Positions 1 to 36,560 of a stretch of 36,560 bases of DNA are shown piece after piece (the first letter of the stretch is position 1; the number at the start of each line of letters is the position of its first letter). The notes under the pieces are model-generated. The model was not told the origin of the DNA and did not search any database. It was given only the letters and a program-made list of their open reading frames with translations. A program made the position numbers and the translations under genes. Source of the DNA: Alphaproteobacteria bacterium (GTDB lineage Bacteria > Pseudomonadota > Alphaproteobacteria > UBA9219); contig JABDAH010000014.1 in assembly GCA_013289265.1 (NCBI GenBank), forward strand, positions 1-36,560. The letters are read 5' to 3'.

Positions 1-100
1 TTCCGTTGACGCCAGTGGCGGGTCTTTGGCCAGAAGTGCCAACCGGAAGCAGTATTGAATTTGTGTTGTAGCTTAAATCCAGAGCTGTACCCGCTGTTGG
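1..100. repeat. Left arm of a diverged inverted repeat (coding)
   Basis: Bases 100 down to 1 on the minus strand align without gaps to bases 570-669 on the plus strand, with roughly three quarters of positions identical by eye, including the stretch CAAAGACCCGCCAC. The similarity follows the encoded protein (ALDLS, NTNS, LLPVGT, GQRPATGVNG). It is therefore best read as inverted gene duplication rather than as a mobile-element terminal repeat. The right arm is 570-669. Confidence 0.7.
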
Positions 101-211
101 CAGATTGGTGCCGATGGCTACGCTTCCTGTGCCGGACGTATAGAGGTTCGATTGAGCGAAAGCGGAAACTGTGACAAGAATAAGTGCGAGCGATAGCAGA
201 AGACTTTTCAT
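1..211 (-). CDS. Secreted tail-fibre-like protein, partial (N-terminal 70 residues)
   Basis: Reading leftwards from an ATG at 211, the frame stays open to the window edge, so this is the first 70 residues of a longer gene. Residues 1-19 form a typical signal peptide (MKSLLLSLALILVTVSAFA, cleavage before Q20). The mature start contains GSVAIGTNLPTAGTALDLS and then LLPVGTSGQRPATGVNG. This GIGT...ALDLS...QRP pattern is common in tail-fibre or adhesin-like secreted proteins. It is closely related to residues around 50-95 of the divergent gene at 387-1169, so the two are paralogues pointing away from a shared 175-bp intergenic region. The function is not known. The C-terminal part, which would show whether it also has a glycine-rich domain, lies outside the window. 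Confidence 0.8.
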   Translation of the reverse strand, partial: MKSLLLSLALILVTVSAFAQSNLYTSGTGSVAIGTNLPTAGTALDLSYNTNSILLPVGTSGQRPATGVNG

Positions 212-386
212 GCAACATTCTCCCTGAATGGATGCCACTTCTTAATCTCGACTATGACTATAGCCAAGAAAACTTGCAAGTTACAAAGGGACATAAAATT
301 CGATTCGCCTTTACGGACTTTCTGAAATTTGTTATGTAAGTTACGTCAGTTTTGCAGAATTAGCCTCTCATACTTGTGGTGGTGAT
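212..386. promoter_or_regulatory. Shared divergent promoter region of the two paralogous secreted proteins
   Basis: This 175-bp AT-rich region separates two head-to-head genes with starts at 211 (minus) and 387 (plus). A purine-rich GGTGGTG lies just before the ATG at 387, and AGGGAGAA lies upstream of the ATG at 211 on the minus strand. I could not assign convincing -35/-10 pairs. The layout implies that both transcripts start here. Confidence 0.45.
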
Positions 387-1169
387 ATGAAAATAAGATG
401 CGCCCGCCTCCTCGCTGTTTATGCCATTCTGCTTCTCCCCCATTTGGCTCAAGCAAACTCCGGTGATTTCTCCGGCGGTGTTGCTATCGGCACGAGCTAT
501 GCTGGCGCTAATACCGCGCCGACAAATGGTTTGATCGTTCAAGGGAATGTCGGCATTGGAACAACTGCACCCACAGCAGGTGCTGCCCTTGATCTTAGCA
601 AAAATACAAATTCGATGTTACTGCCAGTGGGCACAACCGGTCAAAGACCCGCCACCGGCGTTAACGGAATGATGCGGTATAATTCAACAACACCAGCCGT
701 TGAAGGGTATATCAATAACGCATGGAGCCCCCTATCAACGAGCAGTAGCGGGTATATCAAAACAATAAAAACCCAAGTTTTCACATCAACCGGAACCTAT
801 ACACCTTCTACCGGAATGGTTTATGCCTCAACCGAATGTTGGGGCGGCGGCGGTGGTGGTGGTTCAGGCTTTAGCGGCGGAGCTGGCGGCGCAGGAGGTG
901 TCACTGGAACTGGTGACATTACTTTATCCGGCAATAACGGATACCACAACGTTGGCTATGGAGCAGCGATAATCGGCGCAGGTGGAGCAACATCTATAGG
1001 TCAAGGAGGGCCTTATGCGTGGTCGTATGGTTCCAGCGTGACTGGCTTCAATTCAGAAGGATATGGCGCAGGTGGGGGTGGAGGGACAGTATCTGGAAAT
1101 AATGGGAATGTTGCAGGCGGCAATGGAAGCGCAGGATTTGTGCGCATTACTGAATACATTTCTCAGTAG
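387..1169 (+). CDS. Secreted glycine-rich, tail-fibre-like surface protein
   Basis: The product is 260 aa with a signal peptide (about residues 1-23, ending PHLAQA). Residues 50-115 carry NVGIGTTAPTAGAALDLS, LLPVGTTGQRPATGVNG and MMRYNSTTPAVEGYINNAW, a stretch typical of phage-tail-like or adhesin-like secreted proteins. The second half begins FTSTGTYTPSTGMVYA...ECWGGGGGGG and continues glycine-rich to the end. This matches the glycine-rich fibre/adhesin domain, where an FTxxGTYTxP lead is followed by a WGGGGGG run. It ends in a beta-like VRITEYISQ. No catalytic motif is seen. A surface or extracellular structural role is an inference. A paralogue lies divergently at 1-211. The chosen ATG follows GGTGGTG. 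Confidence 0.75.
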   Translation: MKIRCARLLAVYAILLLPHLAQANSGDFSGGVAIGTSYAGANTAPTNGLIVQGNVGIGTTAPTAGAALDLSKNTNSMLLPVGTTGQRPATGVNGMMRYNSTTPAVEGYINNAWSPLSTSSSGYIKTIKTQVFTSTGTYTPSTGMVYASTECWGGGGGGGSGFSGGAGGAGGVTGTGDITLSGNNGYHNVGYGAAIIGAGGATSIGQGGPYAWSYGSSVTGFNSEGYGAGGGGGTVSGNNGNVAGGNGSAGFVRITEYISQ

Positions 1170-1203
1170 TACATGACGGCGGAAAGAAAATAGTCTGGAT
1201 CCA

Positions 1204-1935
1204 ATGGAATCTCCTCCTGCAACATCCGGACCTTCAATGAAATTTGATGCCGTGTTCAGCCTGGGTGCTAATTGCGTCCCCGCCGCGCAAATCAGGCGTT
1301 TTTTCGGAAGAGCCCCTCAAAGTCCGTTTGATTGGCTTGTGACGCCAATGGACTCGGTCGTTAAAATCTTTGGCGACGACGGCAAAGGACTGTGCCGACA
1401 GCTTTCAACATCATTTAACGGCATGGCCGCTTATTGCGAAAGCTACGGCGTCCATTATTACCATGAGTTCGAACGCACTGCAGAAGGAAAGGTGATTTTT
1501 ACTGAAGAAACTATTCGGCAGGGTGGATCAAAACTTACTTACAAATACTCGAAGCTTCTGGATATTTCGCGCAATTCAAGAACCCTGTTCATTCGCTATT
1601 TATCGGGTACGGACATTCCCTCCGATAGGCTTGGCAATAAGACTCCCTTATCCCCGCTCGATGTTAGTGCGTTGCTGATGTTGCTTGAGCGCAAACTTGG
1701 TCACACGAATTTTCACTTGGCCTTATTTAAATCTCATGGCTTTGAATACGATCTTATTGGAGAAGAATTGTTTTCTTCCATGCCCAAGGTATCGGTTCAT
1801 GCTGAGCAATTTCAGGGCGGCGGTATTTTAGGAGAAGATTCCGCATGGGATCAGTTTTTTAATCAGATGGGTTTTATGCGGCATGACCAACCTTTGGGGA
1901 CAAGTTCTGCCCAGGAGCGCTCCCCCGAGATATAG
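1204..1935 (+). CDS. DUF1796 family putative papain-like cysteine peptidase
   Basis: The protein is 243 aa. Residues 17-24 read VFSLGANC and 41-45 read PFDWL, with an Arg-Arg pair between them. This FSLGxNC...PFDWL signature marks the DUF1796 (putative papain-like cysteine peptidase) family. Cys24 would be the nucleophile, and the YGVHYYHEF stretch around residue 83 offers histidines. No signal peptide or membrane segment is visible. Family members often sit near surface-polysaccharide or glycosyltransferase genes; here the upstream neighbour is a surface-like protein. The start is uncertain: ATG 1204 has a short GGA six bases upstream, while ATG 1237 (MKFDAVFSLG) begins right at the conserved domain. 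The peptidase activity of the family is a prediction, not something visible here. Confidence 0.7.
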   Translation: MESPPATSGPSMKFDAVFSLGANCVPAAQIRRFFGRAPQSPFDWLVTPMDSVVKIFGDDGKGLCRQLSTSFNGMAAYCESYGVHYYHEFERTAEGKVIFTEETIRQGGSKLTYKYSKLLDISRNSRTLFIRYLSGTDIPSDRLGNKTPLSPLDVSALLMLLERKLGHTNFHLALFKSHGFEYDLIGEELFSSMPKVSVHAEQFQGGGILGEDSAWDQFFNQMGFMRHDQPLGTSSAQERSPEI

Positions 1936-2006
1936 TCAAACCAAATAATTTTCTATCCCGGCTTCGGCCTTTGAGCGCGGCGAACGGCGGTATCGGTCAG
2001 CGGCAT

Positions 2007-2051
2007 GGGGGTAACCGTAATTTAATACTTTTAATTACCCCTAAAGTTACC
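2007..2051. other. Dyad-symmetric AT-rich element, possible terminator or operator
   Basis: GGGGTAA at 2007-2013 pairs with TTACCCC at 2035-2041, and the overlapping GGTAAC/GTTACC pair extends outward to 2051. It lies about 70 bp past the stop of the DUF1796 gene, in the 233-bp gap before tRNA-Gly. The 21-nt loop and the lack of a clear T-run make it a poor intrinsic terminator. I see nothing else in this gap. Confidence 0.25.
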
Positions 2052-2168
2052 ATGGGTTGAACATGGATTTCAACAAAACTTGTCAGACAACGATAGACCC
2101 TAAAATGACAAAAAATCTAAAAAATGTTTGGTATTATCGACATTCTTAGACAACGTCAGAACTTATAT

Positions 2169-2242
2169 TGGAGCGGGTGAAGGGAATCGAACCCTCATAG
2201 CCAGCTTGGAAGGCTGGAGCTTTACCACTAAGCTACACCCGC
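2169..2242 (-). tRNA. tRNA-Gly (anticodon TCC), CCA encoded
   Basis: Read on the minus strand from 2242, the acceptor stem GCGGGTG pairs with CACCCGC. The D-arm region is GCTTAGTGGTAAAGC, and the anticodon arm CCAGC-CTTCCAA-GCTGG carries TCC. The T-arm GAGGG-TTCGATT-CCCTT is followed by discriminator A and a genome-encoded CCA at 2171-2169. All stems pair. Anticodon UCC reads GGA/GGG glycine codons. It lies about 60 bp downstream of the phosphate transporter on the same strand; a separate promoter in 2243-2304 or readthrough from pit could both supply transcription. Confidence 0.96.
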
Positions 2243-2304
2243 GCTCTTGAGACTATATCCATAACATAGTTTAGATTCTGTCAAAACGGAAACTGTAGCG
2301 ACTT

Positions 2305-3327
2305 TTAACCCCCACAAAGCACCGCTATTCCCATGACTATGCCGCCAAGCGCGGCGGCTCCGGGGATCGTAAAAACCCAGGCCCACATAATATTGCCCGC
2401 CAGATTCCAGCGCACGGATTTTACATTACGCGCCGCCCCTGCCCCCAGAATAGCGCCCGTTGTTACATGCGTTGTGGATACCGGCAGATGCAGGCAGGTC
2501 GCGATCAAAATGGCGGACGCCGATGCTGTCTCGGCACAAAAACCACCATTGGGTCGAAGGCGCGTCAAATCGTGGCCCATAGTGCGAACAATGCGCCAGC
2601 CTCCGGCCATCGTTCCAAGTCCCATCATACCGTAAGACATAAACAGCACCCACGGCGGTATGGTAAAATGCTGGAAGTAACCGGAAGCAACCAACGCGCC
2701 CGCAATAATACCCGCCGTTTTTTGCGCATCATTACTGCCATGCATGAGGCTGAGGCAGGCGGATGAGACCAGCTGCATCCGGCCAAAAATCTTGTCGGCT
2801 TTTTCTGGAGGCACTTTGTTTTGCGCCGCCAACGTTATTTTCATCAACACATGGCTAATGGCCATGCCGAGCATCGGTGCGATAATAATGAACAACAATA
2901 TGGGTGTCCACCCGGAAACAATGATCGAGGCATAGGCTGAACTGAGGCCATGCTTGACAGCGCTATTAAATATCGCAGCGCCTGCGTAACCACCCATCAA
3001 GGCATGCGACGAACTTGTTGGCATGCGCAGCCACCACGTAACGAGCCCCCACAGAACAGCGCCAACTAGTCCGGCGAGAATAACGACAGGCGTCACCATA
3101 CTTAAATCGATCATGCCATTGCCGACTGTATGCGCAACGCCAGTACCGAAGAAAAACACTGCGACGAAATTAAAAAAGCTTGCCCACAGCACAGCATGAA
3201 AAGGCTTTAAAACCCGTGTCGCTACAATTGTGGCAATGGAATTGGCGGCATCATGAAATCCGTTGACAAAATCGAAAGCCAAAGCCGCTGCTATTACCAG
3301 GCCCGTCAGGATCATGGCATCATTCAT
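2305..3327 (-). CDS. pit: PiT family inorganic phosphate transporter
   Basis: This 340-aa polytopic inner-membrane protein belongs to the low-affinity PiT (PitA/PHO4) family, which couples phosphate or metal-phosphate uptake to the proton gradient. The two inverted halves each carry the family signature: DFVNGFHDAANSIAT near residues 19-33 and LMHGSNDAQKTAGI near 195-208. SSSHALMGG (about 106) and PVSTTHVTTG (about 282) are the paired conserved Ser/Thr-His motifs. About ten hydrophobic segments are seen. The start ATG at 3327 overlaps the stop of the upstream DUF2147 gene (ATGA), so the two are probably translationally coupled. No PhoU-like (DUF47) gene, a common partner of PiT transporters, is next to it; a small periplasmic protein takes that place. 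Confidence 0.93.
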   Translation of the reverse strand: MNDAMILTGLVIAAALAFDFVNGFHDAANSIATIVATRVLKPFHAVLWASFFNFVAVFFFGTGVAHTVGNGMIDLSMVTPVVILAGLVGAVLWGLVTWWLRMPTSSSHALMGGYAGAAIFNSAVKHGLSSAYASIIVSGWTPILLFIIIAPMLGMAISHVLMKITLAAQNKVPPEKADKIFGRMQLVSSACLSLMHGSNDAQKTAGIIAGALVASGYFQHFTIPPWVLFMSYGMMGLGTMAGGWRIVRTMGHDLTRLRPNGGFCAETASASAILIATCLHLPVSTTHVTTGAILGAGAARNVKSVRWNLAGNIMWAWVFTIPGAAALGGIVMGIAVLCGG

Positions 3328-3812
3328 GAGGCATCCTTACAGTTCGGCATAGTTTTCGTGCGCGTCCATGTCTGACTTTCACCAAAGATAGGCGTCAGGA
3401 CAAAACCGTGCAGGTCAAGCGTATCTGGGCCGACCAGGGTCATTTCCGCCTCGAAATTCTGGCCGTGGCGCGGGCTGTAAATCCAACCATCTTCATAATG
3501 ACCATGCCCGTCTGCGATAAAATCACCCATGAACTGCATATGGCACAAAAGCCGGTGACGCTTGGTGAGGTCCGGGTTGTGATCATCCTTCGCAATACCT
3601 TCGCCCGGCCTTTGGTTTACCCAGTAAAACTTGCCACAAATTTTGTCGCCGCAGGAATAGAGTTCAACACCACCTTCATGCCCTTCGGTGTACCAAAGGC
3701 CAATGATGGGATCGCTGCCTGCTTTCGGCGCTGCAGCAGCTTGTTGCAGACAAACAGAAGCCCATGCGCACAGCATGGCAACAAAAAAAGAAATGAGTGC
3801 AGTGCGGCACAT
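3324..3812 (-). CDS. DUF2147 family exported protein
   Basis: The product is 162 aa with an N-terminal signal peptide (hydrophobic core about residues 6-22, AAA cleavage region near 25-28). The mature part reads GLWYTEGHEGGVELYSCGDKICGKFYW, followed by DDHNPD, then GDFIADGHGHYEDGWIYSPRHGQ and FGESQTWTRT near the end. This ordered set (GxW...CGxxxCG...IYxPxxG...TWTR) is the DUF2147 pattern. The two cysteines in CGDKICG could form a disulfide. The function of the family is not established. It starts a two-gene unit with the phosphate transporter, overlapping it by four bases, so a role linked to phosphate uptake or envelope homeostasis is possible but only inferred. Confidence 0.82.
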   Translation of the reverse strand: MCRTALISFFVAMLCAWASVCLQQAAAAPKAGSDPIIGLWYTEGHEGGVELYSCGDKICGKFYWVNQRPGEGIAKDDHNPDLTKRHRLLCHMQFMGDFIADGHGHYEDGWIYSPRHGQNFEAEMTLVGPDTLDLHGFVLTPIFGESQTWTRTKTMPNCKDAS

Positions 3813-3982
3813 GCCAAACCTTGGTGGGGCGGGTCGAATGCGGAGTCTCCAATCCTTGCAGGACTAGGCTATAACAGATTGCGAATCAAGGCACTCCATG
3901 TTAGCTACTATTTCCTGCTGCGGCTTCTTCTGAAGTCGCCACTATAATTTCTTCGCATCGAATCTTTGTCTGGAGTTCAATC

Positions 3983-4291
3983 ATGGACGATAAAGCTGCT
4001 TATTGGGCATCTGTTGGCCTCAGCGCCCTGGCCCTTTTACTACTGGTAACAAACGTTGCCCTCGTTAGCGGCAACCGCAATCTGCAGATTGAAATCAATC
4101 AGCGTCAGGCAGCCATCAATAATGGCGTTAACTTAAGCCAGTTAAACAATGGTCTGGTTCAGGCTTTGGCCGATATCGCCGTCAAGAATGACGATAAGGA
4201 TGTCCGCGATTTACTAACCACGCAGGGAATAAGCTTGAAGCCAAAGGCCGAGCAAAAGACTGACGCCGCCAAAGAAACCAAGAAGAAATAA
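3983..4291 (+). CDS. Small single-span membrane protein, unknown
   Basis: The product is 102 aa. Residues 8-28 (ASVGLSALALLLLVTNVALVS) form one membrane helix near the N-terminus. It is followed by an amphipathic helix with heptad-like spacing (NLQIEINQRQAAINNGVNL) and a highly charged, Lys-rich C-terminus (about residues 84-102). I do not recognise a family. GGAG seven bases before the ATG is a good ribosome-binding site. The next gene starts 12 bases after the stop and has the same architecture (one N-terminal span, Gln/Asn-rich helix, low-complexity tail), followed by gpt. This is a likely three-gene operon of two small helical membrane proteins and a purine-salvage enzyme. A scaffolding role is only a guess. 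Confidence 0.75.
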   Translation: MDDKAAYWASVGLSALALLLLVTNVALVSGNRNLQIEINQRQAAINNGVNLSQLNNGLVQALADIAVKNDDKDVRDLLTTQGISLKPKAEQKTDAAKETKKK

Positions 4292-4303
4292 GGGGAACTA
4301 GCC

Positions 4304-4690
4304 ATGTCCACCAAGGAAACAAAAATCACCGCCGGCCAGCTGATTTTCCCCGTTAGCCTGATTTCGTTCGTTGTATTTATTATGCTGGCTTTCCAGACAT
4401 CACAGTTGCTACGCGAACGCGATGCGCTACATTTCGCCAAAGCTCAGCAGGACAAGCCTCTGGAAGAATCGCAAAAGGTTCAGGCACAGGTTAACGCGCT
4501 GGCCGTCGGCACCAAGAAACTGGCTGATCAAGGCAACAAGGGCGCGGCTGCCATCATCGACCGGATGAAACAAGCTGGAGTCACCGTCAATGGGGCACCT
4601 AAGGCTGCTATTCCTTCTGTAGCACCGATAGCGCCAGCAGCCCCTGCAGCTGAAGAACCAGCAAAAGCTGCCCCTGAGTCTGCCGAGTAA
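4304..4690 (+). CDS. Small single-span membrane protein with Ala/Pro-rich tail, unknown
   Basis: The product is 128 aa. A single membrane helix lies at about residues 12-30 (LIFPVSLISFVVFIMLAFQ). A Gln/Lys/Glu-rich, probably coiled-coil segment covers about 35-85 (e.g. QQDKPLEESQKVQAQVNAL). The tail from about 97 is rich in Ala, Pro and Glu (SVAPIAPAAPAAEEP). AGGGGAA before the ATG is a strong ribosome-binding site. It follows the 102-aa membrane protein by 12 bases and precedes the TTG start of gpt by two bases, so the three genes are almost certainly co-transcribed. No family is recognised. The overall plan resembles the small protein at 28621-29046 inside the pnt operon, but the sequence similarity is not strong. 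Confidence 0.75.
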   Translation: MSTKETKITAGQLIFPVSLISFVVFIMLAFQTSQLLRERDALHFAKAQQDKPLEESQKVQAQVNALAVGTKKLADQGNKGAAAIIDRMKQAGVTVNGAPKAAIPSVAPIAPAAPAAEEPAKAAPESAE

Positions 4691-4692
4691 AA

Positions 4693-5190
4693 TTGGCCAC
4701 ACAAAAACATTTCCCGGTAAGCTGGGAAGAATTGCATCGCAATGCAAAAGCGCTTGCCTGGCGCTTACTTGAAATGGGGCCATGGAAAGGTATCGTCGCC
4801 ATCACCCGCGGTGGGTTAGTGCCTGCGGCCATCGTCGCTCGTGAACTGGATTTGCGCGTTATCGAAACGGTTTCTGTCGTCGGCTATCATTATGATGACA
4901 GCAACCCCAAGCAAAACGCCGAAGCGCATATCGTCAAACAGGCAGCCAATATTGGTGACGGTGACGGCTGGCTGGTAATCGATGATCTGGTCGACACCGG
5001 ACGCACCGTTGAGCTGCTGCGTCGCCTGATGCCCAAAGCCCACTTCGCCGCCGTCTATGCCAAGCCTATGGGCAAACCTTTGATTGATACTTTTATTACT
5101 GAAGTCAGTCAGGATACGTGGATATATTTCCCGTGGGACGTTGAGCCGCAATTCACCAAGCCAATTGCAAGCCAACGCAAAGACAACTAA
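4693..5190 (+). CDS. gpt: Xanthine-guanine phosphoribosyltransferase
   Basis: This 165-aa cytoplasmic purine-salvage enzyme would transfer phosphoribose from PRPP to guanine, xanthine or hypoxanthine. It resembles E. coli Gpt (152 aa) along its length: VSWEELHRNAKALAWRL, WKGIVAITRGGLVPAAIVAREL, then the PRPP-binding loop LVIDDLVDTGRTVE at about residues 95-108. KAHFAAVYAKPMGKPLID and QDTWIYFPWD follow. The Gpt-specific QDTWI(x)xPWD ending separates it from other phosphoribosyltransferases. The only plausible start is TTG at 4693, two bases after the upstream stop; no in-frame ATG occurs before residue 28, inside the conserved domain. Expression probably relies on coupling to the upstream gene. 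The stop overlaps the convergent thioesterase by four bases. Confidence 0.9.
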   Translation: MATQKHFPVSWEELHRNAKALAWRLLEMGPWKGIVAITRGGLVPAAIVARELDLRVIETVSVVGYHYDDSNPKQNAEAHIVKQAANIGDGDGWLVIDDLVDTGRTVELLRRLMPKAHFAAVYAKPMGKPLIDTFITEVSQDTWIYFPWDVEPQFTKPIASQRKDN

Positions 5191-5627
5191 AACTCCGTTT
5201 CCCCAGTCGCATATTTCCGTAGCAGCACACGCAAATCATCCGCTATCGCCACAGGCTTGCGAGTTTTACGATCGATCAGAACCGACACGCTTTCGCAATA
5301 AGCAAGGCCGTCATCGCCGCGAAACAGGGCGTTGACCAGAACCATTGAGGTGCGGCCCATGCTAACAACACCAGTGCCGATGCGCAGCTGTGCCGGTAAA
5401 TGCAGTTCCCGCCGAAAATCTATCGATGTGCGCGCCAGTACAAATAGCTGGTCGCGATGCGGCCAGTTTGGCGTCACCTCCAGAAATAAATCCGCGCGGG
5501 CATTTTCGAAATAAGTGCCGATAGCATTATTATTTACATGCCCCAGAGGATCCAGATCACTAAAGCGAACCTGATCTTTAATCCAGTGCTTGTAACGGCT
5601 GAGATTAAATCTTTGCTGGTCGTCCAT
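5187..5627 (-). CDS. YbgC/FadM-type acyl-CoA thioesterase (4HBT hotdog fold)
   Basis: The product is 146 aa. VRFSDLDPLGHVNNNAIGTYFENARADLF at about residues 21-49 is the 4-hydroxybenzoyl-CoA thioesterase signature, with the catalytic Asp (SDLD), the HVNN turn and the following ENAR helix. LARTSIDFRRELHLPAQLRIGTGV and VSMGRTSMVL follow the hotdog-fold pattern, and VSVLIDRKTRKPVAI closes it. The enzyme should cleave thioesters of CoA; the substrate cannot be told. The ATG at 5627 has AGGAAG upstream on the minus strand. It is tail-to-tail with gpt (four-base overlap) and divergent from amtB. Confidence 0.88.
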   Translation of the reverse strand: MDDQQRFNLSRYKHWIKDQVRFSDLDPLGHVNNNAIGTYFENARADLFLEVTPNWPHRDQLFVLARTSIDFRRELHLPAQLRIGTGVVSMGRTSMVLVNALFRGDDGLAYCESVSVLIDRKTRKPVAIADDLRVLLRKYATGETEF

Positions 5628-5706
5628 GTTTAACTTCCTTTTCGGTTAAAATCTTATACCAAAGCTTTAAGTACGTCTAACAAGGCCATTGACTGAATTA
5701 TGCTGC

Positions 5707-5758
5707 ATGGCAACATAAGCCATATTCACCGGGGATTCGAATCCCTTCGCCTCAACCA
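5707..5758 (+). other. tRNA-3'-end-like palindromic element upstream of amtB
   Basis: A short hairpin ATGGC-AACATAA-GCCAT (5707-5723) is followed by a perfect 14-bp palindrome GGGATTCGAATCCC (5732-5745) and then TTCGCCTCAACCA ending at 5758. The order of extra arm, T-arm-like TTCGAAT loop and ACCA end resembles the 3' third of a tRNA-Ser. No matching 5' acceptor (TGAGGCG) is present upstream, and one T-stem pair is mismatched, so it is not a working tRNA. It may be a tRNA remnant left by an old integration, or an operator for amtB. The palindrome contains GATTC and GAATC, both fitting the GANTC site of the CcrM methyltransferase. Confidence 0.35.
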
Positions 5759-5771
5759 AAGGACACAACCT

Positions 5772-7139
5772 ATGTTGCCGTGCGCTGAACTTAAAATCTT
5801 CAAAAATTTACAAAAAATTCTTACGCTCCTTACCCTGACTATTGCCGCTTTTATCATTGCTCCCTCCCTCGCTTTTGCCGCCGATGCGCCGAAGATCGAT
5901 TCCGGCGATACGGCATGGATGCTGACATCTACCGCGCTGGTTTTGCTGATGACCATCCCGGGTCTTGCCGTCTTTTACGGTGGCATGGTCCGCAAACATA
6001 ATGTGCTTGCAACCGTTATGCAAAGCTTCACCTGCGCCTGCCTGGTCGCGGTTCTGTGGGTCATCGCCGGTTACAGTCTCGCTTTCGGTAACGGTAACTC
6101 CTATATCGGCGACCTCAGCCGCCTGTTGCTGCGCGGCATGGATGTGAACGCGCCGTTTGTTTTAGGCGCAGGAACACCGGGCGCGACGGCGATGACGATT
6201 CCTGAATCGCTCTACATGATGTTTCAGATGACATTTGCCATCATTACGCCTGCCCTGATCGCCGGCGCTTTTTGCGACCGCATTAAATTCTCGGCGATGC
6301 TCATATTCATGGGTTTATGGTCGCTCATTGTTTACGCACCAATCGCCCATTGGGTTTGGCATCCGAGCGGTTTTCTTGGCGCAATGGGTGTGCTGGATTT
6401 CGCTGGTGGCACCGTCGTGCATATTAACGCAGGCGTGGCTGGCCTCATTGCCGCCATTTTTATCGGCAAACGCGTGACGCTGGAAGAAACCTATGCACCG
6501 CATAACCCTGCATACAGTGTTGTAGGCGCTTCACTGCTGTGGGTCGGCTGGTTTGGTTTTAATGCCGGTTCGGCAGGCGCCGCCAATGGTCGCGCCGCTA
6601 TGGCTATGACGGTTACTATGATTGCCGCCGCTATTGCTGCCCTGTCATGGATGGCCGTCGAATGGAAGTTTAAAGGTAAGCCAAGCGTCCTGGGCACTAT
6701 CACCGGCGCTGTCGCCGGTCTTGTCGTCATCACTCCGGCATCTGGTTTTGTTGATCCTGAGGGGGCCCTTATTATCGGCGCACTCGGCGGCGCGGTGTGT
6801 TTCCTGTCCGCCCATACGATCAAGGAACATTTTGCGCTCGATGACAGTCTCGACTGTTTTGGTGTTCACGGCGTCGGCGGTATGGTTGGCGCAGTCCTGA
6901 CAGGTGTTTTTGCCAAAGCTGCCATCAGCGGCGTTAGTACACAGGCAGGTTCTATCGATGGCAACCCAATGCAAATCTGGACACAAATCGAAGGTATCGC
7001 CTTTACCATCGGCTGGTGCGCTATCGCGACCTATATCATCCTGCTCATTGTGGAACATACTATTGGACTTCGCGTCCCGGAACATATTGAGCGCGAAGGC
7101 CTCGATATCAACCTGCATGGCGAGCAGCTGCGGCATTAA
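5772..7139 (+). CDS. amtB: Ammonium transporter
   Basis: This is a 455-aa Amt/MEP/Rh channel conducting ammonium across the inner membrane. A cleavable signal peptide ends at about PSLAFA (as in E. coli AmtB), followed by DSGDTAWMLTSTALVLLMTIPGLAVFYGGM, the canonical first helix. About eleven helices follow. DFAGGTVVHINAGVAG and CFGVHGVGGMVGAVLTG carry the twin pore histidines. I chose ATG 5772 because AAGGA lies eight bases upstream. An ATG at 5700 in the same frame would extend the protein through the tRNA-like element and add a non-family leader. The usual regulatory partner glnK is not next to it. I see no clear sigma-54 promoter in the 144 bp upstream. Confidence 0.95.
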   Translation: MLPCAELKIFKNLQKILTLLTLTIAAFIIAPSLAFAADAPKIDSGDTAWMLTSTALVLLMTIPGLAVFYGGMVRKHNVLATVMQSFTCACLVAVLWVIAGYSLAFGNGNSYIGDLSRLLLRGMDVNAPFVLGAGTPGATAMTIPESLYMMFQMTFAIITPALIAGAFCDRIKFSAMLIFMGLWSLIVYAPIAHWVWHPSGFLGAMGVLDFAGGTVVHINAGVAGLIAAIFIGKRVTLEETYAPHNPAYSVVGASLLWVGWFGFNAGSAGAANGRAAMAMTVTMIAAAIAALSWMAVEWKFKGKPSVLGTITGAVAGLVVITPASGFVDPEGALIIGALGGAVCFLSAHTIKEHFALDDSLDCFGVHGVGGMVGAVLTGVFAKAAISGVSTQAGSIDGNPMQIWTQIEGIAFTIGWCAIATYIILLIVEHTIGLRVPEHIEREGLDINLHGEQLRH

Positions 7140-7160
7140 GTTTTTGCAACACCAACCATC

Positions 7161-7694
7161 ATGCGCACCAATTATACCGATACCAATAAAGTCCCCACCG
7201 GAAAAACGCGCGGCTATTTTGGCGTGGGCGTTGAGGAAATAAGCAAGGGCTTTAATCTCGGCAATCTTGTGCGCACGACGCACGCCTTCGGCGGCAGTTT
7301 CTTTTTTACCATCAATGCGTCCGTCAGCTATGCGGAAGTGAAATCAACAGACACATCGCATGCCGACATTCATATGCCATTTTACGCTTATAAAAATATG
7401 GGCGAATTCACTCTGCCGAAAGATTGCGCCTTGGTCGGTGTCGAATTGCTGGATGAAGCGGTAGATTTACCGAGCTTCCGCCACCCCCTTCGCGCCGCCT
7501 ATGTACTGGGCCCGGAAAAAGGTAATTTGTCACCTGCCCTTGTCAAGCGCTGCGATCATATCATCAAGATACCGATGAAGTTTTGCGTCAATGTCGGCAT
7601 CGCAGGCGCCCTGGTGATTTACGACAGGATGATAAGTCTGGGCTCCTTTGCCGAGCGGCCCGTGCGCGTCGGCAAACGGTCAAAAGCTGAATAA
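7161..7694 (+). CDS. SpoU/TrmH-type RNA 2'-O-methyltransferase
   Basis: The product is 177 aa and belongs to the SPOUT superfamily of AdoMet-dependent RNA methyltransferases. The three family motifs are present in order: NLGNLVRTTHAFGG (motif 1, about residues 33-46, with the catalytic-type Asn and Arg), AYVLGPEKGNLSP (motif 2, about 113-125) and IKIPMKFCVNVGIAGALVIYDR (motif 3, about 136-157, the knot). The usual SLNVS in motif 3 reads CVNVGIAG, a modest variant. It lacks the N-terminal RNA-binding extension of TrmH or RlmB, so it is a compact form; the target RNA cannot be told. It starts 21 bases after amtB and may be co-transcribed. Confidence 0.87.
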   Translation: MRTNYTDTNKVPTGKTRGYFGVGVEEISKGFNLGNLVRTTHAFGGSFFFTINASVSYAEVKSTDTSHADIHMPFYAYKNMGEFTLPKDCALVGVELLDEAVDLPSFRHPLRAAYVLGPEKGNLSPALVKRCDHIIKIPMKFCVNVGIAGALVIYDRMISLGSFAERPVRVGKRSKAE

Positions 7695-7737
7695 CCCGCA
7701 GAAAACCTCACTTAATATTTCAAATTTCGAACAAAAT

Positions 7738-7793
7738 TTAAGTACTGCTTAAGCACGTCCGGACAAAATTCCGGCGCGTTTACGATTTATATT
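7738..7793 (+). promoter_or_regulatory. Candidate CtrA box (TTAA-N7-TTAA) and -10 upstream of the Asp/Arg repeat gene
   Basis: TTAA at 7738-7741, seven bases, and TTAA at 7749-7752 fit the full-length CtrA recognition pattern of alphaproteobacteria. A TATATT -10-like hexamer starts 39 bases after the start of the second TTAA (7788-7793), and the downstream ATG is at 7878. An inverted repeat CCGGA-N6-TCCGG at 7759-7774 sits between them and could be a second operator. Binding by CtrA is inferred from the motif alone. Confidence 0.4.
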
Positions 7794-7877
7794 CTTTTCT
7801 GAGGCATATTCGTACGACCCGTATATTTCAAGAATAGCCCCGATATTCAGTTCCATATTTTTTTAGAGGAGATTCAG

Positions 7878-8564
7878 ATGTCACCCATTAAAGTTCTTCC
7901 GATTTTGCTCGCCGGTTTCTTTGCCGTGGCTCCGGCTTTCGCTGAAACAACAGGCGGTGACAATCTGCCTCCTCCCCCACCACCCAGCGCCTTCACAAAA
8001 TATGACAATGCGCAGGATCACCGCGATATTCGTCAGGATGATCGGCAGGTTCGAAATCTGGACGGCGATATCCATCAGGACAGACGCGATATCGCAAGTG
8101 ATGACAAAGAAATTCATCAGGATCGTCAGGCGTTGCAGCAGGACGAAAAAAACAAAGATTGGGCCGATGCCCGCAAGGAACGTCGCGAAATGTGGCATGA
8201 AGAAATGCAGAAACGCGTTGAAGAACGCAAAATGCGCCGCGAAGAAATGGAACGCCGCGAAGCGCGTGATGATCGTCGCGACGACCGGAGAGACGAACAC
8301 CGTGACGGATATCGTGACGAACGCCGCGATGATAGACGCGATGACCGCCAGGCCGACCGTCGTGATGATCGCAGGGACGACAGACGGGACGAACGCAAAG
8401 ACGATCGCCGCGCCGAATTCCGCGATCATCATGAAGGCCTCCGTGAGCATGCACAGGGTGGCCAAGGCCGGTTCCAGGGGCGCGGCGAGCATCAGCAATT
8501 GGCTCAGGGCCAACCCAGTGGTGCGCCTGCAGGTGGCACAACCCCAGCGGGAACAGGTAGGTAA
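7878..8564 (+). CDS. Exported Asp/Arg-rich repeat protein
   Basis: The product is 228 aa. A clear signal peptide (residues 1-22, ending APAFA) and a strong GAGGAG ribosome-binding site support expression. After a short PPPPPP segment, residues 42-95 have Asp-rich repeats (HRDIRQDDRQ, HQDRRDIASDD, HQDRQALQQDE). A Glu/Arg/Met-rich helix follows, then about 60 residues of near-perfect DRRDDR-type repeats (about 132-187). The C-terminus is Gly/Gln/Pro-rich. The charge alternation suggests a single charged helix or a disordered polyampholyte in the periplasm or outside the cell. I recognise no enzymatic family. The repeats keep other frames open, giving several spurious overlapping ORFs. A terminator follows at 8595 and a candidate CtrA box precedes it. 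Confidence 0.82.
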   Translation: MSPIKVLPILLAGFFAVAPAFAETTGGDNLPPPPPPSAFTKYDNAQDHRDIRQDDRQVRNLDGDIHQDRRDIASDDKEIHQDRQALQQDEKNKDWADARKERREMWHEEMQKRVEERKMRREEMERREARDDRRDDRRDEHRDGYRDERRDDRRDDRQADRRDDRRDDRRDERKDDRRAEFRDHHEGLREHAQGGQGRFQGRGEHQQLAQGQPSGAPAGGTTPAGTGR

Positions 8565-8594
8565 TTCCCTCTAACAAATAAGTTATAGCCCCTT

Positions 8595-8628
8595 AAAACC
8601 CCTGCTCTTCCACCAGAGCAAGGGTTTT
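8595..8628 (+). terminator. Intrinsic terminator after the Asp/Arg repeat gene
   Basis: AAAACCC-c-TGCTCT, loop TCCACC, AGAGCA-a-GGGTTTT forms a long hairpin with one internal C/A mismatch, ending in TTTT. It begins 30 bases after the stop codon at 8564. The A-tract on the 5' side makes it potentially bidirectional. Confidence 0.82.
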
Positions 8629-8652
8629 CCTTTGGCCGCAAGCCAAAAATCA

Positions 8653-8660
8653 TTAACCAT
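8653..8660 (+). promoter_or_regulatory. TTAACCAT box upstream of the Ppx-like gene
   Basis: TTAACCAT lies 88 bp before the TTG start at 8748. The octamer resembles the described CtrA half-site. By eye it occurs five times in this window, always intergenic and always upstream of plus-strand genes. No good -10 lies at the spacing seen for the copies at 31671 and 32333. Confidence 0.35.
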
Positions 8661-8747
8661 GATTCGCGCGCAGAATTTTCTGGCTATTGATTTAGTTGCA
8701 CGGCAGATTTTCGGCAGCAATTTTTATTTACCCAATAGAGAATCGAT

Positions 8748-9989
8748 TTGACCGACACGCATTCAAAAGCTCCGAAGCCTCATGCTTCAAAAACGCCGGT
8801 CTCTAATGTCTCTGCCTCAACTAATGGCACTTTGCCATCACCACAGGCCGCAAATATAGTTGCAACAATCGACTGCGGTTCTAATCATTTCAAAATTGCG
8901 ATCTACGACTGCTCGGTTACTCCACCCAAACTGTTATGCAAAGATAAAGTTGAGGTTAGGCTTGCCGAAGGCACCACCGAGGAAAACCGTAATATAAGTG
9001 AAGCAGCCTTAGAAAGAGCGACACGGGCAACGGCTTACTTTCATGAATTGATTGAAGAGCACAATGCAACAAGCGTCTATACCGTCGCCACCGCTGCCAT
9101 TCGTTATGCAGAAGACGAAGCTAATGATCAAAAATCCCTTAACATAATCGAAAATAGCCTCGGCTACACAATTCGCAAAATTTCCGGCGCGGAGGAAGCC
9201 ACATTAAACGGTTACGGCATTCTTTTTGATGACCCAAATGCTAAAGGAACATTTACCAGCATCGGAGGTGCAAGCCAAGCGGCAGGCCAAATAACCGAAG
9301 AAGGTCAAATCACCAACCTTATGGAAATGCAGTTAGGGTCTTTAACGCTCAAGCAGCAAAAAAGCCGAGGCGATAACCTTGATGCCACCATCCGCAAAGA
9401 ATTCGAAAAAGCTGCAGATCAGCTTTGCCAATGTTTAGGCTCAGTTCTTCATATATCCGGCAGTCTTTTTTATACGGTCGCAAGGCTTGGTGTTAAGGAA
9501 ACCAACGGCATAGGAATAGCAGACAAACTTGATTCCGACCTTCTAATCGATTCCGATAGAATGGAAGAAGCCCTTACTCATATTCAACAGTATGACGAAG
9601 GCAGTTTTCTTGATATAAGCAATTCAGAACTCGGTGAGTTCTTAAACCCACAATCAGACACAGATATAAACTATTTTAAAAAATGGGCTGACAAATGGCT
9701 GGAAGATGTAATGCCACGCATAGACACTATCCCTATTGGCGCCCTGGTCCTTCAAAAGTTCATTCAAATAATAAATCCTACCGCCATTATTCTTTCCAAA
9801 GGCAATCTACGGAAAGGTATTATATATGCCTTAATGAACGGACATGATATTTCCGATCTCAAGAGCCAGCGATTGGACGAACCACCACCTTCTTCCCCTT
9901 CACACTCAGGGCCAACTCTCCCCGCTTTAGGGCAAGGGCTTGCTCACCAAACAGATCGCGCCGCCAGCCATGTAGCGCCGGCACCTTAG
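8748..9989 (+). CDS. Degenerate Ppx/GppA-like protein (ASKHA ATPase fold)
   Basis: The product is 413 aa. After a Ser/Thr/Pro-rich leader (residues 1-36), ATIDCGSNHFKIAIYD (39-54) is the phosphate-1 motif of exopolyphosphatase/GppA proteins. VATAAIRYAED and ISGAEEATLNGYGI follow at family positions. The phosphate-2 motif, normally DIGGGSTE, reads TSIGGASQAA, losing the Asp and one Gly, so hydrolysis may be lost or altered. The C-terminal half has GALVLQKFIQI and PTAIILSKGNLRKGI. No HD-like C-terminal domain is present. The start is TTG 8748; no in-frame ATG precedes the domain. The last about 44 residues are encoded antisense to the rnd 3' end and are Pro/Ser/His-rich. The gene is visibly AT-richer than its neighbours, which may reflect transfer. 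Confidence 0.72.
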   Translation: MTDTHSKAPKPHASKTPVSNVSASTNGTLPSPQAANIVATIDCGSNHFKIAIYDCSVTPPKLLCKDKVEVRLAEGTTEENRNISEAALERATRATAYFHELIEEHNATSVYTVATAAIRYAEDEANDQKSLNIIENSLGYTIRKISGAEEATLNGYGILFDDPNAKGTFTSIGGASQAAGQITEEGQITNLMEMQLGSLTLKQQKSRGDNLDATIRKEFEKAADQLCQCLGSVLHISGSLFYTVARLGVKETNGIGIADKLDSDLLIDSDRMEEALTHIQQYDEGSFLDISNSELGEFLNPQSDTDINYFKKWADKWLEDVMPRIDTIPIGALVLQKFIQIINPTAIILSKGNLRKGIIYALMNGHDISDLKSQRLDEPPPSSPSHSGPTLPALGQGLAHQTDRAASHVAPAP

Positions 9990-11016
9990 CGTTATCGTCG
10001 GCGGCGATTTCTTCCAGCTCATCCGTCGTGGCTATCAATTTCGCGGCAACGCCGTGTTCCTCGCTGATCTGTTTCAGCATCACTTTCAATAAATCCATCA
10101 CGGGGCCGAGGCCCGGCGGCATAAAGCGTCGCCCGTCCCCTGTGGGACATTCATCATGCGGCACGGCAAGAGCGCGCGCGACAGCTTCCAGAATTTCCCT
10201 ACCCTGACGGCTTTCGGCAAAGCCGCCATTGAGGCCGCGAATGCGGGATAGATCATGCGCATTGGCTGGCGGGTGATGCGCGATTTCCATCAGCGCTTCA
10301 TCACGCACCACACGGCTGCGCGGCACATTGATGCGTTGCGCTTCCAGCTCCCGCCAGGCAGCAAGTTCCCGCAGCAAAGCGCGCAGGCGCGGTTTATCCG
10401 CACGCCATTTAAAACGCCGCCAGACTTCCTGCGGATCAATCTTGTAAGTTGACAGGCTGGTCAGAAATTCCATTTCCTCCTGAACCCAATCAATGCGATT
10501 GGTTTTTAGCAACTGGTCGCGCAGCTTCACATAGACTGTACGCAAATGACTGACATCACCCAACGCATAGTCGATCTGCTTTTCCGTCAGCGGGCGATGC
10601 GTCCAGTCGGTAAAGCGGCTGGATTTGTCGATCTTCGCATTTGCCAGTTTATCGGCCAACGTTTCATAACTGGCCGCCTCACCAAAGCCGCAGACCATAG
10701 CGGCAACCTGCGTGTCGAACATTGGCTGCGGGATTTGTCCAGTGAGATTATAAAAAATCTCGACATCCTGCCGCGCGGCATGAAAAACCTTAAGCACCCT
10801 GGTATTGGCCATCAGGTCGAACAGAGGCTGCAGGTTAATATCCGGCGCCAGCGGGTCGACACCCACCACATCCTGCGGCCCGCCCAACTGCACAAGGCAA
10901 AGCTTTGGCCAATAAGTGCGTTCCCGCATGAACTCGGTATCAACCGTTACGAAATCGGTATCAGCCTGAGCCGCGCAAAAAGCGGCGAGTTCTTCGGTGG
11001 TGGTAAGTAAAGTCAT
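9859..11016 (-). CDS. rnd: Ribonuclease D
   Basis: This is a DEDD-family 3'-5' exoribonuclease acting in tRNA 3' maturation. From ATG 11016 (MTLLTTTEELAAFC) the protein is 385 aa, close to E. coli RNase D (375). VTVDTEFMRERTYWP (about residues 23-37) supplies the first Asp/Glu pair, VFHAARQDVEIFYN the second Asp, and QIDYALGDVSHL the final Tyr/Asp. IDPQEVWRRFKWR leads into the HRDC region (LRELAAWRELEAQRINVPRSR). The frame extends upstream to ATG 11049, but the extra 11 residues are not family-like. The last 131 bp overlap the convergent Ppx-like gene; the overlapping residues (LFGEQALALKRGELAL) look like a genuine RNase D ending. Confidence 0.93.
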   Translation of the reverse strand: MTLLTTTEELAAFCAAQADTDFVTVDTEFMRERTYWPKLCLVQLGGPQDVVGVDPLAPDINLQPLFDLMANTRVLKVFHAARQDVEIFYNLTGQIPQPMFDTQVAAMVCGFGEAASYETLADKLANAKIDKSSRFTDWTHRPLTEKQIDYALGDVSHLRTVYVKLRDQLLKTNRIDWVQEEMEFLTSLSTYKIDPQEVWRRFKWRADKPRLRALLRELAAWRELEAQRINVPRSRVVRDEALMEIAHHPPANAHDLSRIRGLNGGFAESRQGREILEAVARALAVPHDECPTGDGRRFMPPGLGPVMDLLKVMLKQISEEHGVAAKLIATTDELEEIAADDNAKVPALHGWRRDLFGEQALALKRGELALSVKGKKVVVRPIAGS

Positions 11017-11051
11017 GCCTAGTTGATAGAGTATCCAATCCTCATGCACAA

Positions 11052-11912
11052 CTACCCGTTGTTATAAGGTAGAGCAGTAGCTGGTTCGCCACTTATCTCA
11101 GAGCCGAACAGGTTATGGGCTGCGGCCGTCAATTCAGGAATACCATAAATTCTCGAATAAAAGCTGCGTGTTAAATGTAAAATAGCTTGGGGACTTGTTC
11201 TGAGAACAATAGGCTCACGACCAATTTCACTCCAAAAAGGCGCAACTATTTTTTTGATATCTTCAGGCGTTAAAGAAGGTGACCATTTAATTAAAGGGAG
11301 AGACCCAAATTTTTCCTTGTACTCACAAATATTGTCTAACCACCCTTTGATGCCACCACACCAATCTCTTAAATAAGGAGTGGCTATGTCTCCCATGAGA
11401 TCCCAATAAAACGCCTCTTTCAAGTCATGCTTTAACATGCCATCGCGCACCAGATGCCCATATGATTGGGCATCTAATTCCGCAACAACCGTCAGAATGG
11501 ATGAATCAAGAATGCTGGTAAGAACGTAATCTCGTTTCATTACATCCTTCCCAGTCTCTAATGAGTTCTTTAAATCTTTGATAAAAACTCCCCAAGCATC
11601 ATAGAGCGGAAAAGCATCTCCCTGAGCAATATGTTTGATTTCGTGAGTTGTAGCATCAAAAAGCTGCGGCCAGTCAGATGCAACATAATGAAGGTTTAAA
11701 TGTACCGTACGATTTTCCAAAGACGCAATACCAATCGCCTCAGATTCCCCTGGATAAATTCGCAGGAAATCAGCTTCGCTCAGAATTTCTACTTTAATGT
11801 TCGTCTTATCTGCATACTCTAAAGCCACTCGCAAAGCGGGATACCGCGCCAAGAAAGTTGGAAGAACATCGCCCAAATATTGAATAGATTGTAATTGTGC
11901 ATAAACCGACAT
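11052..11912 (-). CDS. Putative HExxH metallopeptidase-like protein, unknown
   Basis: From ATG 11912 (MSVYAQLQSIQYLG) the product is 286 aa; an upstream in-frame GTG at 11960 would add 16 residues, and neither has a good ribosome-binding site. The motif TTHEIKHIAQGDAF near residue 110 contains HEIKH, the zinc-binding HExxH arrangement of metallopeptidases. A Glu in VVAELDAQSYGH about 50 residues later could be the third ligand. There is no signal peptide. The architecture resembles uncharacterised alphaproteobacterial putative metallopeptidases (DUF6782-like), but I am not sure of the family. It ends 35 bases before the rnd ATG on the same strand. The gene is AT-richer than rnd and aspS on either side. 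Confidence 0.62.
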   Translation of the reverse strand: MSVYAQLQSIQYLGDVLPTFLARYPALRVALEYADKTNIKVEILSEADFLRIYPGESEAIGIASLENRTVHLNLHYVASDWPQLFDATTHEIKHIAQGDAFPLYDAWGVFIKDLKNSLETGKDVMKRDYVLTSILDSSILTVVAELDAQSYGHLVRDGMLKHDLKEAFYWDLMGDIATPYLRDWCGGIKGWLDNICEYKEKFGSLPLIKWSPSLTPEDIKKIVAPFWSEIGREPIVLRTSPQAILHLTRSFYSRIYGIPELTAAAHNLFGSEISGEPATALPYNNG

Positions 11913-12029
11913 AATGCGGGAATATATTGAGTTTTGATGGCAAGTAAAAACAAAAAACACTTAACATTAAGCATATCTTACAGACATAGGCTTGCAGACA
12001 TAGAGAAGAAAAGCTTATATATCACCGAC

Positions 12030-12037
12030 TTAACCAT
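12030..12037 (+). promoter_or_regulatory. TTAACCAT box just upstream of aspS
   Basis: TTAACCAT lies 23 bases before the aspS ATG at 12061, within the 100-148-bp divergent gap between the HExxH gene and aspS. It is the same octamer as at 8653, 18916, 31671 and 32333. Its position is too close to the start to sit upstream of a normal promoter, so it would act as a downstream site or be chance. Confidence 0.25.
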
Positions 12038-12060
12038 AACCCCCAATTCCTAGCCCTGTC

Positions 12061-13866
12061 ATGCACCCCTACCGTACCCATACTTGTGGCGAATTGCGCC
12101 TTTCGAACAAAGATCAAACAGTCCGCTTGTCGGGCTGGGTTCATCGCAAACGCGATCACGGCAGCCTGCTGTTCATCGATTTGCGCGACCATTACGGCCT
12201 GACGCAATGCGTTATTGACCGCTCCAGCCCGCTCCTCAGCGCTGTCGAGCATGTGAAGAACGAGAGCGTCGTGACAGTTACGGGTAAAGTCGTGCAACGC
12301 CCGGATGAAACCGCTAATAAAAATTTGCCAACTGGCGAAGTTGAAATCGATATCACGGAATTTCTGGTGCAAAGCGCCGCCGATCCTCTGCCGCTGCAGG
12401 TCAATGCCGAGGTCGATACCGGCGAAGACGTGCGTCTGACTTACCGTTTCCTCGACCTGCGCCGTGAACAGATGCAGCGCAATCTGAAACTGCGCTCTGA
12501 TGTTATCGCCTCGCTGAGACAACGTATGTGGGCCGCCGGGTTTCGCGAATACCAGACGCCGATCCTGACATCCTCCAGCCCCGAAGGCGCACGCGATTTT
12601 CTGGTGCCTAGCCGTATGCACCCCGGCAAATTCTACGCCTTGCCGCAGGCGCCGCAGCAGTTCAAGCAATTGCTGATGATTGCGGGCTATGACCGTTACT
12701 TTCAGATCGCGCCGTGCTTCCGTGACGAAGACGCCCGCGCTGACCGCAGCCCCGGCGAATTCTATCAGCTCGATTTTGAAATGAGCTACGTCACACAGGA
12801 CGACGTTTTTAATACGATCGAACCTGTTTTGCATGGCGTGTTTGATGAATTCGGCGGCTTCAACCGTGCGAAGAAACCGACCGTATCATCCTATCCTTTC
12901 ATCCGCATTCCTTACGATGAAGCGATGCTGAAATATGGTTGCGACAAGCCGGATTTGCGTAATCCGCTTCTCATCAGCGACGTTACATCTGTATTCAAAC
13001 GCGCTGATGTCGAATTCCGCGCCTTCCGCGCTATTATTGATGACGGCGGCGTTGTACGTGCTATCCGCGCTCCTAAAGTCAGTGACAAGCCACGTAGTTT
13101 CTTTGACAAACTGAATGACTGGGCCAAGGAACTCGGTGCACCCGGCCTAGGCTACATCACCTTCGAAGCAGGCGCTGGCAAAGGCCCCATCGCCCGTTTT
13201 GTAGGCGCCGAAGCGCAAAAAGAATTGCGCGCACTCTCCGGCTGCGAAGACGGTGATGCCGTATTCTTCGTCTGCGATAAGAAAGACAAAGCCGCCAAGA
13301 CTGCGGGCTTTGCCCGCACCAAAATCGCGCAGGATATGGATTGCATCGAAAAAGACGCATTCCGCCTGTGCTGGATTGTCGATTTCCCGATGTTCGAATA
13401 TGACGAACAACGCAAGAAAATCGATTTCAGCCACAATCCGTTTTCCATGCCACAAGGCGGCCTGAAAGCTCTGGAAGAACAGGACCCGCTGACAATCAAG
13501 GCGTTCCAGTACGATATTGTCTGCAACGGGATCGAACTCTCATCCGGCGCCATCCGCAACCATTTGCCGGAAGTAATGTATAAGGCTTTCGGCATCGCCG
13601 GCTATTCGCGCGAAGACCTTGAAAGCCGTTTCGGTGGCATGCTGTCGGCCCTGAAGCTGGGCGCGCCGCCGCACGGGGGTTCCGCCCCCGGTATCGACCG
13701 TATCGTCATGCTGCTGGCAGACGAGCCAAACATCCGTGAGATCATTGCCTTCCCGCTAAACCAGCAGGCCGAGGACATGATGATGCAGGCCCCGAACGTC
13801 GTTGATGACGAACGCTTGAAGGAACTGCATATACGGGTTGCACTGCCGGTGAAGAAGGCGGGGTGA
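12061..13866 (+). CDS. aspS: Aspartate-tRNA ligase, possibly non-discriminating
   Basis: This is a 601-aa class IIb synthetase that charges tRNA-Asp. The N-terminal OB-fold anticodon domain contains [24 protein letters not shown] (about residues 23-46). The catalytic domain has [23 protein letters not shown] (motif 2) and [22 protein letters not shown] (motif 3), with a GAD-type insertion between them, as in all bacterial AspRS. His33 in RKRDHG matches the His found in non-discriminating bacterial AspRS, where E. coli has Leu; such enzymes also charge tRNA-Asn and need GatCAB. The second described specificity position is not clearly of that type, so this is tentative. pdxA follows after four bases. 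Confidence 0.96.
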
Positions 13867-13870
13867 GGCA

Positions 13871-14803
13871 ATGCCTCATCTAATCCTAACCCCCGGCGAT
13901 CCGACGGGCATTGGCCCAGAAATAACAGCCAAGGCGCTACAACGGCTTGGTGAATTTCCAGATATGGAATTGACCGTTATCGGCAGCATCGATGCTTTGG
14001 AAAAAGCTTCTGTCGATTTAAACCTTCCCATACCACGTAATGACCTTATTCGTTATCGGGCGATTGAGGCTGAGCTTCCCGGCGCTGTTGCTTTCCGGGC
14101 AATTGATGCCGCTGTTAAAATGATCGCGGAACAAAAAGCCGATGCTTTGGTCACCGGCCCTATCTCCAAACGGAATTTACTGGAAGCGGGCTATCCCTAT
14201 CACGGTCATACCGAAATTCTGGAGGAACTGGCGAAAGGTTATTTTGATGCAAAAGACGCACGAGCCGAAATGCTGTTCGTCTATAAAAATTTCCGGTTGA
14301 TGCTCCTGACGCGACATATTGCCTTAAAAGATGTGCCTGCGGCCATCACCAAACAAGGCGCGGTGGCAAGACCGCTCAAAACTTTGATCAGTTTCCTGCG
14401 CAAACAGCTGGATGTTTCGGAACCGCACATCGCTATCCTCGGCGTCAATCCGCATATCGGCGAAGTCGGCGGCGAGGAGGAGGAAAAATACATCACCCCC
14501 GTTATAAAAGCCGTCAATGCCATCGGCGCCTCGACACTTGCCGGGCCTTTTGCTGCCGACGGATTCTTCCGCGGCTTTAGCGTGAAGGACAACCCTTACC
14601 ATGCCGTTGTTGCCACTTATCACGACCAAGGGCTAATTCCCTTTAAGCTATTGGCAGGATATGAGGCGGTGAACGTGACCATAGGCCTGCCTTTTATCCG
14701 TACTTCCGTCAGCCACGGCACGGCGGAGGATATTGCCGGCAAGGGCGTCGCCAGCGAAGATAGCCTCATCGCGGCCCTACACGCGGCATTGGAAACGCTC
14801 TAA
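13871..14803 (+). CDS. pdxA: 4-hydroxythreonine-4-phosphate dehydrogenase
   Basis: This 310-aa enzyme oxidises 4-phosphohydroxy-L-threonine with NAD in pyridoxal 5'-phosphate synthesis by the DXP-dependent route. LTPGDPTGIGPEI (residues 6-18) is the family start. The three metal-ligand histidines are in YPYHGHTEIL, TYHDQGLIPFK and TSVSHGTAEDIAGKG, and ILGVNPHIGEVGGEEE and GPFAADGFFRG are conserved between them. The length is close to the usual 329. It starts four bases after aspS and is probably co-transcribed with it. In many alphaproteobacteria ksgA follows pdxA; here two membrane glycosyltransferase-like genes do. Confidence 0.95.
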   Translation: MPHLILTPGDPTGIGPEITAKALQRLGEFPDMELTVIGSIDALEKASVDLNLPIPRNDLIRYRAIEAELPGAVAFRAIDAAVKMIAEQKADALVTGPISKRNLLEAGYPYHGHTEILEELAKGYFDAKDARAEMLFVYKNFRLMLLTRHIALKDVPAAITKQGAVARPLKTLISFLRKQLDVSEPHIAILGVNPHIGEVGGEEEEKYITPVIKAVNAIGASTLAGPFAADGFFRGFSVKDNPYHAVVATYHDQGLIPFKLLAGYEAVNVTIGLPFIRTSVSHGTAEDIAGKGVASEDSLIAALHAALETL

Positions 14804-14838
14804 ACTAGGGCGCTTCCTGATTCTGCACCCCACGCAAC

Positions 14839-16434
14839 ATGTCATTCACGACGACCGACAACCTGTTACCGCCACTGCTGCAAAAACTGATCCCGTATTA
14901 CATACTGGTTCTTGCGGTCGCCGTCTTCTATTCCGGCGTTTATGATAATGCGTTTTTGTATGATGACCGCTACCTGATCCAAAAAAACAGCTATTTACAT
15001 AGCTGGCACTCGCTCGGCACCATTTTCCAAACTTATGTAAATAGCGGCGCGCTGCGTACGGGTCATTTCTACCGGCCACTACAAAATGTTTTGTACCTAA
15101 TCCTCTATCAGTCTTTTGGTGAATCCACTTTTGCCTTTCATCTACTCAACAACATATTACATGCAGCCAATGCGTGCCTCGCTTATATGTTGGGTCGCAA
15201 GCTTGGCTTCAATCCATGGGCTGTGTTTTTCGCCGCGCTGATCTGGGCAGTGCATCCCCTTCATACCGAAGCCGTGACATATATGAGTGCGACGGCGGAT
15301 ACGCTCGGTACCTTTTTCTGTTTGCTGGCAACCGTCATAGTTGTGCCTGATTTCGCGCCGCGCAAATTCTGGCTTGCCGTTCCTGTAGCTATTCTGGGTT
15401 TGCTCAGCAAGGAAACGGCGATTATTTTGCCGCTTCTGGTGATGAGCTGTATCTATCTGCTCAGCGACAGGCGCCTCGACCCGCGCACTTACTTTAAAAC
15501 ATGGCCGCTCTGGCTGGTGACGCTTGGCTATATGGCGATCCGCTTTGCGATTATGCCTTTTACGGGTAAGGAGCTATTAAACATCGACCCTATGTCTGTA
15601 GCCTACGGGCAGCATTTTTATCTACGGTTTTACACATTTCTGGCAACGATACCGGCCTATCTGCAATTACTGGTCTGGCCCGAAGGGTTGCACATGGACC
15701 GTAATTTTGCGGTGCGGCTAGACCCGTGGTTTTTCGAAGTCAAAGCTGGATTTATTGTTTTACTGGCACTGATGGCCCAAGTCTTTTTCTGCCGTAAAAG
15801 CAAACGCCCTGCCCTCAGCTGGGGAATTATTTGGTTTGCCTGCGCGCATTTTCCGCAAACCAGCCTACTTATTCCCGTCAACTCGCTCTTCCTTGAACAC
15901 TGGATGTATTTACCAACCATCGGCCTAAGCCTCGGTGCTGCAGGGGCTATCGCTTCCAAACTAACAAATGGGCGTATAGCTAAAGCCGCGGGAATTTGCG
16001 CCGCTTTTGTTGCGCTGACGCTCGGCATCGCAACTTTTAAACAAAACGAGATCTGGCACGATCCTATCGTGTTTTATAAAAATATTTTGGACCGAGGTGA
16101 GCCATCAGAGCGTTCGCGTAACAATCTAGGCGTTATTTATATTGAGCAAGGCGAATATGCCAAAGCAATGGAGCAGTTTCAGCTGACGTTGAAAGATCAC
16201 GACCTGACGCCGGAAACTCATCAGAATATCGCAGCACTGCTATCCAAAATTCCTGACGGCCAGGATCATACTCAGGAAGAAATAGCGGAACTCAATAAAG
16301 CGCTGGCTATTAATCCCAATTTTCTGTCAGCCTATCAGGGCCTGGCCGATCTCTATACGTACAAAGGCGATAAGGAAAAAGCCGCTTTTTACCAACAAAA
16401 AGTCGATGAACTAAAAAAGAACTTTGAGCCATGA
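14839..16434 (+). CDS. TMTC-like GT-C membrane protein with C-terminal TPRs (copy 1)
   Basis: The product is 531 aa with about ten membrane helices followed by a soluble TPR region (about residues 420-531). NAFLYDDRYLI near residue 36 places an Asp-Asp pair in the first extracytoplasmic loop, where GT-C glycosyltransferases keep their catalytic acid. FYRPLQNVLY, HLLNNILHAANACLAY and HPLHTEAVTYMSATAD match the bacterial relatives of eukaryotic TMTC O-mannosyltransferase-like proteins. The TPR part has RNNLGVIYIEQGEYAKAMEQF and AIAINPN-like repeats (ELNKALAINPNFLSAYQGL). A polyprenyl-phosphate-sugar donor and a periplasmic protein acceptor are inferred from the fold. The gene after it is a full-length tandem paralogue. 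Confidence 0.8.
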   Translation: MSFTTTDNLLPPLLQKLIPYYILVLAVAVFYSGVYDNAFLYDDRYLIQKNSYLHSWHSLGTIFQTYVNSGALRTGHFYRPLQNVLYLILYQSFGESTFAFHLLNNILHAANACLAYMLGRKLGFNPWAVFFAALIWAVHPLHTEAVTYMSATADTLGTFFCLLATVIVVPDFAPRKFWLAVPVAILGLLSKETAIILPLLVMSCIYLLSDRRLDPRTYFKTWPLWLVTLGYMAIRFAIMPFTGKELLNIDPMSVAYGQHFYLRFYTFLATIPAYLQLLVWPEGLHMDRNFAVRLDPWFFEVKAGFIVLLALMAQVFFCRKSKRPALSWGIIWFACAHFPQTSLLIPVNSLFLEHWMYLPTIGLSLGAAGAIASKLTNGRIAKAAGICAAFVALTLGIATFKQNEIWHDPIVFYKNILDRGEPSERSRNNLGVIYIEQGEYAKAMEQFQLTLKDHDLTPETHQNIAALLSKIPDGQDHTQEEIAELNKALAINPNFLSAYQGLADLYTYKGDKEKAAFYQQKVDELKKNFEP

Positions 16435-18047
16435 TGATGCAACTCTGCCAATTCTTATCTCCGCGCTGGCAAAAAGTAATTCCTTATTTGCTCCTTACGC
16501 TCGCCGTCTTTGCCGCTTACTGCAATGTCTACAATAATGAGTTCCTGTTCGACGACGGCTTACTGATCACGCGCAACGACCTGCTGCATTACTGGTCAAA
16601 TCTGGGACAGCTATTCACTTCATCGACAACCGACGGCGCGCATATCGCTGGCGGCTTTGCGCGCCCTGTTCAGATTTTTCTCTACTTCCTCGTCTATCAA
16701 TTCGCCGGAGAATCCACTGTCGGCTTTCACCTGCTGAATATTGTTATTCACGCCGCAAATGCCTGCCTGATCTACCAACTCGGCAAGAAACTCAAATTCA
16801 ATTTGTGGGCTTCTTTCTTTGCCGCCCTGATCTGGGCCATGCATCCCATCCACACCGAAGCCGTTACTTATATGAGCGCGACGGCAGACGGCCTCTGGGC
16901 TTTCTTCTGCCTGCTCGGCATCGTTATTCTTTTGCCGGATTTCAGCTGGTCTAAGATTTTCTGGGTGCTACCAATTTTTGCCCTCGGTCTGTTTAGCAAG
17001 GAAACAACCGTCATCTTTCCGCTACTCGTTGTAATCTGCATGTACCTGACCAGCGATCAACGCCTTAATCCTAAGACCTACCTCAAGACATGGCCGCTAT
17101 GGGTAGCTGCTGGCGCATATACTGTGTGGCGCTTAACGACAACCGGGTATGACGGGCCGGAAACTTACCGCAAGATGTTCGACTATCCGGAATATTACAG
17201 CCTTAAAATGTATTCCGAACATTTTGAACTTCGATTCTACACTTTCCTCGCCACTCTTCCTGCTTATCTGCAGCTGCTCGTCTGGCCTGAAGGGCTACAT
17301 ATGGAACGCAGCTTCAGGATTTTTCTTAACTTTATGCTTGGTCCAGCCCTTGTCGGCTGCGGCATGTTAATAGCGGCCGTTACACTGGTTATTTTTGGCC
17401 GCGGAAAATATAGCCTGCCCCTCAGCTGGGGCTTGCTATGGTTTGGCGCTGCGCATTTTCCCGATACCGGATTATTGCTAGCCACTAATTCGCTGTTTCT
17501 TGAACATTGGATGTATCTGCCGACGGCTGGGCTGTTCCTCGGTATTGCGCAACCAATTTCACTTTGCCTCGAACTACCCAACCTGCAAAAACTCAAACCT
17601 TATGCCGCAACTATTGCAGTCATCATAGCTGCGTCACTCGGCACGGCGACCTTTATCCAAAACCGCGTCTGGCATGATCCCATTACTTTTTACCATCATA
17701 TTTTTAAGTACGGGGTGATATCGGCTCGGGCGCATAATAATATCGCCTTGGCCTACATGGACCGCAAACAGGTACCGGAAGCTATTGAGGAATTTCGTCA
17801 GGCTATTGCTATCAGCGATACCTACGCCGAAACGCACCACAACCTGGCAGTAGCCTTGCTGAATTTACCAGACCGCCTTCAGCATGTCGGCGAAGCGATT
17901 GATGAATTGAATAAAGCGCTGGCGATTGATCCTAATTTCTACCGCTCTTACATAGTCCTTAGCCAGATATATACCTTTATCGGCGATAGTGACGATGCAA
18001 CGCTTAATCGGGAAAAAGCCGAAAAATTTCTCAATAAAGGATATTAA
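16431..18047 (+). CDS. TMTC-like GT-C membrane protein with C-terminal TPRs (copy 2)
   Basis: This 538-aa paralogue of the preceding gene has the same order of features: NNEFLFDDGLLITRND in the first loop, HLLNIVIHAANACLIY, HPIHTEAVTYMSATAD, LGLFSKETTVIFPLLV, LFLEHWMYLPTAGL, and C-terminal TPRs (AHNNIALAYMDRKQVPEAIEEF, ELNKALAIDPNFYRSY). The ATG sits in ATGATGATG and overlaps the stop of copy 1 by four bases, so the pair is translationally coupled. The exact first Met among three is uncertain. Divergence is substantial, so the duplication is old, and both Asp-Asp loops are kept. The stop overlaps the convergent GGDEF gene by four bases. Confidence 0.8.
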   Translation: MMMQLCQFLSPRWQKVIPYLLLTLAVFAAYCNVYNNEFLFDDGLLITRNDLLHYWSNLGQLFTSSTTDGAHIAGGFARPVQIFLYFLVYQFAGESTVGFHLLNIVIHAANACLIYQLGKKLKFNLWASFFAALIWAMHPIHTEAVTYMSATADGLWAFFCLLGIVILLPDFSWSKIFWVLPIFALGLFSKETTVIFPLLVVICMYLTSDQRLNPKTYLKTWPLWVAAGAYTVWRLTTTGYDGPETYRKMFDYPEYYSLKMYSEHFELRFYTFLATLPAYLQLLVWPEGLHMERSFRIFLNFMLGPALVGCGMLIAAVTLVIFGRGKYSLPLSWGLLWFGAAHFPDTGLLLATNSLFLEHWMYLPTAGLFLGIAQPISLCLELPNLQKLKPYAATIAVIIAASLGTATFIQNRVWHDPITFYHHIFKYGVISARAHNNIALAYMDRKQVPEAIEEFRQAIAISDTYAETHHNLAVALLNLPDRLQHVGEAIDELNKALAIDPNFYRSYIVLSQIYTFIGDSDDATLNREKAEKFLNKGY

Positions 18048-18727
18048 ACTTTTTCCACACGGCGGCGGGCCTTGTGTGCATAAAGCCGCAGATCGGCCGC
18101 CTTCATTATGGCTTCAGGGGTGTCTGTTCCCACATAAACCGACAGGCCGAAGCTGGCGCGCAAAGGCAGCGTCGCATCATGCCATTGCATAATACGACTG
18201 TTAAAAGCCTTTTCCAGACGCGTAATACGGTTCATACCAATTTTTTCATTCATGCGCGTAAAGAGGATAGCGAACTCATCGCCGCCTATGCGTGCGACAA
18301 CATCGGTGGCACGAACCTCTGACAACAGCGCATGCGCAACGCCTTGCAGGTAATCATCGCCTGCACCGTGGCCCCACAAATCATTAATTGATTTAAACCC
18401 ATCGAGATCGACCATAACCAGAATGCCATTGGCATTATTATCGCGACGCGCTACAGACAGCTCACGCTGTAAGGCCAAAGTAAAACCACGGCGATTAAGC
18501 AGGCCGGTCAGCTCATCCGTCAGCGCCAAACTTTCCAGCTGGCGGATACGTTCTTCCTGCGAACGAATAACTTTTTCAGCTTCCGACAAAGCATCGCGAG
18601 CATGATCCATATCTGTAATTTTATGGAGATCTCGCGCCCAAAGCGGCGACGCATCCGATTCGGTTACGGGCATAAAGGAGTGCAGATTATGTTTCAGAGC
18701 ACTCTTATTGGACGCTAAAGTTTGCAT
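18044..18727 (-). CDS. Soluble GGDEF diguanylate cyclase
   Basis: The product is 227 aa. A coiled-coil segment (SEAEKVIRSQEERIRQLES, about residues 48-66) leads into the GGDEF domain: LTDELTGLLNRRGF, VDLDGFKSINDLWGHGAGD and VVARIGGDEFAILF. The active-site GGDEF is intact, and RATD five residues before it is the RxxD inhibitory I-site, so it should make c-di-GMP with product feedback. There is no membrane span or recognisable sensory domain; the first about 40 residues are of unknown kind. It stands alone on the minus strand, tail-to-tail with the TMTC pair and divergent from eipB, close to the second diguanylate cyclase pleD. Confidence 0.9.
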   Translation of the reverse strand: MQTLASNKSALKHNLHSFMPVTESDASPLWARDLHKITDMDHARDALSEAEKVIRSQEERIRQLESLALTDELTGLLNRRGFTLALQRELSVARRDNNANGILVMVDLDGFKSINDLWGHGAGDDYLQGVAHALLSEVRATDVVARIGGDEFAILFTRMNEKIGMNRITRLEKAFNSRIMQWHDATLPLRASFGLSVYVGTDTPEAIMKAADLRLYAHKARRRVEKV

Positions 18728-18965
18728 ACTAACCTCTCCATTAAAATCATGGAGTTACCATCGCAAGGCTCGTGCCAAACCTTAACTGCTTGATATATTT
18801 ATGTATGTAGCCACTGCAAAGAGCCAATCTGCCAAGAACTTCCCTAGATACCGGGCAGAAATTACCGCTACTTTCGCGTTGCTAATAGAAATAGTAAAGA
18901 AACGCCGTGATTATCTTAACCATTCGCCCTATAGTACCGCGTAGAGCTAGCCTAACTTATAAGGA
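18728..18965. other. 238-bp divergent intergenic region
   Basis: This separates the GGDEF gene (minus) from eipB (plus). Apart from the TTAACCAT box at 18916 and a TATAGT hexamer at 18930, it holds an AT-rich stretch near 18790-18806 and no hairpin with a T-run. I see no small gene. Confidence 0.5.
18916..18935 (+). promoter_or_regulatory. TTAACCAT box next to a -10-like TATAGT, upstream of eipB
   Basis: TTAACCAT at 18916-18923 is followed six bases later by TATAGT (18930-18935), about 36 bp before the GTG start of eipB. If TATAGT is the -10, a protein bound to the box would cover the promoter and probably repress. The related Brucella gene eipA is reported to be CtrA-controlled; control of this gene is inferred only from the octamer. 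Confidence 0.35.
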
Positions 18966-18971
18966 TTGAAT

Positions 18972-19844
18972 GTGCGGATTTTCCTAACCTGTCTCAGTCT
19001 GTTTAGTTTCGCATTTATTGCTCCTGCTCCCTCATTGGCAGCAGCGCTGGAAAAAGCGCTTCCGGCGGAAACTTTAGCGGTTACGGCAAATCATCCCGAT
19101 AAAATCACAATCGTACCTCACCGTGCCATCTATGATATGTCGCTGACTTCAGTCAAAAACGGCAGCAACATCAACGGCGTTTCCGGGCGTATGCTGTTTG
19201 AATGGTCCGATGTTTGCGACGGCTGGGCCGTGCAACAGCATCTGAAACTGCATTTTAGCTATTCTGAAGGTGACGAGTCCGATGTCAGCAGCACGGAAGT
19301 GACCTGGGAATCCAAGGACGGCAAGCGCTATAACTTCAATGTGCGCCGCGTCAGCGACGGCAAGGAAACCGAGCATTATGTGGGCAAGGCTGAAATGACC
19401 GCTGACGGCGGCACCGCAACTTATTCTGTGCCAGCATCCAAGACTGAAAAACTGCCTGCAGATACCTTATTCCCATCGGCGCACACGAAACTGATCCTGC
19501 AAAAAGCCAGTACAGGAGAAAAGCTTTTTACACGTCGCGTGTTTGACGGTTCTGACGATATAGGGTCTGACGATGTCAGCGCATTCATCAATGCCCCTTC
19601 CGCCACATGGCAGGATGCCGATACCAAAGGCAAAATGAAAAGCAACCCTTTGCTGTCACAATCCGCTTGGCCTGTCCGGCTGGCTTTCTTCAAAATTGAC
19701 AGCGAAACCGGTGAGCCGGACTATGAAATGAACCTTAACTTATTGCCTAATGGCATCGCCCGAACGATGCAGATTGATTACGGCGACTTCTCCGTAACCG
19801 GTACTTTAAGCGATGTAGAAGCCATTCCGGCACCTGGTTGCTAG
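18972..19844 (+). CDS. eipB: EipB family periplasmic envelope-integrity protein (DUF1849)
   Basis: The product is 290 aa from GTG 18972. I prefer this GTG to the TTG at 18966 because AAGGA ends at 18965, leaving six bases to GTG and none to TTG. A signal peptide ends near PSLAAA. The mature part starts VPHRAIYDMSL, then GVSGRMLFEWSDVCDGW, the DUF1849 signature, and continues with SDVSSTEVTWESKDGKRYNF and LPADTLFPSAHT. Brucella EipB is a beta-spiral periplasmic protein held by one disulfide. Here the only cysteines of the mature chain are in DVCDGW and at the extreme C-terminus (APGC), consistent with that disulfide. It lies 90 bp before divK on the same strand. Confidence 0.88.
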   Translation: MRIFLTCLSLFSFAFIAPAPSLAAALEKALPAETLAVTANHPDKITIVPHRAIYDMSLTSVKNGSNINGVSGRMLFEWSDVCDGWAVQQHLKLHFSYSEGDESDVSSTEVTWESKDGKRYNFNVRRVSDGKETEHYVGKAEMTADGGTATYSVPASKTEKLPADTLFPSAHTKLILQKASTGEKLFTRRVFDGSDDIGSDDVSAFINAPSATWQDADTKGKMKSNPLLSQSAWPVRLAFFKIDSETGEPDYEMNLNLLPNGIARTMQIDYGDFSVTGTLSDVEAIPAPGC

Positions 19845-19934
19845 CTGTTAACTATAAAATAACACCAAGTTGATATTGGTTCCTCGACGATAGAATGCTA
19901 AACTATTCACACTATTAACATTTTTGGCAGTGCC

Positions 19935-20357
19935 GTGAACCCATTGAACCTTAATCCAGATGCGAAACTGGTTTTAATTGTTGAGGATAACGACCTCAAC
20001 ATGAAGCTGTTTCGCGACCTGTTGCAGGCTCACGGTTACCGAACGATGCATACCCGCGACGGGCGCGAGGTTTTAGATCTGGTGCGGCAGTATCGCCCTT
20101 CTCTCATTATCATGGATATTCAGCTGCCCGAGGTTTCCGGCCTTGAGGTTACCAAATGGCTGAAAGAAGATGCTGAGCTTAAATCAGTCCCGGTGATTGC
20201 CGTCACGGCCTTTGCCATGAAAGGTGATGAAGAAAAAATCCGTAGCGGTGGGTGCGAAGATTATATGTCGAAACCTATTGCCGTCGGCCCATTCATTGCT
20301 ATGGTCAAGCGCTTCCTGGAACCACAGCCAGAAGCATCTGCTGTTTCCTCCTCCTGA
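19935..20357 (+). CDS. divK: Cell-cycle single-domain response regulator DivK
   Basis: This 140-aa stand-alone receiver domain, in Caulobacter, is phosphorylated by DivJ, dephosphorylated by PleC and steers the DivL-CckA-CtrA pathway. [44 protein letters not shown] and [29 protein letters not shown] are almost word-for-word DivK. Asp61 is the phosphoacceptor, with the acidic pair at Glu17/Asp18, Thr in VTAFAMK and Lys in SKPI. The start is GTG 19935; there is no ATG at that point. pleD follows after 12 bases, the gene order conserved in Caulobacter. It has a short N-terminal (about 10 aa) and a Ser-rich C-terminal extension. Confidence 0.96.
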
Positions 20358-20369
20358 TCTTTTGAAATC

Positions 20370-21764
20370 ATGTCCGCTCGCATCCTCGTCGTTGACGACA
20401 ATCCTCTTAATGTAAAATTACTCGCCGCTAAACTGGCTCATGATTACTATGTTGTGACGACAGCCGAAAACGGCATTGCCGCCCTGGAAAAAATTCAGGA
20501 AAACCGTCCTGATATCGTCCTGCTGGATGTGATGATGCCGGAAATGGACGGCTTCGAAACCTGCAAACGTATTAAAGCCGATCCCGCGACAGCACATATC
20601 CCCGTCGTTATGGTTACGGCTTTATCCGATGTTACCGACCGCGTTAAAGGCCTGCATGCAGGTGCCGATGATTTCCTGACCAAGCCAATTAACGACATTG
20701 CGCTAATGGCGCGTGTGCGCTCCCTACTGCGCTTTAAAATGGTTATGGATGAATGGCGGTTGCGTGAGACAACATCCAACCAGTTTTTGCAGCAAGTCCC
20801 GGGCGAGGCTGCCTCTCTGGCTGCTTATGATGGCGGTCACGCTATAGTGATGGAAGACGATCCTCTGGAACGTCAGAACATGATGCAGATGCTGTCCAAA
20901 GCCTCAATGAGGGTTACCTTTGCTACCACAGTGGCGGAGACCGCAGCGCTGGCACAGGCTGGGGACTGCGATCTGGTTTTCGCCAGCCTCGATTTAAAAA
21001 ATGAAGATGGCCTGCATATCTGCCCGCAATTACGCACGCATGAGGCAACGCGCCAATTGCCGATCCTCCTTATTGGTAGCGATGCGGAAATGACCAAGAT
21101 TTCCAAGGGCCTTGATCTGGGCGCGAATGATTATCTCGTGCGTCCGATTGATGAAAATGAACTCATCGCCCGCACCCGCACGCAATTAAGGCATAAGCGT
21201 CACTATGACCGCTTGCGCAAGAATTACGAAGACAGCCTCGCTCTGTCTCTGGTTGATCCTATGACTGGCGCTTACAACCGCCGCTTCCTTGATGCCCATT
21301 TGCCAAAGTTGCTGGCCCGGTCAAGAACTTCGATGAAACCGCTTTCAGCGCTGATGGTTGATATCGACCACTTCAAAAAAGTAAATGATAACTACGGACA
21401 CGACTCCGGTGATGCCGTTCTGATCAGCGTTGCCGGCAGCATCATCAACAGCTTGCGTCCTACGGATTTGGTCGTACGCATGGGCGGCGAGGAGTTTGCC
21501 GTTATCATGCCGGAAACCGATATGAAAACAGCCCTTTCAATCGCCGAACGCCTGCGGCAACGGATTGAGAAGCTTTCTATCAGCGTCAAAAATAACAGCC
21601 AGAATATTAACGTTACCGCAAGCATGGGTGTAGCCTGCATCCGGGAAGAAGATGAAAGTAACGTCCAGCAACTGCTTAAGCACGCTGACGAGGGGCTCTA
21701 TAAAGCCAAAGAAACCGGGCGTAACCGCGTTATCAGCAACGATGGCAGCCTCAGCAAGGCTTAA
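20370..21764 (+). CDS. pleD: Response regulator diguanylate cyclase PleD
   Basis: This is a 464-aa REC-REC-GGDEF protein. Receiver 1 (about residues 3-120) has the acidic pair Asp9/Asp10, phosphoacceptor Asp53 (LLDVMMPEMDG) and Lys in LTKPI. Receiver 2 (about 150-275) has LVFASLDLKNEDG, where Ser replaces the phosphoacceptor, so it acts as a dimerisation adaptor, as described for Caulobacter PleD. The GGDEF domain (about 290-460) has DPMTGAYNRRF, VDIDHFKKVNDNYGHDSGD and VVRMGGEEF; GGEEF is an active variant. RPTD five residues before GGEEF is the inhibitory I-site. It forms an operon with divK and should make c-di-GMP at the swarmer-to-stalked-like transition. Confidence 0.96.
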   Translation: MSARILVVDDNPLNVKLLAAKLAHDYYVVTTAENGIAALEKIQENRPDIVLLDVMMPEMDGFETCKRIKADPATAHIPVVMVTALSDVTDRVKGLHAGADDFLTKPINDIALMARVRSLLRFKMVMDEWRLRETTSNQFLQQVPGEAASLAAYDGGHAIVMEDDPLERQNMMQMLSKASMRVTFATTVAETAALAQAGDCDLVFASLDLKNEDGLHICPQLRTHEATRQLPILLIGSDAEMTKISKGLDLGANDYLVRPIDENELIARTRTQLRHKRHYDRLRKNYEDSLALSLVDPMTGAYNRRFLDAHLPKLLARSRTSMKPLSALMVDIDHFKKVNDNYGHDSGDAVLISVAGSIINSLRPTDLVVRMGGEEFAVIMPETDMKTALSIAERLRQRIEKLSISVKNNSQNINVTASMGVACIREEDESNVQQLLKHADEGLYKAKETGRNRVISNDGSLSKA

Positions 21765-21809
21765 TTTTTACGCTGACAAAGCGCCTTTAAGCCGCTATCA
21801 CCACCTGCC

Positions 21810-23405
21810 ATGAGCATTGAAAACAGCCTAGAAACTATCGTCGCGAAGCGGCGCACTTTCGCCATTATCGCCCATCCGGATGCTGGTAAAACCACGTTGA
21901 CGGAAAAGCTGTTGCTATTCGGCGGCGCGATCCAGATGGCGGGCGCCGTCAAGGCCAGAGGCGAACAACGCCGCGCCCATTCTGACTGGATGAAGATCGA
22001 ACGTGACCGCGGCATCTCCGTTACCGCTTCGGTGATGAGCTTTGATTACGCCGATAGCAGCTTTAACCTTGTCGACACGCCAGGCCACGAAGATTTCTCG
22101 GAAGATACCTACCGTACCCTCACTGCCGTCGATAGCGCCGTCATGGTCATTGACGCTGCCAAAGGTATTGAAAGCCAGACCCGCAAACTTTTTGAAGTTT
22201 GCCGCCTGCGCGATGTGCCGATCATGACCTTCATCAACAAGATGGACCGCGAAGCGCGCGATCCGTTTGATTTAATGAGCGAGATCGAGCAAACACTGGC
22301 GCTGGATGTCACACCTGCCAGCTGGCCGATCGGCATGGGCCGTGAATTCAAAGGTTGCTACGATTTGATCCGTGATCATTTGATCCTCGTCGACAAGAAA
22401 ATGACCGACGGCATTAAATGCGACGGGTTGGACGATCCCAAGCTGAATGAATTGCTGGGGCTGGAAGCTGCCACAAAGCTGCGCGAAGAAGTCGCTATGG
22501 TGCGCGGCCTCTGCCCGCCTTTCGATGCCGAAGCTTATCGCGGCGGACACCTGACCCCGGTGTATTTCGGTAGCGCGATTAATAATTTTGGCGTGCGCGA
22601 GTTGCTGTTGGGCCTTGCAGAATATGCGCCTGCACCCCGCACGCAGACATCGGATAAACGCGAAGTCCTGCCGACAGAAAAGAAAGTCACCGGCTTTGTA
22701 TTCAAGGTACAGGCCAATATGGACCCGAACCACCGCGACCGCATCGCCTTTGTGCGGCTTTGCTCCGGCCATTTCCGCCGCGGCATGAAACTATTCCATG
22801 TCCGCGATCAGAAACCTATGGCCGTCAATAACGCTGTTTTGTTTCTGGCGCGCGAGCGCGAACTCGCCGAAGACGCCTATGCTGGTGATATTATGGGTAT
22901 CCCTAACCACGGCACATTGCGTATCGGCGACACGCTGACGGAAGGCGAAAATATCCGCTACCTCGGCGTGCCAAGTTTTGCGCCGGAAATGTTGCAGCGC
23001 GTACATATCGGCGATCCGATGAAGGTCAAGCATGTTCGCCGCGCCTTGGAGCATTTCGCCGAAGAAGGCGCATCGCAAGTGTTCAAACCACTCACAGGTT
23101 CCGACTGGATCGTCGGCGTTGTCGGCGCTTTGCAATTCGAAGTACTGGCCGCCCGGATTGAGGCCGAATACGGCCTTCCCGCCAAATTCGAAACGGCGGG
23201 TTTGGATGCAGCACGCTGGGTCGAAGGCGATGATCCTTTAGTGATCAAGAAATTCACGGATGCCAATCGCGGCAGCCTCGCCGAAGATCACGACGGCGCG
23301 CTGGTTTTTCTCGCCCGCAATGCCTGGCATCTCAATCGCGCTATGGAAGAAAATCCCAGCCTACGGTTTGTAAAGGCAAGAGAACAGAGTATAGGGAAGG
23401 TTTAG
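21810..23405 (+). CDS. prfC: Peptide chain release factor 3
   Basis: This is a 531-aa translational GTPase that recycles RF1/RF2 after termination; E. coli RF3 is 529 aa. The G-motifs are AHPDAGKTTLTEK (G1, about residues 21-33), RGISVTAS (G2), VDTPGHEDF (G3) and FINKMDRE (G4). The RF3-specific GGAIQMAGAVKARGEQRRAHSDWMKIE follows G1. Domain II/III residues such as VFKVQANMDPNHRDRIAFVR, and the ending NPSLRFVKAREQ, are also typical and separate it from EF-G. It starts 45 bases after pleD and may be read from it; the stop is one base from that of the convergent J-domain gene. Confidence 0.96.
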   Translation: MSIENSLETIVAKRRTFAIIAHPDAGKTTLTEKLLLFGGAIQMAGAVKARGEQRRAHSDWMKIERDRGISVTASVMSFDYADSSFNLVDTPGHEDFSEDTYRTLTAVDSAVMVIDAAKGIESQTRKLFEVCRLRDVPIMTFINKMDREARDPFDLMSEIEQTLALDVTPASWPIGMGREFKGCYDLIRDHLILVDKKMTDGIKCDGLDDPKLNELLGLEAATKLREEVAMVRGLCPPFDAEAYRGGHLTPVYFGSAINNFGVRELLLGLAEYAPAPRTQTSDKREVLPTEKKVTGFVFKVQANMDPNHRDRIAFVRLCSGHFRRGMKLFHVRDQKPMAVNNAVLFLARERELAEDAYAGDIMGIPNHGTLRIGDTLTEGENIRYLGVPSFAPEMLQRVHIGDPMKVKHVRRALEHFAEEGASQVFKPLTGSDWIVGVVGALQFEVLAARIEAEYGLPAKFETAGLDAARWVEGDDPLVIKKFTDANRGSLAEDHDGALVFLARNAWHLNRAMEENPSLRFVKAREQSIGKV

Positions 23406-23406
23406 G

Positions 23407-24528
23407 TTAAGCGATATTAAGATCCCTAAGAAGGGCTCCGATACCTGTGCGGGAATTAAAATCCATGTTTTTGAAGAAATTATAGTCATCCGTACGAATT
23501 CTTGCCCAAGCCGGCGCGGCTAGCCCCTTCTTCACAGCTTTCGCAAAAATTCTTCTATCCTCAATGTTCAAACGGTCAACCCCCTCATAAACGGTCCGCA
23601 AATCAGAACTAGAGTCACTACCCTGATTCATGCGCTCAAGATAAACCGGCAGAACCTTTTTTATCACTTCCTTAGGCAGCGTTCGAGCGAGAGCTGCAGT
23701 CAGTTCTGTATTGTTTGCCAAAATTTCGGCAGTAACATTCCCCAGCACCCGGGCTGCTATTGGAGTGCGTTCATCAATATTTTGAAGGGCAATACCGTAA
23801 GTTGGTATTCTTACGTCCAAAAGCTCCGTCAAAATCATAGCTCCCGCTTTTTGTCCATTGTTTAAGTTAGCAATACAGGCTGGCGATACCGCTTCCGCGT
23901 AGGCTAAAGCTCCACGACTTGCCAGCTCTTTTCTTAAAAGGCCACTATCACGTTCAGCCAGTTTGACAATATCCGCTTGCGCAGAGAATGCGGCAACCAT
24001 GTTCGGCTTACCTTTTAACCACAGACTCACAGCATAGCCATCAAACTTGGCATCACCTCTATTATATCCGGAAATGACTTCACTTATTGTTGGTGGCTTA
24101 GGTTTAGGTGGCGCTGGAGCTTCTGAAGTTGCTTCAGATGCAGCGGCGCTTGCAGCTCTTCTTGAAATATCGCCAAAGGGATTACCCTTTGGGGCACCAA
24201 ACCCAAAAGGATCGCGCCCATACACCGCCCCGATAGGATCTCGGCCAAACACTTCATCAAAAATATTCGCGGTTCGGCCAGCGGTTGTGGTTCGACTCGC
24301 TGTACCAAACCCATGCCCAAATCGATCATACGCCGCGCGTTTTTGCGGATCACTTAAAACGCTATAGGCCTCGTTGACTTCTTTAAATCTTCCTTCCGCG
24401 GACGGATCGCCCTGGTTCTTGTCCGGATGATGTTCCATAGCTTTTCTACGGAAAGCAGCTTTTAGCGCGACTTCATCAACCGTACGCTCAACATCCAAAA
24501 CTTCATAATAGCCACGTTTATCGGTCAT
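23407..24528 (-). CDS. J-domain protein with a novel C-terminal region
   Basis: From ATG 24528 the product is 373 aa; a TTG nine bases upstream is the only longer start, and AGGG lies 11 bases before the ATG. Residues 5-72 form a canonical J-domain ([24 protein letters not shown] at 34-36, [27 protein letters not shown]), which stimulates DnaK. A Gly/Phe-like linker has a repeated GRDP(I/F)G unit, then an Ala/Pro/Lys stretch (about 130-150). The last about 220 residues have no zinc-finger or DnaJ C-terminal beta domain; they look helical and I do not recognise them. So it is a specialised (class III/C) co-chaperone with an unknown client domain, not DnaJ itself. No secretion signal is visible. 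Confidence 0.85.
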
Positions 24529-24629
24529 AATATGCAAAACCCTAAAATGTCCTATTTTTTGATACTAACAGATAATCCCGAAACTAAATAACCCAATAAG
24601 CTTAAAATATTGTAAGCCGTTGATATTAT

Positions 24630-25208
24630 TTACGCTTTCTTGGAAAGCAAGGCCGCTTCGATATTGCCGACAGCTTGTAGACTTGCTTCCTTTAATCCGG
24701 TCTTTTTCATCGTTTCCGTAAAACGGGTGACGATATCTAGCCACGCAGAATTATCGACGCGGTCGCGCAAGGCGCGGCTATGCATCACATGCACATAACG
24801 CTCGGCAAGCGAGACATAAAGCATCACAACCGGTTTGCCCGCAGGAACATGATGCATCAGATGCAAATATTCAAGGCCGGCGCTTTTGGCCGCCTGATGA
24901 TGGCGAACATGTTTCGGTAACAAGCGAATAAAAAGCCGCCTGATCCACGGCAATAAAACAGCTGCAGCGATGACAGCAATCTGGATCAGCAGGAAAAGTG
25001 GGAAATCCTGCGCATAGTTTTCGTGCCACAGGATCAGGTCAATAAGGCTCGACAACAGAAAAGCATCGGCAAAAACATAACCAATATAGGTGCCGCTAGC
25101 CGGTACAATCGTGACATTGACTTCAGCCCCCGTACTCGCGCCCGCTTTCTGAACGGCGGTATGAACAAGGTTCTGATCTTCTGTTGAGAGTGATTTTCCT
25201 ATTACCAT
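24630..25208 (-). CDS. TPM-domain membrane protein (second, variant)
   Basis: The product is 192 aa. LSTEDQNLVHTAVQKAGASTGAEVNV near the N-terminus matches the TPM-domain opening, with two membrane helices at about residues 50-62 and 67-88 inserted early. ARYVHVMHSRALRDRV-like features and WLDIVTRFTETMKKTGLKEASLQAVGNIEAALL complete the domain. It lacks a signal peptide and the C-terminal glycine tail of the other TPM gene at 25477-26172, so the TPM part likely lies on the other side of the membrane or is topologically rearranged. Its start overlaps the preceding 93-aa gene by seven bases. It closes the lemA-TPM-tail-TPM block. Confidence 0.8.
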   Translation of the reverse strand: MVIGKSLSTEDQNLVHTAVQKAGASTGAEVNVTIVPASGTYIGYVFADAFLLSSLIDLILWHENYAQDFPLFLLIQIAVIAAAVLLPWIRRLFIRLLPKHVRHHQAAKSAGLEYLHLMHHVPAGKPVVMLYVSLAERYVHVMHSRALRDRVDNSAWLDIVTRFTETMKKTGLKEASLQAVGNIEAALLSKKA

Positions 25209-25483
25209 GAAGCTGATGCCCCTCCTCCGCCGAAACTACCGCCTCCCCCATGGAAGGATGAACTGCTGGATTTACTGCTATTTGAAGAAGACGAGATATA
25301 AATTCTGATCCCAACATCAAATAGGAAAGCCATGATCCACAAAGCGAAATACCTGTCGCACAATTTTGGGTCCATAAGCGAAGTCACTTTGGCTACGCCC
25401 AGAATAACAAACACAAGCAGGAAAAGGCAGGATTCGTAAAACTCCCGTGGCTGATGCAGCAAAGCACGCAACATTATCACCAT
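25202..25483 (-). CDS. Small membrane protein with TPM-type Gly-Trp tail
   Basis: The product is 93 aa. Two hydrophobic stretches (about residues 19-34 and 47-62) suggest one or two membrane spans, followed by a Ser-rich linker and the ending GGGGSFGGGGASASW. The upstream TPM protein ends GGGGSFGGGGASGGW, so the two share a nearly identical tail although this one has no TPM domain. Starts and stops overlap on both sides: ATGGTGA with the upstream gene and seven bases with the downstream gene. It may be a fragment split off from a TPM gene, or a separate subunit carrying the same localisation tail. The coupling on both sides argues that it is translated. Confidence 0.7.
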   Translation of the reverse strand: MVIMLRALLHQPREFYESCLFLLVFVILGVAKVTSLMDPKLCDRYFALWIMAFLFDVGIRIYISSSSNSSKSSSSSFHGGGGSFGGGGASASW

Positions 25484-26172
25484 CCGCCCGACGCGCCTCC
25501 GCCGCCAAAACTGCCACCGCCACCGCTGAAACCGCCGGTGAGGCTGGAACTACCAGAAGCAAAAGATGATCCTGATCTTACAGAACTAAAGGGAACTACA
25601 ACTCGTGAAATAAACATTACCAATAAAATAATTCCTAACATTAGAATCTCATAAAAAACACCGTTCTGCGGTTGTTGAGCCTTAGATGTGGATGCGGCAA
25701 GGGATTCTCCACCCGTGATAGCACTAACACCGTCGATAATCCCCTGCTCCATATTGCCGGTCCGGAAATCCGGCAAAATAATACCGTCGATTATTTGACT
25801 ACAGATCGCATCAGTAAAAGTAGCTTCAAGGCCGTAGCCCACTTCTATGCGCACCTTGCGTTCTTTGGGCGCTACGATCAGCAGCACACCATTATTTTTG
25901 CCCTTTTGGCCGATGCCCCAGGCACGACCCAATTGGTAGCCATAAGTTTCAATGGGCACGTCTTGTAAGGAAGGCACCGTAACAACAACGAGCTGATTAG
26001 TCGTTGCCTGCTCATAACCTGCCAGTGTCTGATCCAATGACTGAATGGTGCCCGGCGAGAGAATATGCGCATCGTCAACGACACGTCCTGTCAAAGCCGG
26101 AAAATTCAGGGCCGCCAGAGCAGGCGTTACCAGCAGGAGAACAAAAACGAGGCCGAGTTTTAAGCTGCGCAT
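25477..26172 (-). CDS. TPM-domain protein, YgcG-like
   Basis: The product is 231 aa. A signal peptide (residues 1-20, ending TPALA) precedes a TPM domain: FPALTGRVVDDAHILSPGTI, QLVVVTVPSLQDVPIETYGYQLGRAWGIGQKGKNNGVLLIVAP and VRIEVGYGLEATFTDAICSQII. A membrane helix (about 174-191, YEILMLGIILLVMFISRV) is followed by a Ser-rich linker and the ending GGGGSFGGGGASGGW. The TPM domain then faces the periplasm. LemA plus TPM proteins are a widespread pair of unknown exact function; TPM domains of plants and bacteria have been linked to phosphatase activity or photosystem repair. It starts four bases after lemA. Confidence 0.88.
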   Translation of the reverse strand: MRSLKLGLVFVLLLVTPALAALNFPALTGRVVDDAHILSPGTIQSLDQTLAGYEQATTNQLVVVTVPSLQDVPIETYGYQLGRAWGIGQKGKNNGVLLIVAPKERKVRIEVGYGLEATFTDAICSQIIDGIILPDFRTGNMEQGIIDGVSAITGGESLAASTSKAQQPQNGVFYEILMLGIILLVMFISRVVVPFSSVRSGSSFASGSSSLTGGFSGGGGSFGGGGASGGW

Positions 26173-26176
26173 CCGG

Positions 26177-26758
26177 TTAGAATTTGACGACAGGCGCCTT
26201 GTCAGCGCCTTCGGTGGCGGTGAAATTCTGTTTTGGCTTGGCGCCGTAGATCATCGCCCACAGACGGCCCGGGAATGTTGTGACCGTCGTATTATATTCC
26301 TGTACGGCTCCGATAAAATCACGGCGAGAAACAGTGATACGGTTTTCAGTTCCTTCCAATTGCGACTGCAAGGCCAGAAAACTGGCGTTCGCTTTCAACT
26401 CCGGATAACGTTCAGAGACCATCATCAAACGCGACAGGGTGGAGGAAAGCGTGCCCTGCGCCTGTTCGAACTGCTTGACCGCTTCAGGGTTACTGAGTTG
26501 GTCCGCTGATAAAGTTACTTTTGTCGCATTGGCACGCGCCTCGATAACGTCCGTCAAAGTGGATTTCTCAAAATTCGCTGCACCTTTGACCGTTTCTACC
26601 AGATTAGGGATCAGATCCATACGGCGTTGATAATCATTTTCGACCTGCGACCATGCAGCTTGCACTTTCTGGTCTTGTGTCGGGATCGTGTTGATACCTG
26701 TCAGGAATAAAACGACGATAACGGTAAGGACAATCAGTACAATATTACGGGTGGACAT
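26177..26758 (-). CDS. lemA: LemA family protein
   Basis: This 193-aa protein has a single N-terminal membrane helix (residues 5-22) and a long helical periplasmic domain. The family signature AAWSQVENDYQRRMDLIPNLVETVKGAANFE lies at about residues 34-65, followed by SERYPELKANASFLALQSQLEGTENRI and YNTTVTTFPGRLWA. AGGAG eight bases before the ATG supports the start. LemA proteins have no agreed biochemical role; they usually neighbour TPM or M48 peptidase genes, as here. It starts 21 bases after pntB on the same strand, so it may ride on the transhydrogenase transcript. Confidence 0.93.
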   Translation of the reverse strand: MSTRNIVLIVLTVIVVLFLTGINTIPTQDQKVQAAWSQVENDYQRRMDLIPNLVETVKGAANFEKSTLTDVIEARANATKVTLSADQLSNPEAVKQFEQAQGTLSSTLSRLMMVSERYPELKANASFLALQSQLEGTENRITVSRRDFIGAVQEYNTTVTTFPGRLWAMIYGAKPKQNFTATEGADKAPVVKF

Positions 26759-26779
26759 GGGGTACTCCTGGTTAAAAGA

Positions 26780-28174
26780 TTAAGCTTCCAGCGCTTTGAC
26801 AATTTCTTCGCACATCTTTTTGGCATCGCCGAACAGCATCATTGTGTTGGGGCGATAGAATAGCTCGTTCTCCACCCCGGCATAACCTGTCGCCATCGAA
26901 CGCTTAATGAACAGAACCGTCTTGGCTTTTTCGACATCAAGAATGGGCATGCCAAAAATCGGCGAGCTGGGGTCGGTTTTAGCGGCGGGGTTAGTGACGT
27001 CATTCGCGCCAATAACAAAAGCAACATCAGTCTGCCCGAAATCGCGGTTAATTTCCTCCAGCTCCATTACTTCGTCGTAAGGCACATTGGCTTCGGCCAA
27101 CAGCACATTCATATGGCCGGGCATGCGGCCTGCGACCGGATGAATGGCATAGCGCACCTGCACTCCTGCTTTCTTGAGGTGATCCGCCATTTCGCGCAAG
27201 GCATGCTGCGCTTGGGCTACCGCCATACCGTAACCTGGGACGATCACAACTGTTGATGCATTTTTCAGGATGAACCCGGCATCTTCGGCGGAACCGATTT
27301 TAACAGAACGATCGCCCAGGCCTGCAACAGCTGCGCCTGCACCGCCCTCACTGCCAAAACCACCGAGAATGACATTGAAGATCGACCGGTTCATGCCTTT
27401 ACACATGATGTAGCTGAGGATAGCGCCTGAAGCACCGACCAAAGCGCCAGTGATAATCAGCAACGGATTTTCCAGCGTAAAGCCGGTAGCAGCCGCCGCC
27501 CAGCCGGAATAGCTGTTGAGCATCGATATAACGACCGGCATATCCGCGCCGCCAATGGGCAGGATCAAAAGAAAGCCGAGCAGGAAGGTAACCGCAACGA
27601 TGCTCCAGAAGGCATAAGGCGATTGCCCAAGGATAAGCCAGACAACCAGCAACAGAACCAGAATACCGAGCGCCAAATTAAGTTGATGTTGGAATTTAAA
27701 CACCAGCGGCTTACCGGATACCAGCCCCTGCAACTTGCAGAAAGCGACGAGGGAGCCGCTGAATGTGATCGCACCAATGGCAACGCCAAGCCCCATTTCA
27801 ATAAGGCTGGAGATATGGATCGTATCGCCGGTCGAAATGCCGTAAGCGCCGGGATTAGTAAAGGCAGCGCCCGCCACCAGAACGGCAGCCAAACCAACCA
27901 GAGAGTGAAAGGCGGCAACCAATTGCGGTAACGCCGTCATTTTGATATTGCGCGCAACGACGGCGCCGATAGCGCCACCCAGAGCGACCGCTATAGCGAT
28001 AAACCAGAGTGAGCTAGCCTCGACCAGACAAAGAGTCGTGATAATGGCGACCGTCATGCCGACGATGCCGAACATGTTGCCTTGCCGCGCCGTAACAGGC
28101 GACGCCAAACCGCGCAGCGCCATTATAAAGCAAATACCGGAAACGAGGTAAGCTAGGGAAACCAAGCTTGTCAT
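26780..28174 (-). CDS. pntB: NAD(P) transhydrogenase subunit beta
   Basis: This is the 464-aa beta subunit of the proton-translocating transhydrogenase, which reduces NADP with NADH at the cost of the proton gradient. About nine membrane helices in the N-terminal half end in the dIII domain (about residues 290-464), which binds NADP: VVIVPGYGMAVAQAQHALREMADHLKKAGVQVRYAIHPVAGRMPGHMNVLLAEANVPYD-like motifs are present in order, then VIGANDVTNPAAKTDPSSPI. The first motif is the GYGMAVAQ nucleotide-binding turn. It begins six bases after pntAB. Confidence 0.97.
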   Translation of the reverse strand: MTSLVSLAYLVSGICFIMALRGLASPVTARQGNMFGIVGMTVAIITTLCLVEASSLWFIAIAVALGGAIGAVVARNIKMTALPQLVAAFHSLVGLAAVLVAGAAFTNPGAYGISTGDTIHISSLIEMGLGVAIGAITFSGSLVAFCKLQGLVSGKPLVFKFQHQLNLALGILVLLLVVWLILGQSPYAFWSIVAVTFLLGFLLILPIGGADMPVVISMLNSYSGWAAAATGFTLENPLLIITGALVGASGAILSYIMCKGMNRSIFNVILGGFGSEGGAGAAVAGLGDRSVKIGSAEDAGFILKNASTVVIVPGYGMAVAQAQHALREMADHLKKAGVQVRYAIHPVAGRMPGHMNVLLAEANVPYDEVMELEEINRDFGQTDVAFVIGANDVTNPAAKTDPSSPIFGMPILDVEKAKTVLFIKRSMATGYAGVENELFYRPNTMMLFGDAKKMCEEIVKALEA

Positions 28175-28180
28175 AGAGGC

Positions 28181-28612
28181 TCAATGCCTTTCTGGTTTGA
28201 CGTCGGATTTCTTTTTGTACATTTGCAACATGCGCTGCGTAACGATGAAGCCGCCGAAAATATTGATGGAGGCAAGGGTCACGGCCCCTAGCCCCATCAA
28301 TTTCGCCTCAGTCATCTCCAAGGGGCCTGCCGCCAACAATGCACCAACGATAATGACGGAAGACACCGCGTTAGTAACAGCCATCAGCGGTGAATGCAGC
28401 GCAGGTGTTACACGCCAGACAACGTAGTACCCAACGAAACAGGCCAGCACAAAAACCGTCAGTCCCGTGATGAAGAAGCTGTGTCCAGCCTCCACACCAC
28501 TCGACTGGGTCATTGCCTGTGCTTGCGTCGCCAGCGATCTGGCGAAAGCCGCGAGCTTTTCCTGCTCGGCGGCTAAACTGCCAAGCCCGTTTACAACGTC
28601 ATTCATCGCCAT
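28181..28612 (-). CDS. pntAB: NAD(P) transhydrogenase subunit alpha, part 2 (membrane domain)
   Basis: The product is 143 aa. It carries the short membrane (dII) part of the alpha subunit, which in E. coli is fused to the NAD-binding part. Three or four helices are seen: [43 protein letters not shown] and [39 protein letters not shown] is a strongly conserved family stretch. About 45 Ala/Gln-rich residues precede the first helix. The split alpha form is usual in alphaproteobacteria. It is separated from pntAA by a 141-aa gene, which is not usual. Confidence 0.95.
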
Positions 28613-28620
28613 GGATGTTC

Positions 28621-29046
28621 CTACTTCTTGGCCGGAACTTCAGGAATGGCTGTTGGTGCCACTGGCGCGGGTGTTGTCACCGTTGGTGCTGTCGTTCCCG
28701 TAGGAGCAGTTACAGCAGGCGGCGTGATAGAAGGTTCTTCAACCGTCGGCATCGCAGGGGGCTGAACGGCCGGAGGCGCTACCGGAGCTGTTGTTGGTGC
28801 CGCAACTGTCGCAGACGGGGTCGGTTGACCCAGCGAATGCTGCAAGGCGCGCAACTCAACCAGCAAGGTCTCCTGATGCACGGCCATTTGTTCCAGCTGC
28901 ATATTTTCAGCCGAGATCTCTCTCTTGATCGAAGTTAAATAACCCGCAAAAATGACAAACAGGACAGCGCAGCAAGCGATAGAGATCGCAAGGCTGGTGA
29001 TCCACCAGGAAATGCTTTGCTGATTATTTTCGGGTGAGTTTTCCAT
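28621..29046 (-). CDS. Single-span membrane protein with Pro/Thr/Ala-rich tail, inside the pnt operon
   Basis: The product is 141 aa. The N-terminus is polar, then one membrane helix (about residues 15-36, [21 protein letters not shown]), then a coiled-coil-like helix ([19 protein letters not shown], about 42-70). From about 75 to the end it is nearly all Pro, Ala, Thr and Val (e.g. [16 protein letters not shown]), likely disordered. The stop is eight bases before pntAB and the ATG 17 bases after pntAA, so it is part of the transcript. I do not recognise a family. It could be an accessory or assembly factor for the transhydrogenase, or simply an envelope-tethering protein riding in the operon. 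Confidence 0.75.
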
Positions 29047-29063
29047 AGGTCGCTCCTCTAGGG

Positions 29064-30221
29064 TTAAGCTGCAGTTGGTTGTTGGAATTGCGGATGCACG
29101 ATACCGCCGTTGCGGGTCAAGGTTATGGCACGGACGATCTCATCATCCCAGTTAATAGAAAGCTGTCCGCCTTCCTTGGCAGAAATCAATGTCACGAAGC
29201 TCAGCAGGTTACGGGCGTAGAGCGATGAAGCATCCACCGCAATCCGGCTTGGCACATTGCGGTGCCCGACAATTTTAACACCGAAAGCTTCGACTACTTT
29301 ACCGGCCTCGGAAAGGGCGCAATTGCCGCCCTGCTCCACCGCCAAATCCACAATGACGGAGCCGGGCTTCATGCTGCGCAGCATATCTTCGGTAACAAGG
29401 CGCGGTGCGGCTCGGCCGGGAATAAGCGCGGTGCAGATGACCACATCCTGCTTCTTGATTGTTTCAGCGATCAACGCAGCTTGCTGGCGTTTATAATCCT
29501 CACTCATTTCCTTGGCATAGCCACCAGCCGTCTGCGCCTGCTTGGTTTCTTCGCTTTCAACCATGACAAAAGTTGCGCCCAAACTTTCAACCTGTTCCTT
29601 GGCGACGGGGCGCACATCGGTAGCAGAAACTATTGCGCCAAGACGTTTTGCGGTTGCAATCGCCTGCAACCCCGCAACGCCTGCGCCCATAACCAAAACA
29701 CGTGCGGGTGGCACGGTGCCCGCCGCCGTCATCATCATCGGAAAGGCGCGGCCAAATTGCTCAGCTGCATCCAGAATGGATTTATATCCTGCGAGGTTAG
29801 ACTGGCTCGACAGCACATCCATCGCCTGAGCCCGGGTAATGCGCGGCACCAGCTCCATCGACATGGCGGTGACGTTGATACGACCATAGGTTTCCAGATC
29901 ACCACGTGCCGAATAAGGATTGAGCATCGCGATAAGCACTGCGCCGGACTTCAGCAAACCCATTTCGTTGCGGCCTTCACCCTCATTCATCGGACGCTGA
30001 ACTTTCAGGACGATATCGGCATCCCGCAGGGTCATGGCGGCATCCGCAATCACCTGCGCCCCTGCAGCCGCATATTGCTCATCCGGGTAAGAAGCTTCTG
30101 CCCCGGCACCGGCTTCAACCAGCACGTCATAACCCATCGCACGGTACTTTTTGACCGTATCAGGGGTAGCCGCCACCCGTTTTTCATAGGCGCGGCGTTC
30201 TTTGGGGATGGCTATCTTCAT
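29064..30221 (-). CDS. pntAA: NAD(P) transhydrogenase subunit alpha, part 1 (NAD-binding)
   Basis: This is the 385-aa soluble dI subunit that binds NAD(H). MKIAIPKERRAYEKRVAATPDTVKKY is the alanine-dehydrogenase/PNT N-terminal domain. MGAGVAGLQAIATAKRLGAIVSATDVRP at about residues 165-192 is the Rossmann nucleotide-binding turn with the Asp that holds the ribose. SSQSNLAGYKSILDAA and DLAVEQGGNCALSE are family-conserved. I start it at ATG 30221; a GTG at 30230 adds only three residues and neither has a strong ribosome-binding site. The gene follows the ubiB-like kinase by about 60 bases on the same strand. Confidence 0.96.
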   Translation of the reverse strand: MKIAIPKERRAYEKRVAATPDTVKKYRAMGYDVLVEAGAGAEASYPDEQYAAAGAQVIADAAMTLRDADIVLKVQRPMNEGEGRNEMGLLKSGAVLIAMLNPYSARGDLETYGRINVTAMSMELVPRITRAQAMDVLSSQSNLAGYKSILDAAEQFGRAFPMMMTAAGTVPPARVLVMGAGVAGLQAIATAKRLGAIVSATDVRPVAKEQVESLGATFVMVESEETKQAQTAGGYAKEMSEDYKRQQAALIAETIKKQDVVICTALIPGRAAPRLVTEDMLRSMKPGSVIVDLAVEQGGNCALSEAGKVVEAFGVKIVGHRNVPSRIAVDASSLYARNLLSFVTLISAKEGGQLSINWDDEIVRAITLTRNGGIVHPQFQQPTAA

Positions 30222-30281
30222 CGGCGACACAAAAGCGAGGAGTTCAAGAATCGGACTAAGCCGTTATAATGGCCTAGATTT

Positions 30282-31628
30282 TCATTTCTGTGAAGCTGAT
30301 AAACCAGCTGCCTTTAAAGCTCTCGCCTGATTTTTCACCAGCGTCTTGACGTCAAAGCCCGCTATCAATTCCTGAAACATCCGGTACCAGTTGATTTCGG
30401 CTTTGAGCCGAAGAAATACTGAGCCGAGGCCAATGGCGGCGCGGTCCATAAAAACAAACTCGCGTGGTACTTCGACGCCGCCAATCTTGCGTAATTCGGT
30501 ATGCACTTTATTAGCCGTCTCCCGGCCATAAAGCCCGGTATTGGTTTCCTCAATCAGGCGGGTTTTGTCTTCCAAAAGCGGCGCATAGATGAATTGAGCC
30601 CAGATATTAAGAGTTTCCACTAAAGCTTTGCTGGGATTCATAAAACCCCACTCCTTATAAGCTTCTACTGCAAGTTCGGGTTGTTTTTGGTCCAAAGCAT
30701 TGTAAAGCGTGATTACCCCCTGCACCAACCCCGGTTTGAACACTCTAACGCACCCAAAATCGAGTAAATTGACGCCATTATCCTTGCGAAGCGTGTAATT
30801 CCCCAGATGCGGGTCACCGTGGATAACGCCGTAATAATAAAAAGGCGTGTACCATGCCCGAAACATGTTCATGGCAATCGCATTGCGCTCTTTCAGGGAG
30901 CGTTTATCGACGATTGCCATCAATTTCTCACCTTCCAGCCATGTCATCGTCAGCAGCCGGTCGGTCGACAGGTTTTTGACCACCTCCGGCACATATACAT
31001 TCTCAACATCGGCCAGCATCAACCGGTAAAGGTCGATATGCTTGGCTTCCAGCCGGTAGTCCAGTTCCTCACGCAGTCGGTCGGCGATTTCTTCCTGAAT
31101 TTTCTTGGTCGACACCGCGCGGTCATAATATTCGAAAACCTTCATCACCAGTTTCAGCTGGCGCAAATCCGCTTCAACGGTCGAAAGCATATCAGGGTAT
31201 TGCAGTTTACAAGCTAACTTCCTACCGTCCGGGGATAACGCCTTATGCACCTGCCCCAGCGATGCCGCGGCACTGGCTTCATGTTCAAAATTTTTGAATT
31301 TCTTTTCCCAATCAGAGCCCAACTCCGCCGCCATACGGCGCTTTACAAACGGCCAGCCCATGCTCGGCGCGTCCGACTGCAGCTGCGCCAGCTCCATCGC
31401 ATATTCTTTGGGCACGACATCCGGAATGGTCGAAAGGATCTGGGCCACTTTCATCAGCGGACCTTTCAGGCCTCCAAGCGCCAGCCGCAGCCGCTCCGCC
31501 TGCTTTTGTTTGTCAGCAGTGATGCCCAGATATTTGCTGCCCGCCGCCCGCGCACCGACATTTGCCATAGCGCCGGAAACTTTGGCATAGCGCGTCACGC
31601 GCTTACGGAGGGAGTTACGTTCTTTCAT
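30282..31628 (-). CDS. ABC1/ADCK/UbiB family atypical kinase-like protein
   Basis: The product is 448 aa. The family's motifs are in order: LKGPLMKVAQILS (the KxGQ motif, here KVAQ, with Ala for Gly), ASAAASLGQVH (Ala-rich loop replacing the P-loop), LACKLQYP (ATP-binding Lys), EELDYRLEAKH, YGVIHGDPHLGNY (catalytic loop) and LLDFGCVR (the DFG metal motif). Relatives (UbiB, ADCK3/COQ8) support ubiquinone synthesis as ATPases rather than ordinary protein kinases. No C-terminal membrane helices of UbiB type are seen, so it is nearer the ADCK3 or AarF-like group. It is not next to ubiE or other ubi genes; it precedes the pnt operon on the same strand. Confidence 0.9.
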   Translation of the reverse strand: MKERNSLRKRVTRYAKVSGAMANVGARAAGSKYLGITADKQKQAERLRLALGGLKGPLMKVAQILSTIPDVVPKEYAMELAQLQSDAPSMGWPFVKRRMAAELGSDWEKKFKNFEHEASAAASLGQVHKALSPDGRKLACKLQYPDMLSTVEADLRQLKLVMKVFEYYDRAVSTKKIQEEIADRLREELDYRLEAKHIDLYRLMLADVENVYVPEVVKNLSTDRLLTMTWLEGEKLMAIVDKRSLKERNAIAMNMFRAWYTPFYYYGVIHGDPHLGNYTLRKDNGVNLLDFGCVRVFKPGLVQGVITLYNALDQKQPELAVEAYKEWGFMNPSKALVETLNIWAQFIYAPLLEDKTRLIEETNTGLYGRETANKVHTELRKIGGVEVPREFVFMDRAAIGLGSVFLRLKAEINWYRMFQELIAGFDVKTLVKNQARALKAAGLSASQK

Positions 31629-31670
31629 AAGACCAATCTTATACGGTAATGAGCAGCAAAAGCCTAATCG

Positions 31671-31716
31671 TTAACCATATTATGAAGGATGAAAGTATTT
31701 CCTTATCTGTTATATT
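31671..31716 (+). promoter_or_regulatory. TTAACCAT box and -10 (TATATT), promoter of the first paralogous membrane protein
   Basis: TTAACCAT at 31671-31678 is followed by 32 bases and TATATT at 31711-31716, 35 bp upstream of the ATG at 31751. The same box and the same 32-base spacing to a TATAAT occur before the next gene at 32333-32378. No -35 hexamer is seen at the normal place in either, which suggests an activator-dependent promoter. CtrA or a relative is the first candidate. Confidence 0.5.
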
Positions 31717-31750
31717 GCGGCACAAGCATAGAAATTATGGGGACCTTAAT

Positions 31751-32308
31751 ATGAAGATCAATATGGATACAAAAAAAATTAGCGGCAGCCTTGCAGATTT
31801 CTCTATGCTGGGAATAGCCACAATGGCGGCAGGCATTATTACTGGCTGTATTATGGGTAATGGCTTCATAGTCCCCAATGACCGCGGTGAAGTTGTACCG
31901 GTCGGATGCGTTTCAGCAAATGGGGATCGGAACACATTCAAACTGGACGTTGCAATTTCGGGTTTCCTGCCTAACGGCAACGAAACATTGAAAAGAAAAA
32001 CTTTTATTATCAGTTCAGAACAGCTTCTGAATCTCGAGCGCGCTGGAAAAGATGCGGGCGGCTCGGGTTTAAAATTAGCCTGTCAAAAAGAAACTCCGAC
32101 CGGGCCATTTCCGCATGCGATTGACTATGGTTTTCATGTAGCGACAAAAGGTCCTGACCTTCCAGTATTGGGATTTCATCCTACCGTTGTTGCAACGGCT
32201 TCCAAGGATATCGACGCGTTAGAAACATACACCACAAACAGGCAACTAGGCTGTTTCGCACATGCAGGGTGCTTCACTCGAGTTCAAAAAGCCGACGGCC
32301 CAGCTTAA
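31751..32308 (+). CDS. Single-span membrane protein, unknown (paralogue A)
   Basis: The product is 185 aa from ATG 31751, chosen because GGGGA lies seven bases upstream; the frame is open to an ATG at 31649, but that would run through the promoter elements. A membrane helix (about residues 16-40) begins FSMLGIATMAAGIITG. It is followed by VVPVGCVSANGDRN, a beta-rich domain (TFKLDVAISGF, TFIISSEQLLNLE, LKLACQKE) and a His/Cys-containing end (GCFAHAGCF). The next gene shares the helix (ILGVTTIAGTAG), a Gly-Cys just after it and an IISEQ stretch, so the two look like old paralogues. I recognise no family. A periplasmic domain anchored by one helix is the likely topology. Confidence 0.68.
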   Translation: MKINMDTKKISGSLADFSMLGIATMAAGIITGCIMGNGFIVPNDRGEVVPVGCVSANGDRNTFKLDVAISGFLPNGNETLKRKTFIISSEQLLNLERAGKDAGGSGLKLACQKETPTGPFPHAIDYGFHVATKGPDLPVLGFHPTVVATASKDIDALETYTTNRQLGCFAHAGCFTRVQKADGPA

Positions 32309-32332
32309 ATAGGTAACGTAAAAATCCAACCT

Positions 32333-32378
32333 TTAACCATAAAATTGTTTATGCAACCATTTCATCTACCCCTATAAT
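32333..32378 (+). promoter_or_regulatory. TTAACCAT box and -10 (TATAAT), promoter of the second paralogous membrane protein
   Basis: TTAACCAT at 32333-32340 is followed by 32 bases and a perfect TATAAT at 32373-32378, 36 bp before the ATG at 32415. The spacing equals that before the first paralogue to the base. The intervening sequences differ, so this is not simply a recent duplication of the whole promoter. Confidence 0.52.
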
Positions 32379-32414
32379 TCCTTTACTTACTTTGTTAATA
32401 ACGGGGATTGTCAT

Positions 32415-33029
32415 ATGAGTAGTCGTTCATTTCGCAAAGGTTCATTGCGCAAGGATTCGCTAGGTAAATTATTAGGAGATGCCGCTCGTTTTACTTGCCG
32501 ACATTGGGGAGCTGCAATCCTAGGGGTGACAACTATAGCTGGAACAGCTGGAACGATTGACGGAACTCTGGAGCACATTAATATCAAACGGATTGATATT
32601 TATAAGGCCGCTGCAGTAATAGGTTGCGAACCGACAGATCCTAAACGCACAGATCCATCCGACCCATTTAGCAATTATAAAATAACTATCATCTCGGAAC
32701 AAGACGCCCTCACATTCAAAGCAAGAGAACTTGATGTTAGCAGCGTGAATCTTCGGCCAGATAACATGGCTGTCTTACGTGATGCATGTGTAAAAGGAAC
32801 GGCTGTAAGACTCCAACGCATAACACCCGCAATGAATATAGATTCTGTGGGAATAGTATTCGGGCCTCAAAATAATTTACGGCTGATTAGCGCGGAAATC
32901 CTGTCACCAGCGCAAACTGCAAAGGTCGACGCTCAAATTGATCGCGATCTGGCTGCCCATAAGAAATTCGACTGGGGCGCCAAATTTAAGTGGGCGTCCT
33001 CCCCAAGCAAACCCCATACGAACGGTTAA
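32415..33029 (+). CDS. Single-span membrane protein, unknown (paralogue B)
   Basis: The product is 204 aa. A basic N-terminus (SFRKGSLRKDSLGK) precedes a membrane helix at about residues 31-50 (WGAAILGVTTIAGTAGTIDG), a positive-inside arrangement that puts the rest outside the cytoplasm. The domain starts AAVIGCEPTD and has YKITIISEQDALTFKARELD, then VRLQRITPA and LRLISAEILSP, alternating strand-like segments. It is a likely distant paralogue of the 185-aa protein upstream. A GGGGA lies about ten bases before the ATG. No catalytic motif is seen. It ends 32 bases from the convergent nitrilase-family gene. Confidence 0.7.
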   Translation: MSSRSFRKGSLRKDSLGKLLGDAARFTCRHWGAAILGVTTIAGTAGTIDGTLEHINIKRIDIYKAAAVIGCEPTDPKRTDPSDPFSNYKITIISEQDALTFKARELDVSSVNLRPDNMAVLRDACVKGTAVRLQRITPAMNIDSVGIVFGPQNNLRLISAEILSPAQTAKVDAQIDRDLAAHKKFDWGAKFKWASSPSKPHTNG

Positions 33030-33061
33030 ACTCGATCCGTAACTAGATCATCGCCATGCCA

Positions 33062-33862
33062 CTATTTGCCCATCTCATATAAGGTTGGACGGCGGTCCTG
33101 GTGAACTTTAATTTGGGATCTTACAACACTAATACGTTCAAGATTTAACTTGGCCACTACAACATCTTCATGAATTTGCGATGCCGACGCCAACACAACT
33201 CCATACGGATCAACAATCGTTGTTGTTCCTGCAAATATTACGCCCCCGTCACTTCCTATACGGTTTGCAGCAATAACAAAGACTTGGTTTTCAATGGCGC
33301 GGGCTAACGCCAAAGTTGTCCAGTGGGGTAGGCGCACAAGCGGCCACGCCGCTGGAATAAGCAAAACCTGCGCACCCTTCAAAGCAAGCGTGCGCGCAAT
33401 TTCTGGAAAACGAATTTCATAACACGTCATAATTCCAAACTGAGCATTTTCAATTTGTACAATGGTCAGTTCATCGCCAGCTTTAAGATAATTCTGTTCC
33501 AGCATAGGTTCAGCTGTAATCAAATGTGTCTTCCGATGCCTCCCTATGAGACTACCGTCACGCCCAATGATCGCAACAGAATTATAAATATTGGTTTCTT
33601 CTTTTTCACTGACTCCAGCGGCAACATTTACACGACACCGCCGTGCAGTATCCTGTAACTTGCTTACGGTGCTATCCGCCCAATTACGTGCTGTTCGCAC
33701 AATGGTCGGCATATCGTAACCAGTATCGGACATTTCAGGAAATACGACCAAATCATTGCCAGCCGCCGCAGCATTTTCGATGTGTTCACACATGGTGTGG
33801 ATGTTTTTTTCGACTTCACCGGCTATAGGATTCATTTGCACACTGGCAATACGCATATCCAC
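33062..33862 (-). CDS. Carbon-nitrogen hydrolase (nitrilase superfamily)
   Basis: The product is 266 aa. The Glu-Lys-Cys catalytic triad is visible: LVVFPEMSDTGYD (Glu, about residue 43), GRHRKTHLI (Lys, about 111) and GIMTCYEIRFPEIAR (Cys, about 147). NVAAGVSEKEETNIYNSVAII and ALARAIENQVFVIAANR are family-typical. It should hydrolyse an amide such as a deaminated glutathione, an omega-amide or a carbamoyl compound; the substrate cannot be fixed from sequence. GGAGAGG lies before the ATG on the minus strand. It follows fabG by 53 bases on the same strand, at the place where acpP stands in many alphaproteobacteria. Confidence 0.9.
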   Translation of the reverse strand: MDMRIASVQMNPIAGEVEKNIHTMCEHIENAAAAGNDLVVFPEMSDTGYDMPTIVRTARNWADSTVSKLQDTARRCRVNVAAGVSEKEETNIYNSVAIIGRDGSLIGRHRKTHLITAEPMLEQNYLKAGDELTIVQIENAQFGIMTCYEIRFPEIARTLALKGAQVLLIPAAWPLVRLPHWTTLALARAIENQVFVIAANRIGSDGGVIFAGTTTIVDPYGVVLASASQIHEDVVVAKLNLERISVVRSQIKVHQDRRPTLYEMGK

Positions 33863-33915
33863 CTCTCCTTTAGTCGCTAATTCAGCTGCAAAACGCCCTT
33901 TGTTCTAACTCTCTT

Positions 33916-34656
33916 TCAAATCATCGCCATGCCGCCATTCACATGAATGGTCTGGCCGGTGATGTAACGCGCCTCATCGGAGGCTAGGAATACGGCGCTG
34001 GCGGCGATATCTTTGGGCTCGCCTAGATAACCAACCGGGATGGCGCCCAGCATTTTATTCTTCTGATCTTCGGTGAGGGCGTCAGTCATTGCAGTCACAA
34101 TAAAGCCCGGCGCGATACAATTGACGGTCACATTGCGCGGCGCCATTTCCTGCGCCAGTGATTTGCTCATACCAATCAGGCCAGCCTTGGATGCAGCATA
34201 ATTCGCCTGCCCGCCATTGCCGGTAACGCCGACGATAGAAGTGATATTGATGATGCGGCCCCAGCGGCGCGACATCATGCCCTTCAACGCGGCACGGCTC
34301 AACCGAAACGCGGCGCCAAGATTTACATTCAGCACAGCATCCCAATCTTCGTCCTTCATACGAATGGCCAAGCCATCACGCGTAAGACCGGCGTTATTGA
34401 TGAGAATATCGACACCGCCACCGAGTTGAGCCTCGGCATCCTTCAGCAAGGCTGCCGGAGCTGCAGGATCGGAAAGGTTCGCAGCAGATACAAAGCTGCG
34501 CTCGCCAAGCTCAGACTGCAAAGCCTGCAATGCTTCAAGCTTGGTTCCCGACAGAACGACTTTTGCGCCTTGCGCATGCAACGCCTTGGCGATTGCGTTA
34601 CCGAGACCGCCTGAAGCGCCCGTAACGATTGCATTTTTACCGGAAAGACTGAACAT
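33916..34656 (-). CDS. fabG: 3-oxoacyl-[ACP] reductase
   Basis: This 246-aa short-chain dehydrogenase performs the first reduction of the type II fatty-acid elongation cycle with NADPH. TGASGGLGNAIAKAL (about residues 12-26) is the nucleotide-binding turn and NNAGLTRDGLAIRM carries the NAG motif with Asn. NITSIVGVTGNGGQANYAASKAGL holds the catalytic Ser-Tyr-Lys. EMAPRNVTVNCIAPGFI and the ending GQTIHVNGGMAM are typical of FabG rather than of general SDRs. It starts 11 bases after fabD; the pair is a conserved unit. Confidence 0.96.
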   Translation of the reverse strand: MFSLSGKNAIVTGASGGLGNAIAKALHAQGAKVVLSGTKLEALQALQSELGERSFVSAANLSDPAAPAALLKDAEAQLGGGVDILINNAGLTRDGLAIRMKDEDWDAVLNVNLGAAFRLSRAALKGMMSRRWGRIINITSIVGVTGNGGQANYAASKAGLIGMSKSLAQEMAPRNVTVNCIAPGFIVTAMTDALTEDQKNKMLGAIPVGYLGEPKDIAASAVFLASDEARYITGQTIHVNGGMAMI

Positions 34657-34667
34657 GTTTGCAACTC

Positions 34668-35609
34668 CTAAATTGTCTTCAGGAAACTATCGATATCCTC
34701 GGGCGTCTGCAAGGACAGTGCCGGAAGTTCCTTATCAATGCGTTTGGTAAGACCGGCCAGCACATTACCGGCACCGCATTCGACCAGTTGCTCCACCCCT
34801 TGCGCCTTCATATAGAGCACGGATTCGCGCCAGCGCACGGAGCCTGTGACCTGCTGCACGAGCAAATCACGAATTTCCTCTGCGCTGCTGGTGGCTTCCG
34901 CCGTAACATTGGCAACCACGGGCACAACCGGCGCTTTGAGGGCCACATCCGACAAGGCTTTTTGCATAACGTCGGCAGCAGGCTGCATCAGGGAGCAATG
35001 GAACGGCGCACTGACGGGCAGTTTTACACTGCGCTTAAACCCGCGTTCAGCGGCAATTGCCATAGCGCGGTCGACGGCGGCGACATGGCCGCTGATAACC
35101 ACCTGCCCCGGCGCATTATCATTGGCGGCAGCACAAACTTCGCCTTGAGCAGCTTCGGCAGCAATTTCCTTGGCGACATCCATATCAACACCGATCAGAG
35201 CTGCCATAGCGCCAATACCCACAGGCACAGCCTGTTGCATTGCCTGACCGCGTTTCTTTAACAACCGAGCCGTGTCAGAAAGACTGAAGGTGCCCGCAGC
35301 GCAAAGCGCCGAATATTCGCCAAGACTATGCCCGGCGACGAATTTGGCCGCTTGCGGCAAATGGAACTTACCCTGTTTGTCCAGCACACGGATAACGGCC
35401 AAACTGACGGCCATTAAGGCTGGCTGGGCGTTTTCGGTCAGTTTCAGGTCTTCGGCGGGGCCTTCGAACATCAGCTTGGTAAGGTTCTGGCTCAGAGCCT
35501 CGTCAACCTCCTGAAAGACATCTCTGGCCTCAACAAAAGCGGTTGAAAGCGCCTGCCCCATACCTACGGCCTGACTGCCCTGCCCTGGAAAAACGAGTGC
35601 TCGCTTCAT
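34668..35609 (-). CDS. fabD: Malonyl-CoA:ACP acyltransferase
   Basis: This 313-aa enzyme moves malonyl from CoA to acyl carrier protein, supplying fatty-acid elongation. FPGQGSQAVGMGQAL (residues 7-21) forms the oxyanion region, VAGHSLGEYSALCAAG holds the catalytic Ser (GHSLG), and APFHCSLMQPAAD carries the catalytic His. CGAGNVLAGLTKRI is typical of the C-terminus. It heads the fabD-fabG unit and is divergent from hldD, with about 100 bp between the starts that must hold both promoters. Confidence 0.96.
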   Translation of the reverse strand: MKRALVFPGQGSQAVGMGQALSTAFVEARDVFQEVDEALSQNLTKLMFEGPAEDLKLTENAQPALMAVSLAVIRVLDKQGKFHLPQAAKFVAGHSLGEYSALCAAGTFSLSDTARLLKKRGQAMQQAVPVGIGAMAALIGVDMDVAKEIAAEAAQGEVCAAANDNAPGQVVISGHVAAVDRAMAIAAERGFKRSVKLPVSAPFHCSLMQPAADVMQKALSDVALKAPVVPVVANVTAEATSSAEEIRDLLVQQVTGSVRWRESVLYMKAQGVEQLVECGAGNVLAGLTKRIDKELPALSLQTPEDIDSFLKTI

Positions 35610-35713
35610 AGTTCCTCAACGTTAATTAGCTTCGAATGCCTGATTAGGTGCCTTTTACCTTCCGACTTGTCAAATCGGATGTAAAAATGTCTAGTGCTGA
35701 CGAAGGAGCCTTT

Positions 35714-36560
35714 ATGATTATAGTCACTGGCGGAGCCGGTTTTATTGGATCGAATCTGGTCGCAGCGCTTGATGCCCGCGGCGAACGCGTTGCCGTGTGC
35801 GACTGGCTCGGCACCGGCGATAAATGGCGCAACATTGCCAAACGCGACCTGGAAGCCCTGATTGCCCCCGAAAAGCTGTTTGAATTTCTGGAAGCCCATA
35901 AAGGCACCATCAAAGCCATTTTCCATATGGGCGCGATATCCGCAACAACGGAAACGGACGCTGACCTGATCGCCGATACCAATTTTCGCCTTAGCTGCAA
36001 ATTATGGCAATGGTGCAAGGATGCAAAGATACAATTCATCTATGCGTCTTCTGCTGCCACGTACGGCGACGGCTCCAGCGGTTTTCAGGATGACGAAAGC
36101 ATCGGCGGCCTTTCCAAGCTTATGCCGCTGAATGCCTATGGCTGGAGCAAGCATCTGTTCGACCGCTGGATCGCACGGAAAAAATCACTCGGCACAGGCG
36201 GCCCTGCGCAATGCGCCGGTCTGAAATTTTTCAATGTGTACGGCCCTAACGAATATCACAAAGGTGGCATGCGTTCGGTGGCGGAGCAAATCTATCCCTT
36301 CGCCGCAAAAAGCGAAACCTTCCAGCTTTTTAAATCGCATCATCCGGATTACGCGGATGGAGGCCAGTTGCGCGACTTCGTCTGGGTCGGCGACTGCGTC
36401 AAAGTCATGATGTGGCTTTTGGAGAATCCGCAAGTCAATGGCCTGTTTAATTTGGGCACCGGCAAGGCCCGCAGCTTTGCCGATCTCGCCAAAGCCGTTT
36501 ATGTCGCCGCCGGTAAGGAACCCAAGATTACCTACCGCGATATGCCGAAGGAACTGCAGG
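35714..36560 (+). CDS. hldD: ADP-L-glycero-D-manno-heptose 6-epimerase, partial (C-terminus beyond window)
   Basis: The frame runs from ATG 35714 (GAAGGAG eight bases upstream) to the window edge, giving 282 residues of an enzyme usually about 310-330 long. It converts ADP-D-glycero- to ADP-L-glycero-mannoheptose for the LPS inner core. IIVTGGAGFIGSNLVAAL (residues 2-19) is the Rossmann NADP-binding turn, FHMGAISATTETD and YASSAATYGDG follow, and YGWSKHLFDRW has the catalytic Tyr-xxx-Lys. LKFFNVYGPNEYHKGGMRSV and LRDFVWVGDCVKVMMWL are HldD-specific. It implies a heptose-containing LPS. The missing end cannot be judged. Confidence 0.95.
   Translation, partial: MIIVTGGAGFIGSNLVAALDARGERVAVCDWLGTGDKWRNIAKRDLEALIAPEKLFEFLEAHKGTIKAIFHMGAISATTETDADLIADTNFRLSCKLWQWCKDAKIQFIYASSAATYGDGSSGFQDDESIGGLSKLMPLNAYGWSKHLFDRWIARKKSLGTGGPAQCAGLKFFNVYGPNEYHKGGMRSVAEQIYPFAAKSETFQLFKSHHPDYADGGQLRDFVWVGDCVKVMMWLLENPQVNGLFNLGTGKARSFADLAKAVYVAAGKEPKITYRDMPKELQ

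Follow-up and report, generated by a model that had tools for sequence, protein, structure and literature searches.

Two adjacent orphan genes of an alphaproteobacterium are preceded by an apparent variant of the CtrA cell-cycle promoter shared across the lineage

Among the master regulators of the alphaproteobacterial cell cycle, CtrA has been studied most, yet knowledge of its promoter grammar comes from a few cultured groups. The DNA analysed here (36,560 nucleotides, hereafter the window) belongs to an alphaproteobacterial genome assembly of 1.49 Mb and 64% completeness, in which it is contig 14, and it contains two adjacent genes, A and B, each preceded by the octamer TTAACCAT and, at an identical distance, by a predicted -10 hexamer. 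The original prediction regarded this shared geometry as the mark of a duplicated, co-selected pair of membrane protein genes under one activator, possibly CtrA. The question raised by the locus is whether the geometry belongs to the pair or to the lineage. Our data favour the latter, and the box in front of A and B seems to be a variant form, spread across the lineage, of the known CtrA cell-cycle promoter.

All features of the two promoters lie on the forward strand. In gene A, the CtrA-type octamer (31671..31678) is followed after exactly 32 bp by the predicted -10 hexamer TATATT (31711..31716), and it would occupy approximately -52 to -45 if the hexamer is assumed to lie at -12 to -7. In gene B, the octamer (32333..32340) is followed, again after exactly 32 bp, by TATAAT (32373..32378), so that the predicted arrangement was confirmed at both genes. 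Predicted ribosome-binding sites, both GGGGA, were identified at 31739..31743 and 32403..32407, respectively, with the first G located 12 nt upstream of the ATG in A and at the same distance in B. The distance from the hexamer to the ATG, given previously as 35-36 bases, is indeed 36 in B (ATG at 32415), but it is 34 in A (ATG at 31751). The claimed lack of a -35 hexamer holds for B, in which nothing resembling one is present, while in A the promoter scanner returned only a poor candidate, ATGAAA. The presumed -35 region is occupied by the sequence TGAAAGTATT in A and by an apparent degenerate second copy of the octamer, GCAACCAT (32353..32360), in B. This copy starts 20 bp downstream of B's first octamer and ends 12 bp before the -10 hexamer, and a minor peak of TANNNT hexamers at a spacing of 11 from the octamer was observed in related genomes. 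The full CtrA site, TTAA-N7-TTAA, is absent from both promoters; each has a CtrA-type motif, in the form of the octamer only, upstream of a predicted -10.

The octamer is over-represented in the window (5 copies vs 1.1 expected) and in the genome, where 70 copies were found in the stretches available for counting (1.38 of 1.49 Mb in total), compared with 39-46 expected under Markov models. An A residue after the octamer is far commoner than expected, the extended form TTAACCATA occurring 44 times vs 9.5 expected. The shorter TTAACCA ranks among the top enriched 7-mers in the region from 40 to 120 bp before genes (35 occurrences, 11-fold enrichment). Among 43 intergenic octamer sites of this genome, eight have TANNNT at a spacing of 32, vs 1.1 per position, and six such sites remain when A and B are excluded. 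Related genomes gave a peak at spacings 31 and 32, with eight sites each among 150 octamer sites; the 16 sites compare with approximately 5 expected (2.6 per position on average), although this peak comes largely from a single genome. When the pattern TTAACCATN{14,44}TATAAT was searched for in 32 genomes of the order, 36 matches were obtained vs 6 for the reversed pattern, and 10 of the 36 have a spacing of 31-32 where approximately 2 are expected. In a class-wide search for TTAACCAT followed by TATAAT, the matches outside the order are dominated by AT-rich genomes, which match the control as well. Spacings of 22, 32, and 42 bp are suggestive of helical phasing. Since the spacing peaks recur in this genome and in its relatives, a distance of 31-32 bp is best regarded as the norm for CtrA-type promoters throughout this lineage, A and B being two examples.

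Several lines of evidence point to CtrA as the reader of the octamer. Equivalogs of CtrA (NF045991, 421.8 bits; cut-off 350) and of its inhibitor SciP (NF051866, 113.6 bits; cut-off 100) are encoded in the genome, and TTAACCAT is a published variant of the CtrA motif (PMC6180460). The sciP gene, a direct target of CtrA in Caulobacter (PMC4287350), has the octamer upstream in 11 genomes of the family (three exact copies and eight with one mismatch), followed in the same 11 genomes by a -10-like hexamer 31 or 32 bp downstream. No other evidence ties the layout to CtrA as strongly as this orthologous promoter does. In most of these genomes, TTAG-N7-TTAA is also present at approximately -38, and the sciP octamer at approximately -51 is therefore probably an additional, conserved upstream site. 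Such combinations of TTAACCAT-like boxes and TTAG-N7-TTAA were seen at the family sciP loci L163-L174 and L177-L185, while in the genus g8 the upstream region of sciP contains TGAAAGTA instead. The earlier suggestion of one activator, possibly CtrA, is thus well supported, by inference, by the CtrA equivalog, the published motif variant, and the layout at sciP, and likely control of both A and B by CtrA is the best reading of the sequences.

The promoters resemble the CtrA half-site activator promoters of Caulobacter crescentus (PMC4287350) in having a single TTAA-containing half site and a downstream sigma-70-type -10 without a good -35, and the two systems also share a CtrA gene and sciP among the targets. 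They differ in the position of the site. Activating CtrA sites in Caulobacter start near -35, with examples at -32, -39, and -49 (PMC4287350), whereas the 5' end of the site is placed at approximately -52 or -51 here, making the octamer an apparent positional variant located further upstream than is usual in Caulobacter. The fixed distance of 31-32 bp to the -10, the extended octamer TTAACCAT(A), and a second element, TGAAASTAWT, at many promoters (see below) are also unlike the Caulobacter half-site promoters. CtrA full-site promoters (TTAA-N7-TTAA) are represented in this family by sciP through its TTAG-N7-TTAA but not by A and B.

Gene A (31751..32308, forward strand) specifies an orphan protein of 185 amino acids with five cysteines and a predicted signal peptide. 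Its N-terminus has the features of a lipoprotein, i.e. a basic n-region, a hydrophobic stretch (residues 17-32), and the lipobox ITG-C33, conforming to [LVI][ASTVI][GAS]C, and A is probably a lipoprotein. Gene B (32415..33029, forward strand) specifies an orphan protein of 204 amino acids with a basic N-terminus, cysteines at positions 28, 71, and 125, and no lipobox; its hydrophobic stretch (approximately residues 31-48) is weak, and no 19-residue stretch exceeds 1.4 on the Kyte-Doolittle scale. The description of both products as membrane proteins is accordingly credible for A but poorly supported for B. The annotated frame is the only open one in both genes, and its coding score is positive (+0.167 in A and +0.058 in B) while those of the other five frames are negative, suggesting that A and B are real but atypical genes; for comparably sized genes of the same genome, the median score is 0.25 and the 5th percentile 0.03. 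As to the function of the two proteins, the best guess is a role in the envelope or at the surface, which is also the least certain of our assignments.

A and B are orphans in every collection searched. Neither a six-frame search across the order nor searches of GTDB contigs (with a concatenated A+B query) and viral contigs yielded a homologue, none was accepted in 385 genomes of the class, and no match was obtained in Pfam, PHROGs, NCBIfam, or the PDB. Two weak matches to B in the class (L273 and L274) were rejected since they are stop-ridden stretches that were not read as genes. The homologous pairs expected in other alphaproteobacteria were not found in the order, class, or GTDB searches. 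Genomes of the order retain the arrangement fabD-fabG-ABC1 kinase-pntA-pntB, with fabG and the ABC1 kinase gene often next to each other; in the window these two are separated by A, B, and a CN-hydrolase gene, apparently through a lineage-specific insertion. By the ABC1 protein, the closest sequences are from alphaproteobacterial MAGs, followed by Azospirillum. In a related genome (G006; L040, 8085-8840), the fabG-ABC1 junction contains two other small tandem transmembrane proteins with similarly spaced cysteines, whose BLASTP comparison was not significant and whose DNA has a G+C content of 0.48 vs 0.61. The presence of these genes suggests that the junction accepts lineage-specific genes.

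The claim that A and B are paralogous is not supported by their sequences, and neither is the paired envelope function suggested originally supported by the data. A BLASTP comparison of the two gave E = 0.28 over 24 residues, shuffling of the local alignment gave p = 0.25, and a phmmer search with A against every ORF of the genome did not return B among the hits with E<5. One global-alignment setting was favourable (p = 0.01, rank 2 of 243), but nine settings gave p values of 0.03-1.0 and ranks of 11-282. Thus, no significant sequence or profile similarity that would place the two in one family was detected. The shared motifs described originally, LG-[IV]-[AT]-T-[IM]-A, GC, and IIS-E-Q, are present in the same order in both proteins, but the GC directly after the helix of A contains the lipobox Cys33, and it is Cys53 that is collinear with Cys71 of B. 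These motifs are short and were picked after both sequences had been seen. The proteins could nevertheless be ancient duplicates that retained one promoter layout while diverging beyond recognition. Their tandem arrangement on the same strand, their similar lengths, the three motifs, and the single favourable alignment setting would fit such an origin, as would the two single-sequence AF2 models, each of which starts with a helix and continues with strands and another helix; their mean pLDDT (38 for A and 35 for B) is too low for a fold comparison. Given the lack of robust similarity in the searches above and the restriction of the lipobox to A, we consider common descent unlikely. Moreover, since the geometry is lineage-wide, two unrelated genes would share it too and duplication is not needed to account for it; reading it as the mark of a duplicated, co-selected pair is not supported.

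Other explanations concern the octamer itself. If CtrA acted at these sites as a repressor, or if the sites merely titrated it, the octamer would be negative or without effect and transcription would depend mainly on the -10 and other factors. Half sites of CtrA that overlap the -10 can be repressive, and pilA is repressed from CtrA sites located upstream (PMC4287350, PMC11264516). At A and B, however, the octamers do not cover the -10 but lie upstream of it. Both promoters lack a good -35, as would be expected if they depended on an activator, and the fixed spacing of 31-32 bp fits contact with the polymerase; we therefore rate a negative or neutral role as slightly less probable even than common descent of A and B. 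The reader of the octamer might also be an OmpR-family regulator other than CtrA, as the genome encodes further response regulators of this type. This is improbable in view of the published CtrA motif variant, the strong CtrA equivalog, and the conservation of the layout at sciP, and CenR binds TGA-N8-TGA (PMC9275681). Finally, with TTAACCAT expected 1.1 times per window and TANNNT being common, the box and the -10 could have met by coincidence in AT-rich intergenic DNA. The enrichment and the spacing peaks in this genome and its relatives, in which A and B were not counted, make coincidence very improbable.

We therefore favour, with a probability of approximately 0.68, the reading that A and B are separate, lineage-restricted genes, each with its own CtrA-activated sigma-70-type promoter and with a second factor acting at A. 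From the data above we infer how CtrA binding and activation, and the timing, localization, and function of the two products, may fit together. A and B would have been inserted between fabG and the ABC1-kinase/pnt genes, and each would be transcribed from its own sigma-70-type promoter lacking a useful -35. Phosphorylated CtrA would bind TTAACCAT at approximately -52 to -45 and help RNA polymerase at the -10 located 32 bp further on, and the fixed distance of 31-32 bp would ensure that CtrA sits on the correct helical face. A second factor probably occupies TGAAAGTATT in the -35 region of A, and at B the degenerate second octamer may fill that position. Expression of both genes would then follow the CtrA phase of the cycle (swarmer/predivisional), with A exported as a lipoprotein and B either membrane-anchored or peripheral. 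If so, genes without relatives can carry the ready-made regulatory layout of their lineage.

The unexpected and new finding of this analysis, and its more interesting by-product, is an order-specific class of composite promoters that combine TTAACCAT with TGAAA(G/C)TA(A/T)T. In gene A, the second element, TGAAAGTATT (31690..31699, forward strand; consensus TGAAA[G/C]TA[A/T]T), would lie at approximately -33 to -24, the usual place of a -35. In this genome, GAAA(G/C)TA is concentrated between 54 and 103 bp before start codons, where it is preceded by T and followed by (A/T)T. A search of 32 genomes of the order for TTAACCATN{0,30}GAAASTAWT gave 52 matches, and one for the reversed control gave none; with a slightly stricter pattern in 386 genomes across the class, matches outside the order numbered 3 vs 4 for the control. 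In 27 distinct composite cases, the gap between octamer and element is mostly 12-15 bp, and 7 of the 27 have TANNNT 30-33 bp after the octamer. The promoter of A belongs to this class, with a gap of 12 to GAAA, and that of B falls outside it. Further composite sites in this genome were found on contigs 1 (53988), 9 (47102), and 24 (7718).

The class suggests a CtrA partner regulator peculiar to the order; a literature search on TGAAASTAWT returned nothing relevant. Promoters co-regulated by CtrA and SciP or by CtrA and MucR are comparable in that a CtrA site and the motif of a second regulator are combined in one promoter, but TGAAASTAWT is unlike the SciP motif GCGNC and is confined to this order. 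At somewhat less than even odds, we propose that many CtrA promoters of the order follow a lineage-specific composite code, consisting of TTAACCAT at -52, approximately 12-15 bp, TGAAA[G/C]TA[A/T]T over the -35 region, approximately 10 bp, and the -10, through which an undescribed partner regulator and CtrA draw recently arisen orphan envelope genes, for example A, into the cell-cycle programme. For an order known largely from metagenome assemblies, these data thus point to a CtrA octamer that lies upstream of its usual position in Caulobacter, at a fixed distance from the -10, and to a second conserved element at many promoters, and the composite promoters provide a concrete lead to the missing partner of CtrA.

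Octamers were also observed at other genes. Four orphan proteins with a predicted membrane helix are encoded directly behind TTAACCAT in this genome (C19:9988, C9:25223, C5:25766, and C6:34646); a family of octamer-driven orphan transmembrane proteins was considered but rejected, as they show no convincing similarity to one another or to A and B. The five octamers of the window are all on the forward strand. One, at 8653, precedes a Ppx/GppA-like gene, and another, at 12030, lies 23 bp before the start of aspS. At 18916-19844, TTAACCAT is located 42 bp before an EipB-like gene (PF08904), which is followed by divK-like and pleD-like genes; this octamer has TAACTT at a spacing of 29, and the EipB-like gene is a likely CtrA target.
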